NCBI RefSeq assembly: GCF_000152745.1
Contig: NZ_CH672428.1
Span: forward strand, 1,112,916-1,176,915
Direction of reading: 5' to 3'
Length of the DNA stretch: 64,000 bases
From: Oceanicaulis sp. HTCC2633
GTDB taxonomy: Bacteria > Pseudomonadota > Alphaproteobacteria > Caulobacterales > Maricaulaceae
Program-made: the position numbers and the translations under genes
Part shown: positions 1-64,000 of the stretch, one piece after another
Numbering within the stretch: the stretch's first letter is position 1
How the letters are laid out: the number at the start of each line of letters is the position of its first letter
Notes under the pieces: model-generated
Database searches by the model: none
What the model saw: the letters and a program-made list of their open reading frames with translations, nothing else
Told to the model about the DNA's origin: nothing

Positions 1-532
1 CGGTGGCGATCCGGAACAGGTTCTGGTTCGGGATGATGATCAGGGTGTCCACATGCTCCTGCAGGCGCTCAATGCCCGATTCGGCCAGGCGCATGCGGCG
101 GGTGCCCTCGAAATGGAACGGCTTGGTCACGACGCCGACGGTCAGGATGCCCTGCTCCCGCGCAGCGCGCGCGATTACAGGCGCAGCCCCGGTGCCGGTG
201 CCGCCGCCCATGCCGGCGGTGATGAACACCATGTGCGCGCCTTGCAGGTGCTCCTGGATTTCCGCCAGGGAGTCTTCCGCCGCCTGTTCACCCACTTCCG
301 GGCGCGCCCCAGCGCCCAGACCTTCGGTGATCGCAGCGCCCATCTGGATGCGGCGATCGGTGCGCGCGCGCTGAAGCGCCTGCGCATCGGTGTTGGCGAC
401 CACAAAGTCCACGCCCTCGAGCTGGGCGTCGATCATGTTGTTAACGGCGTTGCCCCCGGCGCCGCCGACACCACACACAAGAATGCGAGGTTTCAGTTCG
501 GTGGTTTCCGGCGCGGACAGGTTCAAGGGCAT
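1..532 (-). CDS. ftsZ: Cell division protein FtsZ (partial, N-terminal 177 residues)
   Basis: Tubulin-like GTPase that polymerises into the cytoplasmic Z-ring and recruits the divisome. Only the N-terminal half lies in the window; the rest is cut off at base 1. The glycine-rich nucleotide loop [13 protein letters not shown] is at about residues 21-33 and the tubulin signature GGGTGTG at 109-115. The ATG at 530-532 gives the usual short MPLNLS-type leader. It is the last gene of the dcw cluster, 141 nt downstream of ftsA. That gap holds a perfect CtrA box, so ftsZ probably has its own cell-cycle-regulated promoter as well as read-through. The family assignment is certain. Confidence 0.98.
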
Positions 533-592
533 GGCAGGTCTCCGTGGGGCGGCAGGGTTAACGAATCACCCCGTGAGACTGCGCTCGCTTGT

Positions 593-607
593 TTAATCGA
601 GCGTTAA
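593..607. promoter_or_regulatory. CtrA box upstream of ftsZ
   Basis: The gap between ftsA and ftsZ contains TTAA (593-596), seven bases, then TTAA (604-607). This is an exact match to the full CtrA recognition motif of Caulobacter-type alphaproteobacteria. It lies about 61-75 nt upstream of the ftsZ ATG. In Caulobacter, CtrA represses ftsZ transcription, so the same role is inferred here. No convincing -35/-10 pair could be assigned by eye. Confidence 0.7.
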
Positions 608-673
608 GCCGCTCCCCTCAGAGCAAACCTTTTTTCGCATAGAATAACAGGACCCTGAGTCTGTTCGAGGAGT

Positions 674-2002
674 CTAGAAACTTTCCGCGAACCAGCGCCA
701 GACCGCCTTCATGCCGCCCTCGCCCGTCGCCCGTTCGCGAATGCGGGCCGGACCCTGGTCAAACCGGGGCGGGCCGGAGATTGCTTCTGATGGCCCCTGA
801 ACACATCGCAGCAGCAGACCGGCCGCCGCGCTGAAGCCCGGACCGCTGACCGCATCGCCCAGTCCGGCGAGCGAATCAGGACGCCCCAGACGCACCTGCT
901 TGCCCAGCACCCGACCGGCCAGCTGGGCGGCGCCCGGCAATTGCGCCGCGCCGCCAGTCAGGACCACAGAGCGGCCCGACGCGCTGGCGGCGCCGGCGGC
1001 GTCCAGCCGATCACGCACCATTTCGAAGACTTCTTCCAGACGCGGCCGGATGATGGCGTTCAGAAGCGCCTTGGGCTGCTGGTTCATGGTCACCACGCCA
1101 GACCCGGCCACGGGGGGCGTCTCGATCATGATCTGATCGTCATCGGGACTATCAAGCGCACACCCATGCAGCGCCTTGATCCGCTCGGCCGCGTTGACCG
1201 GCGTGGACAGCCCCCGGGCGATGTCGTTGGTGACATGGGCGCCGCCGACCGGCACCCCGTCCACATGCTGTAGAGAGCCTTCATTGAAGACGGCCACGGT
1301 CGTTGTATGTGCGCCCATATCGATCAGCAGCGCGCCGAGATCGCGCTCATCCGGCGCCAAGGCCGCAATGCCGGAGACATAGGGCGTCGCCGCCACGCCC
1401 GCGACGGTCAGCTGGCAGCGCTCGACGCAGGAAATGAGGTTCTGCAAGGGGTCGGCGGCGGCGCTGACCAGATGCAGGTCCACGCCCAGGCTTTCGCCGA
1501 ACATGCCGCGCGGATCCTTGACGCCGCGATGGCCGTCCACGCGCCAGGAGAGCGGCAAAGCGTGAAGGAGAACCCGGCGTTGTTCATGGTGACGGCGCAG
1601 CGCCTCGGCGAGAATGCGGCGCAAATCCCGGTCGGTCACTTCACGGGCGGCGAGATCCATCTCGACGGAGATGCGCGCGCTCGCGGGGGCGCCCGCGGAC
1701 GCCGCCAGATACACCTCGCTGACCGTGTGCCCGGCCATGCGCTCGGCGTTCTCCACCGCCGCGCGGATGCTGTCCACCGCCAGATTGACGTCCACCACCT
1801 GACCGGCGCGCACGCCTCGCGTGGACTGGTGGCCGACCCCGATCACCCGCGGACGCAGGCCCGCCAGCGTCTCTTCGGTCTTGGCGATGAAACACACAGT
1901 CTTGGACGCGCCGATATCAAGCGCGGCGAACACGCCCGCCTTGCGCGGCGGCGTGGCGGCGCTTGCAGCGCCTCCTGACTTGAAAAACCCCATCGCACCC
2001 AT
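674..2002 (-). CDS. ftsA: Cell division protein FtsA
   Basis: Actin-like ATPase that tethers FtsZ to the inner face of the plasma membrane. It has 442 residues. Phosphate-binding loops typical of the actin fold are visible: LDIGASKT near residue 28, LLIDMGAHTTT near 226 and VVLTGGAAQLPG near 350. The C-terminus ends in an amphipathic helix (MKAVWRWFAESF), the usual FtsA membrane-targeting sequence. It starts 3 nt after the ftsQ stop. The ATG at 2002 is preceded by a GAGGGG stretch at workable spacing, and a second ATG three codons on is also possible. It is cotranscribed with ftsQ. Confidence 0.97.
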   Translation of the reverse strand: MGAMGFFKSGGAASAATPPRKAGVFAALDIGASKTVCFIAKTEETLAGLRPRVIGVGHQSTRGVRAGQVVDVNLAVDSIRAAVENAERMAGHTVSEVYLAASAGAPASARISVEMDLAAREVTDRDLRRILAEALRRHHEQRRVLLHALPLSWRVDGHRGVKDPRGMFGESLGVDLHLVSAAADPLQNLISCVERCQLTVAGVAATPYVSGIAALAPDERDLGALLIDMGAHTTTVAVFNEGSLQHVDGVPVGGAHVTNDIARGLSTPVNAAERIKALHGCALDSPDDDQIMIETPPVAGSGVVTMNQQPKALLNAIIRPRLEEVFEMVRDRLDAAGAASASGRSVVLTGGAAQLPGAAQLAGRVLGKQVRLGRPDSLAGLGDAVSGPGFSAAAGLLLRCVQGPSEAISGPPRFDQGPARIRERATGEGGMKAVWRWFAESF

Positions 2003-2005
2003 CGC

Positions 2006-2911
2006 TTAAGCCCCTCGCCCTGCGCGTTCCGCCGCCCGGTCCGGCCAGGGGCGCATGACCATCTCCCCGGCATTTCGAAGATCAAGGATCTGCGCCTCGT
2101 AATCGAGCACGCCGCGTTCCTCATGCATCGCCGCCAGCAACGCCAGCGCACTCGCCGGATCATCCTCTGGCAACAGCACATCGCCGCCGCTCTGCAGGCG
2201 CAGATTCCAGCGCCGCTCGCCCACGCGAATGGCGTTGGTCACACGGTCGCGAATTTCAGGATGAAGCTCGAGCAGCGCAATCACAGCATGGGCTTCACGG
2301 TTCGCGCCTTCTCCCACCACGCGCGGCAGGTCCAGAAAGTCGCGGGGATCCGCCGCATCGATGACATAGCCATCGGGATCAATCACATGATGGGTCTGGT
2401 TGATCTGCCAGATGGCATAGGGCTGGCGCTCCTCGATCAGCACCGCGATCCGGTCCGGCCACAGGCGCAGGACCTCGGCGGACTTCACCCAGCTCAGTGA
2501 CTGGATGGAGTCGCGCGCCGCATTGAGATCCACGCGGCTCAGCCCCCGGCCAGGCGCGGCGCCCACAGCGAGGGCCACTTCTTCAACCCCCGTGCGTTCA
2601 GCGCCCGCCACATCAAGCCAGTCCAGCGTATAGCCCGCGGTTTCAAGCTCGCGCTCGGCCCGACTGGCCAGCATTCCGCCCACATCATCGATCTGGCCAA
2701 ACGCGGTGAGGATCAGGACCGTGCCCGCCAGGAGGACGCCGCAAACGGTGAGAATCAGCTTGAAGGCGTAGCCCGCCCGGTTCCGCGCCGCACGCCATTG
2801 CGCCGCCGCCCAGTTGGACAGCTTGCGCCCGCCCGCCGCTTTGGGGGCTGTCTTTGACTTGCGCCGGGCTTTCGATGTGTCTCGAGCGCCGGCGGCCTTC
2901 AGTTTGGACAC
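2006..2911 (-). CDS. ftsQ: Cell division protein FtsQ
   Basis: Bitopic divisome protein that links the early ring to the FtsI/FtsW synthase. The chosen start is the GTG at 2911 (301 residues) because GGAGAA lies 6 nt upstream. An ATG at 2932 would add seven residues with no good ribosome-binding site. The protein has a basic cytoplasmic N-terminus, one transmembrane segment (about residues 47-68), a POTRA domain (about 80-150, with the typical [12 protein letters not shown] turn) and the FtsQ/DivIB C-terminal domain. It overlaps the end of ddl by 13 nt, as expected for translational coupling. Confidence 0.93.
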
Positions 2912-3813
2912 GCCGCATTCTCCACCATCCACGCTACGAGATCGGGAAAACCGATGCCGCAGTGCGCCGCCTGTTCGGGCGCGAGGGATGTGGGAGTCAT
3001 GCCGGGTTGGGTGTTAATTTCGAGTAACCACACGCCGCCTGTTTCCGGATCATACCGGAAATCGGACCGGGTCAGGCCGCGGCACCCAAGGACCTGATGG
3101 GCCTTCAGCGCCTCGGCCATGCACTCGTCAAAAACAGCTTGCGGCACATCGGCGGGCAGCTGGTGCACCGAGCCGCCATCGGAATACTTGGCGTCGTAAT
3201 CATAGAAGGCGGTCTTGGGGACGATCTCGGTGACGGTCAGCGGCTTGTCGCCCATGACCGCAACAGTCAGCTCGCGGCCCGGAATGAAGCGCTCGATCAG
3301 CACTTCCTCGTCATAGGGCCAGTCCTCCGAGCCCAGAATGGCCGGCGGACGGTTCGCGCCCTCAGGCACGATCACCACGCCCACCGAACTGCCCTGCGCA
3401 TTGGGCTTGGCCACATAGGGCGGCTTCATGACATGGTCACGCGCGGCTTCGAACCGGCTGATCAACTGGCCTTCAGGGCACTGGATGCCCGCCTCGCGCA
3501 GCACCGCCTTGGCGCGTTGCTTGTCCATGGCCAGCGCCGACGCCGCGACGCCCGAATGGGTGTAGGGATAGCCCAGATAATCGAGCACGCCCTGCACCCG
3601 GCCATCCTCGCCCCAATCGCCATGCAGCGCATTGAACACCACATCAGGCTTTACGCCGTCGAGTTGGTCGATCCAGTCGTGATCGCGAGGATCGATGGGG
3701 GAGACCTGATAGCCCTTGGCTTCCAGCGCCTCGATCACCTTCCTGCCCGATACAAGCGAGACGTCGCGCTCCGGACTGCGCCCGCCCAAAAGAACCGCCA
3801 CATGCTTGCTCAT
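2899..3813 (-). CDS. ddl: D-alanine--D-alanine ligase
   Basis: Cytoplasmic ATP-grasp enzyme that makes the D-Ala-D-Ala dipeptide for the peptidoglycan stem peptide. It has 304 residues, normal for DdlB-type enzymes. Recognisable parts are the N-terminal [16 protein letters not shown] loop, the central [17 protein letters not shown] strand of the ATP-grasp fold and the C-terminal metal-binding [11 protein letters not shown]. Its ATG overlaps the murB stop codon in an ATGA junction (3810-3813), which supports this start and coupled translation. Confidence 0.97.
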
Positions 3814-4733
3814 TCGGGCTCTCCGATCCGTTTGACTTCCCAGTGCAATTGAACGCCGAACTTGTCTTTCACCTCGGCGCGCACGGTTTCGCCCAGGGTT
3901 TCGAGATCGCTGGCGGTCGCCGTGCCGTCATTGATCAGGAAATTGCAATGCTGTTCGGAAAAGCGCGCGCCGCCAATGGGTTTGCCGCGCCAGCCCGCCG
4001 CATCCACCAATTGCCAGGCCGAGCGCCCGCCCGAGGTTTCCGGATCGGGGTTCTTGAAGGTCGAGCCGGACGTCTTCTCGCGAATGGGCTGGCTCGCCTC
4101 GCGCCGCTCGGTGATGGCGTTCATGCGTTCTGTGACGGCTTCAGGATCATCCGCCTGCCCTTCGAATACCGCCTCGATGAAGATCCAGTCTTCCGGCGCG
4201 TCCGAATGGCGATAGGCGTAGCCCAGCTCTTCCACCGGCGCGATGATGCGTCGTCCGGTGCGATCAAGCGCGACGGCCTCGACCAGAACGTCCTTGGTTT
4301 CGGTCCCGTAGCAGCCCGCATTCATGCGCAGCGCGCCGCCAATGGCGCCCGGCACGCCCACATAGAATTCCAGTCCGGCGATCCCGGCTTTCGCGGCCGC
4401 CTTGGCGACCATCTTGTCGAGCGCGGCGGCGCCCGCGCGAATGCGATTGTTCTCCAGCGCCTCGACCTTGCCGAAGGCGGGGGTGAGCTTGACCGTCACG
4501 CCCGGCAGGCCGCCATCGCGCACCAGCGTATTGGAACCGGCGCCCAGCACCCGCACGTCGATATCGCGCGGAGTTTCGGCCAGAAAGCGCGCCAGATCAG
4601 CTGCGTCGGCGGGCAGGAACAGAACCTGCGCCGGACCGCCCACACGCAGCCAGGTGATATCAGCAAGGGACGCGTTCTCGATCAGCTTGCCGCGCACGGA
4701 CGGCAGGCGATCCAGAAGGGACGGCCAGCCCAT
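3810..4733 (-). CDS. murB: UDP-N-acetylenolpyruvoylglucosamine reductase MurB
   Basis: FAD-dependent reductase that turns UDP-GlcNAc-enolpyruvate into UDP-MurNAc in the cytoplasm. It has 307 residues. An FAD-binding PCMH domain comes first ([10 protein letters not shown] near 27; [13 protein letters not shown] near 61), with the substrate/active-site GSTFKNP near 223. The GSTFKNP form and the length fit type II MurB, the class usual in alphaproteobacteria. The start lies 2 nt after the murC stop codon. Confidence 0.97.
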
Positions 4734-4735
4734 GC

Positions 4736-6139
4736 TCAGCCCTCCAGACGGGCAGGCAGGTCTGCGGCCCAGGCGGTGATGTCGCCTGCGCCCAGACAGA
4801 CGATCAGATCCCCCGGCTGCATCACCGATTTGAGGTCGTCAGGCAGGGTCTCGCGGGTCGTCGCATTGGGATTGCGATGGCCGTGACGTTGCAGGCCCGC
4901 CACCAGGGAGTCCTGGCTCGCCCCCTCGATCGGGGCTTCGCCCGCAGCATAGACCGGGGTCACCCAGACGCTGTCGGCGTCGTTGAAGCAGGTGCAGAAA
5001 TCCTCAAACAGATCATGCAGGCGCGAATAGCGGTGCGGCTGCACCACGGCGTGCACCCGTCCCGCGCCCACGCGCTGGCGCGCGGCTTTCAGCACCGCCG
5101 TGATCTCGACCGGGTGATGACCGTAATCATCCACCACCGTCACGCCATGCGCCTGGCCCGTGATCGTGAAGCGGCGCTTGACCCCGGTGAAACCCGACAG
5201 CGCCGTGCGCGCTTCCTCCTCGCCGCCGCCCAGCGCCTGAACCACCGCCAGAGCGCCTGCGGCGTTGAGCACATTGTGTTCGCCCATCATGGGCAGGCTC
5301 ATCCCCGCCCAGGTGACCGGCTCGATTCCACGCGGCTGGAAGGTCAGGTCGAAATGACCACCCGTCTCGTCCATGACGAGATTGGACAGGCGCACATCCG
5401 CTTGCGGAGAGAAGCCATAGGTGATGACCCGGCGATCCTCGATCCGCGCGGCCAGCGCCTGCACTTCAGGATGATCGATGCACAGCACGGCGAACCCATA
5501 GAACGGCAGGTTCTCGACAAACTGGGCGAAGGCGTCGCGCAAGGCGTCGAACGAGCCGTAATGCTCCATATGCTCGGGATCGATATTGGTGATGATCCCG
5601 ACCGAGCCGCGCAATTTGAGGAAGGAGCCGTCGCTTTCATCGGCCTCGACCACCATCCACTCGCCCTCGCCGATCTTGGCGTTCGAGCCATAGGCGGAAA
5701 TGATCCCGCCATTGATCACGGTCGGGTCAAAGCCCGCCGCATCCATCAGGCAGGCCACCAGCGAGGTCGTGGTGGTCTTGCCGTGGGTGCCCGCGACCGC
5801 CACCGCGTGCTTGAGACGCATCAGCTCCGCCAGCATCTCGGCGCGGCGCACCACCGGGGTGCGTTTGGCGCGCGCGGCGACGAGTTCAGGATTGTCCTTC
5901 TTGACGGCGCTCGAGACGACGAGCGCGCCCGCGCCCTCCACATTCTCCGCGGCGTGGCCGATATGGACGACCGCGCCCTTCTCACGCAGGCGCTGGACAT
6001 TGGCGCTGTCCTTGATGTCCGAGCCCGTGACCTTGTAGCCGAGCGTCAGCATGACTTCGGCGATGCCGCTCATGCCGATGCCGCCAATGCCGACGAAGTG
6101 AACAGGACCAACCGAGGCGGCGAGATCAATGGGCGGCAT
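4736..6139 (-). CDS. murC: UDP-N-acetylmuramate--L-alanine ligase MurC
   Basis: ATP-dependent Mur ligase that adds the first amino acid, L-Ala, to UDP-MurNAc. It has 467 residues. The N-terminal Rossmann motif [12 protein letters not shown] is at 14-25, the P-loop GTHGKTTTT at 117-125, and the C-terminal Mur ligase domain has the [10 protein letters not shown] stretch. The start codon shares one base with the murG stop (TGATG), which fixes the start. It is one of four Mur ligases in the pathway; MurE and MurF are also encoded here and MurD is not. Confidence 0.98.
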
Positions 6140-7236
6140 CAGAGTTTCGGCTCCGCAGCTTGTACAATCAGATCAGCAAGACGCTCATGAGCGTCAGGTC
6201 GGCCCTCTGTCCGGGCCAGGCGCGCGCGCGCATCCAGAGCTTCGCCGTCCGCCAACAGGGTTTCAAGGCGCGCCCGCAGGTGATCCACGGTGAAGTCGGC
6301 CTCGGTGATCATGTCGGCTGCGCCCTTGCGCACCAGTCCTTCGGCATTCGCCGTCTGGTGATCATCCATCGCAAGTGCGAGGGGCACGAATATGGCGGGA
6401 CGGCCGATCGCGGCGATTTCGGACACCGATGACGCGCCCGAGCGCGAGATCACGAGATGGCTCTCGGCGTAGAGCCGCCCCATATCGCGGAAGAACGGGC
6501 TGAGCTCCGCCTGAACACCGGCTTCGGCGTACACCTGGCGCGCGCTATCAAGGCTCTCTTCACGCGTCTGCTGAACGACCTTCAGGCGCAGGCGCAAGTC
6601 TTCCGGCAAGGCTGCCACCCCCCGGGGCACGGTTTCAGACAGGATGCGCGCGCCCAGCGACCCGCCCAGCACCAGAAGCCGGATCTCGCCTTCCGGCCCG
6701 GGCGGCGCATAGTCAACTTCACGCGCCTGAAGCACATGGGCGCGCACGGGATTGCCGGTGACGGCGTGCACAGCGCCCTGGGGCATCTTGTCGAGCCGGG
6801 CGAAGCCGGACGCGACACTGACCACCGAGCCCGCAAACAGGCGATTGACCCGTCCCAGAACGGCGTTCTGTTCGTGAATGATACGGGGAATGGAATAGCT
6901 CCACGCCGCGCTCAGAACCGGAAAGGCGGGATAGCCGCCAAACCCGGCGACCACATGGGGCTTGAATTCAGCCATGATGGTGCGGGCCTGAAACACGCCC
7001 CGGGTCAGCTTCAGCACCGACTGCGCCATCCTGACCGGGTTCTTGGCGAAGGGGCTCGACGCCTCGATCTCACTCACCGGCTCTCCGGGAAAGTCTGTCG
7101 CGTGACGCGCCCCGCGCGCATCGGTGACCAGCTTCACCGACCAGCCGCGCGCCATGAGCGCGTCCGCGGTGGCGCGAGCCGGGAACATATGGCCGCCGGT
7201 GCCGCCGGCGGCGATGAGCAGACGTTTGGGGGTCAC
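6139..7236 (-). CDS. murG: UDP-GlcNAc--lipid I GlcNAc transferase MurG
   Basis: Peripheral membrane glycosyltransferase that converts lipid I to lipid II. The open frame extends to 7323, but the start is placed at the GTG at 7236 (365 residues). It overlaps the ftsW stop as GTGA, and the protein then opens with the family's [19 protein letters not shown]. Other landmarks are [12 protein letters not shown] (lipid-facing N-domain) and the UDP-GlcNAc site [11 protein letters not shown] followed by DDHQTANA. The start at 7323 would add 29 residues that look like ftsW read in another frame. Confidence 0.96.
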
Positions 7237-8366
7237 GCGGACAAATCTCCCTGACGAGGGCGAGGCGCATAGGCGCCGGGACGGCGGCGGGTCAGCGCCA
7301 GCAGCAAGCCCGCAGAGAAACACAGGGCCAGCATGGACGATCCCCCGTAGGAGATGAAGGGCAGGGTCATGCCGGTGGGCGGGGCGATATCGAGATTCAC
7401 GCCGATATTCACAAGCGCCTGCAGCGCGAAGAGCAATGCCAGGCCCGACGTGGCGAGCTGGGCGAACGGATCGGTCAGACGCAAACCCAGCATCCAGGCG
7501 CGCGCGAACAGGAGCGCGTAAAGCCCGATGATCGCGAGGGAAGCGATCAGGCCATATTCCTCCGCCGCCACCGAGAAGACGAAGTCCGTATGCGCTTCAG
7601 GCAGGAGGTGCTTGACCTGTCCCTCGCCGGGACCCGCGCCCCAGACGCCGCCGCGCGCCATGGCGTCGAGCGCGGTTTCGGTCTGTGTGCGCTCGCCGCC
7701 CGGGCCAATGAAATCCAGGATGCGATCGCGGACATGCGGCAGAGCGACATAGGCGCCGCCGCCGCCCACAAGCGCCAGAGCGCCCAGAACCATGGAATGC
7801 AGCCAGGACAGGCCGCCCGCCCACAAGAGCGCGCCAAACACCAGCGAGATGAGAACGGTCTGGCCAAAATCGGGCTGCAGCATGAGAAGCACGACCGAGA
7901 CGCCGTAGAAGCCGAACGCCACCAGCCGTCCCGGCACCGGCGCGCCGCGATCCTCTTCGGAGAACAGCCAAGCGGCGATGACCACGAAGGCCGGCTTGAG
8001 AAATTCGGAAGGCTGCAGTGAAAAGGATCCGATCCTGATCCAGCGCGTCGCGCCCTTCACATCCGCGCCCAGCACTAGCACCAGAACCAGCGTGATTAAC
8101 GCCGCGACGAGCGCCAGCCCCGCGAACCGCCTGACCCCTGTCACGGACAGCGCGGAGGTGAAGCCCAGAATGCAAAGCCCGGCACCGACGAAGAAGAGCT
8201 GGCGATACAGGTAATAGAACGGATCGTCGATCCAGCTGGTGCGCTCGACTGCCGCCGGGCTGGCGGCGAAGGCCAGAACAATCCCGATCGTCATCAGAAA
8301 GATCACGATGACCAGGATCGGGCGGTCCAGTCCGCTCCACAATCCGGCCTTGCGACGGGTGCTCAT
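7233..8366 (-). CDS. ftsW: Peptidoglycan glycosyltransferase FtsW
   Basis: Polytopic SEDS-family glycan polymerase of the division septum, working with FtsI. It has 377 residues and about ten hydrophobic segments. Family motifs include GATRWIRIGSFSLQPSEFLK in the first half and LPFISYGGSSM near the C-terminus. It ends in an ATGA-type overlap with murG. Upstream, only about 53 nt separate it from mraY, so the murD gene normally found between these two is absent. Confidence 0.97.
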   Translation of the reverse strand: MSTRRKAGLWSGLDRPILVIVIFLMTIGIVLAFAASPAAVERTSWIDDPFYYLYRQLFFVGAGLCILGFTSALSVTGVRRFAGLALVAALITLVLVLVLGADVKGATRWIRIGSFSLQPSEFLKPAFVVIAAWLFSEEDRGAPVPGRLVAFGFYGVSVVLLMLQPDFGQTVLISLVFGALLWAGGLSWLHSMVLGALALVGGGGAYVALPHVRDRILDFIGPGGERTQTETALDAMARGGVWGAGPGEGQVKHLLPEAHTDFVFSVAAEEYGLIASLAIIGLYALLFARAWMLGLRLTDPFAQLATSGLALLFALQALVNIGVNLDIAPPTGMTLPFISYGGSSMLALCFSAGLLLALTRRRPGAYAPRPRQGDLSA

Positions 8367-8419
8367 GGGCTCTTCCTAGTTCGGCGGCTCCTTGCGCGGC
8401 TCAGACCGGCAAGCGCGCC

Positions 8420-9520
8420 CTATCGCAGCTTCAGGGTCGACAGGCCGATCAGGGCCAGAACGAAGGCGATGATCCAGAACCGCACCACAATGGTGGATTC
8501 CGCCCAGCCCAGCTTCTCGTAATGATGGTGAATCGGCGCCATGCGGAAGACCCGCTTGCCGGTGAGCTTGAAACTCGCCACCTGGACCATCACCGACACG
8601 GCTTCGAGCACGAACAGGCCGCCAATGATCACGAGAACGATCTCGTGCTTCACCGCCACGGCGATCGTGCCCAGCGCGCCGCCCAGAGACAGCGAACCGG
8701 TATCGCCCATGAACACCATGGCGGGCGGGGCGTTGTACCAGAGGAAACCGAGACCCGCGCCGATCATTGCGCCGCAGATCACGGCAAGCTCGCCGGTGCC
8801 CGGGGTGAAGTTCAGGAACAGGTATTCGGAATAGACCGAGGAGCCGACGAAATAGGCGATGAAGCCGAAGCTGCCCGCCGCGATCATCACCGGCACGATG
8901 GCGAGGCCATCAAGGCCATCGGTGAGGTTCACCGCATTGGACGCGCCGACGATCACCACCATGCCGAACAGGTAGAAGGCGAAGCTGAGCGGGACCATCA
9001 GATCCTTGAAGAAGGGCACGGCCACGGACGTCGCGAAGTTGTCCGGCGTGTCCGGCGCGGTGTCGAGCAGGTAGACCATGGCCACCACCGCCACCGCCGC
9101 GATGGCGAATTGCAGGATCAGCTTGCCCTTGCCCGACAGGCCCTCGGTGGATTTCTTGGTGACCTTGCGCCAGTCATCAATGAAGCCGATGCCGCCAAAG
9201 CCCGCGGTCACGAAGATCACCACCCACAGATAGGGGTTGGAGATGTCGCCCCAGATCAGCGTACCCGCCAGAATGCCCGCGAGGATGATGAAGCCGCCCA
9301 TGGTGGGGGTGCCCGCCTTGGCGACGATATGGCTTTCCGGACCATCGGTGCGAATCGGTTGGGAGCCCTTCGTGCGCAGCCAGCCAATGAAGGGATTGCC
9401 GATGGCCAGCGCCAGAATAAAGGCGGTCATCATTGCCGCCCCGGTCCGAAACGTCAGGTAATTGATCAGGTTAAGGGCCTGGAACTGGTCTGCGAACGGA
9501 GACAGCAGAAGATAAAGCAT
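8420..9520 (-). CDS. mraY: Phospho-MurNAc-pentapeptide transferase MraY
   Basis: Integral membrane enzyme that transfers phospho-MurNAc-pentapeptide to undecaprenyl phosphate, giving lipid I. It has 366 residues and about ten transmembrane helices. The active-site segments are intact: [12 protein letters not shown], the magnesium-binding [13 protein letters not shown] and the C-terminal [11 protein letters not shown] loop. It begins 15 nt after murF and is followed by ftsW rather than murD. Confidence 0.98.
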
Positions 9521-9535
9521 AGTCGGTCAGGCCCT

Positions 9536-10939
9536 TCAGGCGGAGGCAGGTTTGGCTTTGTCGCGCAGCGATGACACAAGTTTATGAACACCGGAAGCGT
9601 TTGATCCCTTAACAAGGACCACATCGCCATCCCGCGCCAGTTCGCTCAAGGTTTCAATTGCGCTCTCTGCGGTCTCGCACCAGGCGGCGCGATGCTCCGC
9701 AGGCAAGGCATCCATCAACGCCCGCGCGCCCTCGCCCACCCCGATCACCTGATCGACGCCCGCGGTGATGAGCGGTTCCGCCAGAGCGGCATGCAGGGCG
9801 CGACTGTCAGGCCCGAGCTCGAGCATTTCGCCAATAACGGCGATCTTGCGGTCCTGCCCTGACGGCTTGCGCAGCTTGAGCACGCCAAAGGCCGCCCGCA
9901 TGGAGGCGGGATTGGCGTTATAGCTCTCATCGACGACTTCGATGACGCGCCCCCTGGAGAGCTGGGCGTAAAAGGCGACGCCCCGCCCCTCGGTCGGCTT
10001 CAGCTCTGACAGGGCGTCCAGCGCCAGGTCCGGGTCGACGCCGGCGCCCAGCGCCGCCGCCACCACTCCCGCCGCATTCACCGCCTGATGCGCGCCGGGC
10101 AGGCGCAAGCGGAAATCCATCGGCTTGCCCATCACATCCATGCGGCCCACGCCTCCATCCGGTCCCTCATCATAGGACAGGATGCGCACCGCGGCGCCCG
10201 GAGTAAGACCGAAATCAAGCATGAATCCGGCGCCCGATCCCTGCACCGCCTGCATCAGTCGCGGGGCGAACTCGTCATCGGCGGGGATCACCGCCACGCC
10301 GTCCGCTTCAAGCCCTTCAAAGATTTCGGCCTTGGCGTCGGCGATGGCCTCCATCGAGCCCAGATTCTCAAGATGGGCGGGCGCGATCTTGGTGATCATC
10401 GCCACATGCGGACGCACCATGCGGGTCAGCTCGGAAATCTCACCCTTATGGTTCATGCCCATCTCGAAGACGGCGTGACGGGTCGCTTCAGGCATGCGCG
10501 CCAATGTCAGCGGCACGCCCCAGTGATTGTTATAGCTCTTCTCGGACCAGTGCGCCGGGCCGGCCTTTATGAACACCGCCGCCAGCGCCTCTTTCACGCT
10601 GGTCTTGCCCACAGACCCCGTCACGCCCACGCGCACGGCGTCCGAGCGGCGACGCGCGCCCTCGCCCAGACGGATCAGACCGTCGAGCACATTCTCGACC
10701 ACCAGGCGCGGCCCCGAGCAGGCCTCCGGATTGGACACGAGAACCGCGGCTGCGCCCTTGTCGAGCGCAGCCTGAGCGAAGTCATGGCCATCGCGCTGCG
10801 CAGTGAGCGCCACAAAAAGATCGCCGGGTTGCAGGGTCCGCGTGTCGATGGAGACGCCGGACGCAGCCCAGCCGCCTTCAGTCAGCCGCCCCTGCGACGC
10901 TTCGGCGGCGTCCCTCGCCGTCCAGAGCGGTGCGGTCAT
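9536..10939 (-). CDS. murF: UDP-MurNAc-tripeptide--D-Ala-D-Ala ligase MurF
   Basis: Cytoplasmic Mur ligase that adds the D-Ala-D-Ala made by Ddl to the UDP-MurNAc tripeptide. It has 467 residues. The N-terminal uridine-binding domain contains SIDTRTLQPGDLFVAL, the P-loop GSVGKTS is at 108-114, and VDESYNANPASM, characteristic of MurF, is near residue 330. It overlaps the end of murE by 4 nt (ATGA). Confidence 0.97.
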   Translation of the reverse strand: MTAPLWTARDAAEASQGRLTEGGWAASGVSIDTRTLQPGDLFVALTAQRDGHDFAQAALDKGAAAVLVSNPEACSGPRLVVENVLDGLIRLGEGARRRSDAVRVGVTGSVGKTSVKEALAAVFIKAGPAHWSEKSYNNHWGVPLTLARMPEATRHAVFEMGMNHKGEISELTRMVRPHVAMITKIAPAHLENLGSMEAIADAKAEIFEGLEADGVAVIPADDEFAPRLMQAVQGSGAGFMLDFGLTPGAAVRILSYDEGPDGGVGRMDVMGKPMDFRLRLPGAHQAVNAAGVVAAALGAGVDPDLALDALSELKPTEGRGVAFYAQLSRGRVIEVVDESYNANPASMRAAFGVLKLRKPSGQDRKIAVIGEMLELGPDSRALHAALAEPLITAGVDQVIGVGEGARALMDALPAEHRAAWCETAESAIETLSELARDGDVVLVKGSNASGVHKLVSSLRDKAKPASA

Positions 10940-12393
10940 GCCTCGCCCCCCAGCTCCTTGAGAATGCGGGTGACGATCTCGGTCTCGTCAAAGGGAATTA
11001 TGCGATCGGCGAGGATCTGACCGGTCTCATGCCCCTTGCCCGCCACCAGCAGCACATCGCCCGCTTTCAGCATCTCGATGCCGGCCCGGATCGCCGCCTC
11101 GCGGTCACCGATCTCCTGCGCGCCCGGACAGGCGGCCAGAATGGTCTTGCGGATACCGGCGGGGTCCTCAGAGCGAGGATTGTCATCGGTGACGATGGCG
11201 ACATCCGACAGGCGAGCGGCGATCTCACCCATTGGGGCGCGCTTGGTCGGGTCGCGATCCCCGCCCGCGCCAAACACCAGAATGATCCGCCCCTGGGTGT
11301 GCGGACGCGCGGCGCGCAGCAGCTTGTCCAGGCCGTCGGGCGTGTGCGCGTAATCGAGCAGCACAGGCGCGCCATCCTTCGTTGTGCCCACCGTCTGCAA
11401 ACGTCCGGCCACACCTGTCAGCTGGCCCATGGCTTCAAAAGCGGCATCCGGCGAGACGCCGCTGGCGATCGCCATGGCCGCAGCGCCCAAGGCGTTCGCC
11501 GCCTGGAATTCGCCAATCAGCGGCAGGTCGACCTCCCGCTCCTCGCCCTTCCAGCTGAATCGCACCATCTGGCTCGCCGGATGCGGCGTGATTTCGTGCA
11601 CGGTCAGATCCCGACCGCGCCAACCGATTTCGACCGGCGACAGACCCGCCGATTGCGCGGCCTGGGCGACACGCTGGGACCAGTCGGAATCCATGTTGAT
11701 GACGGCGGGCGCGCCCATCGGGGCCAGTGCCGAGAACAGCCGCATCTTGGATGAAAAATAGTCCTCGAAATCAGGATGGTAGTCGAGATGGTCCTGGGTG
11801 AGGTTGGTAAAGCCCACCAGCGAGAGGCGCACCCCGTCCATGCGGCGTTGCTTGAGCCCGTGCGAGGAGGCTTCCATGGCGAGATGGGTCACGCCCTCCT
11901 CGGTCAGCAGGTCCAGGCTCTTGTGAAGGGCGATGGCGTCCGGGGTCGTATAGCCCACATCGGTGCGACCCGAAGCGCGGGTGACCCCAAGCGTGCCCAG
12001 CGCCGCCGCCTCGATTCCGGCCTTCGCCCAGATCTGGCGCAGGAACTCGACGGTGGAGCTCTTGCCATTGGTGCCGGTAATCGCAGCGATGGTGGCGGGC
12101 TGACGCGGATAGAAATTCGCCGCGATGGCGGACAGGGCTTCGGCGGGATCCTCGGCCTCGATCACCGGGACGGGGGCGGTCACGCCCTTGGGGGCCAGAA
12201 TGCAGACCGCGCCCTTTTCGATCGCCATCGGGATGAATTGCGCGCCGTCCACCTTCACGCCCGGCAGGGCCGCGAACAGATCGCCAGGCCTTACCTTGCG
12301 GCTATCGAGCGCCAGCCCCGTCACCTCTACGCCATCCGCTCCCTGGGGCGCGCTCAGCGTCTCGGGCAGAAGGTCAGCAAGCGTGCGGATCAT
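10936..12393 (-). CDS. murE: UDP-MurNAc-L-Ala-D-Glu--meso-DAP ligase MurE
   Basis: Mur ligase that adds the third residue of the stem peptide. It has 485 residues, with LDSRKVRPGDLFAALPG in the N-terminal domain and the P-loop GTNGKSS at 107-113. The DDNPRSEDP motif lies in the C-terminal domain. The DNPR tetrad is the known marker for meso-diaminopimelate rather than lysine, so the peptidoglycan should be the DAP type. It overlaps ftsI upstream and murF downstream by 4 nt each. Confidence 0.98.
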   Translation of the reverse strand: MIRTLADLLPETLSAPQGADGVEVTGLALDSRKVRPGDLFAALPGVKVDGAQFIPMAIEKGAVCILAPKGVTAPVPVIEAEDPAEALSAIAANFYPRQPATIAAITGTNGKSSTVEFLRQIWAKAGIEAAALGTLGVTRASGRTDVGYTTPDAIALHKSLDLLTEEGVTHLAMEASSHGLKQRRMDGVRLSLVGFTNLTQDHLDYHPDFEDYFSSKMRLFSALAPMGAPAVINMDSDWSQRVAQAAQSAGLSPVEIGWRGRDLTVHEITPHPASQMVRFSWKGEEREVDLPLIGEFQAANALGAAAMAIASGVSPDAAFEAMGQLTGVAGRLQTVGTTKDGAPVLLDYAHTPDGLDKLLRAARPHTQGRIILVFGAGGDRDPTKRAPMGEIAARLSDVAIVTDDNPRSEDPAGIRKTILAACPGAQEIGDREAAIRAGIEMLKAGDVLLVAGKGHETGQILADRIIPFDETEIVTRILKELGGEA

Positions 12394-14228
12394 TGCAGGT
12401 CCTCGGTTTCGGCGTCTTCCAGCGCGACCGGCTCTTCGGACGGAGCCACCAGCCGCGGACGGGGCGCAAACAATTCAGCGACGACTGAGACTTGAGCCTC
12501 AGGGTCGGCGTCATGACGGTCAATGTCCAGCACGCCGGCCAGCGACCGAATGATCTCGCCGGCTGCTGGCATGGAGGTCCAGCCCGCGGTCGAGAAACCA
12601 TGGGTTTCCGGGGTCGGCTGGGGCCGGTCCATGGACACGGTCAGCACATATTGCGGATCATCGAACGGAAATATGGCGACAAAGGTGTTGAAGGTGTTGC
12701 GCTCCATATACTGGCCGCCCACCACGCGTTCCGCCGTGCCGGTCTTGCCCGCCACCGCCAGGCCTTCCACATCGGCCGATCCGGTCTGGGACCGCGCCAC
12801 ATATTCGCGCATCACGCCCAGCACCTGGGCCGCCACGCTGGGACTCATCACGGGCACCCCGGCGACCGTTTCGCCCGGAGCGACCGGACGCAGGGTCGGC
12901 GGCGTATAGACGCCGCCATTGGCGAGCGCGGCATAAGCCGCGGCCAGCGCCAGCGGGCTGACCTGGAAACCGTGCCCATAGGATGCGGTCATGGTCTGGA
13001 TGCGGCCCCAGCGACGCGGCAGGTTCGGTCCCGCCGCCTCCATCAGCTCGATGGGCGGCGCCTCGAACAGACGCAGGTCGGAATAGAACCCTGTCAGATC
13101 ATCCGCGCCAATGACATCCGCCATGCGGGACGCAGCAATATTGGAGGAATAGAGCACCATTTCCCGCGCCGTCAGCGGCCGGTTCTCGCCGCGATAGTCG
13201 CCGATCGTGTGTCCGCCAATCCGCACCGGCGAGGACGCATCATAGACGTCATCCATGTGCACGCTGCCCGCTTCCAGCCCGGCCGCCAGCGCCAGCGGCT
13301 TGAACACCGAGCCCAGCTCGTAGACGCCCTGGACCGGCTGGTTGAACAGGGGATCAATGTCAGAGCCCGGGGCGGTCGCTTCGGCAAAGCGGTTGGGGTC
13401 ATAATCTGGCAGCGAGGCCATGGCGATGATCTCGCCCGTCCCCACGCGCATCAGCACGGCGGAAGCGCCCGCCGCTTGGTGCGCGGCCATGCGTTCGCGC
13501 AGCACGCTCTCGACACGGTATTGCGCCGTCAGGTCAATGGACAGGCTGACCGGGCGGCCGCCCTCCGCCAGCTCCGCCTCGAAGGCGCGCTCGGCGCCGG
13601 CGACCCCCTGCATCTGTCCGTCCACATAGCCCACAAGATGCGCAGCAACGCGCTGTTTGGGATAGATGCGACCCGGCTCGACCTCGAAATAGATGCCAGG
13701 CAGGCCCAGAAGGTGGATCGCCTGGCGCATGCGCGGACTGAGCCCGTCCGCGATGGGCACATAGCGGGAATTGGACGACAGGCGCCGGGTCAGACGCTCC
13801 ACATCGAGATCCGGCAGGACCGTGGCAAGCTGCTGCGCCACCTCTTCCGCATCCCAGACATAGAGCGGGTCAGCGTAGACCGAGTGAAAATCGAGTGTGG
13901 CGGCGAGGATTTCGCCATCACGGTCCAGAATCGAGGCGCGGCGCACCGGAGCCGTTTCGGCGACCACCATTTCCTCTTCGTCATTCGCCAGAGCGCCAAA
14001 AGCAGCGATCTGCACCGCGCGGCCCGCCGAGATGACGAAGCCGACGCTCAGAACAAGGCCAATGACGCTGAGACGCGAGCGACGACGCCCCGCCTTGTTG
14101 GCGCGGTTCTCGATGCGCACCCGCTGCATGGCCCGCGCCGGGGCGCTCTCCACCGGCGCAGGCGGCGTGGCGCGACGGTCATCACTGACCCGCACTCGCC
14201 GCGAGAAGCGCCGGAGGAACTTCATCAT
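12390..14228 (-). CDS. ftsI: Peptidoglycan D,D-transpeptidase FtsI (PBP3)
   Basis: Septum-specific class B penicillin-binding protein that cross-links new peptidoglycan. It has 612 residues: a basic cytoplasmic tail, one transmembrane anchor (about 53-75), a pedestal domain, then the transpeptidase domain. The serine-enzyme motifs are complete: SVFK at 307-310 with the nucleophile Ser307, SSN at 361-363 and KTG at 495-497. The C-terminus has an acidic tail of about 60 residues. It is coupled to ftsL and murE by 4-nt overlaps. Confidence 0.98.
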   Translation of the reverse strand: MMKFLRRFSRRVRVSDDRRATPPAPVESAPARAMQRVRIENRANKAGRRRSRLSVIGLVLSVGFVISAGRAVQIAAFGALANDEEEMVVAETAPVRRASILDRDGEILAATLDFHSVYADPLYVWDAEEVAQQLATVLPDLDVERLTRRLSSNSRYVPIADGLSPRMRQAIHLLGLPGIYFEVEPGRIYPKQRVAAHLVGYVDGQMQGVAGAERAFEAELAEGGRPVSLSIDLTAQYRVESVLRERMAAHQAAGASAVLMRVGTGEIIAMASLPDYDPNRFAEATAPGSDIDPLFNQPVQGVYELGSVFKPLALAAGLEAGSVHMDDVYDASSPVRIGGHTIGDYRGENRPLTAREMVLYSSNIAASRMADVIGADDLTGFYSDLRLFEAPPIELMEAAGPNLPRRWGRIQTMTASYGHGFQVSPLALAAAYAALANGGVYTPPTLRPVAPGETVAGVPVMSPSVAAQVLGVMREYVARSQTGSADVEGLAVAGKTGTAERVVGGQYMERNTFNTFVAIFPFDDPQYVLTVSMDRPQPTPETHGFSTAGWTSMPAAGEIIRSLAGVLDIDRHDADPEAQVSVVAELFAPRPRLVAPSEEPVALEDAETEDLQ

Positions 14229-14587
14229 TGACGTCCGGGTTGAGCGTAGGAGACACGCGCCGTCGCCAGCGCGTCCTGCGGATCGCGCAGGCCTTCCGGC
14301 GCATCCTCTGCGCTCAGACGCGGCAGCTCGGAAAAGGCCAGCTCCTGTTCGGGGCGCACCGGCTCAAAGCCCAGATAGGCGCGCGCCAGACGGCGCAGAT
14401 TCTCGGGCTCTTCCTGGTGAGAGATCTCTGCGTCCAGCGCACTGATCCGCCCCCGCTCCCGTGCGAGCTCGGCCTGGAGCTGAGCGAGCTTCTCCTGATC
14501 GTTCGCCGTACCGGACTTGGCCACGTAAAGCGCGGCGAGCAGAACGGCGGCGACCAGAACGCCGACGATTTCAACGATGCGGATCAT
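14225..14587 (-). CDS. ftsL: Cell division protein FtsL
   Basis: Small bitopic divisome protein that activates FtsI/FtsW together with FtsB and FtsQ. The start is set at the ATG at 14587 (120 residues) because it overlaps the rsmH stop as ATGA; the upstream ATG at 14596 would add only three residues. It has one transmembrane segment right at the N-terminus (about 4-22), then a periplasmic coiled coil (about 30-65). The FtsL sequence is poorly conserved, so the call rests on topology, size and position between rsmH and ftsI. Confidence 0.9.
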
Positions 14588-15588
14588 TGAACACACTCCT
14601 CAAGACGGCGATAGGACGGAACGCCCGCAAAGCCCTCATCCTCACGCGGCCAGGCCTCGTGCTCATTGCGGATCGCGGCGCGCAGCTTGGCCGACCGAGA
14701 GCGCGGGTTTTCAGCGGCCTCGGCTTCGGTGGCGGACAGGGCCTTCTTGCTGACCAGCGCAAAGCTGGGGTCGCGTTCAGCCTGGATTTCCGGTTGATGG
14801 CGCGAGCCGCCGCCCGTGAGCCCGGCGCGTTCGCGCAGAAAGGTCTTCACAATGCGGTCTTCCAGCGAATGGAATGTCACGACCACCAGACGCCCGGCGG
14901 GCCGGAGCACGCGTTCGGCGGCCTGCAACCCCCGCACAAGTTCGCCCAGCTCGTCATTGACGTAGATGCGCAAGCCCTGAAACGAGCGGGTGGCCGGATG
15001 GATGCGCCCCGGCTTGCCGCCGACAGCCCTGCCGATGATATCGGCCAGCACCAGCGTGCGGGTGATCGGCTCGACCTCGCGGGCGCGCACGATGGCGTTC
15101 GCGGCGCGGCGCGCATGACGCTCCTCGCCATAGACCTTGAAGATCGCCGCCAGCTCATGGGCTTCAAGATGGTTCACTGCATCCGCCGCCGTCGGGCCGG
15201 ACTGGGACATGCGCATGTCCAGCGGGCCGTCCTTCTGGAAGGAAAAGCCGCGCTCGGCCTGATCAAGCTGCATCGAGCTGACCCCGAGATCGAGCACTAC
15301 GCCGTCCACGCCAGAGCTGCCCGCCGCCTCGATGATGTCTTCCATCATGGAGAACGGACCGAACCCGAAGGCGAACCGGCCCTTGTAGGCGGGCTTCATC
15401 CGTTCGGCGGTTTCCCGCGCGCTCGGATCGCGGTCGATCCCGAGCACCCGGCAGTCCGCGGCGCCCAGAATGCCGCGCGTATAACCGCCCGCGCCGAAGG
15501 TGCCATCCACATAGAGGCCGCCATCGCGCGGCTGCAGATGGGTCAGCACCTCGTCGAGCATCACCGGGATATGCGGCTGATCGCTCAT
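14584..15588 (-). CDS. rsmH: 16S rRNA (cytosine(1402)-N(4))-methyltransferase RsmH
   Basis: SAM-dependent methyltransferase (formerly MraW) that modifies C1402 of 16S rRNA. It has 334 residues. The N-terminus [10 protein letters not shown] and the SAM-binding loop [16 protein letters not shown] are diagnostic, with [14 protein letters not shown] further on and [13 protein letters not shown] near the C-terminus. It is the second gene of the dcw cluster, overlapping mraZ and ftsL by 4 nt. Confidence 0.98.
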
Positions 15589-16049
15589 GCCTCATCTCCC
15601 CGGCGGCGAGACGGACGACGCAGCGCAGACTTGTTGTCGCGCGCAAAGCTCAGATCATCGACCTGTTGTTCGGCATGGGCGGTCGGATCCCAGATCTCGA
15701 AGCGCTTACCCATGCCGATGAAGACCGCCTGCTTGTCGAGGCCGGCATGGTCGAGAAATTCCTTCGGCAAGGAGACCCGGCCCGTGGAGTCAAAGCTCAG
15801 CGCCTTCGCGCCGCCAAAGATCACACGCTCGAACGCGGTCCGGGCCGGATCATACGGGTCCAGATCCTCGATGGCGTCCGAATAGTCTTCGAGAAGGCGC
15901 TGGCCGCCCCCTTCCAGGAAGGGGCCGTTGAAGGAGCGCCAGACATAAATGCCGGGAAAGCCCTGGCCGGACACGGTCGCGCGGAAATCGGCCGGTACAG
16001 ACACCCGCCCCTTCGCATCGATTCCGTTTGTCGTCGTGGAGACGAACAT
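15585..16049 (-). CDS. mraZ: Transcriptional regulator MraZ
   Basis: DNA-binding regulator of the dcw cluster and its first gene. It has 154 residues and two SpoVT-AbrB-type half-domains, recognisable from the repeated DxKGR/DSTGR patterns: [14 protein letters not shown] near 10 and [13 protein letters not shown] near 90. MraZ proteins form ring oligomers and bind short repeats in their own promoter. Four phased repeats are present 50-90 nt upstream, which implies autoregulation of the whole cluster. Confidence 0.96.
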
Positions 16050-16098
16050 GACCGGTTAAGCCCCATACTCACCCGCGCCCCATCTTGGCGGGTTAACT

Positions 16099-16138
16099 AT
16101 GGGATAACATGGGAAAGCATGGGTTACAATGGTTCTAA
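16099..16138. promoter_or_regulatory. Four phased MraZ-type operator repeats
   Basis: Four tandem 10-bp units begin at 16099, 16109, 16119 and 16129. The first three read ATGGG plus five variable bases and the fourth reads ATGGT. A 10-bp period puts every unit on one face of the helix. MraZ in E. coli is known to bind TGGGN repeats spaced 5 nt apart upstream of mraZ, and this array matches that pattern. On the mraZ-sense strand the units read CCCAT. The array lies 50-90 nt upstream of the mraZ ATG, so it probably overlaps the promoter. Confidence 0.75.
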
Positions 16139-16164
16139 CCTGTTGCGCAGATCGTTTTCCCGCA

Positions 16165-16193
16165 TGAAAACAGAAAATCCCGCGTAAAGCGGG
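16165..16193 (-). terminator. Candidate terminator downstream of rnpB
   Basis: On the minus strand a GC-only stem (CCCGC, loop TTTAC, GCGGG; bases 16179-16193) is followed by ATTTTCTGTTTTC. It lies about 80 nt past the 3' end of RNase P RNA and before the mraZ operator array. It could therefore end rnpB transcripts and insulate dcw. The stem is only 5 bp, so strength is uncertain. Confidence 0.45.
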
Positions 16194-16272
16194 ACACAAG
16201 ATCAAGAACAGATTGAGAACAGATCAGGCGTCGCGTTAACCTTTTGCGCACCATAAACACCTGAAAAACAGG

Positions 16273-16673
16273 ATCAGAGGGCCTGTAAGCCGGGTTCTGT
16301 CCCATGTCATCCCATGTGATGACCGGGGGCGACCATTCCTCTAGGACGCCGCTTGCACGACGCCTCCAGCAACCTACCCGGACCTCGACGCGGAGGCGCG
16401 TCTGCTGCGCCGAAGCACAGCGCGGGTCCCTATTCGGTCTTGCTCCAGGCGGGGCTTGCCGTGCCCCCTTCCTTGCGGTCGGGGCGGTGGGCTCTTACCC
16501 CACCGTTTCACCCTTGCCGCACCTGAGTGCGGCGGTCTGATTTCTGCGGCGCTGTCCCTGAACCGGCGAACCGGCCCGCCGGGATTTCCCCGGCGCCTTG
16601 CCTCCATGGAGCCCGGACTTTCCTCTCCTGCAGGGTTTCCCCTCTCGCAGCAGCGGCCGCCCGGCCCTCTGAT
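16273..16673 (-). ncRNA. rnpB: RNase P RNA (bacterial type A)
   Basis: Catalytic RNA subunit of RNase P, which trims the 5' leader of tRNA precursors. The minus strand has the conserved GAGGAAAGTCCGGGCTCC near the 5' end and GGGTAAGAGCCCACCG in the P4/P5 region. AGAGGAATGGTCGCC and the terminal ACAGAACCCGGCTTACAGG follow. The ends are set by helix P1, where ATCAGAGGGCC (5' side) pairs with GGCCCTCTGAT (3' side) over 11 bp. The length of about 400 nt is normal for type A RNAs. A promoter probably overlaps the terminator just upstream. Confidence 0.97.
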
Positions 16674-16685
16674 GGATCATCCCAT

Positions 16686-16720
16686 CAAGAAAAAGGCCGC
16701 CGCGGTCAAGCGCGACGGCC
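16686..16720 (-). terminator. Rho-independent terminator of the DUF2141 gene
   Basis: On the minus strand GGCCGTCGCG (16720-16711) pairs with CGCGGCGGCC (16704-16695) through one G-T wobble and a 6-nt loop, followed by TTTTTCTT. It begins 26 nt after the stop of the DUF2141 gene. The loop contains TTGACC, placed where a -35 element for rnpB would be expected. Confidence 0.8.
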
Positions 16721-16746
16721 AGTCTGTCTGACTGCGAGGCAAGCAA

Positions 16747-17121
16747 TCAGCGGATAGAAAGCTCAAGCTCGACGCCTGCCTCTCCAACGGTCACGGCCGC
16801 ATCGCGGAACCGGGGCGGACCGAAATTCATGGGCGGATCATTGGAGATCACAACCGGCTCGGCCGGGATGCCGAACGCCATGGTGCGCATCTCGCCATCC
16901 CCTTCAGGGTCCCGCCAGACCTGCACCGCCCATTGCCCCGCCGGCACATCGTCGAACACGAAAACGTCTTCAGCCGTCGCGGCTCGGCGCAGGCCATGCT
17001 CGCAGGCGCCGCTCAGGAAGGTGTCTTCCGAACAGATGGAGACATACATGTCGCCTTCCGGGTTCGGCGTGCTGACGGTGACGGACACGGAGCCCAGAGC
17101 GGCGATCAAGGACAACAACAT
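16747..17121 (-). CDS. DUF2141 domain exported protein
   Basis: Small exported protein of unknown function. It has 124 residues with a hydrophobic, cleavable-looking N-terminus (MLLSLIAALGSVSVTVST). The body matches the DUF2141 pattern: VFDDVPAGQWAVQVWRDPEGDG in the middle, a GIPAEP turn, and NFGPPRFRDAAVTV near the end. This looks like a beta-sandwich fold. AAAGGAG lies upstream of the ATG. It is monocistronic, with its own terminator. Confidence 0.8.
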   Translation of the reverse strand: MLLSLIAALGSVSVTVSTPNPEGDMYVSICSEDTFLSGACEHGLRRAATAEDVFVFDDVPAGQWAVQVWRDPEGDGEMRTMAFGIPAEPVVISNDPPMNFGPPRFRDAAVTVGEAGVELELSIR

Positions 17122-17189
17122 GGGGCAAGCTCCTTTGCTTTGTTGCCCCGAGACTGCCCGTGTCCCGCCCCCTGATCAGGTTGCAGGCG

Positions 17190-17927
17190 TCACCTTTTCG
17201 AAGTGACAGATGTCACCTTCCGACGCAGACCCTCGATGAGGACGCACGTCTCCTCATCCGCATTTCCGCTCAAGAGGTCTGGACGGAAGCGTCGCTGGAA
17301 GGCCAGAACGACAGACTTCAGGGCGTCGTCATAAGCCCCCGTACGCGCAACGCCATAACCGATCTCAAAGAGGGACTGACGCAAGGCCTCGACAGCCTCG
17401 CCGTCATCGCCAGGCGCAGACGGCGCAAAACCGGCCGGCGCCGGATCAGGCCACAGACCGACGCCATTCTCGGCCAGACGCTTCCAGGGAAATTTCTCGC
17501 CCGGATCCTGCTTGCGGTCAGGCGCAAGATCAGAGTGTCCGATGACATCACAGGCCGCAATGGGATGACGGGACAGGATGGCCCGGGACAGGGCCAGAAC
17601 CGCCACGATTTGCGCTTCGGGATAGTCCGGCAGACCGAAATCATGGCCGCCATTGACGATCTCGATGCCGATGGAGGCCGAATTCACATCCTCGCAGCCA
17701 CGCCAGACGCCCTTGCCCGCATGCCAGGCGCGCTTGTCCTCGGCGACCATCTGGATGATCCGACCTGTCTCCTCGACCACATAATGCGCGCTGACGCCCG
17801 CATCGGAATCGGCCAGACGCTCGATCGCGGCCTCCCCCGTTTCCATCCCGGTATAGTGCAGGACCAGCATGGAGAGCGGCAGGCGGCGCTCGTTGAAATT
17901 GGGCGAGGCGTGCTTGATCACCTGCAT
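17190..17927 (-). CDS. N-acetylmuramoyl-L-alanine amidase, AmiD/AmpD type
   Basis: Zinc amidase of the Amidase_2/PGRP fold, predicted to cut the MurNAc-L-Ala bond of peptidoglycan or muropeptides. It has 245 residues. The domain opens with LVLHYTGM (zinc His) and continues through SAHYVVEETGRI, AWHAGKG and SIGIEIVNGG, ending with the second zinc His/Asp pair in VIGHSDLAPDRKQDPG. A C-terminal region (about 180-235) resembles a peptidoglycan-binding domain, as in AmiD. No signal peptide is evident, so a cytoplasmic recycling role (AmpD-like) cannot be excluded. The start has AGGAGA at good spacing. Confidence 0.88.
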   Translation of the reverse strand: MQVIKHASPNFNERRLPLSMLVLHYTGMETGEAAIERLADSDAGVSAHYVVEETGRIIQMVAEDKRAWHAGKGVWRGCEDVNSASIGIEIVNGGHDFGLPDYPEAQIVAVLALSRAILSRHPIAACDVIGHSDLAPDRKQDPGEKFPWKRLAENGVGLWPDPAPAGFAPSAPGDDGEAVEALRQSLFEIGYGVARTGAYDDALKSVVLAFQRRFRPDLLSGNADEETCVLIEGLRRKVTSVTSKR

Positions 17928-17936
17928 TCCGATCTC

Positions 17937-18848
17937 CTAACGCGGTCGCCCCATGGGCGTCGCCGGATCGACGGTCTTGGCGCGGCGCGCGGCGACCACG
18001 CCGACGCCCGCCAGCGCCAGCAGGCCGCCAACGATCAGCTGCCAGGTCACCGGATCGCCCAGCAACACCACGCCCAGAATGACCCCGATCAGCGGGCCCA
18101 TCAGCGTCATGGGCGCAATGAGCGAGGCGTCATAGCGGCGCAGGAGGTAATAGAAAGAGCCATGGCCAAAGATGTTCACCAGCAGAACCGTAAAGGCCAG
18201 CGAGGCGACGAACAGCCATCCACCGTCCAGAGAGGACGCGATCTGGTCGCGTTCGGACAGCAAGGTCATGATCAGCAGCGGCGGCCAGGAGATCAAACCG
18301 ATCCAGGCCTGGAGCGACATGGCGGACATGTCCGCCTTCTTCACAAGGATCGAGCCCGCCGCCGCCGCGAAAGCAGCGCCGACACCGGCCAGCAGCCCGG
18401 CCGTAAAGGAGAACTCGGCCGGTTTGAACACCACCAGCGCCGCGCCCACAAAGGCGATCGCCATGCCCGAGCCACGCACCCAGCGCACTTTCTCCTTGAG
18501 GAAGAGAATGGAGAGCACTGTGGTGAAGGGCACGGCGAGCTGCACCACGATCGCGATCGCCGATGGGGAGGCGTATCGCAAACCCACGAACAGGAGCGCG
18601 AACTGGATCGCGCCCATGGTCAGCGCCGCCCCGATCACTGCGCCCATGCGCTTGGGCACGGGCCGCAGCCAAGGACCGAGCACGGCGTAGAGCAGAAAGA
18701 ATCTCAGAAACGCGAAGAAGAAGGGCGGACTGCCCTCGAACCCTTCCACCAGCACAGGCGTGCCTGAGAGCGACCATTTCGCAACGACGAAATTGAAGCC
18801 CCAGACCAGGCAGATACCGAACAGAAGAGCGAAGTGGCGTAAAGACAT
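17937..18848 (-). CDS. EamA-family (DMT) membrane transporter
   Basis: Inner-membrane drug/metabolite transporter superfamily protein of unknown substrate. It has 303 residues and ten predicted helices in two EamA repeats, with the usual IGICLVWGFNFVVAKWSL opening helix. It ends 10 nt before the amidase start codon on the same strand, so it is probably transcribed first and the amidase second. No clear ribosome-binding site is visible. A small inverted repeat sits immediately upstream of the ATG. Confidence 0.88.
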   Translation of the reverse strand: MSLRHFALLFGICLVWGFNFVVAKWSLSGTPVLVEGFEGSPPFFFAFLRFFLLYAVLGPWLRPVPKRMGAVIGAALTMGAIQFALLFVGLRYASPSAIAIVVQLAVPFTTVLSILFLKEKVRWVRGSGMAIAFVGAALVVFKPAEFSFTAGLLAGVGAAFAAAAGSILVKKADMSAMSLQAWIGLISWPPLLIMTLLSERDQIASSLDGGWLFVASLAFTVLLVNIFGHGSFYYLLRRYDASLIAPMTLMGPLIGVILGVVLLGDPVTWQLIVGGLLALAGVGVVAARRAKTVDPATPMGRPR

Positions 18849-18852
18849 GAAC

Positions 18853-18871
18853 CGGCTCTAAGCGAGCCGGC
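18853..18871. repeat. Short inverted repeat at the EamA translation start
   Basis: CCGGCTC and GAGCCGG (7 bp each) are separated by 5 nt, beginning 4 nt upstream of the EamA start codon. In the transcript this would form a hairpin where the ribosome-binding site should be. It could be a translation-control element or chance. Confidence 0.35.
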
Positions 18872-18921
18872 CCCAGCCTGCAAGCACTGTATCGCTCACG
18901 ATGCTTTTCAGAGTGTGACGC

Positions 18922-19215
18922 CTAGGCGCCGCGGGGCTGGTCCTCACCATCCACCGTCCAGCCGTGGGGGCCGCGGCGGGCCACCAGAACCGTCTCGTCC
19001 GCAGAGCGCTTGTGCGAGCCCCGGGTCAGCTTCCGCCAGGCCCAGTAGCCAGCCGCGCCAACGGCGGCGACGCCGGCGACCACAAAGGCCGCCATGGTCA
19101 GAAAGGCTGCAAGCACCAGGACAAGACCTATCACGGCGATCGCCGCGACACCGGCGAGAAGCGCACGCAACGCGTTCATGAGGTTGCCCCCGTCAAAGGT
19201 CGGTTGGTGCGTCAT
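18922..19215 (-). CDS. Small hypothetical membrane protein
   Basis: 97 residues of unknown function. The start is placed at the ATG at 19215 because GGAGAG lies 8 nt upstream; the frame stays open to 19263. The middle (about residues 13-58) holds two adjacent very hydrophobic helices rich in Ala and Val (ALLAGVAAIAVIGLVLVL, FVVAGVAAVGAAGYWAW). A short basic segment and a polar tail (VLVARRGPHGWTVDGED) follow. It lies 73 nt upstream of the EamA gene on the same strand. I do not recognise the family. Confidence 0.65.
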   Translation of the reverse strand: MTHQPTFDGGNLMNALRALLAGVAAIAVIGLVLVLAAFLTMAAFVVAGVAAVGAAGYWAWRKLTRGSHKRSADETVLVARRGPHGWTVDGEDQPRGA

Positions 19216-19316
19216 AATCAGCTCTCCACGGTGAGTCATCAGTCCCAGCCTTACAGTGATCATCTGGGAAGTGAACGCCTCAGGTCAATGTTCGATCCCG
19301 AACAGTGAAGGATTTG

Positions 19317-20024
19317 TCATTCAGCAGGTGCGGCCAGTCCGCCGCCCGTTTGTCTCTGGCGATTGATGGCGGCGTAGGCGGCGTTGATCACCGCCATCTT
19401 CTCCACCGCAATGCGTTGCATCTCCGCCGGCGCGCCGCGCGCGATCAACCGGTCAGGGTGATTTTGAGACGCCACGCGGCGATAGGCTCTCTTCACCGCC
19501 TGATCATCCGCATCCCGATCAATGCCGAGAATCACATAGGGATCATCCTCGGGCGCCCCCAGATGCCCCACGCGGATACGGTCATACTCGCGCTCGGAAA
19601 ATCCGAACAGATTGGCGACCTGCGCGAGGAAGTCATCCTCGTCCTTCGTCACGCGGCCATCGGCCTTGGCGATGTGGAACAGACCATCCAGAACGTCTTC
19701 GAGCACAGCCGGATGATCCTTGAAGCGCCGCCCCAGTCTGCGGGCGTAGCCGTCAAAGCCCAGGGTCGTCTGCTTGGAGAGATCGAAGGCGCGACGCAGG
19801 GATTCTTCAAAGCCGGGCGGCGCCCGGAAGACCTGCAGGAAGGCGCGCTCTTCATTGCGCGTCACCACGCCATCGGCCTTCGCCATCTTGGCGCCGAGCC
19901 CGATCAGGGCCATGGCGAATTCCGCATCATCCACCGCCCGTCCGGGCGGGCAGTCCTTGCCCCGGCATTCGAACGGATCATGATGTCCGGTGATGAAATC
20001 GGCCAGTCTGCGCCAAAAACTCAT
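19317..20024 (-). CDS. TerB/DnaJ-domain protein, DjlA-like
   Basis: 235 residues. The N-terminal half is a TerB-like helical domain with acidic repeats (KMAKADGVVTRNEERAF, IAKADGRVTKDEDDF). The C-terminal 65 residues are a J domain with the HPD motif (SQNHPDRL) that stimulates DnaK ATPase. This order matches DjlA, but no N-terminal transmembrane anchor is seen, so it is probably a soluble co-chaperone. The start at 20024 is chosen for the GGAGG upstream; the frame continues to 20153 without a better signal. Confidence 0.85.
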   Translation of the reverse strand: MSFWRRLADFITGHHDPFECRGKDCPPGRAVDDAEFAMALIGLGAKMAKADGVVTRNEERAFLQVFRAPPGFEESLRRAFDLSKQTTLGFDGYARRLGRRFKDHPAVLEDVLDGLFHIAKADGRVTKDEDDFLAQVANLFGFSEREYDRIRVGHLGAPEDDPYVILGIDRDADDQAVKRAYRRVASQNHPDRLIARGAPAEMQRIAVEKMAVINAAYAAINRQRQTGGGLAAPAE

Positions 20025-20234
20025 GCCCCCGCCTCCCGTGGCGAGCCGCCGCCGAGGCGGCATGGGATGAAAGGACGACGCTGCATCCGCGAAATAATAC
20101 CCAAGAGGGGAGCTTTGCGCCATGATTTCCCGCATCCGACTCCTGTCGCACATGTGGGCGCGTTCTTGCTCTGTCCGGGCAAGGTATGCTGTTCATAGCG
20201 GCAGGCCTTCACAGTCGCCGCCAAGGAGTTCCGC

Positions 20235-23200
20235 GTGACCCGATCTCAAGCCGCCCAAGCCGAATGGGAAATCTGGATTGATCGGGGCGGCACGTTCACG
20301 GACATCATCGGGCGAGCGCCGGACGGCGAGCTCAAGGCCCTCAAACTCCTGTCCAACTCCGACGCCTATGAGGACGCCGCGACCGAGGGGGTGCGTCGTC
20401 TTCTGGGCGTTGAGACCGGCGCTCCGCTGCCCCAGGGCGCGCTCGCTGCGGTGAAGATGGGCACGACGGTGGCCACCAATGCCTTGCTGGAGCTCGATGG
20501 CGCCAAGACGCTGTTCCTGGTGACGTCCGGATTCGGCGACATTCTGAGTATCGGCGACCAGACCCGCCCGGATATTTTCGCGCTGGAGATCAAGCGACCC
20601 TCGCCCCTGCCGGCCCAGACAGTCGAGGTCAAAGGCCGCATCGCCACGGATGGTCAGGAAGTCGAGGCGTTTGACGCCGAAGCGGTCAAGGCCGCGCTGA
20701 AGACCGCCCGGTCGGACGGGTTTGAAAGCGTCGCCATCGCCTTCATGAACGCGCACGCCAATGACGCTCACGAACAGGCCGCCGCCTCTCTGGCGCGCGA
20801 GGCCGGGTTCGAACACATCACCTGTTCCAGCGAGGCGAGCCCATTGATCAAGCTCGTGCCGCGCGCCTCAACCGCCGTGATCGACGCCTATCTCGAGCCT
20901 GTGCTGCGCGACTATGTGGGCCGGGTGGATCGGGGCCTCGAAGGCGCGCCGCTCTATTTCATGCAATCGGGCGGCGGTCTTTCGAGCGCCCGGCGTTTCA
21001 AGGCGCGCAATGCGGTGTTGTCCGGGCCTGCCGGCGGCGTGGTCGGGATGGCGCTGACCGCCAAATCCGCCGGGCATGACAAGGTCATCGGTTTTGACAT
21101 GGGCGGCACCTCGACGGATGTCTCCCGCTTTGACGGGGACAGCTATTCGCGCACCGACATGGCCAGCCTTGATGGCCGGGTGCTGCGCGCGCCCATGCTC
21201 AGCGTGCATACGGTGGCGGCCGGCGGCGGCTCCGTGCTCGACTTTGATGGCGAACGCGCGCGGGTGGGGCCGCGCAGTGCGGGCGCCGATCCGGGACCGG
21301 CCTGCTATGGACGCGGCGGACCTGCGGCTGTCACCGACGCCAATGTGGTTCTGGGCCGCATCCAGCCTGACTGGTTCCCCAAGGTGTTCGGCCCCAATCA
21401 TGACGGGCCGCTGGATGTGGACGCGGCCCGCACAGCGCTTGGCAAGCTGGCGGACAAGATGGGGCTCGACAGTCCCGAGGCCGCTGCGGAAGGCTTCCTG
21501 TCGGTCGCGATTGAAGCCATGGCCGACGCCATCAAGCAGATCTCCACGGCTCAGGGCGTGGACCCGCGCGGCTATGCGCTGAACGCCTTCGGCGGCGCGG
21601 GCGGCCAGCATGCCTGCAAGGTGGCTGAAGCGCTTGGCATGCGCACTGCGCTGATCCATCCCAAGGCCGGGCTTCTCTCCGCCTATGGCATCGGCCTCGC
21701 TCCGCTGCGCGACACGCGTCAGGCCGGGTTGGAAATCGTGTTTGACGATGAGGGCCTGGCCGCTGCGGAACGGGTTCTGGCCCAGCTGGAAGACGAGGCG
21801 CTGTCCTCACTCAAGGCCCAGCACGCTCGCGACATCAAGGTCAGCCGGGAAGTGCGCATCAGGGTCCAGGGCTCTGACACCGCCCTGCCCGTCGCCTGGG
21901 CGGACGACGCGCAGATGCGCAAGGACTTTGACGCCGCCCACAGTCAACTCTTCGGATTCACGCCGGAGAACGCCGTGCTGATCCTGGATTCCGCTGCTGC
22001 GGATGCGGAGGGCGCGCCCGCCGGCGCGCCGCGTGCGGAAGCCGATTTGCCAGCACAGAGCGGCGATGTGGACGCCCGTGCAGAGGCCTCCATGCACATC
22101 AAGGGCGAAACCCGCTCCGTGCCGGTCTACGACCTCGCCGATCTGGGCGCTGAGGCGCGCGTTCAGGGCCCCGCCCTGATCATGGACGCCAACCAGACCA
22201 TCGTGCTCGATCCGGGCTGGCGGGCGGATCGCCTTGCGGACGGCATGCTGGTGCTGACCCACGAAGCCGCCGCCCCCCTGCAAGCGGGCGATACGAGCCT
22301 TGATCCGATCCGGCTTGAATTGTTCAACCGCCGCTTCATGTCGATCGCCGAACAGATGGGCGTGGTGCTCGAACGCACGGCGCACTCGGTGAACATCAAG
22401 GAGCGGCTCGATTTCTCCTGCGCGGTGTTTGACGCCGAGGGCGGTCTGGTCGCGAACGCGCCCCACATGCCCGTTCATCTGGGCTCGATGTCCGCCAGCG
22501 TCCGCGCGGCGGTGGATGCGCATCCCGATCTCGGCCCCGGCGACGCGGTGGCGGTGAACGCGCCCTATAATGGCGGCACCCACCTGCCGGACGTCACCGT
22601 GATCCAGCCTGTGTGCGACGAGCGCGGCGAGCGGATGTTCTATGTGGCCTCGCGGGGGCACCATGCCGATATCGGCGGCATTGCGCCGGGCTCCATGCCG
22701 CCCTTCTCGAAAACCATCGACGAGGAGGGCGTGATCTTTGACAGCGTGAAGATCCTCACCCGGGGCCGCTTCGAAGAAGACGCCGTGCGCAAGGTCCTTG
22801 CCTCGGGCGCCCACCCCGCCCGCAATCCCGATCAGAACATTGCCGACCTCAAGGCCCAGCTTGCCGCCTGCTCGAAGGGCGCGGCCGAGCTGACCAAGCT
22901 CAACACGCTTGAGGGCACGGCGGTGGTCCGCGCCTATATGGGGCATGTGCAGGACAATGCCGAACGCGCCGTACGTCGTGTGATCGAGGCTCTGAAGGAT
23001 GGTGAAGCGGAAATGCGGCTCGAGGACGGCGCGGTCATCAAGGTGAAGATCAGCGTCGACCAGAAAGACCGCACCGCCGTGATCGATTTCACCGGCACGT
23101 CCGAACAGCGCCCGAGCAATTTCAACGCGCCCAGCGCCGTGACCCGAGCGGCGGTGCTTTATGTGCTGCGGTGCCTCGTGGATGACGCCATCCCGCTCAA

Positions 23201-23831
23201 TGAAGGATGCCTCAAACCCATCACGCTCATCGTGCCCGAGGGCAGCCTGCTCAATCCCGTGCCGCCCGCCGCAGTGGTGGCCGGCAATGTGGAGACCAGC
23301 CAGCTGGTGGTGGACGCCCTGTTCATGGCGACGGGCCGCATGGCCTGCGCGCAAGGCACGATGAACAATTTCACCTTCGGCGACGAGACTCGCCAGTATT
23401 ACGAGACGATCTGCGGCGGGGCCGGCGCAGGCTATTATGCTGACGGTTCGGGCTTTGCCGGCGCCAGCGCGGTACACACCCACATGACCAATTCACGGCT
23501 CACCGATCCCGAAGTGCTTGAGGCGCGCTATCCGGTCCGGGTGCAGACCCATGCGATCCGCCAGGGCTCTGGCGGCCAGGGCCGTTTCCCGGGCGGAGAC
23601 GGTTCAATCCGGCGAATCACATTTCTGGAGCCAATGCAGGCGGCGCTGCTGTCCGGGCGCAGGAGCGAGCATCCGGCCGGACTTCGCGGCGGCGGCCCGG
23701 GCGCCACAGGCGCACAATGCCTCTGGCGAACCGATGGCAGCCAGCAACTTCTGGATGCGCTCTTCAGAATTGAAGTGAACCCAGGCGAAACACTTGAAAT
23801 CCTTACTCCGGGTGGCGGAGGCTCCGCCTAG
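20235..23831 (+). CDS. 5-oxoprolinase (ATP-hydrolysing), HyuA-HyuB fusion
   Basis: Large cytoplasmic enzyme predicted to open 5-oxoproline (pyroglutamate) to glutamate with ATP. It has 1198 residues, the full length of single-chain OPLAH-type enzymes. The N-terminal half is the hydantoinase A actin-like fold (WIDRGGTFTDIIGR near 12; VIGFDMGGTSTDVSRF near 282). The C-terminal half is hydantoinase B (EQMGVVLERTAHSVNIKERL near 710). The start is the GTG at 20235 with AAGGAG 7 nt upstream. Hydantoinase and acetone carboxylase relatives share the fold, but the fused form favours 5-oxoprolinase. It may connect to the D-glutamate cyclase at 51.8 kb. Confidence 0.9.
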   Translation: MTRSQAAQAEWEIWIDRGGTFTDIIGRAPDGELKALKLLSNSDAYEDAATEGVRRLLGVETGAPLPQGALAAVKMGTTVATNALLELDGAKTLFLVTSGFGDILSIGDQTRPDIFALEIKRPSPLPAQTVEVKGRIATDGQEVEAFDAEAVKAALKTARSDGFESVAIAFMNAHANDAHEQAAASLAREAGFEHITCSSEASPLIKLVPRASTAVIDAYLEPVLRDYVGRVDRGLEGAPLYFMQSGGGLSSARRFKARNAVLSGPAGGVVGMALTAKSAGHDKVIGFDMGGTSTDVSRFDGDSYSRTDMASLDGRVLRAPMLSVHTVAAGGGSVLDFDGERARVGPRSAGADPGPACYGRGGPAAVTDANVVLGRIQPDWFPKVFGPNHDGPLDVDAARTALGKLADKMGLDSPEAAAEGFLSVAIEAMADAIKQISTAQGVDPRGYALNAFGGAGGQHACKVAEALGMRTALIHPKAGLLSAYGIGLAPLRDTRQAGLEIVFDDEGLAAAERVLAQLEDEALSSLKAQHARDIKVSREVRIRVQGSDTALPVAWADDAQMRKDFDAAHSQLFGFTPENAVLILDSAAADAEGAPAGAPRAEADLPAQSGDVDARAEASMHIKGETRSVPVYDLADLGAEARVQGPALIMDANQTIVLDPGWRADRLADGMLVLTHEAAAPLQAGDTSLDPIRLELFNRRFMSIAEQMGVVLERTAHSVNIKERLDFSCAVFDAEGGLVANAPHMPVHLGSMSASVRAAVDAHPDLGPGDAVAVNAPYNGGTHLPDVTVIQPVCDERGERMFYVASRGHHADIGGIAPGSMPPFSKTIDEEGVIFDSVKILTRGRFEEDAVRKVLASGAHPARNPDQNIADLKAQLAACSKGAAELTKLNTLEGTAVVRAYMGHVQDNAERAVRRVIEALKDGEAEMRLEDGAVIKVKISVDQKDRTAVIDFTGTSEQRPSNFNAPSAVTRAAVLYVLRCLVDDAIPLNEGCLKPITLIVPEGSLLNPVPPAAVVAGNVETSQLVVDALFMATGRMACAQGTMNNFTFGDETRQYYETICGGAGAGYYADGSGFAGASAVHTHMTNSRLTDPEVLEARYPVRVQTHAIRQGSGGQGRFPGGDGSIRRITFLEPMQAALLSGRRSEHPAGLRGGGPGATGAQCLWRTDGSQQLLDALFRIEVNPGETLEILTPGGGGSA

Positions 23832-23975
23832 ACAGGCAAATACAGCTCACAATGAATACGCGTAAAACTGCTTAGAACTACAATAAATGCGTTCACTGTA
23901 GCGAATTCGCCTTTTTTCGTCGGCTGACTTCCATAAGTTCCTAACAAGTTTGAAGGAATCCATCAGGAGACTTGG

Positions 23976-24377
23976 GTGTTCCGAGTCGCATATCGCAGCG
24001 TGTTGCGCGCCGATCTCGGCGTAGCGGAAATTGAATCGTTGCTGACCAGCAGCGCAGAACATAACGCCCGTGTCGGCGTGACCTCTGCCTTCCTGATGAA
24101 TGACCGGCGCTGCCTGCATGCTATGGAAGGCTCTCCGAAGGTCATCCGCTCAATTCTCGAATGCATATGGGATGATCGGCGCAATGAGGAATTCGCCATT
24201 CTGGACATCGCCTATGGCGAAGCGGCGCTTTTTCCCGACTGGCCGCTCAAGGTGATCACCGCTGAAACCCTGCAGGAGGATGACAGCCTTCAGCAGCATC
24301 CCGGCGTCCTCTGGCTCGCCAATATGGGGGGCGGTCTGGACGTGTACTTCCAGCCCGCGCAGCGCGGCGCGGACTAA
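23976..24377 (+). CDS. BLUF-domain protein with altered flavin site
   Basis: 133 residues, essentially one BLUF (blue light using FAD) domain with no effector domain. From memory it aligns without gaps to AppA: Tyr6 matches the photoactive Tyr21, Asn30 matches Asn45 (HNARVGVTSA), and Trp89 matches Trp104. The essential glutamine (Gln63) is replaced by His48 in CLHAMEG, and Met106 by Leu91. Flavin binding is plausible, but the normal hydrogen-bond switch is not expected. The start is a GTG with CAGGAGA upstream. The 144-nt AT-rich gap before it is long enough for a promoter. Confidence 0.85.
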   Translation: MFRVAYRSVLRADLGVAEIESLLTSSAEHNARVGVTSAFLMNDRRCLHAMEGSPKVIRSILECIWDDRRNEEFAILDIAYGEAALFPDWPLKVITAETLQEDDSLQQHPGVLWLANMGGGLDVYFQPAQRGAD

Positions 24378-24482
24378 CGCCCGATTGCGCCGGGACGCTC
24401 AACCCCCGGTCGAACGTAAAAATTTCCTGTCATTAGTGAACTGAGATTGATCCGGTTGCGCAGACGCTGCGTAACCATGGGT

Positions 24483-24501
24483 GTTCCAGTCGCATTGGAA
24501 C
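24483..24501. repeat. Short inverted repeat upstream of the fasciclin gene
   Basis: GTTCCA (24483-24488) and TGGAAC (24496-24501) form a 6-bp inverted repeat with a 7-nt centre, about 55 nt upstream of the fasciclin start. It could be an operator or a leader hairpin. Nothing else identifies a regulator. Confidence 0.35.
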
Positions 24502-24554
24502 GCCGGCAGGCATACCGTCTGCAGGCCTGATCACACCCATATGGGAGACCAGAC

Positions 24555-25091
24555 ATGCGTAAACTGACTGTTCTGACCGCCGCCGCTCTGAGCGCAGCCC
24601 TGGCCGCGCCGGCGTTTGCGACCCCCGCCGAAACCTCTGCTCCGAAAATGAGCAAGGACCATCACGCCAGCCAGCCCTCCATCGTCAGCATCGCCACGGG
24701 CGATGAGAACTTCTCCACCCTGGTGACGGCGCTTCAGACCGCCGGCCTGGTCGACGCCCTGTCCGGTGATGGCCCCTTCACCGTGTTCGCGCCGACCAAT
24801 GACGCCTTCGCCGCCGTGGGCGACGATACGCTCAACGCGCTTCTGCAGCCGGAAAACCGCGATCAGCTGACCGCGATCCTGACCTACCATGTGGTTCAGG
24901 GCGAGTATTTCGCCGAGGACGTTGCGCCGGGTTCCTATGACCTGACCACCCTGCAGGGCGACACGGTCAATGTCGTTGTGGGCGACGACGGATCCGTCAT
25001 GGTCGACGGCGCGAATGTCATCGCCGCCGATGTGGACGCCTCGAACGGCGTCGTGCACGTCATCGACAGCGTGATCATGCCGGGCATGTAA
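24555..25091 (+). CDS. Secreted fasciclin (FAS1) domain protein
   Basis: 178 residues. A clear signal peptide ([22 protein letters not shown]) precedes a single FAS1 domain. The two FAS1 boxes are visible: [13 protein letters not shown] (H1 box) and [14 protein letters not shown] (H2 box), with [11 protein letters not shown] between. FAS1 proteins are usually extracellular or periplasmic adhesion or stress proteins. GGGAGA precedes the ATG and a strong terminator follows, so the gene is monocistronic. Confidence 0.93.
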
Positions 25092-25099
25092 TACCGGAT

Positions 25100-25135
25100 C
25101 GCCCGGGCGCTCCCTGAGCGCCCGGGCGTTTTCTT
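25100..25135 (+). terminator. Rho-independent terminator of the fasciclin gene
   Basis: A 12-bp perfect stem (CGCCCGGGCGCT / AGCGCCCGGGCG, 25100-25128) with a 5-nt loop is followed by TTTTCTT. It starts 8 nt after the stop codon and abuts the stop of the convergent gene at 25134. Confidence 0.9.
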
Positions 25136-26555
25136 ATTCCGCCGCTCCGGCGTCCGTCGCCTTGGTCTTGCGGCGGCGCGCCGGCGGACGGCGCAGGGCG
25201 CGCACATGGGCTTCGATATGATCAATGATCATCTCGGCCACATCCTTGCCGCTCGACTTCTCGATCCCCTCAAGACCGGGCGAAGAATTCACCTCGAGGA
25301 CTTTCGGTCCTTCATCCGAGCGGAGCATGTCCACGCCCGCCACAGAAAGCCCCAGCGCCCGCGCCGCCTTCACAGCGGCGGAGCGCTCTTCCTTTGAAAT
25401 GCGCACACGGCTGGCCTGGCCGCCGCGGTGCAGGTTGGAGCGGAACTCGCCCGCCTGGGCTTCGCGCTTCATGGCGGCGACCACCTTGCCGCCAATGACA
25501 AAGCAGCGAATGTCCACGCCCGAGGCTTCCTTGACGAAGTCCTGAACGATGAAGTTCGCATCCAGCCCGCGGAAGGCGTCAATCACGGATTCGGCCGCCT
25601 TGCCGGTTTCCGCCAGCACCACGCCTCGGCCTTGTGTGCTCTCCAGCAATTTCACCACCAGCGGCGCGCCGCCCACATGCTCGATGAGGTTCTTGGTGTC
25701 CTTGGGAGAGTGGGCGAACGCCGTCGTCGGCATGCCGATCCCGGCGCGCGCCAGCACCTGATGGGCGTAGAGCTTGTCCCGGCTGGCGCCAATGGCGTCA
25801 GGCGTGTTGAGAATATACGCGCCCGTCATGGCGAACTGGCGCAGAACCGCCATGCCGTAATTGGTCATCGACGCGCCAATGCGCGGTATGACGGCGTCAT
25901 AGCGCGGCAAGCGACGACCATCATAATAGATCGCCGGGGACAGGGCGTTGATCGCCATGGTGCAACGCGCCGTGTTGATCATTTCCGCCACGTGGCCCTG
26001 GGCCTCGGCGGCCTCTTTCAGACGCTGGGAGGAATAATTCTTCGGCTCACGCGTCAGAATGGCGATGCGCAAGGGACGGTGCACCGGCTTGCTGCGCGGC
26101 AGGTGCTGATAAAGATCATAACTCAGCGCTTTCTGGGCGCAGGACTGGGTCGGGCTGACCACCATGTCATCAAGGATCGCCGAGCGCCCCAGCAGCATGC
26201 GGTACGCCATGTTCTCACGATTGGTCAGCGTGACCTCGATGGGCCAGGTGCGCTCACCTATGGTGACTTTCGCCTCGATCACCCAGCGCAGCTCGGTTTC
26301 GCCATTCGAGGACGTCACCTCCCGGCGATCCACCGCCGGGGCGGCGCAAACCACCTCCAGATCCGGCTGATCCGGGATCGGGTGCATGACGAAGCGGACC
26401 TGCGGCTTGTTGGCAGGACCGAAGGGCTCGATCGCCACGGCATGCAAAGCGCTGGTCTTCGCGCCGGTGTCGATCTTGGACTTGATGGCGGGAAGCGCCA
26501 GCCCGGGAAAGGCGGCCCATTCTTCCCAACCCAGGACGAACGGCTCTTGGGACAT
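25134..26555 (-). CDS. Retropepsin-like zinc-protease domain fused to RimK-type ATP-grasp ligase
   Basis: 473 residues with two domains. Residues 1-150 match the RimK-associated 'ATP-dependent zinc protease' family, a retropepsin-like fold with the active-site triad [10 protein letters not shown] (Asp29). Residues 160-460 are a RimK ATP-grasp ligase ([55 protein letters not shown]). RimK adds glutamates to the C-terminus of ribosomal protein S6. The protease partner is often a separate gene; here both are one chain. The C-terminal tail is basic ([11 protein letters not shown]). Substrate assignment is inference. Confidence 0.9.
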
Positions 26556-26740
26556 GCCGTCGTTTCCTCCGGTAAATAGTCAAAGGCGATGCGTTACAGC
26601 GCTCCTAGGGTTTCGTCCATCGCGACATGATGCAAGGACTGATTATTCTCAAATCGGAAAAGCTGCCTGTCTGATTGCGCCCTCGCCTTGAGGGTGTCTG
26701 GCCCCCATCTTCCTTCTGAACAAGGAAAACGGAGGCTTTG

Positions 26741-27577
26741 ATGAGCGCTCACTATCGCCCCATCGTCAAAATTACCCAAGGCCGTCCCACCTCTGATGGC
26801 GCGGGCGTGAAGCTGACGCGCCTTCTGGGCACGCCCGATCTGCAGGTGCTCGACCCGTTCCTGATGCTGGACAAGTTCCACTCGGACAATCCGGGCGACT
26901 ATCTGGCGGGCTTCCCGCCCCACCCGCACCGCGGGTTTGAAACCGTGACCTACATGGTCGAGGGCCGCATGCGCCACAAGGACAACAAGGGCCATGAAGG
27001 CGTGATCGAGCCGGGCGGCGTGCAGTGGATGACCGCCGCACGCGGCATCGTGCATTCCGAAATGCCCGAGCAGGAAGACGGGCTGATGAGCGGCTTTCAG
27101 CTCTGGGTGAACCTGCCCAAGGCGGAAAAGATGAAGGATCCCGGCTATCAGGAGTTCGACGAGAACCGGGTGCCCTCTGACGTGCGTGAGGGCGTGGTCG
27201 CCAAGATCGTCACCGGCAGGACCTCCGCCGGGATCGAGGGTCCAGTGCGCGACGTCACCGTCGAGCCGCTCTACGCCGAACTGCGCATGGAGCCTGGCGC
27301 GACCTTCGAGGAACCGATCTCTGACGCCAAGACGGCTTTCATCGCCGTACACACGGGCGATGTGGAAGCGGGCGGCCTGAAGCTGACCGAAGCCCAGCTC
27401 GGCGTGTTCGGACGCGGCGACACGATCCGCATCAAGGCCGGCCCCAAGGGCGCGCGCCTGATGCTGGCGGCCGGCAAGCCCATTGGAGAACCCATCGTCT
27501 GGGGCGGTCCGTTCGTGATGACCACCGAGGGCGAAGTGCGCCAGGCGATGCTCGATTACCAGCAGGGCCGGTTCTAG
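26741..27577 (+). CDS. Pirin family protein
   Basis: Cupin-fold protein of 278 residues. The metal-site residues of pirins are present: HPHRGFETVTYMVEG (two His) and GGVQWMTAARGIVHSEMP (His and Glu). Pirins are iron proteins acting as redox sensors, and some have quercetinase activity. The start is the ATG at 26741 with GGAGG 5 nt upstream, rather than the TTG one codon earlier. The glutathionyl-hydroquinone reductase gene follows 42 nt later on the same strand, suggesting a joint quinone or redox role. Confidence 0.93.
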   Translation: MSAHYRPIVKITQGRPTSDGAGVKLTRLLGTPDLQVLDPFLMLDKFHSDNPGDYLAGFPPHPHRGFETVTYMVEGRMRHKDNKGHEGVIEPGGVQWMTAARGIVHSEMPEQEDGLMSGFQLWVNLPKAEKMKDPGYQEFDENRVPSDVREGVVAKIVTGRTSAGIEGPVRDVTVEPLYAELRMEPGATFEEPISDAKTAFIAVHTGDVEAGGLKLTEAQLGVFGRGDTIRIKAGPKGARLMLAAGKPIGEPIVWGGPFVMTTEGEVRQAMLDYQQGRF

Positions 27578-27619
27578 GTCGGCTCATCACTCTGCAGGGG
27601 CGCAAACAAGGAGAAACTC

Positions 27620-28591
27620 ATGGGATTGCTCGTCGACGGCGTCTGGCATGATCAATGGTACGACACCAAGTCCAACGGTGGGCGCTTCAAGCGCTCTGAA
27701 GCCATCTTCCGCAACTGGGTGACAACGGACGGTTCGGCCGGACCGACTGGCCAGGCCGGGTTCAAGGCCGAGCCGGGCCGCTACCATCTCTATGTGTCAC
27801 TGGCCTGCCCCTGGGCGCACCGCACCTTGATCTTCCGCCGCCTCAAGGGCCTGGAGGAGATGATCGATCTCTCGGTCGTGCACTGGCTGATGCGCGAGAA
27901 CGGCTGGACCTTCAAGGACGGGCCCGGCGTCATTGCGGACCCGTTGCACGATGCCGAATTCATGCACCAGGTCTATACCGCCGCAAAGTCCGACTATTCG
28001 GGCCGGGTCACGGTGCCCGTGCTGTGGGACAAGAAGACGAACACCATCGTCTCCAACGAAAGCGCGGACATCATCCGAATGTTCAACTCCGCCTTTGACG
28101 GCGTGGGCGCCAAGCCGGGCGATTACTATCCCGAGGCGTTGCGCGAGGAAATCGATGCGGTGAACGCGCGCGTCTACGACGAGATCAATAACGGTGTTTA
28201 CAAATCCGGCTTCGCCACGACGCAGGACGCCTATGAAGAGGCGGTGACGACGCTGTTTGAAGCGCTCGACTGGATTGAGGACCGCTTGTCAGACGGCCGC
28301 GCCTATCTGATGGGCGATGACGTGACCGAGGCCGACTGGCGGCTCTACACCACGCTGGTGCGCTTCGACCCGGTCTATCACGGCCATTTCAAAACCAATC
28401 TCAAGCGCCTGATCGAATACCCGCACATCAACGCCTATGCCCGGCGCCTGCACACGCAGCACGGGGTCGGTGATGTGTTCAATCTCGAACACGCCAAGCG
28501 GCACTATTACGAAAGCCATGACATGATCAATCCGACCGCGGTCGTTCCGCTCGGACCGGACGTGCATGTGGCGGATGGCGACGCTGAATAG
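27620..28591 (+). CDS. Glutathionyl-hydroquinone reductase (Xi-class GST)
   Basis: 323 residues, the normal length of the YqjG/ECM4 family. The N-terminal thioredoxin domain has the catalytic CPWA motif in SLACPWAHRTLIFRRLKGL, the defining Xi-class signature. The enzyme reduces glutathionyl-hydroquinones back to hydroquinones. The C-terminal half is the all-helical GST domain (LFEALDWIEDRLSDGRAYLMG). AAGGAG lies 7 nt upstream of the ATG. It is probably cotranscribed with pirin and convergent with the next gene, leaving only 3 nt between the two stops. Confidence 0.94.
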   Translation: MGLLVDGVWHDQWYDTKSNGGRFKRSEAIFRNWVTTDGSAGPTGQAGFKAEPGRYHLYVSLACPWAHRTLIFRRLKGLEEMIDLSVVHWLMRENGWTFKDGPGVIADPLHDAEFMHQVYTAAKSDYSGRVTVPVLWDKKTNTIVSNESADIIRMFNSAFDGVGAKPGDYYPEALREEIDAVNARVYDEINNGVYKSGFATTQDAYEEAVTTLFEALDWIEDRLSDGRAYLMGDDVTEADWRLYTTLVRFDPVYHGHFKTNLKRLIEYPHINAYARRLHTQHGVGDVFNLEHAKRHYYESHDMINPTAVVPLGPDVHVADGDAE

Positions 28592-28594
28592 ATC

Positions 28595-29797
28595 CTATGG
28601 GGCTGGCGGCACTGTAACCTCAACGGGGTCCCCGAAGGATCCCTCTGGCGTCCAGGCCGTCAGCACCCAGTCTCCTTCCGGCAGCATCAGCGGCAGCCTC
28701 TCTCCCGGATAGAGCATCAAACGCTCGACGGGGATCATCCCAAGGTCCTCACCGGGCGCCCGGGCCTCGATGATGATGCGCGTCTCTTCCGGAAGCAGGG
28801 ATGCAGGAACGGCGACAGGCCGATCGCCGATGGCGTAGCGCCAGTCGGGGCGTCCATCGGTAAAGCGCATGGGCGGACGCCCGAGAAACAGATCAACCCA
28901 GCCCGGCTGCCTCTGGGAGACGAGCAAGCCAGAGCCATCCACCAGCGGGCTTTCGGTCAGGGCGACCATCCCAGCCCCTGACTCGACGCTGCAAGAGGTC
29001 TGGGTAATCGTCAGGGGGTCGATGCCCGTCTTGTCACGCAGGCGCGCGGCGAACCAGCGCGACGTCTCCTCGCCGTCTTCGCCGCCGACTTCATTGAGAT
29101 GGCTATACCCGACATGCACCAGGATGCGGGCGTCCGGATAGGCTTCGAGCGCATTTGCGATGAAATTGACCGCCTGCGCCTCCTCGCGCTCGGCAATGCT
29201 CGCCATGTATCCTTCGCTCCGATCCACAAGGCGTTGCTCGCGCGTGATCTCGTAAGCCGCGAAGCGGTATCCAAGATCGACCAGCGTCCTGAGCTGACGC
29301 CCGTAAATCGGCTCGCTTGAATACCAGCCGATATCCATGCTCGCTTGTGGAACCAGCGCGTCCACATCCCCTTCGTTTGAAAAGGTCTCGGCAGCGAAGA
29401 TCGTGAAGTCAGGCGCCAGCGCCTCGGCCAGTCGGGCGATGACCCAGCGATGATAGGGGTCGTCATGCGCCTCGTTGATCATGACGACCCGGGCGTCTCC
29501 AACAGCCTCCAGGACCGCCTGCAAGCCGTCTTCACGCAGCACAGGACACGTTGGCTGCATGTAGGCGGTGTCCTGCAGGCGCTGGGTCAGATCCTCGCGC
29601 CCGACAAAACTGAAGAGCTGTGTCGCCATGCCGAGTTCATTGCCGTCTGGCGCATAACCCTCGAGCACCTCCGGCGTCATGTCGAAGTAGGACACGATCC
29701 TGTCAGGCAGCCCGTTGTCCGGCCCGGCATCTGACTGAGCGAATGCCGACTGAAAAAGCATTGCGCCTGCAAAGGCGACATAGATGGTCTTGTGCAT
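28595..29797 (-). CDS. Exported Tiki/ChaN-like protein of unknown function
   Basis: 400 residues. A signal peptide (MHKTIYVAFAGAMLFQSAFA) is followed by a region (about 80-265) resembling the ChaN/EreA/Tiki superfamily. Support comes from ARVVMINEAHDDPYHRWVIARL, where a Glu-x-His pair ends the first strand. FAAETFSN and ILVHVGYSHLNEVGGED near 230 add a second conserved His. The last 130 residues match nothing I know. The superfamily includes haem-binding lipoproteins, proteases and erythromycin esterases, so the activity is open. GGGGAGA precedes the ATG, 57 nt after metH. Confidence 0.6.
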   Translation of the reverse strand: MHKTIYVAFAGAMLFQSAFAQSDAGPDNGLPDRIVSYFDMTPEVLEGYAPDGNELGMATQLFSFVGREDLTQRLQDTAYMQPTCPVLREDGLQAVLEAVGDARVVMINEAHDDPYHRWVIARLAEALAPDFTIFAAETFSNEGDVDALVPQASMDIGWYSSEPIYGRQLRTLVDLGYRFAAYEITREQRLVDRSEGYMASIAEREEAQAVNFIANALEAYPDARILVHVGYSHLNEVGGEDGEETSRWFAARLRDKTGIDPLTITQTSCSVESGAGMVALTESPLVDGSGLLVSQRQPGWVDLFLGRPPMRFTDGRPDWRYAIGDRPVAVPASLLPEETRIIIEARAPGEDLGMIPVERLMLYPGERLPLMLPEGDWVLTAWTPEGSFGDPVEVTVPPAP

Positions 29798-29854
29798 CGA
29801 GTTTCTCCCCTTGGGAGAACCAAACCATGATGCTACATTTGTCGCAAGCGCTTT

Positions 29855-32542
29855 CTATTCGGCCGCTTCCGCCGCCGCAACCGCCTCTGCATCCGGCTCA
29901 TAGCCGAGGATCGGAGCGAGTTCCTTCTCCACCCGTTTCAGGGTCCAGCCCTTGCGCTTGGCGTAGTCCTCGACCTGATCCCTGGCGATCCGGCCCACCG
30001 CGAAATAGACGCTGTCGGGATGGGCGAGGTAGAGCCCCGACACGGACGAGGCCGGGCTCATCGCCCAGCTTTCCGTCAGGCTGATGCCCGTACGGTCGGT
30101 CGCTTCGAGAAGCTTGAACAGCAGATCCTTCTCGGTGTGATCGGGCTGAGCGGGATAGCCCGGCGCCGGGCGGATGCCGGCGTAGGCTTCCTTGATCAAT
30201 TCCTCATTGGACAGCGTCTCGTCGGACGCATAGCCCCAGATCGAGCGGCGCACGCGCTGGTGGAGATATTCCGCGAAGGCTTCGGCGAACCGGTCCGAGA
30301 GCGACTTGAACAGGATCTCGGAATAGTCGTCATTGTTCGCCTTGAAGCGGTCAATGATCGCCTGCTCGCCCTCGCCCGCCGTCACCGCGAAACCGCCGAT
30401 CCAGTCGTCCTGCTTGGCCGAAATGAAATCGGTGATCGAGAAATTGGGCTTGTCGCCCTCTTTCCTTGATTGCTGGCGCAGACCGAAGAAGCGCCCGGCC
30501 TCCTCGCTGCGTTCCTCATCAGCGAAGACAATCACGTCATCGCCGTCGCGGCGCGCCGGCCACAATCCGACGACGCCCCGCGGCTTGAGCCAGTCCTCTT
30601 CAACCATGGTCTTGAGCATGGCCTGCGCATCCTTGAACAGGTTGCGCGCCGCCTCGCCCCGGTTGGGATCGTCGAGAATGGCGGGATAGCTGCCCTTGAG
30701 CTCCCAGGAGAAAAAGAAGGGCGTCCAGTCGATATAGTCCACGAGATCGGACAGCCGGACATCGTCGATGGTGGTCAGGCCGGTCTTTTGCGGCGCTACG
30801 GGTTGATAGTCGCCCGCATCGGCGTCGAACGCGTTCTGACGGGCGTCCTCGATGCTGACGCGTTCGCGACTGCCCTGGGTGCGGGCGCGGGTTTCACGGA
30901 TCTTTTCGTAGCGGGTCGAAACTTCGTCCCAGAGCGGCTGCCGCTCTTCCCTGGACAGAAGGCGCGAGACCACGCCCACAGCCCGGCTGGCGTCGGTGGT
31001 GTGGATGACGGGCGCCCTGGAATAGGCCGGTTCGATCTTCACCGCGGTATGGGCGGGCGAAGTGGTGGCGCCGCCGATCATCAAGGGCAGGTCAAAGCCC
31101 TGACGCTGCATCTCGGACGCCACATGCACCATTTCATCGAGCGACGGCGTGATCAGGCCGGACAGGCCGATAATGTCGGCCTTCTCGGCGCGCGCGGTCT
31201 CGAGAATGGTCTCGGCGGGCACCATCACGCCCAGATCGACCACGTCATAGCCGTTACACTGCAGCACGACGCCGACGATATTCTTGCCGATATCGTGCAC
31301 ATCGCCCTTCACGGTCGCCATGATGATCTTGCCGGCGGCCTCTTCCTCGGCGCCGCTCGCGAGGCGCTCCTCCTCCATGAAGGGGAAGAGATAGGCGACG
31401 GCCTTCTTCATCACGCGCGCGGATTTGACGACCTGGGGCAGGAACATCTTGCCTTCGCCGAAGAGGTCGCCGACCACATTCATCCCCGCCATCAGCGGGC
31501 CTTCGATCACGTGCAGCGGACGTTCGGCGGCCTGACGGGCCTCCTCTGTGTCCTCTTCCACACAGGCGTCGATGCCCTTGACGAGGGCGTGCTTGAGCCG
31601 CTCCTCCACGGGCAGGGCGCGCCAGGCTTCATCCTGTTTCTCGGCGGCTTCGCCAGAATCCCGATAGCGCTCGGCGGCCTCGAGAAGGCGCTCGGTCGCA
31701 TCCTCGCGGCGGTTGAGGATCACATCCTCGACAAGCTCGCGCAGCTCGGCGTCAATCTCGTCATAGATGTCGAGCTGGCCGGCGTTGACGATCCCCATAT
31801 CCATTCCCGCCTTGATGGCGTGGTAGAGGAAGACCGAGTGCATGGCCCGGCGCACCGGCTCATTGCCGCGGAAGGAGAAGGAGATGTTCGACAGACCGCC
31901 CGAGACGTGACAGCCGGGCAGGTTCTCGCGGATCCAGCGGGCGGCCTCGATGAAGTCCACCGCATAATTGTTGTGCTCCTCGATCCCCGTCGCCACCGCG
32001 AAGATATTGGGATCAAAGATGATGTCGTTGGGGTCAAAGCCGATCTTGTCGACGAGGATCTTGTACGCGCGCTCGCAGATCTCGATCTTGCGCTTGGCCG
32101 TGTCCGCCTGCCCCTCTTCGTCGAACGCCATCACCACGACGGCGGCGCCATAATCCTTGCAGGCCTGGGCGTGCTTGAGGAACTCGGCCTCGCCCTCCTT
32201 CATGGAGATGGAGTTGACGATGGCCTTGCCCTGCACGCATTTCAGGCCCGCCTCGATCACCTCCCATTTGGAGCTGTCGATCATGATCGGCACGCGGGCG
32301 ATGTCGGGCTCGGCGGCGATCAGATTGAGGAAGGTGGTCATGGCCTGCTTTGAATCCAGCAGGCCCTCATCCATGTTCACGTCAATGATCTGGGCGCCCG
32401 CATCCACCTGCTGACGCGCCACATCGAGCGCAGTCGCATAATCGCCCGCCTTGATCAGCTTGCGGAATTTCGCAGAGCCAGTGACGTTGGTGCGTTCGCC
32501 CACATTGACGAACGTCGCGCGAGAGGGTGAGGCGTCAGACAT
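29855..32542 (-). CDS. metH: Methionine synthase MetH, pterin/B12/activation part
   Basis: Cobalamin-dependent methionine synthase lacking the homocysteine-binding domain, which is a separate gene just upstream. It has 895 residues. The order is the pterin-binding TIM barrel ([18 protein letters not shown] near 12), the B12 cap helices, the cobalamin domain with the axial His ([33 protein letters not shown]), and a reactivation domain with [15 protein letters not shown]. It takes methyl groups from 5-methyl-THF made by MetF. Its start is 9 nt after the first MetH piece stops, so the two are translated together. Confidence 0.96.
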
Positions 32543-32551
32543 ACGGGCTCC

Positions 32552-33613
32552 TCAGGCCAGCTCGAAGGGTTCAAGACCGGACAGGCGCATGGCCCTGGGC
32601 CGGTCATCGCGTTTGCGCGGCGCGCCGGCGCGCGCGTCCCGCGCAATGGCGGCGATATGGGCGGGCGTGGTGCCGCAACAGCCGCCGGCGATATTGATCA
32701 GGCCCGATTGCGCCCAGTCCGCGATGAAGGCGGCGGTCTCGTCCGGGGTCTCGTCATACTCGCCAAAGGCATTGGGCAGGCCCGCATTGGGATAGGCCAG
32801 CACATGGCATTCCGCGATCCGCGCCAGCTCGGCCACATAGGGTCGGAGTTGCTTGCCGCCGAGAGCGCAGTTCAGACCCACCGCCCAGGGCTGGGCGTGT
32901 CGGATGGAATTGTAGAAGGCTTCGGTGGTCTGGCCCGACAGGGTCCGGCCCGACGCGTCGGTAATCGTGCCCGACAGGATGATCGGAATGTCGGCGTCGA
33001 TCCGGCCTTCATTGCGCAGATCGAGAATCGCCTTGATCGCCGCCTTGGCGTTGAGCGTGTCAAAGATCGTCTCGATCAGGAAGAAGTCCACATGTTCGGC
33101 CATGGCCTCGACCTGCTCGGCATAGGCCTCGCGCACCTGATCGAAGGTCACTTCGCGAAAGCCGGGATCCTCCACATTGGGCGACAGCGACAGCGTCTTG
33201 TTGGTCGGGCCAATCGCCCCCAGCACGGCCTTGGGCGAACCGGTCTCGGCCTCGGCGGCATCGGCGGCCTCTCGCGCCAGACGCGCCCCCTCAGAGGCGA
33301 TCTGGGCGGCGAGGTCTTCCATCTTGTAGTCGGCCTGGGCGATCTGGGTGGCGGAGAAGGTATTGGTCTCCACCAGGTCGGCGCCGGCGTCGAAATACTC
33401 TTTATGGATGGCGCGCACGGCGTCGGGGGTCGACAGGTTCAGGATGTCGTTATTGCCCTGGATCGGGCAGGACCAGTCCGCGAACCGTTCGCCGCGATAG
33501 CCCGCCTCATCCAGCTTCAGGGTCTGGATCTGGGTGCCCATCGCGCCGTCCAGGATAAGAATGCGCTCCAGCGCCAACGCGTCCAGCGCGGCGCGGCGTT
33601 CAGCTTTGGTCAT
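32552..33613 (-). CDS. metH: Methionine synthase MetH, homocysteine-binding part
   Basis: Homocysteine S-methyltransferase module of the split methionine synthase. It has 353 residues from the ATG at 33613, preceded by AGGACG; the frame continues upstream to 33673 but overlaps met[10 protein letters not shown] opens the barrel. The zinc-binding cysteines lie in [10 protein letters not shown] and in [11 protein letters not shown] near the C-terminus. Two-gene MetH arrangements are known in alphaproteobacteria. The domain must act in trans with the larger product encoded directly downstream. Confidence 0.95.
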
Positions 33614-33626
33614 GTCGCTCGTCCTG

Positions 33627-34520
33627 TCAGGCGGCTTTAACGTCTTGAAGGGACTTAACGCCCAGCAACGCACAGGTCGACAGCGCCAGTCCGGCCCGGT
33701 TCAGGGTGTAGAAGTGGAACGCGTCGGCCCCGCCCTGATTGAGCGTTTCGCACATTTCGGCGGCGAGGTGAGCGGTCACCAGTTCGCGCGTATCGGGATC
33801 CTCGTCCAGACCCTCATAGACGGCGTGAATCCGGTCGGGTATGTGCGCGCCGCACATTTGCGCCATGCGCTTGAGCCCCTTGAAGTTGGGCTGCAGCATC
33901 ACGCCCGGCACGATCGGAATGTCGATGCCGGCTTTGCGCACGCGTTCGAGATAGCGGAAATACACGTCCGGATCGAAGAAGAACTGGGTGATCGCCCGGG
34001 TCGCGCCCGCGTCGATCTTGGCCTTCAGCATATCCAGATCCGCATCCCAGTCCGCACTGTCGGGATGTTTCTCGGGATAGCAGCCGACAGACACTTCGAA
34101 ATCGCCAATGGCCTTGATGCCCCTGGTCAGATCCGCGGAATTGCCATAGCCGCCCGGATACGCCTGATACCGCTCGCCCAGCCCTTCGGGCGGATCGCCG
34201 CGCAGCGCCACGATGTGGCGCACGCCCGCATCCCAGTAATCGCGAATGACCTCGTCCACCTCCTCGCAGGTGGCGGAGACGCAGGTCAGGTGCGCGGCCG
34301 GCTTCATGTCGGTTTCGGCCACGATGCGGCGCACGGTGCGGTGGGTGCGGTCGCGGGTGGAGCCCCCCGCGCCATAGGTCACGGAGACGAAGTCGGGGGC
34401 GAGCGGGTACAGCCGTTCAATGGACGACCACAATTTCGCCTCGGCTTCCTCGCTTTTCGGCGGGAAGAATTCAAAGGACACTTTCGGCCCTTGTGAAGAG
34501 GAGCGGCCCATAACGGTCAT
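33627..34520 (-). CDS. metF: 5,10-methylenetetrahydrofolate reductase MetF
   Basis: FAD enzyme that supplies 5-methyl-THF to MetH. It has 297 residues from the ATG at 34520; ATGs at 34526 and 34511 and a GTG at 34568 are alternatives. The family core starts at [11 protein letters not shown], with [15 protein letters not shown], the folate-site [10 protein letters not shown] and [15 protein letters not shown]. It is the first gene of metF-metH-metH. An 18-bp perfect palindrome begins 48 nt upstream of the chosen start, pointing to operator control of the block. A GTG start at 34568 would overlap that operator, which argues for the inner start. Confidence 0.95.
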
Positions 34521-34567
34521 CACCATCCTGCCCTGGCTGGCGCCGCGCCGACCGCGCGACACATCCA

Positions 34568-34585
34568 CATAAAGATATCTTTATG
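34568..34585. promoter_or_regulatory. 18-bp perfect palindrome upstream of metF (candidate SahR/SamR-type operator)
   Basis: CATAAAGATATCTTTATG is its own reverse complement over all 18 bases, an AT-rich island in GC-rich DNA. It sits between metF (minus) and mlaA (plus). As far as I recall, ArsR-family SAH/SAM regulators of proteobacterial methionine genes use palindromes of this ATAAAGATATCTTTAT type. The palindrome is seen directly; the regulator is inferred and no regulator gene is nearby. Confidence 0.65.
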
Positions 34586-34712
34586 CGATTATTGATGATC
34601 GAGCAAGGCTGTATTCACTCCGGAACAGTACCTAATGGATCACACTGACTTGATATCGCGCCCCCAGACACGACATTGCTCCCAACCGAATATACGACCC
34701 AAAGGACCCTCC

Positions 34713-35453
34713 ATGCGCATTGACGCTCTGACCTCTTACGCCGCAGTCCTGCTGGCGGCGCTCAGCCTGACCGCTTGCGCATCGCGTGAGCTGGCGCAGG
34801 AGACCGGCGACCCGTTCGAGCCGACCAACCGGGCCATCTTCGCGGTGAACCAGACGCTGGACGATGCGGTGATTGGTCCGGGCGCGCGCGCCTATGACGC
34901 CGTCACGCCCGATCCGGTGCAGACCGGCGTGCGCAATTTCATGACGAATCTCAACCAGCCGGTGGTGTTCGCGAACGCCCTGCTGCAAGGCGATGTGCAT
35001 GCGGCGGGCGATACGTTCGGCCGTTTCCTGATGAACACCACGATCGGCGTGGCGGGCGTTTTTGATGTCGCCACCCATGAGGGCGTGCCCGAACATCGCC
35101 GCGACTTTGGCCAGACCCTCGCCCATTGGGGCGTTGGCGATGGGCCGTATCTGGTGCTGCCCGTGATCGGCCCTTCGAACGTCCGCGATGCAACCGGACG
35201 CTTTGTCGATCGTTATCCTCATCCGCTCAACTGGAATGAAGAGGAATCCGGCGAGGCCTGGGCCTGGGGCGTTCGCGGACTGAACGGCGTTCAGACCCGC
35301 GCCGACCTTGATGACGCCATCGGCAGCCTCAATCGCACCGCAATCGACCCCTATGTTCAGGCGCGTTCAGCCTGGCGTCAGTCCCGCCGCGCCTTCATCC
35401 AAAGCCAGGGTGAGACGGACGAGGATTACCAGGACCTGCCTGAGTTCGAATAA
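34713..35453 (+). CDS. mlaA: MlaA (VacJ) family lipoprotein
   Basis: Outer-membrane lipoprotein of the Mla retrograde phospholipid transport route, which helps keep the outer membrane asymmetric. It has 246 residues from the ATG at 34713 with AAAGGA upstream; the longer frame lacks a signal. A lipobox (LSLTAC) is near residue 20. The MlaA core follows: DPFEPTNRAIFAVNQTLD, FLMNTTIGVAGVFDVA and DFGQTLAHWGVGDGPYLVLPV. mlaC follows 33 nt later. The inner-membrane parts (MlaFED) are not in the window. Confidence 0.95.
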   Translation: MRIDALTSYAAVLLAALSLTACASRELAQETGDPFEPTNRAIFAVNQTLDDAVIGPGARAYDAVTPDPVQTGVRNFMTNLNQPVVFANALLQGDVHAAGDTFGRFLMNTTIGVAGVFDVATHEGVPEHRRDFGQTLAHWGVGDGPYLVLPVIGPSNVRDATGRFVDRYPHPLNWNEEESGEAWAWGVRGLNGVQTRADLDDAIGSLNRTAIDPYVQARSAWRQSRRAFIQSQGETDEDYQDLPEFE

Positions 35454-35486
35454 GCACGCCGAAACGGCGGCAAGGAGCACTCCCCG

Positions 35487-36104
35487 ATGATGAAACTGCT
35501 GATTTCGGCGTTTGCGCTGGCGCTGGCTGCGCCTGCAGCTCTCGCCCAGTCCACAACGGCTGAAGACGCCGAAGCCTTTGTCCAGACCCAGGCCAACCAG
35601 GTCATCGAAACCCTGTCCGAACTGCAATCAGGCCAGACCGATCTGGAGGCCGTTCGCCAGGACTTCCGTGATCGCATCGACGAGCTCGCCGATGTGGAGC
35701 GCATCTCCAACTTCGTGCTGGGCCGCTATCGCCGCACCGCCTCCGAGGCCGATCTGAACGCGTTTCGCACCGCATTCCGCAACTACGCGATCGGCGTCTA
35801 TGAAAGCGAGCTGAGCGCCTATGCCGGTCAACAGCTGGACGTGACCGGTTCGGTGACCCGCAATCCGGGTGACTACATTGTCCGTTCGCGTGTCTTCGGC
35901 GGCCCCCAGAACGAAGAGTACGAAGTGAACTGGCGCATTCTGGAAACCGATGGCGACCTCAAGGCCGTGGACGTGGAAGTGCTGGGCGTGTGGCTCGCCC
36001 AGACCCAGCGCGAACAGATCCTGTCGGTGATCGGCGACAATGGCGGCGATGTGAGCGCGGCGACCGAGATGCTGCGTAATCGCGAGCCGGGTCAGGACAG
36101 CTAG
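35487..36104 (+). CDS. mlaC: MlaC family phospholipid-binding protein
   Basis: Periplasmic shuttle of the Mla pathway, carrying phospholipid from MlaA to the inner-membrane ABC complex. It has 205 residues with a signal peptide (MMKLLISAFALALAAPAALAQ). The body shows the MlaC/Ttg2D pattern (ADVERISNFVLGRYRRTA; FRNYAIGVYESELSAY; VNWRILETDGDLKAVDVEVLGVWLAQTQR). AAGGAG precedes the start and it is cotranscribed with mlaA. The pairing of MlaA with MlaC apart from MlaFED is seen elsewhere in alphaproteobacteria. Confidence 0.93.
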   Translation: MMKLLISAFALALAAPAALAQSTTAEDAEAFVQTQANQVIETLSELQSGQTDLEAVRQDFRDRIDELADVERISNFVLGRYRRTASEADLNAFRTAFRNYAIGVYESELSAYAGQQLDVTGSVTRNPGDYIVRSRVFGGPQNEEYEVNWRILETDGDLKAVDVEVLGVWLAQTQREQILSVIGDNGGDVSAATEMLRNREPGQDS

Positions 36105-36238
36105 ACCCACGACATGGCGTCGCGCCTGGGCGACCTCAGTTGAATGGCCCGCCGGGGCGCGCTAACGAGCGCGCTCCGGCGGTTTCGTATCCGGCCTTCG
36201 CGTCGCATGATCCGCCTCTGTCAGACCGGACCCGCGCC

Positions 36239-36913
36239 ATGACCGCCTTTCCCGCCCCAGAAATCCTCCCTGCGCAGAGCACGCCGTTTGAGCGCACCGC
36301 CCAGCTGAGCTGGTTTGACGGCATGGACGATCCGCGGCTGAACCTCAGCGCCGAGCTGGAAGCGCCGGATTTTGTCACCAAGGCCAAGTCCGGGGTCCTG
36401 CCCCCCTTCGCCGTGCTGTTTCACGCGATTTGCGGAGCCAGTCTGGATGTGGACGCCTTCCGCTGGCGCCTGACATCGGACGGTCAGCCCTTTCGCATCA
36501 ATGCGCTGTTGCCCAGCTACACGGTCCGGAACGCCCAGGGGCATGTGAATTTTTCCTACGTCCCGTTCACTGAAGATCTCGACGCCTTCATCACCGCCTA
36601 TCACGCCGACAAGCCCGAAGCGGAGAGCGCGACCGAGATGCGCACCAATGTCGAGACCGGGCCGGAATGCGGCCAGCTCTATTGCACCGGCCTGCCCTTC
36701 CTGCGCTTCAGCTCGATCGAGCATCCCAGAAGCGGCGGCGGCGCCTTTGCGGCGACGCCCAATATCGCAGCCGGCCAATGGCGCATGGAAGCCTGGGGTC
36801 GCCTCACCCTGCCGCTGTCAGTCCAGGTCCATCACGGACTTGTGGACGGCGCGCATGTGGCGGATTGGTTCGAGGCGGTGAGCTCAAGGCTTGAGCGCTT
36901 CGTGAAGGGCTAG
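36239..36913 (+). CDS. Chloramphenicol acetyltransferase-like protein (CatA type)
   Basis: 224 residues, the size of CatA trimeric acetyltransferases. The hallmark HHGLVDG (His pair at 198-199, Asp203) near the C-terminus matches the catalytic HHxxxDG. Upstream pieces such as FNALLPSYT-like segments and VNFSYVPFTEDLDAF also fit the fold. It would transfer acetyl from acetyl-CoA to a hydroxyl group. Whether the substrate is chloramphenicol is unknown, since chromosomal homologues often act on other compounds. The ATG at 36239 is chosen for length; no strong ribosome-binding site is seen. It is convergent with the nucleotidyltransferase gene. Confidence 0.82.
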   Translation: MTAFPAPEILPAQSTPFERTAQLSWFDGMDDPRLNLSAELEAPDFVTKAKSGVLPPFAVLFHAICGASLDVDAFRWRLTSDGQPFRINALLPSYTVRNAQGHVNFSYVPFTEDLDAFITAYHADKPEAESATEMRTNVETGPECGQLYCTGLPFLRFSSIEHPRSGGGAFAATPNIAAGQWRMEAWGRLTLPLSVQVHHGLVDGAHVADWFEAVSSRLERFVKG

Positions 36914-37683
36914 GTCCTGTCCAGAAATCCCAGCAGGGCATCGGGCATGCCCGGCGCAGGATGGGCGGGCGGCGCATCGGATCTCAGATCGAGATAAGCC
37001 GTCACAGCCGCCTTCAGTGCGTTCCGAACAGCATCGGGGTCAGCCTCCGCCAACGTCGCCTTGAGCGCTTCCGCCCCCGGCGCGTCATCGAGCTTGCGCA
37101 CGCCGCGTTCGGGCCAGCCCAGACGCCGCGCCAGCATCGGCCCCAGCACCTGCTCGCGGAAAAAGCCCAGCATGCCGATGGCCTCAAACACTTCGCCCCG
37201 GCCCAGCTTGGCCGCCCCGTAGTGCAGCCAAATCCAGGCCCGGTCCTCGAGCCATTGCGCATCCGCTTGCGGCCAGGCGATCTGCGCCTGATCCAGTCGC
37301 GCCTCCAGCGCCGCCCGGTCCCGCGCCCATAAAATCGCCGGACGCTCCACCCGGTGATCAAGGTCGGTCGCGTCTGCGAACTTCAGATCCACGTGCAGAA
37401 GCTCGGGCCCGTAAAGCGTGATCAGCAGCCGCGGCTCGCCCACATGCTCTCCGGTGAAGGACGAAACGAGATCCCCCAGCCGCATCGCCAGCGCGCGCTT
37501 GTCATTCAATGTGACAGGCGGAGCGTCGTAAACGAGCACCAGATCAAGATCGGACCAGGCGTCAAACCCGCCATGGACCAGAGAGCCGCCGCCCAGGACC
37601 GCGGCCAGTCCCGGTTCCTGAGCGAAGACAGCGAGGGCGCGGTCCAGAAACCGCTGATGATGTTCGGGAAGCGTGCTGGTCAT
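36910..37683 (-). CDS. Nucleotidyltransferase-domain protein
   Basis: 257 residues. The N-terminus carries the minimal nucleotidyltransferase signature GGGSLVHGGFDAWSDLDLVLV (GS followed by a DxD metal pair, about residues 32-52). A third acidic residue is in LLHVDLKFAD. The C-terminal half is helical. This resembles aminoglycoside or lincosamide nucleotidyltransferase-like proteins, but the substrate cannot be read from sequence. Its last 4 nt overlap the convergent acetyltransferase gene. Confidence 0.72.
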   Translation of the reverse strand: MTSTLPEHHQRFLDRALAVFAQEPGLAAVLGGGSLVHGGFDAWSDLDLVLVYDAPPVTLNDKRALAMRLGDLVSSFTGEHVGEPRLLITLYGPELLHVDLKFADATDLDHRVERPAILWARDRAALEARLDQAQIAWPQADAQWLEDRAWIWLHYGAAKLGRGEVFEAIGMLGFFREQVLGPMLARRLGWPERGVRKLDDAPGAEALKATLAEADPDAVRNALKAAVTAYLDLRSDAPPAHPAPGMPDALLGFLDRT

Positions 37684-37769
37684 ACCATCCTCCAGGCCAG
37701 CACCTCAGGATTATCGAGGCGCCCCCGCACGCGCAACGCCAAACCTGCCCTGTCAGGAAAACTTCACGC

Positions 37770-38531
37770 CTAGCCCGGCGCGGTCAGGAAAGCCGGCAAC
37801 AGCCCTTGTGCGGCCAGCGCGCCCAGCCCGACCCCCAGCGCATTGTTGACCGCATGAGCGAGTATGGCGGGCCAGATCGAGCCTGATTGCTCATAGAGCC
37901 AGATCAGGACGAGCCCCATCACCGCCGCATTGATCGCCTGATGCGGGACGATATGGGACGCCCCGAAGATGATCGAGGAGACAAGCGCCGCCAGCCAGAC
38001 CGGACGATGCCCTTTCATCCATTTATAGACAAAGCCGCGAAAGAAGACTTCCTCGGCGAACGGCGTGACCACAAGCGTCATCCCCACAAAGGCCGCGATC
38101 ATGCCCGGCGAGGCGGACGGTCCGAAATCAAACGGCGCCCGGGTCATCATCGCCCAGGACGGGATCAGCCCGGTCAACGCCTTCACCAGCATCAGCCCCG
38201 TCACCGTGAAGCCCAGGCCCGCCGCCGCGCCGGTCAGAAGCCAGCCCGTCCCGACGGGCCTTAATCCCACCGCACGCCAGTCGAGCCCCTTGAGCAAAAG
38301 TCCCAGCCCCCAGAGCACGCCCAGAAGCGCGACCGCCTTGCTGAGCTGACTGATGACGAGGATTTTGAGCGGCAGTCTGTCGCCGGAGCCAACATAGGCC
38401 TCCATGCCGACCGTCTCGCTGACGAGCGCCATATGCGCCCAGCTTAGCGCCGTGTAGGCGGCCATGGCTGTGGCGAGCACAACGATCCCGTCCCGAAACC
38501 GCCACAGCGGCTGTGTCACATCTTGATGCAT
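37770..38531 (-). CDS. CPBP (CAAX/Abi) family intramembrane metalloprotease
   Basis: 253 residues with about seven hydrophobic helices. The four conserved blocks of the family are present: EEVFFRG (Glu-Glu-x-x-x-Arg), SIIFGASH (Phe-x-x-x-His), and HAVNNALG (His-x-x-x-Asn), after TPFA. It is homologous to Rce1-type CAAX proteases. Bacterial members act in peptide processing or self-immunity, and the substrate here is unknown. It lies 73 nt downstream of the LuxR-type regulator on the same strand, so that regulator may control it. Confidence 0.88.
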   Translation of the reverse strand: MHQDVTQPLWRFRDGIVVLATAMAAYTALSWAHMALVSETVGMEAYVGSGDRLPLKILVISQLSKAVALLGVLWGLGLLLKGLDWRAVGLRPVGTGWLLTGAAAGLGFTVTGLMLVKALTGLIPSWAMMTRAPFDFGPSASPGMIAAFVGMTLVVTPFAEEVFFRGFVYKWMKGHRPVWLAALVSSIIFGASHIVPHQAINAAVMGLVLIWLYEQSGSIWPAILAHAVNNALGVGLGALAAQGLLPAFLTAPG

Positions 38532-38604
38532 GATGTCCTCCCTTGCATGGGAGGAGGCTGTCGCGCGGAGGGTTTTGCACCTATCGACGGATGTCAGTGA
38601 TCTG

Positions 38605-39282
38605 TCAGTCTGCAGATGTCAGCGCGGCGCCGCGGGCGAGTTTCACCGCCTCGCCGCGCCCTTGAACGCCCAGCTTGGCGTAGAGGGTGCTGTTATAGGT
38701 GCGCACGGTCGTCGGAGAGAGATTGAGCCGCCGCGCAATCGCCTTGTCGCTCAACCCTTCCGCCAGAAGCGCCAGCAGGGCGCGCTCACGCTCTGTCAGC
38801 TGATCCGCGATGACCGGGTCCAGCCCCGCCTCTTGTCGGGAGGCTCGCTCGATGGACAACAGAGCGCCAGAAGCCGGGGCGTAACGCGCGGTCAGCCAGA
38901 CGCCCGGCGTCACCGCGCCCGCCATATCGTCCTCAAGCGTGAACCGCCGCCCTTCAAGCTCCAGCGTCGCACTCAGGCCTGAGAACAGGCCGGGACGTCT
39001 TCGCCAGTAAACATGGGCGACGCCGCTGTCCATTTCGACCGCATCGCCTTTGAGATCATCCAGTGCGCCGCGCCATTGAAGGGGCGCACGCCAGCACCGC
39101 GCCACGACGATCAGCACGGGCAGCAGGAGCACCAGAACAGGGGAGCGGAACACCCATTCGGGCCGCGCAATCATGAAAACGATGAGCGCGGCGCCCGTGA
39201 GCGCCGCGCAGATCACCGCCAGAGACGCCCACCGCCGTCCCGCCATAAATGCGGTCAGGCGGCGGCGTTCAGCGGACGTCAT
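38605..39282 (-). CDS. Membrane-anchored LuxR-type transcription regulator
   Basis: 225 residues. Two hydrophobic helices lie at about 18-38 and 47-62. A small beta-rich middle region (about 85-145) follows, then a C-terminal LuxR/GerE helix-turn-helix (LTERERALLALLAEGLSDKAI then RLNLSPTTVRTYNSTLYAKLG, about 163-215). There is no receiver, PAS or autoinducer domain. The DNA-binding part must therefore work at the membrane or after release. It is directly upstream of an intramembrane protease gene, which is suggestive but unproven. Translation starts 10 nt after the ettA stop. Confidence 0.82.
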   Translation of the reverse strand: MTSAERRRLTAFMAGRRWASLAVICAALTGAALIVFMIARPEWVFRSPVLVLLLPVLIVVARCWRAPLQWRGALDDLKGDAVEMDSGVAHVYWRRRPGLFSGLSATLELEGRRFTLEDDMAGAVTPGVWLTARYAPASGALLSIERASRQEAGLDPVIADQLTERERALLALLAEGLSDKAIARRLNLSPTTVRTYNSTLYAKLGVQGRGEAVKLARGAALTSAD

Positions 39283-39292
39283 CGTCGAAGTC

Positions 39293-40957
39293 CTAGCGTT
39301 CGAACTTCTGGAACTTCACGCGCTTGGGCACCAGCGCGTCATCGCCCAGGCGGCGCTTCTTGTCGGCCAGATAGTCGGTGAACGAGCCTTCGAACCATTC
39401 CACATGGCTGTCGCCTTCAAAGGCGAGGATGTGGGTGGCGATCCGGTCGAGGAAGAAGCGATCGTGCGAGATCACCACGGCGCAGCCGGGGAAGTCCTCG
39501 AGCGCGGCTTCCAGGGCCGACAGGGTTTCAACGTCGAGATCGTTGGTCGGTTCGTCGAGGAGGAGCAGATTGCCGCCCTCCTTGAGCATCTTGGCGAGGT
39601 GCACGCGGTTGCGCTCACCGCCGGACAGGATGCCGACCTTCTTCTGCTGGTCGCCGCCCTTGAAATTGAACGCGCCCACATAGGCCCGGCTCGGCACTTC
39701 CTGCTCGCCCAGCATGATCATGTCATTGCCGTCGGAAATCTCTTCCCAGACCGTCTTGTTGGGGTCGAGCGCGTCACGCGACTGGTTCACATAACCCAGT
39801 TTCACGGTCTCGCCGAGGGTGACAGACCCGCTATCGGGCTGTTCCTCGCCGACGATCATCTTGAACAGGGTGGTCTTACCCGCGCCGTTCGGACCGATCA
39901 CCCCCACAACGCCGCCCGGCGGCAGTTTGAAGTCGAGATCGTTGATCAGCAAGCGGTCATCAAAGCCTTTCGACACATGGTCGAACTCGACCACATTGCC
40001 CCCGAGGCGCGGGCCCGGGGGAATGCGGATGACGGCGGTCGAGATCTTTTCCTTCTCCGCCGCGTCCCGCTTTTCCTCATAGGACTTGATACGCGCCTTG
40101 GACTTGGCCTGACGCGCTTTCGGCGCGGCGCGGATCCATTCCAGTTCGCGAGCCAGAGCGCGCTGCTTGGCGCCCTCTTCGCGGGATTCCTGCTCGAGGC
40201 GCTTGGCCTTCTGCTCCAGCCAGTCCGAATAGCCGCCCTTGTAAGGCACGCCCTGACCGCGATCGAGTTCGAGAGTCCAGGTGGTGATGGCGTCCAGGAA
40301 GTAACGGTCGTGGGTGACGATCAGAACGGCGCCGGGATAGTTCTCCAGGTGATTCTGGAGCCAGGCGACGCTTTCGGCATCGAGGTGGTTGGTCGGTTCG
40401 TCGAGCAGCAGCATGTGCGGCTTGGACAGAAGAAGCTGGCAGATCGCCACGCGGCGGCGCTCACCGCCCGAGAGGTTCGTCACATCCGCATCCGGCGCCG
40501 GGCAGCGCAGGGCGTCCATGGCCATCTCGATCTTGGAATCGATGTCCCACGCATCGCGCGCGTCGACCTGCTCCTGCAGCTCGGTCATCTTCTCCATCAG
40601 CTCGTCGGAGTAATCCTCAGCAAGCTGCATGGCGATGGCGTTGTAGGCGTCATAGATCTGCTTGTCCTCAGACCCCTCAATGACGTTCTCCCACACGGTC
40701 TTGTCGGGGTTGAGCTTGGGCTCCTGCGGCAGATAGCCCACGCGCACGCCCTTTTCCGCCCAGGCCTCGCCGGTGAAGTCATTGTCCTGACCGGCCATGA
40801 TGCGCAGCAGCGAGGATTTACCCGCGCCGTTGACGCCCACGACGCCGATCTTGGCGTCCGGCAGGAAGTGCAGCGAGATGCCGGAGAAGACCTGTTTCCC
40901 GCCGGGATAGGTCTTCGCCAGATTGTCCATGTGATAGACGTATTGATACGCGGCCAT
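39293..40957 (-). CDS. ettA: Energy-dependent translational throttle protein EttA (ABC-F)
   Basis: Cytoplasmic ABC-F ATPase that binds the ribosomal E site and gates translation by energy state. It has 554 residues from the ATG at 40957, matching the usual 555; the frame is open to 41029 but the extra 24 residues look non-coding. It has two ATPase modules: NGAGKSSLL with LSGGERRRVAICQLLL and DEPTNHLDAESV, then GPNGAGKTTLFKM with LSGGERNRVHLAKML and DEPTNDLD. A basic linker rich in Lys and Arg lies between them. The arm domain and start MAAYQYVYHMDNL are EttA-like. Confidence 0.96.
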   Translation of the reverse strand: MAAYQYVYHMDNLAKTYPGGKQVFSGISLHFLPDAKIGVVGVNGAGKSSLLRIMAGQDNDFTGEAWAEKGVRVGYLPQEPKLNPDKTVWENVIEGSEDKQIYDAYNAIAMQLAEDYSDELMEKMTELQEQVDARDAWDIDSKIEMAMDALRCPAPDADVTNLSGGERRRVAICQLLLSKPHMLLLDEPTNHLDAESVAWLQNHLENYPGAVLIVTHDRYFLDAITTWTLELDRGQGVPYKGGYSDWLEQKAKRLEQESREEGAKQRALARELEWIRAAPKARQAKSKARIKSYEEKRDAAEKEKISTAVIRIPPGPRLGGNVVEFDHVSKGFDDRLLINDLDFKLPPGGVVGVIGPNGAGKTTLFKMIVGEEQPDSGSVTLGETVKLGYVNQSRDALDPNKTVWEEISDGNDMIMLGEQEVPSRAYVGAFNFKGGDQQKKVGILSGGERNRVHLAKMLKEGGNLLLLDEPTNDLDVETLSALEAALEDFPGCAVVISHDRFFLDRIATHILAFEGDSHVEWFEGSFTDYLADKKRRLGDDALVPKRVKFQKFER

Positions 40958-41125
40958 AGGCGCAGCGCTCCATTGATGAGGGGCTGAAACTTTGCGCCCG
41001 CTATACCGGAGATAGGGGGGCGGATGCAATCGGGGCTGTAGGCCAGACCGCGCAACGCTTTCCAGAGTGTAACGTGAAACCGCGCGAGCGACGTGTCAGG
41101 CTTTCCCCAAACGGGGGAGATGCTC

Positions 41126-42571
41126 ATGAACGCCTTGATCGCGCTGGCGCTGGCCGCCGCGCAGCAGACCGCCCTGCCGAACTCGGTTTCGGTCAGCCGG
41201 ACCGGGGAGGACTGGAGCACGGTCACCCTCACGCTGGGCTTTGACGCGGAGGCGGGCGACAGCCTCGCCTTGCGCTTCCCCGAGCAATGGGGACCCGCGG
41301 AAAACCTGACGCAGCTTGTCAGCGATGTGGCCGTCAGCGGCCCGGATGGGCCTCTGGCGTTCGAGCGGGCTGGCGCGTCCCTGTCTGTAACCGCCCTGCC
41401 CGCTGGCCCGATCGAGGTCCGCTATGACATAGCGCAGGATTATGAGGGTGAACCGCAATGGGGCGCACAGCGCCTGCCCGGCATGCGGCCCGTCCTGCAG
41501 CCGGACTACGCCTTCTTTGCGGGCGGCGCGGTGCTGCCGTCTTTTGACGAGGCGACAGATGACGTCCGCGTCATCCTGCCAGACGGCGGCAGGATCAACC
41601 GCCCCGTTGATGAGGCAGGCGAAAGCGCGCCTGTCTCTTACGCCGCGCTGACCAACGGCCTGTTCGCTTTTGGGGCGTTCCGGATGGAGACAACCGATGG
41701 GGACGGCCTCGCTTTGCGCTCGGCGATCCGGGGCGACTGGGCGCTCGATGACACGACCTTGCATGCCGTGACAGCGGACACGCTGGGCCAGGCGGCGAGC
41801 CTGTTCGAGGACCCGGCGTTTGCGCAATACTTCGTCATGGTGACGCCGCTGCCGGAGCTGCCTCAGGGCTCGGCGGTGATCGGATCGGGCTTTGATGAGG
41901 CCTTCTTCCTGCTCGCCACGCCCAATGCCGATCCTGAAAACCTCATCCACACGATCACCCATGAAGTCCTGCACGAATGGATTCCGCGCCGGGCCGGTCA
42001 GACCGATGAGGCGACCGATCCTGCCCGCGCCTGGTTCACCGAAGGCTTCACCGAGTATTTCACCCAGCGCCTGCTCCTTCAGACCGGCCGCATCACGCTT
42101 GATGAGTTCGCGGCCAACATGGACGCGCTTTGGACGGCCTACAGGACATCGGACGTGAACACACTGCCCGCCGAGGCGCTCAATGAGCGCCTGTTTGAGA
42201 GCGAACAGACCGAGCGCCTGCCCTATCAGCGCGGCGCCTTGCTGGCCCTGCATTGGGATACGATCCTGAAAGCGGAGGGCGATGAAGGCCTGACCCGCGT
42301 GCTCGCCACTCTCATTGACCGCGCCGACGCGCTGGAAGGGGACGGACACGCGCGCACCCTCTCAGACGCCGCGCTGCACGCCGCCCTGCGCGACGCGCTC
42401 GGCCAGCAGTTCGACGCGGATTACCAGCACTACATTGTCGAGGGCGGGCTGATCGATCTGCGCACGCTGACCCTGCCGGAGTGCCTGGAAGCCGACGCCC
42501 ACGCCCATCTGCGGATCAAGCCGGCTTCTGAAGCGCTTGAGGCGTGTGCGGCAGGGATTGTGGGGAAATAG
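41126..42571 (+). CDS. Exported M61-like metallopeptidase
   Basis: 481 residues with a short signal peptide (MNALIALALAAAQQ). The zinc site THEVLHEWIPRRAG has the HExxH motif followed by Trp and basic residues, as in M61 glycyl aminopeptidases (HExxHxW). A downstream glutamate is found in WFTEGFTEYFTQRLLLQ. The N-terminal beta-rich region also fits M61. It is shorter than typical M61 enzymes and no C-terminal PDZ domain is evident. The ATG at 41126 is chosen because GGGGGAG lies 6 nt upstream. Confidence 0.8.
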   Translation: MNALIALALAAAQQTALPNSVSVSRTGEDWSTVTLTLGFDAEAGDSLALRFPEQWGPAENLTQLVSDVAVSGPDGPLAFERAGASLSVTALPAGPIEVRYDIAQDYEGEPQWGAQRLPGMRPVLQPDYAFFAGGAVLPSFDEATDDVRVILPDGGRINRPVDEAGESAPVSYAALTNGLFAFGAFRMETTDGDGLALRSAIRGDWALDDTTLHAVTADTLGQAASLFEDPAFAQYFVMVTPLPELPQGSAVIGSGFDEAFFLLATPNADPENLIHTITHEVLHEWIPRRAGQTDEATDPARAWFTEGFTEYFTQRLLLQTGRITLDEFAANMDALWTAYRTSDVNTLPAEALNERLFESEQTERLPYQRGALLALHWDTILKAEGDEGLTRVLATLIDRADALEGDGHARTLSDAALHAALRDALGQQFDADYQHYIVEGGLIDLRTLTLPECLEADAHAHLRIKPASEALEACAAGIVGK

Positions 42572-42640
42572 TCGCGAGCCACTCAGGGCATTCTCAAGAG
42601 CCGAAAATGGCGTATGGTTTCTCCAATAGGGGGAAATCAC

Positions 42641-43396
42641 ATGAAACGGCTCATTCTTCCAGCCCTGCTTCTGGCCAGCCCGCTCCTTGCCGCCTGCGAG
42701 CCTGAAACGCCGCGCACGGTGACAGTGACCGCCGAAGGGTGGGCAGTGGAACCCGCGCACTATGCTGTGGTCGAAGTTCACCTCGGCGCACGCGCGGAGA
42801 CTCAGGCTGAGGCTTTAGAACAAGCGCAAGCCCTTTTCACGACGTTAAACAGTCAATTGCCCCGATTAGAAGGCATGGAGAGCTTCGCCCTGAGCACTCA
42901 AGAACTTGATATTCAGCAAGACTGCCCAAGGGGCCAGAACCGCAATATCTACAGGGGGACACCATGCGAGGCGGAGGGATATGTGGTGACTCAACGCATC
43001 ACAATTACAATTTCGCCGGCAGCTCTAGCTGGAAACATGGCGAGCCTTGCCAACGAGCTGGGCGCAGCCGATGCCAGCATTTACGACTTTCTCGCTGGAG
43101 ATGCGGAGAGCGTTGACAGAAGAGCGTTGCAGGATGCCTTGGCGAACGCCCAGCACAGCGCCAATGCCTTGGCTGAGGCCTCCGGTCTCGAGCTTGGGGA
43201 CATCATCTCCATTCAACCCGCATACGGGCGCGTAGATGTGAATCGCAGGCGTGTTGATGAGGAAACAATCACCGTAACCGCGCAGATGCGCGCGCCCGTT
43301 CAAGAATTGGATATCTCGCCCTCGGATATCCGGGCAGGTTCAGAAATCACCGTCGTCTTCGAACTCGCCGATCCGGTCCCAGCCTCTAACGACTAA
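42641..43396 (+). CDS. SIMPL (DUF541) domain lipoprotein
   Basis: 251 residues from the ATG at 42641, with GGGGG 7 nt upstream. The signal ends in a lipobox (SPLLAACEPE, Cys at about 18). The body has the SIMPL pattern: VTVTAEGWAVEPAHYAVVEV at the start, then a late ANAQHSANALAEASGLELGDIISIQPAYG block. SIMPL proteins are periplasmic and of unclear role (YggE, BP26). The interior is visibly less GC-rich than flanking genes. A related but divergent protein is encoded at 46.3 kb. Confidence 0.8.
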   Translation: MKRLILPALLLASPLLAACEPETPRTVTVTAEGWAVEPAHYAVVEVHLGARAETQAEALEQAQALFTTLNSQLPRLEGMESFALSTQELDIQQDCPRGQNRNIYRGTPCEAEGYVVTQRITITISPAALAGNMASLANELGAADASIYDFLAGDAESVDRRALQDALANAQHSANALAEASGLELGDIISIQPAYGRVDVNRRRVDEETITVTAQMRAPVQELDISPSDIRAGSEITVVFELADPVPASND

Positions 43397-43399
43397 CCC

Positions 43400-43759
43400 C
43401 TACTCCGGCCGCTCCACATTCGCGCAGGCGTATTCGGCGATATGGCCGGAGATGGCGTTCGGGTCGATGGGCTCGAAATGGTAATTGCGGTGGTCCGCGT
43501 TCATCTCGTCCACCGTATGGCCCTGCCCCAGATAACGCACGAGGCCCTCGCGGCAGTTGATCTCGCGCTGCACGAAGGTCTCCCCGCGACGGCCCACGCG
43601 GCGGGTGACGATCTCCAGATTGCCGCCGCGGATCGGCACCAGCATCAGCACGTCATAGCGCGCCGCCGGATCATTCGGCACGTCGATCACGGGGAAACGC
43701 TGGGCCTGCGCACTGACGGCGAGGCTGGCGGAGAGGGCGAGAGTGACGAGTACAGGCAT
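43400..43759 (-). CDS. Small secreted hypothetical protein
   Basis: 119 residues with a cleavable signal (MPVLVTLALSASLAVSAQA). The mature part has IVTRRVGRRGETFVQREINCREGLVRYLGQG and a second cysteine near the C-terminus (EYACANVERPE), so one disulphide is likely. The pattern 'REIDC...YLGEG' recalls the surface-adhesin E-like family of small secreted proteins, but I cannot assign it firmly. It is convergent with the SIMPL lipoprotein gene, with 3 nt between stops. Confidence 0.65.
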   Translation of the reverse strand: MPVLVTLALSASLAVSAQAQRFPVIDVPNDPAARYDVLMLVPIRGGNLEIVTRRVGRRGETFVQREINCREGLVRYLGQGHTVDEMNADHRNYHFEPIDPNAISGHIAEYACANVERPE

Positions 43760-43906
43760 GGACGCCTCCCAGAAATTGAACGCTTCCGGACATTCTCAGT
43801 CTCGCCGAAGAATGCTTAAGATCAGTTACGAGGCCGCCCCGACATTGTCCCCCGCGCGCCCTGCCTGTAGCTTCGCGCCCGACAGAACAAGAGAAGGGGA
43901 GTTCTC

Positions 43907-46153
43907 ATGCGCCACGCCCTGTCCACCTGCGTGTGCCTGCTGGCCTTGATCGCCTGCGCGCCATCCACAGACATCCAGGCCTCCGAGCCCGCAGACCCGG
44001 CGGCCCTGAGCATTGATGATGTGTTCGGCAGCGCGAACCTCGCCGGCGCCACGCCGCGCGGCCTGCGCTTTTCACCTGATGGCGAGCGCGTGACCTTCCT
44101 GCGCCCCAAGGATGACGACCGCACGGTGACCGATCTCTGGGCGATGGATCTCAGCGATGGCCGGACCTACATGCTGGTTGATTCCGCCGTGCTGGCGCCC
44201 GATGAGCGGGAGCTGTCCGAGGCCGAGATCCAGTATCGCGAGCGCGCCCGCATCTCCACCTCCGGCGTCGTCAGCTATGACTGGGACGAGACGGGCGAAG
44301 CCATTCTGGTGCCGCTCGATGGTGATGTCTTCTACGTCGATGTGAACACCGGCGAGGCCGAGCGCCTGATGCAGACCGAGGCGTTCGAGACCGACGCCCG
44401 CGTCAGCCCGGACGGGTCCTATGTGAGCTTCATCCGCGACCAGAACCTCTGGGTGCACGATCTTGAAACCGGCGAGGAGCGCGCCCTGACCACCGAGGGC
44501 GGCGATGCGATCAGCTGGGGCGTCGCCGAATTCGTCGCCCAGGAAGAGATGAGCCGTTACACCGGCTATTGGTGGAGCCCGGATGGCCGCTATATCGCCG
44601 CGGCGCGCATTGACGAGACCCCGGTCGAGATCGTGCCCCGCTTCGGCATCAACGCCGAGGGCGTCACCGTCACCGACCAGCGCTATCCGCGCGCGGGCAC
44701 GCCGAACGTGCTGATCGAGCTGCATGTCATCGATGTGGCCACCGGCGAACGGACGCAGGTCGATCTCGGGGAAGAGACCGACATCTATCTCGCCCGGGTG
44801 AACTGGAGCCAGGACAGCGGCACGCTGTACGCCCAGCGCCAGAACCGCGCCCAGACCGTGCTCGACATTCTGGCCGCGAACCCGGAGACCGGCGCGACCG
44901 AGACCGTCCTCACCGAGCAGAACGACGCCTGGATCAACCTCACCAATGATTTCCGCGCGCTCGAGGATGGCGGCTTCCTGTGGACCTCCGAACGCACGGG
45001 CTTCCGGCACATCTATCATGTGAGCGCGGACGGCGCGGTGCGCCCCCTGACCTCGGGCGAGTGGGTGGTCGATGATATCGCGGGCCTGTCTGAAGACGGC
45101 GCGACGGTCTATTTCGAAGGCTGGGTGACGAGCCCGCTCGAGCGTCATCTGTACGCCGTGCCCTTTGAGGGCGGCGAGCCGGTCCAGATCACCGAAGGCG
45201 AAGGCCGCTGGAGCGTGAGCCTCGGTCAGGGCGGCACGGGCTTTATCGGCAGCTATTCCGATCCCGACACCCCGCCCCAGACGGCGCTCTACGACATTTC
45301 CGGCGAGCGCGTGGCCTGGATCGAGGAAAACACCATCAATGAAGACCACCCCTATGCGCCGTTCCTCGCGAGCCATCTGGTTCCCGAATTCGGCACGGTC
45401 CTCGCCGATGACGGGGAGACCGAGCTCTACTGGTCCATGCTCAAGCCGGACCATTGCTCGGCGGCCAATCCCTGCCCGGCCATCGTGCAGGTCTATGGCG
45501 GACCGCACGTCCAGACCGTGTCCGGGGGCTGGGTCGGCGCGCGTGATCAGCTGTTCGCGGACGAGGGCTATATCCTCTTCAAGCTCGACAATCGCGGCAG
45601 CTGGAATCGCGGCCTCGCTTTTGAAGCGGAGCTCCATGACCGTATGGGCACGGTCGAGGTGCGCGACCAGCTGACGGGGCTCGATTACCTTGAAAGCCTG
45701 GATTTCGTGGACAATGACCGCATCGGTCTGTGGGGCTGGTCCTATGGCGGCTACATGACGCTGATGACCACGCTGCAGGCGCCGGGCCGGTTCGACGCCG
45801 CGGTTTCGGGCGCGCCGGTGACCGACTGGTCGCTCTATGACACCCATTACACCGAGCGCTACATGGACACCCCGCAGAACAATGAGAGCGGCTATTATGA
45901 AGGCTCCGCCTTCGCCCATCTCGACGGGTATGAAACCCCGACCCTGCTGATCCATGGCATGGCGGATGACAACGTCACCTTCGACCATGCCACCCGGCTC
46001 TATGCCGAGCTGCAGGAACGCGGCGAGCTCTTCGAGATGATGACCTATCCCGGTCAGCGTCACGGTGTGCGCCCGCCCGCCCTGCAACGCCATCTGTGGA
46101 CCACGATCTACGACTTCTTCGGCCGCGAACTGGCCGAGGAGGACCAGGAGTAA
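43907..46153 (+). CDS. S9 family prolyl peptidase, DPP4-like
   Basis: 748 residues. An N-terminal signal with a possible lipobox (LLALIACAPS) suggests a membrane-anchored periplasmic enzyme. Residues of about 60-480 form the DPP4-type beta-propeller (PDGSYVSFIRDQNLWV; YWWSPDGRYIAAARIDETPVE). The C-terminal alpha/beta hydrolase domain has the nucleophile in GWSYGGY, Asp in MADDNVTFDHA and His in GQRHGVRPP. This order is typical of dipeptidyl peptidase IV, which removes Xaa-Pro dipeptides. GGGGAG precedes the start and a strong terminator follows. Confidence 0.94.
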   Translation: MRHALSTCVCLLALIACAPSTDIQASEPADPAALSIDDVFGSANLAGATPRGLRFSPDGERVTFLRPKDDDRTVTDLWAMDLSDGRTYMLVDSAVLAPDERELSEAEIQYRERARISTSGVVSYDWDETGEAILVPLDGDVFYVDVNTGEAERLMQTEAFETDARVSPDGSYVSFIRDQNLWVHDLETGEERALTTEGGDAISWGVAEFVAQEEMSRYTGYWWSPDGRYIAAARIDETPVEIVPRFGINAEGVTVTDQRYPRAGTPNVLIELHVIDVATGERTQVDLGEETDIYLARVNWSQDSGTLYAQRQNRAQTVLDILAANPETGATETVLTEQNDAWINLTNDFRALEDGGFLWTSERTGFRHIYHVSADGAVRPLTSGEWVVDDIAGLSEDGATVYFEGWVTSPLERHLYAVPFEGGEPVQITEGEGRWSVSLGQGGTGFIGSYSDPDTPPQTALYDISGERVAWIEENTINEDHPYAPFLASHLVPEFGTVLADDGETELYWSMLKPDHCSAANPCPAIVQVYGGPHVQTVSGGWVGARDQLFADEGYILFKLDNRGSWNRGLAFEAELHDRMGTVEVRDQLTGLDYLESLDFVDNDRIGLWGWSYGGYMTLMTTLQAPGRFDAAVSGAPVTDWSLYDTHYTERYMDTPQNNESGYYEGSAFAHLDGYETPTLLIHGMADDNVTFDHATRLYAELQERGELFEMMTYPGQRHGVRPPALQRHLWTTIYDFFGRELAEEDQE

Positions 46154-46175
46154 GTCTATCGGCGGACCAGACGCG

Positions 46176-46208
46176 AAAACCCCGGAGCCAAGCTCCGGGG
46201 TTTTTGTT
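46176..46208 (+). terminator. Rho-independent terminator of the S9 peptidase gene
   Basis: CCCCGGAGC and GCTCCGGGG (9 bp) with a CAA loop are flanked by AAAA upstream and TTTTTGTTT downstream. It begins 23 nt after the stop codon. Confidence 0.93.
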
Positions 46209-46266
46209 TGCGCAGGCGCAAGCCGCCTCTAGAGTGTGCAAGCACACGCAATAGGGGATGCGAAAC

Positions 46267-46965
46267 ATGATGAAGACGATGGGTGTAACGGTTCTGGCAA
46301 GCTGCCTGCTCTGGGCTGCACCTGCACCCGCACTCGCTCAATCGGCCAGTTCAGCGCCAACCTTGGACATTATGGTCAGAGGCAAGGGCTCAGTTTCTCA
46401 AGAGGCGCAAGAAGGGGTTCTTCTTATTAGTGGTAACGTTAGTACAGATTTTGATTGGGGCGCGTTTCGATCTGGCCTGATAGAGCAAACAAATGTCACG
46501 GCGTTAGAACGAAGCAATGGATGGGTTTTGTACCCACCACTGAGCTCGGCAGATGAAGCTTCAGAGCAAACTCCTGTTTTCAGTTACTTTGAAGGCTCCG
46601 CTGATGAAATTTCAGCAGCTCTGAGTTACATCTCCGATGCTGACCTGGATGTTTCCACATCCATTCAATGGATCACAAACCCAACACCAGAGACTGAAAG
46701 CCGAGCTGTTGAACGAGCGACAGCTGATGCCCGCAACAGAGCCGTCATCGTAGCTTCGTCTGCTGGATGCAACTTGGTCCGCCTCAGCTCGATAGAACTC
46801 ATCAGAATAGAACCAAGTGAAAACAGTGAAAACAATGATGACGCGCTCATCAGCCCTAGCAGCTTGAGTGAATCGTCTGAGCATTCAACGCACGTCACGG
46901 CCACACAACCACTCGCTTTTTTTGAAGCTCATATTTCAGCGTCATTCTTGGCCCAGTGCCCATAA
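46267..46965 (+). CDS. Exported protein, divergent SIMPL-like
   Basis: 232 residues with a signal peptide ending near APALAQS. After it, LDIMVRGKGSVSQEA and the later RAVERATADARNRAVIVASSAGCNLVRLSSIEL resemble the first and last blocks of SIMPL/DUF541 domains, but the match is weak. Two Cys remain in the mature part (AGCNL and the C-terminal QCP). The coding sequence is clearly AT-richer than its surroundings. The start is set at 46267 because AGGGG lies 9 nt upstream; ATGs at 46258 and 46270 are alternatives. Confidence 0.62.
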   Translation: MMKTMGVTVLASCLLWAAPAPALAQSASSAPTLDIMVRGKGSVSQEAQEGVLLISGNVSTDFDWGAFRSGLIEQTNVTALERSNGWVLYPPLSSADEASEQTPVFSYFEGSADEISAALSYISDADLDVSTSIQWITNPTPETESRAVERATADARNRAVIVASSAGCNLVRLSSIELIRIEPSENSENNDDALISPSSLSESSEHSTHVTATQPLAFFEAHISASFLAQCP

Positions 46966-47007
46966 ACAAATAAACCCCATTACAGCCTTCCCTCACTTCT
47001 GCATTCT

Positions 47008-47104
47008 GTCATCCCGGACGCGAAGCGATCCGGGATCTACCGAAACCGCTCTGTTTTGATCACAGCAATGAAACCGGTAGATCCCGGCTCAGGGCCGGGA
47101 TGAC
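47008..47104. repeat. Nested inverted repeat (REP/BIME-like element 1)
   Basis: The outer arms are GTCATCCCGG (47008-47017) and CCGGGATGAC (47095-47104). The inner arms are CCGGGATCTACCG (47030-47042) and CGGTAGATCCCGG (47075-47087), 13 bp and perfect. The whole could fold into a long hairpin. Elements beginning GTCATCCCGG are a common dispersed intergenic repeat in alphaproteobacteria, so copies elsewhere in the genome are expected but not visible here. Confidence 0.8.
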
Positions 47105-47559
47105 ACTCAGAGGGAATAGAAGAAGCACCCCCATCCCCGCCGCAAGACGGCGAGGGCATGAGCAGGGCGCGCGGGAGCAGTCCGGGCGATTATGGGTCTG
47201 TTGGTTTTGTTATGGAGCCCGATAAGGCTCCCGCGCGCGGTGGTGTTTTCTACGGCCTCGACCGGCTTGCTGACGCCATTTCTACGCAGCCTGTCCAAGC
47301 TGGACGTTTGTCAGACGTCCGCCCAAGGGATTCCTGCCCCAGGGGCGCGGCTCCAACAGGATCGCCGGAATGTACGAAGTCCCGCCTTTTCGCTGCAGCG
47401 CGGTGCGTTAAACCGCGCCCGCTCGGGACACCACCACCCCTCCCGAACCCAACGCGCCGGCCGCCCGCTCTGAAGGAGTGGGGGCAGTATGGGGGAAGAG
47501 CGGGAGGGGGAGGATAAGTTGAGGGTTGTCCTCGAAGAGTGCGGATGAAAGCAGCGTCG
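47105..47559. other. Gene-free structured intergenic stretch
   Basis: About 455 nt between two repeat elements. I see no convincing gene. It holds a 12-bp inverted repeat (GCGCGCGGGAGC at 47167-47178, its complement at 47227-47238) and a small hairpin (GGACGT/ACGTCC, 47302-47320). The minus-strand frame at 47107-47298 encodes 63 residues ending in LAVLRRGWGCFFYSL. That peptide looks like those sometimes called in repetitive or phage-derived intergenic DNA. I do not annotate it as a gene. Confidence 0.5.
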
Positions 47560-47639
47560 CATGGGCCTCCGGATCAAGTCCGAAGGCCGAGTGGTTCAGG
47601 CTCTACTCTCGGTCCTCGGGCTTGACCCGGGGACCCATG
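47560..47639. repeat. Long imperfect inverted repeat (REP/BIME-like element 2)
   Basis: A 31-nt left arm (47560-47590, beginning CATGGGCCTCCGGATCAAG) and a 31-nt right arm (47609-47639) match as reverse complements at 25 positions. Several mismatches are G-T compatible, and an 18-nt spacer separates the arms. The sequence type (GGGTCAAGCCCGAGGACC) differs from element 1. It ends just 5 nt before the stop of the convergent isomerase gene and could also work as its terminator. Confidence 0.75.
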
Positions 47640-47644
47640 AGCCC

Positions 47645-48223
47645 CTACCCCGCCTGCGCTTCGAGCCATAGATCGAAGCGGTCATGGCCCCAATACTTGT
47701 CCGCGCCATCAATCAGGAAGGGCACGCCGAAGACGCCGTCTGCGTCGGCTTGCTCGCTATAGCCGTCCAGGATCGCGTTGAGCGCCTCGCCGGTCGGCAG
47801 GGCATCGGGATCAAATCCCTCCCATTCCGCCATCATCGCCGCTTTGCCGAGCACGTCCGGCTTGGAGATATCGAGCCCCTGCCCCCAGCGCAGGTCGGAG
47901 ACCGCCAGCGCGAACGCCATGCCCTGCCCAGCGGCGCTTGCAGCGTGAAAGGCAGCGTTTGAAGGCGCGTAGTCAGGATCAAAAGGGTCGGGCAGCGCCA
48001 GCGGCAAGCCCTGACGCACCGTCATGCGGTAGACGTCCTGCACCAGGTAATCGCGCTTTTTCGGATTGGACAGCGGATCGACGAAACCGCTCTCCGGGCT
48101 GAGGATGAAGGGGATCAGGTCACCCGTGAACCCGGCCCGCGCCAGCTTGTGCAGGCCCAGGCGTGAATAGGGGCTGCGGAAACCGAAATAGCATCGCAGG
48201 CCTGAGGCGGTCGTGTCGTTCAT
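47645..48223 (-). CDS. 2-hydroxychromene-2-carboxylate isomerase/DsbA-like protein
   Basis: 192 residues from the ATG at 48223; the frame is open to 48277. It is a thioredoxin-fold (DsbA-like) glutathione S-transferase kappa-type protein. The N-terminal strand CYFGFRSPYSRLG carries the active-site Ser in place of a CxxC, as in HCCA isomerases. ADGVFGVPFLIDGADKYWGHDR near the end matches the family's cis-Pro loop. It probably acts on an aromatic ring-cleavage product or a glutathione adduct. No pathway partners adjoin it. Confidence 0.82.
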   Translation of the reverse strand: MNDTTASGLRCYFGFRSPYSRLGLHKLARAGFTGDLIPFILSPESGFVDPLSNPKKRDYLVQDVYRMTVRQGLPLALPDPFDPDYAPSNAAFHAASAAGQGMAFALAVSDLRWGQGLDISKPDVLGKAAMMAEWEGFDPDALPTGEALNAILDGYSEQADADGVFGVPFLIDGADKYWGHDRFDLWLEAQAG

Positions 48224-48288
48224 GTCGCAAATTCCCGGGCGCGAGGAGAAATTGATCATCTGCAGCTTAACAGCCACGCCGCAGGGCG

Positions 48289-48303
48289 CTAACGTTCTGT
48301 TAA
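48289..48303. promoter_or_regulatory. CtrA-like half-degenerate site
   Basis: CTAA, seven bases, then TTAA lies in the divergent gap between the isomerase (minus) and the Ntn-hydrolase-like gene (plus). It differs from the TTAA-N7-TTAA consensus at one base. It is offered as a possible CtrA site only. Confidence 0.3.
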
Positions 48304-48401
48304 CAGCATCGCGTATGGCGGCCAGTCACATTTGAATGAGCCGCGATGCAGGTCGAGGGGGCCTCTGCCATGGGCGTCAGAACCGAGGGGGATGAGCGGC
48401 G

Positions 48402-49640
48402 ATGACATCGGAAGTCATGATCATGAACCGGCAGGCCGTGGTGCTGGCCGCGGACAGCGCCGTCACCTATGGCGGCGGGCCAGGCTCGGTCGTCACGCTG
48501 GAAGCGGAGAAGATCCTCCAGCTCGGCCCGAACATGGCGCTGATGGTGTATTCGCGCGGCGACGTGCTGGGCCGGTCCTGGTCGCATATCGCCCACGCCT
48601 TCAAGCGCGCCCAGGGCGAGCTCGACTTTGACAGCGTGCAGGCCTGTGCGGACGCCTTCTTCGCCTTCATCGACAATAACCGCCAGCTCTTCCCCGAGAA
48701 GGAGGAGCGCGAGGAGCTCGAGGACCTGATGCGCGCGGCCATGCTGACCGTGCTCAATCACGCCCGCAATCTTCGCACCCATGCGCCGGGCCAGTACGAG
48801 ACCGACGCCGCAGCCTTCGAGGGCGCGCTGGATCTGTATCGCGCGCACCTGCTGCAGGATGAGGGCGGGGCGGAGCGACCAAGCCTTGAAGTCTTTGCGG
48901 CTCTGGATCGCGACCGCTTCTACCAGCAATACGCCAGCATGCTCGACAGCCTGATCGGCGAGGCCCTCGGCGAATTCGGCATGCAGGAGAGCATCCGCAA
49001 CAAGCTCTATGACTTCGCCTATCTGATCATCACGCGCCCCGCCTTCCTCGAGCCCTATGCCGGGCTTGTGTTCGCCGGATTCGGCGAGGGCGACGTCTTC
49101 CCCGTCTATTGCCACTATTATGCGTCGATCATGGTCGATGGCGTCATCAAGCGCGCTCATGACGAGACGACCCAGGTCGGCGTGGAGAACGGGCCGAACG
49201 CGTATCTGCGCACGTTTGCGCAGGCGGAGATGACCCATGCCTTCCTGCGCGGGGTCCATCCGTACATGTTCGATGTGATGGCCTCGATGAACATGGTGAC
49301 CAATGAGGCCGCCAGCGAGATCGCCCTGCGCAAGGCCGGCCTCGACGAGGCCGAGATCAGTCGGGTCATGGGGGAAATGCGCGACTCAGAACTGCTGTCC
49401 CTGTCCGCCGAATTCATCCACACCGCGCGCACGATTTCACAGGAAGAATTCATCGACCCGTTCATCGCCGTGGTCGCCGCTTCGGGCAAAAAGCAAATGG
49501 GCGAAACCGCCAAGGCTCTGGTGGAGCTCAACATTCTCAAAAGCGACCTGCACCAGACCCAGACCGGCGTGGGCGGCGAAGTCGATGTCGCAATGATCTC
49601 GCGCACCGGCGGATTTGAGTGGTATGCTAAAAAATCGTAA
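48402..49640 (+). CDS. Proteasome/HslV-like Ntn-hydrolase candidate with long C-terminal extension
   Basis: 412 residues, with no family I can name. If Met1 is removed (the next residue is Thr, favourable for that), the chain starts TSEVMIMNRQAVVLAADSAVT. That puts Thr1, Val4, the VV at 12-13, Asp17 and Thr21 at the same positions as in HslV (Thr1, Asp17, Thr21). A lysine in EKILQL at 36 could serve as Lys33 after a 3-residue insertion. LGPNMALMVYSRGD then resembles the next strand and glycine turn. From about residue 60 on, a mainly helical region of about 350 residues is unlike HslV or Anbu. No signal peptide or transmembrane segment is seen. A small gene follows 39 nt later. Confidence 0.6.
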   Translation: MTSEVMIMNRQAVVLAADSAVTYGGGPGSVVTLEAEKILQLGPNMALMVYSRGDVLGRSWSHIAHAFKRAQGELDFDSVQACADAFFAFIDNNRQLFPEKEEREELEDLMRAAMLTVLNHARNLRTHAPGQYETDAAAFEGALDLYRAHLLQDEGGAERPSLEVFAALDRDRFYQQYASMLDSLIGEALGEFGMQESIRNKLYDFAYLIITRPAFLEPYAGLVFAGFGEGDVFPVYCHYYASIMVDGVIKRAHDETTQVGVENGPNAYLRTFAQAEMTHAFLRGVHPYMFDVMASMNMVTNEAASEIALRKAGLDEAEISRVMGEMRDSELLSLSAEFIHTARTISQEEFIDPFIAVVAASGKKQMGETAKALVELNILKSDLHQTQTGVGGEVDVAMISRTGGFEWYAKKS

Positions 49641-49679
49641 ACTGCCCCTCCACCCTCACACGTCCTTGAGGAGGTGATG

Positions 49680-50126
49680 ATGAGCGAAGACCCCACACGC
49701 CTGAACATCGAACGGGCCCGCGAAGCTCTGGCCCGCGCCCGCCTTGATGATGTCGCCATGGCGGTGCGCGCCCCGCGCCCGGCGGACCTGTCCCGGCTTG
49801 AGGAAACCCAGGCGCGGGCTGAAAATCTCAGCGCCCGGGCGGACGCCTTTCGCGACACGGTGCGCTCGCGCATGGGCCTGTCCGCCTATACAGGCGGCGC
49901 GGCCAGCTTCACCTCGGGACTGTCGGGCATGGACGCAGCGCTCTGCGACGCTGATGTCTGCGCTCCGGCTCCGCCTGCCATGACTGACGCCTCGCGCGCC
50001 GCGCTGATGGGAGAGGTCGAGCGGGCGCCCGCGGTCGCACAACCCTCCGTCGCCGACAATGCCAGGGAGTCCCGCAGCGCCGAGCCCCGAGAGCCGCGTC
50101 GCCGCCGCTTCTTCTGGCTGTTCTAG
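49680..50126 (+). CDS. Small hypothetical protein, putative partner of the Ntn-like protein
   Basis: 148 residues of unknown family. GAGGAGG lies 5 nt before the ATG at 49680; GTG and ATG codons just upstream are less well placed. The N-terminal half is Ala/Arg/Glu-rich and helical, probably coiled coil (IERAREALARARLDDVAM; LEETQARAENLSARADAF). The C-terminal half is low-complexity (Pro/Ala) with two close cysteines (ALCDADVCAP). It ends in a basic then aromatic tail, EPRRRRFFWLF. It is probably cotranscribed with the gene upstream. The tail may be a docking signal, by analogy with C-terminal peptides that bind protease or chaperone pockets. Confidence 0.6.
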   Translation: MSEDPTRLNIERAREALARARLDDVAMAVRAPRPADLSRLEETQARAENLSARADAFRDTVRSRMGLSAYTGGAASFTSGLSGMDAALCDADVCAPAPPAMTDASRAALMGEVERAPAVAQPSVADNARESRSAEPREPRRRRFFWLF

Positions 50127-50623
50127 GCCGTCAGCAGGATCTTGCAGATCGCTTCAAGACCCGCCTGATCCTCGGCGTCAAACGCGTCGAGTTCGGCTGA
50201 GTCCACGTCCAGAACGGCAGCGAGCGCTCCATCGGCGTCAAGGACCGGCACGACGATTTCCGATCGAGACCGGCTGTCGCAGGCGATGTGGCCCGGAAAC
50301 GCTTCGACGTCCCGCACCAGCTGGGTCTCGCCGCTCTGCGCAGCCGCGCCGCACACGCCGCGACCGAACGGGATCCGCAGACAGCCCAGCGTCCCCTGAT
50401 ACGGGCCCACCACAAGCTCCTGAGGTTTCTGCGGATCCACCACGTAGAAGCCGGTCCAGAAAAAGCGCGGGCCGAAATTGTGCGCCAGCAGACAGGCCGC
50501 CGTGGCGTATCGCGCGGTCCGGCTGGTCTCACCGGCGACGATCGCGGCGATCTCCTTGCCGATCCGGACATAGGCTTCGGCCTTGGTTTCACCCTCGACC
50601 GCGGTGCTCATTTCTTCGGCCAT
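50123..50623 (-). CDS. msrC: Free methionine-R-sulfoxide reductase (GAF fold)
   Basis: Cytoplasmic enzyme that reduces free L-methionine-R-sulfoxide. It has 166 residues from the ATG at 50623 (AGGA 7 nt upstream). It is a single GAF domain with the three fRMsr cysteines at 81, 91 and 115, spaced 10 and 24 apart exactly as in the E. coli enzyme (84, 94, 118). They lie in GTLGCLRIPFGRGVCGAA and FPGHIACDSRSRSEIVVPV. It overlaps the end of the convergent gene by 4 nt. Confidence 0.93.
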   Translation of the reverse strand: MAEEMSTAVEGETKAEAYVRIGKEIAAIVAGETSRTARYATAACLLAHNFGPRFFWTGFYVVDPQKPQELVVGPYQGTLGCLRIPFGRGVCGAAAQSGETQLVRDVEAFPGHIACDSRSRSEIVVPVLDADGALAAVLDVDSAELDAFDAEDQAGLEAICKILLTA

Positions 50624-50821
50624 AACAGGTTCCTGCATGCTGTGACGTCATTATTGCGCGCACATCTAGGCGCAGGATCGTCCTGACGCCAGCACCCGTC
50701 TGTAAAGAAGTGTGATCACGTCTTTCTCACGCGCTCGTGCAAAGCTGTGTAAAGCGGTAAACGGATACATCGCGTATGCCTGCCCTGACCGGCGATTGTG
50801 CCGATGAGATGGGAGTTGATC

Positions 50822-51280
50822 ATGCGTAAAGCCTTGTTCCTCGCCGCCGCTCTGGCGGCTGCCGGCGCCGTCCTTCCTGCGGACGCCGCCTGGGCGGAAG
50901 ACCCGATCTATACCGGCCGATTCAGCAATACCGCCGTCGGCGGTTACGACGCCGTCGCCTACCATACCGAAGGCCAGGCGATCCGCGGCGAGCGTGAATT
51001 CTCAACAGAATGGCGCGGCGCCGAGTTCCGCTTCGCCAGCCAGGCCAATCTCGACCTGTTCCTGTCCGACCCCGAGGCCTATGCCCCGGCCTATGGCGGG
51101 TATTGCGCCTGGGCGGTCTCGGAAGGCTATACAGCCAAGGGCGATCCCAATGTCTGGAACATCGTCGATGGCGTTCTCTACCTGAACTACAACGCCCAGA
51201 TCCAGGACCGCTGGAGTACCGACATTCCCGGCCATATCGAGCGGGCGAATGCGAACTATCCCGGCCTTGTGGACGAGTAG
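50822..51280 (+). CDS. Exported YHS-domain protein
   Basis: 152 residues from the ATG at 50822 with GGGAG upstream. The signal peptide is MRKALFLAAALAAAGAVLPADAAWA. The mature part carries a YHS-like domain: AVGGYDAVAYHTEGQAIRG, then FRFASQANLDLFLSDPEAYAPAYGGYCAWAV. The domain is thought to bind metals such as copper or zinc. It is the first of three plus-strand genes with very short gaps (YHS, DoxX-like, D-glutamate cyclase). Confidence 0.88.
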   Translation: MRKALFLAAALAAAGAVLPADAAWAEDPIYTGRFSNTAVGGYDAVAYHTEGQAIRGEREFSTEWRGAEFRFASQANLDLFLSDPEAYAPAYGGYCAWAVSEGYTAKGDPNVWNIVDGVLYLNYNAQIQDRWSTDIPGHIERANANYPGLVDE

Positions 51281-51289
51281 GGAACGGAT

Positions 51290-51790
51290 ATGGCCGGCTC
51301 ACTCCTGCGCAAAATCCCCGCTTACGTTCTGGGCGTCTGGATCTCCGCGATCTTCCTGGATTCCCTGCGCTTCAAGTTCACGGGTCACGAAACGCCCCGA
51401 CACATCTTCGAAACCCTGCGCGACTGGTCGGGCATCGCGCTCTTCTATCCCGCGGGTCCCTGGATCATCGGACTGGCGGAGCTGACCGCCTCCTTGCTGG
51501 TGCTGGGTGTTCCCTTCATCATCCTGCTGACCACGCGAAAACCGGTCCAGGCCGCGCTGAGTCAGACCCTGGGCGGTCTGCTGGCCCTCGCGGTCATGAG
51601 CGGGGCGATCGTGTTTCACCTCTTCACGCCGCTTGGGATCGAGACCCCGACCGCCTGGGACAACGGTCAACCGACCGATTGGAGCCCCGCCCTCTTCATC
51701 GCCGCTTGCCTCACATGGGTCGCAGGCGCGATGCTGGTTCTCCTGCGTGGCGGTGAAGCCCTGCGCATCCTGAAAGGAAATCCTGACTGA
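51290..51790 (+). CDS. DoxX-like inner membrane protein
   Basis: 166 residues with four hydrophobic helices (YVLGVWISAIFL; IGLAELTASLLVLGVPFI; GGLLALAVMSGAIVFHLF; FIAACLTWVAGAMLVLL). This topology and the FHLFTPLG motif match the DoxX/SURF4-like family. The function is unknown; relatives link to redox or thiosulfate metabolism. It starts 9 nt after the YHS gene, and its stop shares one base with the next start codon (TGATG), so the three genes form an operon. Confidence 0.8.
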   Translation: MAGSLLRKIPAYVLGVWISAIFLDSLRFKFTGHETPRHIFETLRDWSGIALFYPAGPWIIGLAELTASLLVLGVPFIILLTTRKPVQAALSQTLGGLLALAVMSGAIVFHLFTPLGIETPTAWDNGQPTDWSPALFIAACLTWVAGAMLVLLRGGEALRILKGNPD

Positions 51791-52704
51791 TGAGCCCCGC
51801 CCCCGCCTCCGACACGCAGACCCGGGACAGTCACAGCCTGTTTGCGGCGCTGGAGGCGGAACTGGCGCAGGGCGCAAGCCGCGGCGCGGACAAGCTTGCG
51901 CCACATGCGGCTGGCGGGCTGGAACGGGCGGCGAGACATCTCGCTCAATCCCGCAGCCCGCTCGCCCTGTTCACAGGGTTTTACGTCGCCCACGCTGCAA
52001 AACCCGCAGCGGAAACCGACGGGCCGCTGACCGTAATGGCGATCGCAGAAGCGCTCTTCGCCCTGGGACGCGAGGCGGTAATCATCACCGATGCGCCCTG
52101 CGCGCCCGTGCTCTATCGCCTGGTGGCCGAAGCCGGCCTGCCGGCGGATGTGCTGTATGTTCCCGAAACGCCAGACATGCTCGACCCTGCACTCAGGGCG
52201 CGTGGGGTCGACACCGTGTTCGCCATTGAGCGCCCCGGACGCGCGATCGACGGACGCTGTTACTCCATGCGCGCTCAGGACCTGACAGCCCATACGCTCG
52301 CCTTTGACGCGGTCTTCAGTCCCCGGTCTGGCTATACGCGTCTGGCGGCGGGGGATGGCGGCAATGAAATCGGCATGGGCGCCCTGCCGAAATCTGCGCT
52401 TTTCAGCCATATCGCCGATGGCCAGACCATCGCGAGCGCCACCGGCGCCGACGCCTTGATCGTGACCGGCGTCAGCCACTGGACCAGCTACGCGCTCGCC
52501 GCCGCCATGGCCGCTGTCGCGCCGGGCGATTCCGCGGTCTGGCGCGACGCTGTCAGCGATGCCCGCGAATGCCACCGTCTCTCAGCAGCGCTCAGCGCAG
52601 GCGCGGTGGATGGCGTGACAGCCGAATCCGCGCCGACGATTGACGGCCTGCCCCTCGAAATTCACCTCGCCAAGCGGGACCGCCTGTTCGCCCTCGCACG
52701 CTGA
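51790..52704 (+). CDS. D-glutamate cyclase (DUF4392)
   Basis: 304 residues matching the DUF4392 domain of D-glutamate cyclases, which turn D-glutamate into 5-oxo-D-proline. Recognisable stretches are LALFTGFYV, AAETDGPLTVMAIAEALFALG, FAIERPGRA and the signature AGDGGNEIGMG near residue 194. This is the full single-domain form. Translation is coupled to the DoxX-like gene. Its product overlaps functionally with DgcN/DgcA at 57.8-59.9 kb, since both remove D-glutamate. Confidence 0.87.
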   Translation: MSPAPASDTQTRDSHSLFAALEAELAQGASRGADKLAPHAAGGLERAARHLAQSRSPLALFTGFYVAHAAKPAAETDGPLTVMAIAEALFALGREAVIITDAPCAPVLYRLVAEAGLPADVLYVPETPDMLDPALRARGVDTVFAIERPGRAIDGRCYSMRAQDLTAHTLAFDAVFSPRSGYTRLAAGDGGNEIGMGALPKSALFSHIADGQTIASATGADALIVTGVSHWTSYALAAAMAAVAPGDSAVWRDAVSDARECHRLSAALSAGAVDGVTAESAPTIDGLPLEIHLAKRDRLFALAR

Positions 52705-52819
52705 CTGGACGCGCCGTCAGAGCCTCCCGCTCCTGCGATTATGTCACGCACGATGGAACAACCGGTCAGGGTGTCTCGTTGATCCCGTAATGCGAATGCG
52801 CAAAACGAGGACCCTCCCC

Positions 52820-54193
52820 ATGGCTCAACTCACCACCATCAACCCCGCCACCAACGAAACGCTCAAGCAGTATGACCTGATGTCGGATCAGGACGTCGAG
52901 CAGGCCATCGAACTCTGCCATGCGGCCTATGAAGACTGGCGGCTGACCTCACTGGCCAAGCGGGCCTCGGTCATTCGCGCCATTGCGGACGCCCTGCGCG
53001 CCCGCAAGAACGAGTACGCCGAGCTGATGACCCGGGAGACCGGCAAGCGTTTTCAGGACGGACAGGCCGAGATCGAACTGTGCGCCAGCATCTGCGAGTA
53101 CACGGCGGATGAAGGGCCCTCGGAACTCGCCGATGAAACGCGTGAACGTCCGGACGGCAAGGGGCTCGTCACCTATTCGCCCATCGGGGTCATCTATGGC
53201 ATCCAGCCCTGGAATTTCCCCTGCTACCAGGCTGTGCGCTATTCCATCGCCAACCTCATGGCGGGCAATGGCGTCCTGCTCAAGCACGCGGAAAGCTGCA
53301 CCGGAAGCGGGCTGTTGCTCAAGCAGATCTATGAGGAGGCCGGCTTGCCCAAAGGCCTGTTCACGGTGCTGCTGATCGACCATGACCAGTCCGATGACGT
53401 GATCGCCCATGACAAGGTGCGCGGCGTGACCCTGACCGGCAGCGAGGGCGCCGGCAAGACCGTCGCCAGGAAGGCCGGGGAACACCTGAAAAAGACCGTG
53501 CTCGAACTGGGCTCCAATGACGCCTATGTCGTTCTGGAGGACGCGGATCTTGATCTTGCGGTTGAGACCTGTGTTCAGGCGCGCCTGTTCAACAACGGCC
53601 AGACCTGTGTGAACGGCAAGCGCTTCATCGTCACGGACAAACACTATGACGCCTTTGTCGACCGTTACGCCACGGCCATGGCCGAAATCAAAATGGGCGA
53701 CCCCATGAAAGAGGAGACCGAGCTCGGCCCCATGTCCCGTGTTGAGCTGCGCGACCAGCTTCACGACCAGGTCCGCAAGAGCATCGAGAACGGCGCCCGG
53801 GCTCTGTGCGGCGGTGAAGTGCCGGACAAGGACGGCGCCTATTATCCCGCAACCGTGCTGGTGGACGTCAAGCCGGGTCAGCCCGCCTATGATGACGAAT
53901 TGTTCGGTCCGGTCGCATCGGTCATTCGCGCCAAGGACGATGAAGACGCCATGCGCATCGCCAATGACAGCCGCTACGGTCTGGGCGGCGGCATCTTCTC
54001 GCAAGACAAGGACAAGGCGCTCAAGCTGGCGCGCGACCATTTCGACACCGGCATGGTGATGATCAACGGCTATGACATCGCCACGCCCAACCTGCCCTTC
54101 GGCGGGGTCAAGAATTCCGGCTATGGCCGCGAGCATGGCGGCTTCGGCATGAAGGAGTTCGTCAACGCCAAGGCCGTCTCGGTCCTGAACTAG
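52820..54193 (+). CDS. NAD(P)-dependent aldehyde dehydrogenase, succinate-semialdehyde type
   Basis: 457 residues from the ATG at 52820; the frame extends upstream into the previous gene but lacks signals. It has the ALDH residues Asn132 (QPWNFPCYQ), Glu229 (VLELGSNDAYVV) and the nucleophile Cys263 (NNGQTCVNGKRF). Length and order resemble the Sad/YneI group, which oxidises succinate semialdehyde to succinate. It differs at the usual ELGGSD, here ELGSND. AGGACC upstream is a weak ribosome-binding site. A GC-rich hairpin follows the stop. Confidence 0.88.
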   Translation: MAQLTTINPATNETLKQYDLMSDQDVEQAIELCHAAYEDWRLTSLAKRASVIRAIADALRARKNEYAELMTRETGKRFQDGQAEIELCASICEYTADEGPSELADETRERPDGKGLVTYSPIGVIYGIQPWNFPCYQAVRYSIANLMAGNGVLLKHAESCTGSGLLLKQIYEEAGLPKGLFTVLLIDHDQSDDVIAHDKVRGVTLTGSEGAGKTVARKAGEHLKKTVLELGSNDAYVVLEDADLDLAVETCVQARLFNNGQTCVNGKRFIVTDKHYDAFVDRYATAMAEIKMGDPMKEETELGPMSRVELRDQLHDQVRKSIENGARALCGGEVPDKDGAYYPATVLVDVKPGQPAYDDELFGPVASVIRAKDDEDAMRIANDSRYGLGGGIFSQDKDKALKLARDHFDTGMVMINGYDIATPNLPFGGVKNSGYGREHGGFGMKEFVNAKAVSVLN

Positions 54194-54488
54194 ACCCAGA
54201 GCCTAACAGCAGAATCAGGCCCGCCCGCACGATCCGGGCGGGCCTTCTCATGGGAGCGATCCAGTCGGCCGCTCGCACCATGACCAGCGCATCATTGATC
54301 TGTCGGTTGTGATTGAGCTGATGCACGATCACGACGTCATGCTCGGAAACTGCGTGCTGGGCTACAAAGTCGGGATACAATTCCAGGGACCGCCCCGCCC
54401 CTTCAAGCGTCGGCGTGGATGGGGCGGCGTCACAACCTGTCAGAGCCAGGGCCGCAACGCCCGACAACAATCCGTATCCAAGCTTCAT
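54162..54488 (-). CDS. Small putative lipoprotein
   Basis: 108 residues from the ATG at 54488, with GGAAGG 7 nt upstream. A signal with lipobox (GVAALALTGCDAAPS, Cys at about 19) is clear, followed by a polar mature region of unknown family. The last about 45 residues are read across the terminator hairpin and into the end of the aldehyde dehydrogenase gene. Their composition looks non-coding (LILLLGSGSSSGPRR). The native C-terminus may therefore be lost through a frameshift or recombination. The N-terminal part is credible, the C-terminal part is not. Confidence 0.55.
   Translation of the reverse strand: MKLGYGLLSGVAALALTGCDAAPSTPTLEGAGRSLELYPDFVAQHAVSEHDVVIVHQLNHNRQINDALVMVRAADWIAPMRRPARIVRAGLILLLGSGSSSGPRRPWR
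54217..54248 (+). terminator. Terminator after the aldehyde dehydrogenase gene
   Basis: An 11-bp stem (AGGCCCGCCCG / CGGGCGGGCCT) with a 7-nt loop begins 24 nt after the stop and is followed by a short TCT run. The thermodynamic stem is strong and the U-tract poor. The hairpin lies inside the 3' part of the convergent small lipoprotein frame. Confidence 0.7.
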
Positions 54489-54577
54489 GTGCTGACCTTC
54501 CATGCTGGGGGACAGTCTAGCCTCCAGCACGGAAAAATCCTTGCGATTGCACCGGTCAAAGCCCGCCTGAACGCATA

Positions 54578-54605
54578 ATCCCCCCGGCGCGGAGGCCGGG
54601 GGGAT
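54578..54605 (-). terminator. Candidate terminator after the S12 hydrolase gene
   Basis: An 11-bp perfect stem (ATCCCCCCGGC / GCCGGGGGGAT) with a 6-nt loop lies 33 nt past the stop of the minus-strand cluster. A U-tract is lacking, so it may only stabilise the transcript end or act with Rho. Confidence 0.5.
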
Positions 54606-54638
54606 CAGCGGAACGCAGACAGCTCAGGATGGGTGGAG

Positions 54639-56624
54639 CTAGAAGCTGGTCTCCCAGCTCAGCAGACCGTTCGTGCCGGCGAAGAAGAGCACCATCGCCA
54701 CCGAGGCGATGATCACAACACTCCACAGCTTGGCGAACCAGCTCTGGGCGCTGGTCCAGACCACGAAGGCGTTCCAGACCGTCGCCGCCAGCGCAAGATA
54801 CAACAGGAACTGCGCGGCGATGGCGATGTAGAGCTGGCTGATGAAGCCCGAACCCAAGCCCGTCAGGTTCGCGAACATGGTCTGGAAGGTCAGCCCCCAG
54901 ATCAGCAGAAAGGCGAAGACCAGCACAATGCCGCCGCGAGCGGCGCGATAGGCCAGCGCCTCCCGCCCCGTCAGCGGGAAGGCCCGCTTGTAGCGCCAGC
55001 GCACGATTGCGCGGACCGGCCAGAGCGCCAATGTCGCCAGAAGCGCCAGGATCGCCAGAATCAGGACCGGGGTCACCAGTGAAGCCGTGCGCCACCAGGG
55101 CGCAGGGATCAGATGCATGATCGGAGAGACCGGCTCGAAGGTCACATATTCGACCTGACCGTCCTCATCGAGAACGGCGGCCATGCGTTCATACCCGCCC
55201 ACATGTCGCCAGACGAACGGCTCGACCTCTCGCCAGACCACGGGTGGGCCGAACAGCGGAAAGACCAGATCCCCGTCTTCATTCTGCGTAATCGTCGATT
55301 GCCCGGCGAAACGCAGGATGGCGGCGAAATTGGTCTCGATGGTGCGCGAGCTCTCATAGGTCCCGGCGACCAGCGCGCCGTGCTCCATCGCCGTATCCAG
55401 GCGCGGCCCGACCGGCTGGGTGACTTCGGGGAAATAGCGTTCCTCGAACCGCGTGGTCACGGCGAAGCGCAGCGCCCCCGCTTCACCGGCCGGCCCGGTG
55501 CTGTACACCGTGACATAGATGCCCACGCCGTCATCAAGCATGACGTTGAGGTCGGAGTGGAAGAAATTGGTGTCGCCGCCATGCCCGCGAATGCGCAAAT
55601 CGCCCTTGTCGAGCTGCCAGAAGCCCAGCGCCATCGCGTTCAAGGGGGGCGTCAGCGGGTAGAGCGTCTCATACATCTGCTCCCAGGTTTCCGCCGACAT
55701 GACCTCGGGATTGCGCTCGAGCAGCGCAATCATGAACCGGCCCATGGCCTCGCCGCTCGCGGCGACCGAGCCGGCGGGCGACATGGGCACCAGCTCGTAA
55801 TACTGGGCCACGCCATCAGATGCGCTGGCATACCCATTGACCATGAAAGGCTCGAACTCGGCCGGCAGAGGCTGGCGGAAGGTCGCCCGCTCCATGCCCA
55901 TGGGGGCGAAGACATGCTCGTCCACATAGTCCTCAAAGCCCTGCCCCGTGACGCGTTGAACGATATAGCCTGCGAGCGCCGTGCCGTAATTGGAATAGCC
56001 CGGCGTTTCACCCGGCGGGAAGATCCGTGAGGGCGGCGGCGCCTGTTTGAGAAACTCCTCCAGCGACAGGTTGAGCGCAGGATCCCCGATGATCAGGTTG
56101 TAAAGCCGTTCCTGGAAACCGGCCGTATGGGTCATCAGGTTCCGCATGGTGATCGGTGCGTCGAATGCGTCGGGAATCTCGAAATCGAGATAGGTGTTCA
56201 CATCCGCGTCGAGATCGATCCGCCCCGCTTCCACCTGCTGCATGACCGCAATCCAGGTAAAGAGCTTTGAGATAGAGCCCGGCCTGAACATGTCTCCAGA
56301 CCCGTCCACCGGCGTGCGCGCCTCGAGGTCGGAGTACCCGAAGCCCCGGGCCGTCAGGATCTCGCCATCCTTCACCACCACAACCTGAGCGCCGACAATA
56401 TCGGCCACGCTCATGGCATTGGGCATGAAGCCGTCCAGCCAGGCGTCCACATCGGTGCGGGTCAGACTGGCCGGCCCCTGCGAGACAGGCTCTGGCGTTT
56501 CAACACGCGGAACCGGGCTGTCGAGCGGTTGCGGATCGGCCCCGCCCTCCTGCGCCAGCGCGGTGGCGCAACTGAGCGCCAGCACCAAGCTTCCAAGCCA
56601 TTTCATCTGCGTTCTCAAAGACAT
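54639..56624 (-). CDS. S12 serine hydrolase (beta-lactamase/DD-peptidase family) with C-terminal membrane domain
   Basis: 661 residues from the ATG at 56624, chosen for GGGAGG 5 nt upstream; an ATG at 56657 that overlaps the previous stop is the alternative. A signal peptide is followed by an S12 domain with SISK (Ser117, Lys120), YSN (210-212) and a late GHGG triad. After it come a beta-rich region (about 420-500) and four or five transmembrane helices (about 510-655). It fits D-aminopeptidase or esterase-type S12 enzymes anchored in the membrane. As the last gene of the DgcN/DgcA cluster, it may release D-residues from peptides. Confidence 0.85.
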   Translation of the reverse strand: MSLRTQMKWLGSLVLALSCATALAQEGGADPQPLDSPVPRVETPEPVSQGPASLTRTDVDAWLDGFMPNAMSVADIVGAQVVVVKDGEILTARGFGYSDLEARTPVDGSGDMFRPGSISKLFTWIAVMQQVEAGRIDLDADVNTYLDFEIPDAFDAPITMRNLMTHTAGFQERLYNLIIGDPALNLSLEEFLKQAPPPSRIFPPGETPGYSNYGTALAGYIVQRVTGQGFEDYVDEHVFAPMGMERATFRQPLPAEFEPFMVNGYASASDGVAQYYELVPMSPAGSVAASGEAMGRFMIALLERNPEVMSAETWEQMYETLYPLTPPLNAMALGFWQLDKGDLRIRGHGGDTNFFHSDLNVMLDDGVGIYVTVYSTGPAGEAGALRFAVTTRFEERYFPEVTQPVGPRLDTAMEHGALVAGTYESSRTIETNFAAILRFAGQSTITQNEDGDLVFPLFGPPVVWREVEPFVWRHVGGYERMAAVLDEDGQVEYVTFEPVSPIMHLIPAPWWRTASLVTPVLILAILALLATLALWPVRAIVRWRYKRAFPLTGREALAYRAARGGIVLVFAFLLIWGLTFQTMFANLTGLGSGFISQLYIAIAAQFLLYLALAATVWNAFVVWTSAQSWFAKLWSVVIIASVAMVLFFAGTNGLLSWETSF

Positions 56625-56653
56625 CAACGCCTCCCGACATTTCAGGTGAAAGC

Positions 56654-57790
56654 TCATGGGGCGCCGCCCTGGAGCAGGGTGAACAGACCCACGCCGGCGA
56701 AATTGCCCAGCACATAGCCAAGAATCCCCGTGAGGATTCCGGGCGCGACCAGGTTTCGCCATTTGAAAAGAATTGCGATCGCCGCCGCGATGGGCGGGCC
56801 GGCGATACAGGCCAGAGAGGCGGTGACCATCTCGGCATAGTTCAACTTCAACAACCGCCCGACGGCCAGAACGGCCAGGGCATGCACCACGAAGATGCAG
56901 CCCACCATCACGAACATGCCCGGCGCGGCCTGCAGCATCTCGCCCAGATCCGCCCCGGCGCCGATGATGGCGAAGAACAGATACATGAACATCATGGCGA
57001 TCACGTCCTCGCCCTTCAGTCCTGCGAGCACTGAGCGACCGAGTGTTGCAAGGACGGTCACGATCACCGTCAGGACCAGCATCTCGTAATTGGCGATGCC
57101 CAGCGCGGTTGAAACGGCGCCGCTGACCGCAACAGCCGCCGCTGAAACCGCAAGCGCGGACAGAAGACCGAACAGGCTGGCGCCGCCAGCGTCTGCGTCC
57201 TCTACGGGAAGGAGGCGTTCGCCAAGCCGGTCCGCCCGCCAGCCATACCAGCGCTGGAACAGGCTCCAGCCCGCGGCAAGATTGAGCAGGAGGATGAAGC
57301 CGACGCCGAAGATATTGTCGATGGCGAGCGCAGCCGAGAGCTGGGAGCTGTCCTGCAGGCCCACCGCCTCCGCCACGGCGACGAAATTGAGGGAGCCGCC
57401 GGTATAGGTGGCGGCGAACACGCCGGCGATCCGGGCTTCATTGACGCCCAGATCAACGATCAGCGCCGCGAGCGCCGCACCGGCGATCGTGCCCGCCATC
57501 CCGGCCAGGAACGCGATCAGGACGCGCCCGCCTTCGGTGAAGACCTTGATCAGGTCCGCCTTGAGCAGAAACAGCGCGATCGCCAGAGGCACCAGATAGG
57601 TCCAGATCGTTCCATAGAGCGGCGCGCTTCTGGGAATGACGCCGAACTGCGCCGCGAGCAGCGCCGTCAGCAGGATGATCCCCGCTCCGGAGATGCGACG
57701 TCCCCAGGCTGTGCGTTCCAGACCCGCGGCCAATGCGCATATGCCCAGAAGCGCCGCCATGAGACCGAAGATGTTCTCCGCTCCGATCAT
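56654..57790 (-). CDS. DUF819 (YjcL-like) integral membrane protein
   Basis: 378 residues with about ten hydrophobic helices. TNLFGLM-type opening helices, FGVIPRSAPLYGTIWTYLVPLAIALFLLKADL and a re-entrant-looking FAATYTGGSLNFVAVAEA match the DUF819 family. The family is uncharacterised but has the look of a secondary transporter. It lies between DgcA (49 nt upstream) and the S12 hydrolase on the same strand. Uptake or export of D-amino acids or dipeptides is a reasonable inference. Confidence 0.85.
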   Translation of the reverse strand: MIGAENIFGLMAALLGICALAAGLERTAWGRRISGAGIILLTALLAAQFGVIPRSAPLYGTIWTYLVPLAIALFLLKADLIKVFTEGGRVLIAFLAGMAGTIAGAALAALIVDLGVNEARIAGVFAATYTGGSLNFVAVAEAVGLQDSSQLSAALAIDNIFGVGFILLLNLAAGWSLFQRWYGWRADRLGERLLPVEDADAGGASLFGLLSALAVSAAAVAVSGAVSTALGIANYEMLVLTVIVTVLATLGRSVLAGLKGEDVIAMMFMYLFFAIIGAGADLGEMLQAAPGMFVMVGCIFVVHALAVLAVGRLLKLNYAEMVTASLACIAGPPIAAAIAILFKWRNLVAPGILTGILGYVLGNFAGVGLFTLLQGGAP

Positions 57791-57839
57791 GAGGCCGCAC
57801 TCCCACGCTCACGCGCGAACAGGCAGGGGGGGGGCAGGG

Positions 57840-58823
57840 TCACGCACACCCCCAGAAATTCCGGGTCGGCGCCTCGACCAGCCCCTCATGATAGCGCATG
57901 GCCGGCGCAGTATCGGATTTGAGATTGAGCGGTCCGTCCAGATCGACGAAGTCGCAAAGCTGGGCGATGACAAAGGCTGGCGCCATGGACAGGGATGTGC
58001 CCAGCATATTGCCCACCATCAGGCCCTTGCCCGCCGCCCGCGCCTCGCGCGCCAGCAGGAGCGCTTCCGTCAGCCCGCCTGTCTTGTCGAGCTTGATATT
58101 GATCATGTCATAGCGGCCCAGAGCCTGAGCCAGCTCGCCGCGATGCAGGCAGCTTTCATCCGCGCACAGGGGGATCGGGGACTTGAACCCTTCCAGCGCC
58201 GCGTCATCGCCGCGCGGCAAGGGCTGCTCCACCATGGCCACCCCCAGCGCCGCAAAGGGCTCGAGCACGGACTGCAGCATGTCGAATGTGAAGCCCTGAT
58301 TGGCGTCGATGATGATCTGGACATCCGGGCGCGCCTTGCGCACCGCCATGACCCTCTCTACCGGATCCACGCCGTCGAGCTTGATCTTGATGAGCTTGAA
58401 ATCCCGAGCGCGTGTGGCCTGTGCGGCCATGAGATCGGGCTGCTTCTGAATGCCCAGCGTGTACGCCGTCCGGCACGGCTGAGGGCGGATGTCCGCCATG
58501 TCCCAGACCGATTGACCGGTGCTCTTGGCCTCCAGGTCCCACAAGGCGCAATCAACCGCGTTGCGCGCCCCGCCGGCCGGCATCAGATCCAGCAGCCCTT
58601 CCCGGGTGATCCCGGCCTCGATCTCGGCTCGCACCGCCTCGATCTGGTCCAGCATTTCGACGGCGCTTTCCTGAAGATAGTAGACCGGCACGCCCTCTCC
58701 CGATCCGCAGACGCCCTCACGCTCCAGGGTCACGACCACAGCCTCGAGACTGTCAAAGACATGCCCTGTGATGACGAAAGGCGCCGTCATGGGCCAGCTT
58801 GTGCGATGCACGCTCAAACGCAT
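57840..58823 (-). CDS. dgcA: Enolase-superfamily epimerase, DgcA/dipeptide-epimerase type
   Basis: 327 residues. The muconate-lactonising-enzyme fold is complete: KxK (Lys146, Lys148 in IKIKLDG), metal ligands Asp173 (IDANQG), Glu199 (VEQPL) and Asp222 (ADES), and the opposing Lys244 (INIKLDKTGG). This catalytic pair is shared by L-Ala-D/L-Glu epimerases and DgcA, which racemises N-acetyl-D-glutamate. The DUF1611 gene 9 nt upstream (DgcN) favours the DgcA reading. On sequence alone, dipeptide epimerase of peptidoglycan Ala-Glu remains possible. Confidence 0.88.
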   Translation of the reverse strand: MRLSVHRTSWPMTAPFVITGHVFDSLEAVVVTLEREGVCGSGEGVPVYYLQESAVEMLDQIEAVRAEIEAGITREGLLDLMPAGGARNAVDCALWDLEAKSTGQSVWDMADIRPQPCRTAYTLGIQKQPDLMAAQATRARDFKLIKIKLDGVDPVERVMAVRKARPDVQIIIDANQGFTFDMLQSVLEPFAALGVAMVEQPLPRGDDAALEGFKSPIPLCADESCLHRGELAQALGRYDMINIKLDKTGGLTEALLLAREARAAGKGLMVGNMLGTSLSMAPAFVIAQLCDFVDLDGPLNLKSDTAPAMRYHEGLVEAPTRNFWGCA

Positions 58824-58832
58824 GGGGAAGTC

Positions 58833-59909
58833 CTATTCTTCAAGCAGTTTGTCGACGATGCGGGCCGTGCCGTCCCGGATCGGATCGGCGACCGGAAGGC
58901 CCGTCTCGCGTTCATAGCGGGTAAAGAGCTCGCGCCGCTCGGCATCGGAGAGCGAGGAGCTGTTCACCGACAGCCCCACAAAGCGCGCTTTGGGATTCAC
59001 CCGGCGGGCGAAGGTCAGGCATTGCTCGATGGCTTCCGGGATCGGCAGGATCGGAAATTCCTGACGGTCCTGAGCGCCCAGCAGATAGGTGCGCGACGGG
59101 TCGTGACAGAGCACCAGCGCATCAGGCTGTGCGCCGTGAAGCAGGCCCAGACTGACCCCGGCGAAGCTGGGATGAGACAAGGCGCCCTGACCTTCGATGA
59201 CGTCCCAATGGTCCGACGCAGCCGCCGGCGAGAGCATCTCGGCGGCGCCGGACAGGAAGTCGGACACCACGCAATCCATGGGCACGCCCGTTCCGGCGAT
59301 CATGATGCCGGTCTGTCCGGTGGCGCGGAAATCGGCGTCGAGTCCGCGCCGACGCATTTCCTGTTCAATCGCCAGGGCGGTGTACTTCTTGCCGACGGCG
59401 CAATCGGTGCCCACGGTCAGAAGTCGCTTGCCCGGGCGCTTTGTCCCGACCCCGATCGGAATGGTCTTTGGCGGCGTCCGCACATCGATCAGCCGCGCGC
59501 CGGACGCGCGCGCCGCCATGGCGATTTCCGGAAAATCTGACAGGCGCACATGCATGCCGGACACGACATCGAGACCGGCGCGCGCCGCTTCAGCCAGATC
59601 CTTCACCCAGGCGCGCGGAATTGAGCCGCCCTCGGAGGCGACGCCGATTATGATCGAGCCCAGCCCCTGGGCGGCCGCCTCGGTCACGCTCATATCGCGC
59701 AGACCGCCATCGACCTGGCATCCGGCAGCGCGCAACTGCCCAGCGCAGAGCTCGCGTCGCCACTGGATCAGGCCGAGACCTGTCTTGGCGTGACCGTAAT
59801 CGCGGACATCCCCGAAATAGATCAGATAGGGAGGCTTGAGCTGGACCGCGCTGAGCCCGTCCGGGGCGACGGCTTCGCCGTGGAGTTCGTCATGACTGGC
59901 GAGAGACAC
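58833..59909 (-). CDS. dgcN: DUF1611 protein, D-glutamate N-acetyltransferase DgcN type
   Basis: 358 residues of the DUF1611 family. The C-terminal P-loop-like nucleotide or CoA-binding stretch is TVGTDCAVGKKYTALAIEQEM; before it are LKPPYLIYFGDVRDYGHAKTG and SEGGSIPRAW. In marine bacteria the DgcN-DgcA pair was shown to convert D-glutamate to N-acetyl-D-glutamate and then to N-acetyl-L-glutamate. The direct pairing with the epimerase 9 nt downstream supports this. The start overlaps the transporter gene by 20 nt. Confidence 0.87.
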   Translation of the reverse strand: MSLASHDELHGEAVAPDGLSAVQLKPPYLIYFGDVRDYGHAKTGLGLIQWRRELCAGQLRAAGCQVDGGLRDMSVTEAAAQGLGSIIIGVASEGGSIPRAWVKDLAEAARAGLDVVSGMHVRLSDFPEIAMAARASGARLIDVRTPPKTIPIGVGTKRPGKRLLTVGTDCAVGKKYTALAIEQEMRRRGLDADFRATGQTGIMIAGTGVPMDCVVSDFLSGAAEMLSPAAASDHWDVIEGQGALSHPSFAGVSLGLLHGAQPDALVLCHDPSRTYLLGAQDRQEFPILPIPEAIEQCLTFARRVNPKARFVGLSVNSSSLSDAERRELFTRYERETGLPVADPIRDGTARIVDKLLEE

Positions 59910-61032
59910 GGGGTTCCTCCGTAACTGGATTGTCAGACGCTGCGATCCTGAAAATGCCGAGCGTCAGCAATGGCGCGACGACCACTGCGATGAAGGCGTA
60001 AGAAAGGGCGCCATAGCCGCCCGCGATGAGGTCGATGATCCCGACGGCCTCGGCCAGGAAAATCGCGATGGCGAGAAATCCGGTGGCGAGCACGAAGCGC
60101 GCCCATTGGGGGAGACGGCGTCCGCTGGCCTTGAGCGCGATGGCGACGCGTTCGTTGATGGCGTGGATGATCCCGACCCCGGTTTCCACGAAGGTGCCGA
60201 AGAGAACGACCTGGAAGGCCGCCGCGAGCCAGACCGCATTGAGCGAGCCCAGAAGGACCACCACCGGAACCGCTTCGGTCTCGATGCCGGGAAACCGGGC
60301 CAGCATGGCGATGAAGACAAGAACGCCGGGCAATATGCTGACCGCCCCGGCGATGGCGCCGGACGTCACCGCTTCCCGCCGCGTCTTCAGGTTCGGAAGG
60401 ACGAACAGGACGGCGGCGAATGCGACCAGATTGTAAGCGGCGTAGCGCACGCCATCGAGCACCCAGTTGCCCTCGGCGCTCGCGCCTGAAAGGGCGGAGG
60501 CTATGGCCTCGCCCTGGGAAACGCTGACCCAGACAAAGAACACGCCGTACAGGCTGAACAGCAGCACGGACCACCAGGTCATGACCTTCGCGATCGCGCC
60601 GCCTCCGAAAAAGGCGAGGACGCCAATGGTCAACAGCAATCCCAGCGCGCCAACCACGGTGGGCGCCCCGAAAGCGGTGGCGATCATCTGCCCGGCGGCG
60701 GAGCCCAGCACCGACAGGACCAGCAGGGCGATCAGAAGATACAGGATTTCAAACAGACGCCAGAACGGCCCCAGCAGAGCCGAGAAGAAAGTCTTGTAGT
60801 CATAGCCCTTGAACACCCGGGCGAACTCGAAGCCGACAGCGAGCAGCACGGCCCAGGTCAACGCCGTCACGCCAAAGCCCAGCAAGCCGCCAAGCGCGCC
60901 ATGAGACAGGAAGTATTCCGCGATTTCCCGTCCCGTGCCGTAGCCGCCGCCAATAATGACGGACTGGAACACCAGGCCTGGCAAAAGGTAGGTCTTGAAA
61001 ATGGAGGTCATGTCATTCGCTAACGCATTCAT
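59890..61032 (-). CDS. YkvI-type membrane transporter
   Basis: 380 residues from the ATG at 61032; the ATG at 61011 or the frame's upper end at 61098 are alternatives, with no decisive ribosome-binding site. It has ten to eleven helices of the APC/LeuT-like superfamily. An unwound-helix motif near the start (VIIGGGYGTGREIAEYFLSHG) is typical of YkvI-like and amino-acid carriers. Placed between the TonB receptor and DgcN, it is probably the inner-membrane uptake step for a D-amino acid or small peptide. Confidence 0.82.
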   Translation of the reverse strand: MNALANDMTSIFKTYLLPGLVFQSVIIGGGYGTGREIAEYFLSHGALGGLLGFGVTALTWAVLLAVGFEFARVFKGYDYKTFFSALLGPFWRLFEILYLLIALLVLSVLGSAAGQMIATAFGAPTVVGALGLLLTIGVLAFFGGGAIAKVMTWWSVLLFSLYGVFFVWVSVSQGEAIASALSGASAEGNWVLDGVRYAAYNLVAFAAVLFVLPNLKTRREAVTSGAIAGAVSILPGVLVFIAMLARFPGIETEAVPVVVLLGSLNAVWLAAAFQVVLFGTFVETGVGIIHAINERVAIALKASGRRLPQWARFVLATGFLAIAIFLAEAVGIIDLIAGGYGALSYAFIAVVVAPLLTLGIFRIAASDNPVTEEPRVSRQS

Positions 61033-61111
61033 GTCTGGACCCGGCTCGACTGCCGCGCCCCGGTCCGGCGAGCCCAGGGGAAAGCTCGCCGGACACATGT
61101 CGCCGCGTCCC

Positions 61112-63451
61112 CTAGTAGCGCAGGGAGAGGCTCAGCCCGACCGCACGCGGCCGGTTGACGCTCGCGGCGATGATGGGCGCATCAAGCGCGCCGTCCGCCG
61201 TCACGAACTGCTGGAGCGGGTTCGATCCGATGCTGACCGCCTCGACATCATTCAGCAGGTTCGTGCCGTACAGGTGCAGACCCCACCGATCATTCGAGAC
61301 GCCAATCCGCAGGTTCAGCAGCTCCAGGGAATCAAGTTCCGCGGACTCAAAGTTCTGAACGTTGGAGAAGCGTTGCCCGACATACTGGAAGGAGCCGTTG
61401 GAGTTCAGGCTCCAGCCTGACGCGCCGATCGGCCGCTCGAAGGAGTAACCGGCGGCAAGCGTGTATTCGGGAATATTGGCCGGAGCATTGCCCTTGCGCA
61501 GGTCAAACTGGCCATAGGTCCCGCCGGGCGCGGAAGTGATCAGCTTGCCCTGATCGAACTCGGCGTCGATGACCGAGAGGTTCAGGAAGGTCGACAGGCT
61601 GTCATTGACCTGCAGCCGGGTTTCCAGCTCAAGACCCAGAATGGTTTGTTCAGGCCCGTTCACCGTGTTGTTGGCCGGCGTGTTCACCTGGATCTGGGTG
61701 TCTTCATAAGTGGTGTGGAAGACGCCGAGATTGGTGATCAGATCACCATCGAACCAGGAGGCTTTCACCCCTGCATCCACCGACAGCACCTGATCATCGT
61801 CGAAGGTCAGGTTCTGGAAGAACACATCCTGGCTGCCGCCCGATGCGCCCAGGGCGGCAATGGCGTTGCCGATGCCGCCATTGCGCGCGCCCTGCGCAAT
61901 GTTGGCGTAGAGCAGCATGTCTTCGGACAGCTCGAACTCCACGCCGGCACGCGGCAGGAATTTTTCAAGCTCGAACTCGAACTCGGTGCCGAAGCCGGCG
62001 CCGGTCAAAAGATCCAGCGTGCTGACAAAGCCGATCGGGTTGCTTTCCGTCCAGGGAATGAGATTGCCCTGGCCGTCAAACTGGGGAACGAGGTTCACCA
62101 CATCATCCTGTTGGAGAATGGCCGTGACGGTGTCGTTCACATAGCGGACGCCGCCAATCAGGCGCAGACGCTCGGTCAGCTCGAACGTGAATTCGGCAAA
62201 GGCGGAATACTGTTCAGACTGGGTGCTGGACAAGCGGGTCGCAAGATTCGAGCTCGACGGATTGGTCACGGTGACGAACCCGTCGCCGGTCAGGAATTGA
62301 CCGCTGACATCCTCGCGATCGCGATAATAGACGCCGGCGGTGAAATTCAGCGGACCGCTGAAGTCTGACACGAACCGGAACTCCTGGGAGAATTGTTCGA
62401 ACTCGCTGGAGCTCGTGTTGAACGCCGTCGTGTCAATCGTCGGAAAGAAGGGCGCCAGGCCGAAAGAATTGCCTGCGCTGAACAGGGCCGAGGCCGTGCT
62501 GCGCTCGTAATAACCGGTGATCGAGGTCACATCGATCGCGTCAAAGCTGTAGGTGACCCGCCCGGCGTACAGATCGAAATCGTCGGTGTAGCTGCCAGAG
62601 CGCGGCGACGCCGAGAAGGTCAGGTCCTCGGGATCCGAGCCGGGATCGATCTGGGTGGATTCCCCGAGTTCGTCCCGGGACAGGAAGGCCGAGAGCCTGA
62701 CTTCCAGCCGGGGCGACAATTGCGCCAGAAGAACGGCGCGACCGCCGCTGGTCTCGAAATCGTTGACGTCCTCTCCCTCGCTGGGATTGTCGATGAAGCC
62801 GTCATCGTTGCGATGGAAACCGGACAGGCGCAGGCCGACCTTGCCCGGCACGAGCACCAGCGAGGTCGCGTTCTGGACCGTGTAGGCCGTCCCGCCATCG
62901 GTAATGGTTTCATAGCGCCCCGCCGCTTCGCCGGTGATGCGCGGACCGTCCAGATCGGGATCGTTGGTGAAATAGCGGATCACCCCGCCGACCGCGCCTT
63001 CACCGAACAGGGTCGGCTGCGGTCCGCGAATGACCTCGATCCGGTTCAGGTCAACAGAACTGAAGTCCCGCAGATTGCCGGCGCCCGTGACCGAGACATC
63101 ATCGACAAATACGCTGAAGACCGTGCTGGTTTCATATCCGCTGCCTGCGCTGCGCACGCCGCGGATCGCAATGTCATTGGAGTTCTGACGCGTCTTCACG
63201 TTCGCCATGCCGGCAATGCTTCGCGCCAGATCCTCGATGTCCTGAATGCCCCGCTCCCGGATTTCCGCTCCCGAAATGCCGGCGACGCTGGCGCCGATAT
63301 CCTGGACCGTCTCCTCCCGGAACCGCGCGGTCACGGTAATCACATCGTCCGTCACAGACCGGACGTCGGCGTCCGGGCTCGTTTCCTGGGCGGCCACGGG
63401 GGCCGCGAACGCAACGCTGGCCAGCAGCGCTATTCTCAGATGATTGGTCAT
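61112..63451 (-). CDS. TonB-dependent outer-membrane receptor
   Basis: 779 residues. The signal peptide (MTNHLRIALLASVAFAAPVAA) is followed by a TonB-box-like DVITVTARF near 37. The plug domain comes next (IRGVRSAGSGYETSTVFSVF; DLNRIEVIRGPQPTLFGEGAVGG, about 45-165), then a 22-strand barrel ending in the classic aromatic terminus (AVGLSLSLRY). It would import a ligand too large or scarce for porins. As the first complete gene of the D-Glu cluster, its ligand is probably a peptidoglycan peptide or D-amino-acid compound (inference). Confidence 0.95.
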   Translation of the reverse strand: MTNHLRIALLASVAFAAPVAAQETSPDADVRSVTDDVITVTARFREETVQDIGASVAGISGAEIRERGIQDIEDLARSIAGMANVKTRQNSNDIAIRGVRSAGSGYETSTVFSVFVDDVSVTGAGNLRDFSSVDLNRIEVIRGPQPTLFGEGAVGGVIRYFTNDPDLDGPRITGEAAGRYETITDGGTAYTVQNATSLVLVPGKVGLRLSGFHRNDDGFIDNPSEGEDVNDFETSGGRAVLLAQLSPRLEVRLSAFLSRDELGESTQIDPGSDPEDLTFSASPRSGSYTDDFDLYAGRVTYSFDAIDVTSITGYYERSTASALFSAGNSFGLAPFFPTIDTTAFNTSSSEFEQFSQEFRFVSDFSGPLNFTAGVYYRDREDVSGQFLTGDGFVTVTNPSSSNLATRLSSTQSEQYSAFAEFTFELTERLRLIGGVRYVNDTVTAILQQDDVVNLVPQFDGQGNLIPWTESNPIGFVSTLDLLTGAGFGTEFEFELEKFLPRAGVEFELSEDMLLYANIAQGARNGGIGNAIAALGASGGSQDVFFQNLTFDDDQVLSVDAGVKASWFDGDLITNLGVFHTTYEDTQIQVNTPANNTVNGPEQTILGLELETRLQVNDSLSTFLNLSVIDAEFDQGKLITSAPGGTYGQFDLRKGNAPANIPEYTLAAGYSFERPIGASGWSLNSNGSFQYVGQRFSNVQNFESAELDSLELLNLRIGVSNDRWGLHLYGTNLLNDVEAVSIGSNPLQQFVTADGALDAPIIAASVNRPRAVGLSLSLRY

Positions 63452-63626
63452 GTTGGTCTCCCCATTTCGCGGCCATGGCGCATATCGGCTCTTTTGGCTG
63501 CCTTAAAAAACCTTATGGCAGTTTTATTGCGATGGGAAGGATGAACTCTAATTTCGATAGAACTGTTTATCCCGAGCCGGAGCAGAAAGCTGAAGAGCTG
63601 CACAGGCTCAATGCGTTACGCACATA

Positions 63627-63660
63627 CAAAACCGCCCCGCGCACAGGGCGCGGGGCGGTT
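63627..63660 (-). terminator. Rho-independent terminator of the GntR gene
   Basis: On the minus strand AACCGCCCCGCGC pairs with GCGCGGGGCGGTT around a 4-nt loop, followed by TTGTATG. It lies 25 nt past the stop of the GntR gene and separates it from the receptor gene. Confidence 0.85.
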
Positions 63661-63684
63661 CCGGATTTCGATTCAGGCTGGAAT

Positions 63685-64000
63685 TCAGGGCTGACCGGGA
63701 ACCTTCAGGTCCTGGGTATAGAGCTGGTCATGCATGAAGACGGCGTCCAGAACCCGCTCCTCTGAGCTGGTCAGGATCTTGTGAACCTGGGCGCGTATCT
63801 CATCCGTTGCATCCTTGCGGATCGCTTCGACCAGAGCGCGTTGATGCTCCCACGAATAGGGCAGTGTCCGGTTCAGTTTCACATACAGCCAGTAAATCCG
63901 CATCGTGGTGTCCTCCAGCTGCCGGATCCAGTGGATCAGCAGGGGATATTTCACGTGCTGGGCCATGTAGACGTTGAATTGCTTGTTGGCTTTCAGAAGC
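63685..64000 (-). CDS. GntR-family transcription regulator, FCD domain (partial)
   Basis: C-terminal part of a regulator that continues past the window end. About 104 residues are visible, beginning LLKANKQFNVYMAQHVKYPLL and continuing through RIYWLYVKLNRTLPYSWEHQRALVEAIRKDA to HKILTSSEERV. This matches the end of the all-helical FCD ligand-binding domain of FadR-subfamily GntR proteins, with the usual HxxLxxAI-type helix. The DNA-binding half is outside. It is the likely local regulator of the D-Glu cluster downstream. Confidence 0.85.
   Translation of the reverse strand, partial: LLKANKQFNVYMAQHVKYPLLIHWIRQLEDTTMRIYWLYVKLNRTLPYSWEHQRALVEAIRKDATDEIRAQVHKILTSSEERVLDAVFMHDQLYTQDLKVPGQP

Follow-up and report, generated by a model that had tools for sequence, protein, structure and literature searches.

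A predicted proteasome-like threonine hydrolase with two helical insertions in Oceanicaulis sp. HTCC2633 and the small gene that frequently accompanies it

The locus described here raises two questions, namely, whether a 412-residue protein with a proteasome-type N-terminus is indeed a proteasome-like Ntn hydrolase and what such an enzyme may do. Its gene lies in a stretch of 64,000 nucleotides of Oceanicaulis sp. HTCC2633 (contig NZ_CH672428.1, positions 1,112,916 to 1,176,915 of the forward strand), which is the whole DNA analyzed and is called the window below; all coordinates refer to it. A sequence-only reading had aligned the first 21 residues of the protein, after Met removal, with HslV and had proposed a possible new Ntn hydrolase. 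We found the protein to be almost certainly a proteasome-like threonine Ntn hydrolase. The features of its gene are as follows.

48402..49640, + strand: gene of the proteasome-like Ntn hydrolase, 412 aa, based on the open reading frame, conservation, and the predicted fold
48385..48395, + strand: GAGGGGGA upstream of the ATG, resembling a ribosome-binding site, followed by an in-frame TGA at 48393-48395
48405..48407, + strand: codon of Thr2 (Thr1 once the Met is removed), the proposed nucleophile; T in 191/191 relatives
48453..48455, + strand: codon of Asp18, equivalent to proteasome Asp17; D in 96/97 representatives, the remaining one masked
48510..48512, + strand: codon of Lys37, equivalent to proteasome Lys33; K in 96/97 representatives, the remaining one masked
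48687..49046, + strand: helical insertion 1, approximately residues 96-215, after core H1/H2; approximate limits, from the secondary structure of the model
49254..49487, + strand: helical insertion 2, approximately residues 285-362, between core H3/H4; approximate limits, from the secondary structure of the model
49569..49577, + strand: codons of the invariant V390-G391-G392 (97/97), before the next-to-last core strand

Conservation was assessed with 191 loci, from which 97 representatives were taken at 80% identity. Genomes, which span many phyla and include archaea, supplied the best 80 of 315 confirmed matches, and IMG/VR contigs supplied the best 80 of 161; because these 160 were ranked by similarity to the window protein, the set leans to close relatives. 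Within it, Thr2 was kept in all 191 relatives, and D18 and K37 were kept in all 96 readable sequences of the 97 representatives; free variation of Thr2 or Asp18 was looked for and none was found. Also invariant in all 97 were G221, G226, G228, G284, A370, V390, G391, G392, and G404. Two positions are candidates for the oxyanion residue Gly47 of the proteasome: position 51, which is G in 58/97, N in 27/97, and S in 5/97 representatives, including the window protein, and position 53, which is A or G in 90/97.

The start of the protein was addressed in a similar manner. The window reads TGA GCG GCG ATG at this point, placing an in-frame stop three codons before the start and making an earlier start impossible for the 412-aa protein. 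Homologues that might start upstream were also looked for, and an alternative start codon was absent there in 67 of the 97 representatives; in 59, at most 10 open codons precede the start. Methionine aminopeptidase removes a Met that precedes a Thr.

The family libraries gave little indication of what the protein is. With the 412-aa protein alone, no Pfam family was matched up to an E value of 1, including PF00227 (Proteasome), NCBIfam returned no credible match (a spurious one to lpxB had an E value of 0.084), and phmmer against the PDB found chance matches only and no credible relative. No family among the PADLOC models matched it. PHROG 5990 matched the protein over its full length (E 1.5e-49); this is a phage protein family lacking annotation and gives no hint on function. 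A profile of the family, built from 81 sequences, matched archaeal proteasome beta over the whole chain with an E value of 0.0028. Nearly all of this score came from a C-terminal VGGPIDVAVIS stretch (14.6 bits), in which V390-G391-G392 falls on GG.IDVAVI of proteasome beta. The N-terminal part of the match contributed 2.7 bits and places T2 on Thr1 and K37 on Lys33. The profile-profile comparison with HslV was weak (E 0.015, probability 3.1) and placed D18 on D17 and K37 on K33. The HslV-like register noted earlier was thus reproduced by the profile tools, although the N-terminal stretch alone was not significant, and the proposed Lys equivalent after a three-residue insertion was borne out by the position of K37 in the proteasome beta match. 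The protein is like HslV in this N-terminal register but unlike it in the weak profile similarity and in having insertions. The caution that had accompanied the alignment, i.e., that 21 residues alone may be alike by chance, was justified, considering the weak profile scores and the lack of a credible library match.

An AlphaFold2 model of the 412-aa protein, built with the 81-sequence alignment, had a pLDDT of 92.3 and a pTM of 0.90. A Foldseek search of the PDB with this model gave 42 matches at E ≤ 0.001 and 417 at E ≤ 10, and every one of the best 50 of the 417 was a proteasome entry, the top match among those listed being 4eu2_K (E 2.3e-5, probability 1.00). In a viral library, the sole match at E ≤ 0.001 was a predicted phage "Proteasome beta type-2 subunit." The TM-scores were 0.20-0.29 by query length and up to 0.54 by target length, and the alignments had a large rmsd (9.7-21 A); we attribute the low whole-chain TM-scores and the large rmsd to the insertions. 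The model's secondary structure places the core strands within residues 4-52, 220-272, and 395-409, and the core helices are probably 60-71 and 79-92 (H1/H2), 276-283 (H3), and 363-383 (H4), where the numbering H1 to H4 is our own reading from the order along the chain, made without coordinates. The helices of insertion 1 (approximately 99-211) are modeled between H2 and the strand at 220, and those of insertion 2 (287-360) between the helices 276-283 and 363-383.

The structure prediction and the fold search found a proteasome core, and the predicted fold and the conservation agree on a proteasome-type Ntn fold with equivalents of Thr1, Asp17, and Lys33, as had been proposed. Two further parts of the sequence-only reading fared differently. 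Its description of another 350 mostly helical residues after the N-terminus is right as to the helices, but the strands at 220-272 and 395-409 belong to this part and complete the Ntn core. The idea of a small Ntn part with an appended regulator domain has to be given up, as the additional helices are inserted within the core. It is extremely improbable that the protein is an unrelated helical one whose first 21 residues resemble HslV by accident. Such an accident would agree with the absence of Pfam and of credible NCBIfam or PDB (phmmer) matches, with the weak HslV comparison, and with the few bits of the N-terminal proteasome beta piece, but not with a confident model whose best 50 of 417 Foldseek matches are solely proteasome entries, an invariant triad, and a C-terminal strand that matches proteasome beta by profile. 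Conservation and predicted fold together make a chance likeness very unlikely.

The enzyme is not the first of its kind. In a survey of 22 new proteasome-like homologs (Fuchs, Alva, Lupas 2021; PMC8665760), the main text describes a PMI group of proteasome homologs with insertions at the insertion sites of the enzyme, so that the earlier designation "new" does not apply. PMI-3 and PMI-4 are the only variants named there with both insertions, and an occurrence in phages and in Firmicutes is listed for PMI-4 but not for PMI-3. Judged by the published description of layout and spread, the two-insertion layout of the enzyme and its spread over phages, archaea, and many phyla place it most probably in PMI-4. 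As described in that text, PMI-4 shares with the enzyme a proteasome beta core with Thr1, Asp17, and Lys33 and no propeptide, insertions after H1/H2 and between H3/H4, and an occurrence in bacteria of many phyla (Proteobacteria, Firmicutes, and others), archaea, and phages. The main text assigns no function to PMI-4, states that no genomic context hinting at a specific function was found, and does not mention the partner gene that we describe below. The window clade is without the HYF... C-terminal extension present in most relatives.

The enzyme shares with 20S proteasome beta the predicted fold and the register of the catalytic residues, although the N-terminal register is weak; it differs from that subunit of approximately 200 residues in having 412 residues with two helical insertions and no PF00227 match, and its assembly into a ring is, unlike that of 20S proteasome beta, doubtful. 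Connectase, as described in PMC8665760, is a member of the same superfamily that also has a helical insertion and forms no ring, but its insertion is at S3/S4 and H1/H2 are missing there, and the enzyme differs from it on both points. No HslU was found among the eight window proteins scanned. The same genome has a separate PF00227 gene (G000 C1:2050598, E 1.9e-26), which is probably HslV.

The enzyme gene was found to be a stable possession of some lineages and a scattered one in others. A homologue was present in 22 of the 41 genomes searched, including its own. Fourteen of the 15 genus genomes carry it in a single copy at an identity of at least 68%, the exception (G004) having neither the enzyme nor the partner gene, and Oceanicaulis sp. 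MMSF_3324 has a close relative at 94% identity. The enzyme is also core in Parvularculaceae (59/62 genomes). In even samples, it occurred in 15 of 289 genomes of the class (its own included, and a few as gene pieces only) and in 11 of 398 of the phylum (its own included, and one a marginal 43-residue match). It was further found in 9 of 5426 E. coli genomes, in 13 of 50,697 phage records, including satellite phages, and in 9 of 72,556 plasmid records.

Its surroundings in phages vary. At one E. coli locus (H3), the enzyme gene sits within a lambdoid prophage, flanked by Q and a DNA methyltransferase gene and pointing in the direction opposite to both, and three Streptococcus phage or satellite records have it in the last or next-to-last position. 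Such placement in phages is typical of cargo genes. In 33 of the 41 viral representatives, the enzyme gene has a called neighbor on each side, with both neighbors opposite in 11, both in the same direction in 10, and mixed directions in 12, while in the remaining 8 the enzyme gene is at an edge; these mixed directions indicate that its orientation is free relative to the phage neighbors. We also surveyed up to two proteins on each side, of 90 to 900 aa (longer proteins and ORFs below 90 aa being left out), at 32 genome loci outside Maricaulaceae and Parvularculaceae, with a few from other Alphaproteobacteria. Besides the partner, no recurring neighbor was found among these 109 proteins: they matched 113 Pfam families, each in at most 2 of the 109, and 94 PADLOC families, none in more than 2, with single restriction-modification and Fic matches.

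What does recur is a small gene directly downstream. In the window, a DsbA-type gene on the opposite strand (47645-48277) precedes the enzyme gene, and the partner gene follows it; next comes a GAF gene in convergent orientation (50123-50638). The features of the partner gene are as follows.

49669..49674, + strand: AGGAGG, resembling a ribosome-binding site, of the partner gene
49680..50126, + strand: partner gene, 148 aa, starting 39 nt after the enzyme stop
50097..50123, + strand: C-terminal tail RRRRFFWLF of the partner; KKRKKFLGIF-like in relatives

The ATG at 49680 was preferred over the GTG at 49674 because of its spacing to AGGAGG. The 148-aa partner has no match in Pfam. It consists of a conserved N-terminal part with ...TRLNIERAREAL...VRAPRPADLSRL...LCDADVCAP, a variable linker, and a basic-aromatic C-terminus. 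This partner type was present in 15 of the 41 genomes, always adjoining the enzyme, and the same 15 have the close enzyme type; it was absent from the 7 genomes with a distant enzyme and from the 19 without an enzyme match, and one extra match, in G014 (E 0.0096), was taken as chance. In seven pairs from 8 of the 15 close-type genomes, the enzyme had a dN/dS of 0.06-0.20 and the partner one of 0.15-0.38, suggesting that the partner is a real, selected gene that evolves faster than the enzyme. A profile comparison of the enzyme with the partner showed no shared ancestry.

A different but analogous type of partner was found in Parvularculaceae, where it has 135-160 aa in the 32 sequences aligned. 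It is present in 60 of the 62 genomes and lies side by side with the enzyme in 58. Two genomes (G332 and G369) have only the partner and show fragments at a contig start, one (G373) has the enzyme without that partner type, and one (G377) has neither gene. The model of a Parvularculaceae-type partner had a pLDDT of 69.4 and a pTM of 0.24, with separate helices and no stable fold.

The other lineages have smaller partners, and these differ greatly. We chose partners at 89 of the 97 representative loci, setting aside two at which the sequence ends at the gene (L024 and L125) and six at which no partner was recognizable by eye (L027, L091, L098, L102, L111, and L146); the latter suggest that the partner is not strictly required. 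Of the chosen partners, 71 have at most 100 aa, with a median of 59 among these. The earliest start among the script-chosen partners lies 38 nt ahead of the enzyme stop and the latest 56 nt past it. Some records list the small partner as a hypothetical protein, and others, such as those of E. coli H3 and Stenotrophomonas phage BUCT708, do not list it. The pair of the E. coli prophage consists of WP_000123148.1 and an unannotated 49-aa ORF. No transmembrane-like stretch was found by hydropathy in any of the 89.

To what extent these small ORFs are related was judged against a database of 6215 ORFs, 130 of which were labeled downstream. An HMM made from 8 small partners picked by eye found 16 downstream ORFs and no others at E < 0.01, and 8 downstream versus 15 other ORFs at E values from 0.01 to 10. 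The 16, a single recognizable family that extends over several bacterial phyla and archaea, come from archaea (Altarchaeum, Thermoplasmata, Micrarchaeota, and an uncultured archaeon), from bacteria (KSB1, Cloacimonadota, Omnitrophota, Smithella, Clostridium, Anaerolineae, Bacteroidales, Actinomycetes, Leucothrix, and two further bacteria), and from a viral contig. In pairwise comparisons, 53 of the 97 representatives shared a matching downstream ORF with at least one other locus, while for the other 44 no downstream ORF had a significant match elsewhere. Downstream ORFs gave 254 matches to other downstream ORFs, a few of them from two small components of alternative-frame artifacts, versus 7 matches to other ORFs of the database.

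The position of these ORFs was compared with that of ORFs following 342 controls at the same loci, which were other ORFs of at least 250 aa, i.e., long ORFs rather than annotated genes. When an ATG with a ribosome site was required within -32 to +30 nt, an ORF of 35-80 aa followed 55 of the 97 enzyme genes versus 10 of the 342 controls, and one of 35-230 aa followed 69 versus 48. With any start codon, an ORF of 35-230 aa followed 85 of the enzyme genes; this loose test alone proves little, since 149 of the controls passed it as well. The aromatic-Pro motif [FY][FLIVYN]x(0,2)P occurs in 28 of the 71 small partners, versus a mean of 6.9 and a maximum of 17 in 1000 shuffles, and is absent from most of them.

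The enzyme family has been known since 2021; on its frequent small companion gene, or any partner of these homologs, nothing was found in the literature searched, a search whose scope left subscription journals and preprints outside. A conserved, dedicated partner is the first testable handle on the function of the PMI group and may reveal what the enzyme family does. Tractable hosts are available among the two alphaproteobacterial lineages that have the pair as a core feature and among the temperate phages and satellites that carry it as cargo.

We lean, with modest confidence, toward the enzyme and its partner being a two-gene unit, in which a predicted threonine Ntn hydrolase works with a flexible, dedicated protein in the predicted role of an adaptor or regulator. 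In this mechanism, methionine aminopeptidase would expose Thr1, no propeptide being involved, and Thr1, Asp17, and Lys36 (the Lys33 equivalent) would form the active site and carry out catalysis. The two helical insertions would probably prevent a closed barrel of the 20S type, leaving the enzyme presumably without a ring, and would probably form a docking face instead. The partner, made from the directly downstream gene, would be charged and flexible, exposing short helices and, in some lineages, the aromatic-Pro motif; it may dock on the insertion helices and bring the substrate or switch the enzyme. In Oceanicaulis and Parvularculaceae, the basic-aromatic C-tail would probably also anchor the pair, with the inner membrane as the most likely site.

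Several other roles of the partner have to be weighed against that of an adaptor or regulator. The small protein may itself be the substrate, being cleaved or being transferred or ligated to other proteins in the manner of connectase or of Pup, which is handled beside the bacterial proteasome. We regard this as possible though rather unlikely. One enzyme with one cognate small flexible protein is what such a relationship would look like, the genes adjoin in all the genomes with both of them for the two alphaproteobacterial types and in many others, and the partner evolves fast outside short motifs, with no stable fold in the model of one type; connectase, which belongs to the same superfamily, is a specific protein ligase according to PMC8665760. 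However, no scissile or modification site was seen by eye to be conserved across the partner types, the C-termini differ between lineages, and the conserved N-terminal part and C-tail of the Maricaulaceae partner look more like those of a docking protein. An extended form of this idea, which we consider unlikely, is a mobile tag-and-enzyme pair, in which a free-standing enzyme of the proteasome fold would act on or through its own small disordered protein. Just as speculatively, the partner would be processed, ligated, or used as a targeting tag, unlike in barrel proteasomes, and, in one alphaproteobacterial branch, its tail might, on a similarly tentative footing, tether the pair to the membrane.

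Alternatively, the pair could consist of a toxin with its immunity protein or antitoxin, the free hydrolase being harmful and the partner blocking it until phage infection or stress; this seems distinctly unlikely to us, and so does the phage-borne defense or addiction module that it implies. The compactness of the unit and its carriage by phages, satellite phages, and plasmids, its place in the E. coli lambdoid prophage between Q and the methyltransferase gene and against both, its free orientation relative to phage neighbors, and its patchiness in the class and phylum samples would all suit such a module. They have to be set against its presence as a single-copy core gene in one genus and as a core gene in Parvularculaceae, against the relatives having no recognizable partner, which speak against a strict need for it, and against the PADLOC results, i.e., no model match for the enzyme and no family in more than 2 of the 109 neighbors. 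The remaining candidate role, a partner that serves as an assembly chaperone or a propeptide in trans and has no part in substrate choice, is in our view improbable as well. According to the main text of PMC8665760, propeptides aid proteasome assembly in both bacteria and eukaryotes, and none is reported there for homologs besides proteasome beta and HslV; the gene order would also permit binding during translation. Such a chaperone leaves the conserved basic-aromatic C-tail after a variable linker unexplained, as well as the enzymes without a partner.

The C-tail, on which the proposed tethering depends, is seen in the long partners. All 18 of these are from Alphaproteobacteria, and 14 of them end in a basic run and an F-rich tail, for example, RRRRFFWLF, KKRKKFLGIF, and KKKKRFGIF. 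The other four (L068, L070, L075, and L079) end in other basic stretches, with aromatic residues within the last 14 positions of the first three and a Trp there in L079. These tails may resemble the tails by which MinD and FtsA are targeted to membranes, as well as the C-terminus with which HslU docks. We also considered the C-tail as a widespread tag, but a pattern search of the 15 genus genomes gave no sign of it: [KR][KR]F[LF]G[ILM]F-stop, searched as a DNA pattern, occurred once each in 12 of the 15, always at the partner gene. The pattern is not exhaustive, as it misses RRRRFFWLF of the window and RKFLGLF of G007, in which the last Leu codon is TTG.

A bacterial ubiquitin-like conjugation operon was likewise considered as a general link and rejected, as multi-ubiquitin and ThiF genes were near only 3 of the 191 loci (L027, L091, and L031) in flanks of 1.5 to 8 kb, or less at contig ends. 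Two Rhizobiales plasmid members adjoin such multi-ubiquitin and ThiF genes, and one more locus (L106) has an extra, weak ThiF match.

Multi-ubiquitin, ThiF and DUF6527 genes were found to adjoin the gene for the proteasome-like hydrolase in three Rhizobiales or Sphingomonadales relatives, at the following loci:

L027, 2733-4799: multi-ubiquitin/ThiF/DUF6527 locus
L091: multi-ubiquitin/ThiF/DUF6527 locus
L031, 7937-10781: multi-ubiquitin/ThiF/DUF6527 locus

The enzymes of L027 and L091 have a long basic tail in place of the small downstream partner gene, and immediately 5′ of each lies a small gene pair whose products, judged by eye, would be an ECF sigma factor together with a short protein. 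No small partner was recognizable by eye in L098 and L111 either; their enzymes begin with MTCEV, the N-terminus of a deltaproteobacterial subtype. The gene after the enzyme in L098 resembles an ADP-ribosylglycohydrolase by eye, and this family gave one Pfam match among the 109 neighboring proteins scanned.

In E. coli, the partner open reading frame 3′ of the prophage relative WP_000123148.1 is unannotated in RefSeq NZ_CP010167.1:

L230, 9308-9457: 49-aa partner open reading frame

On the Hyphomicrobiales plasmid CP131057.1 (386508-387717), the enzyme gene lies in two pieces without an annotated feature and is apparently broken. Two open pieces on contig C2 of genome G080 have coordinates matching those of this split gene.

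Around the enzyme-partner pair of Parvularculaceae (loci L035-L076 and L103), a SelO/YdiU-like gene, recognized by eye, lies 5′ in 26 of the 47 alphaproteobacterial regions compared, and in 8 of these a SIMPL-like gene was close to the pair. Relatives of the SIMPL-like genes by the Parvularculaceae pair are present in L032 and in the window region, where a protein within 38001-60000 groups with them by similarity. A different protein of the window carries a SIMPL domain:

46258-46965: SIMPL (DUF541) domain protein
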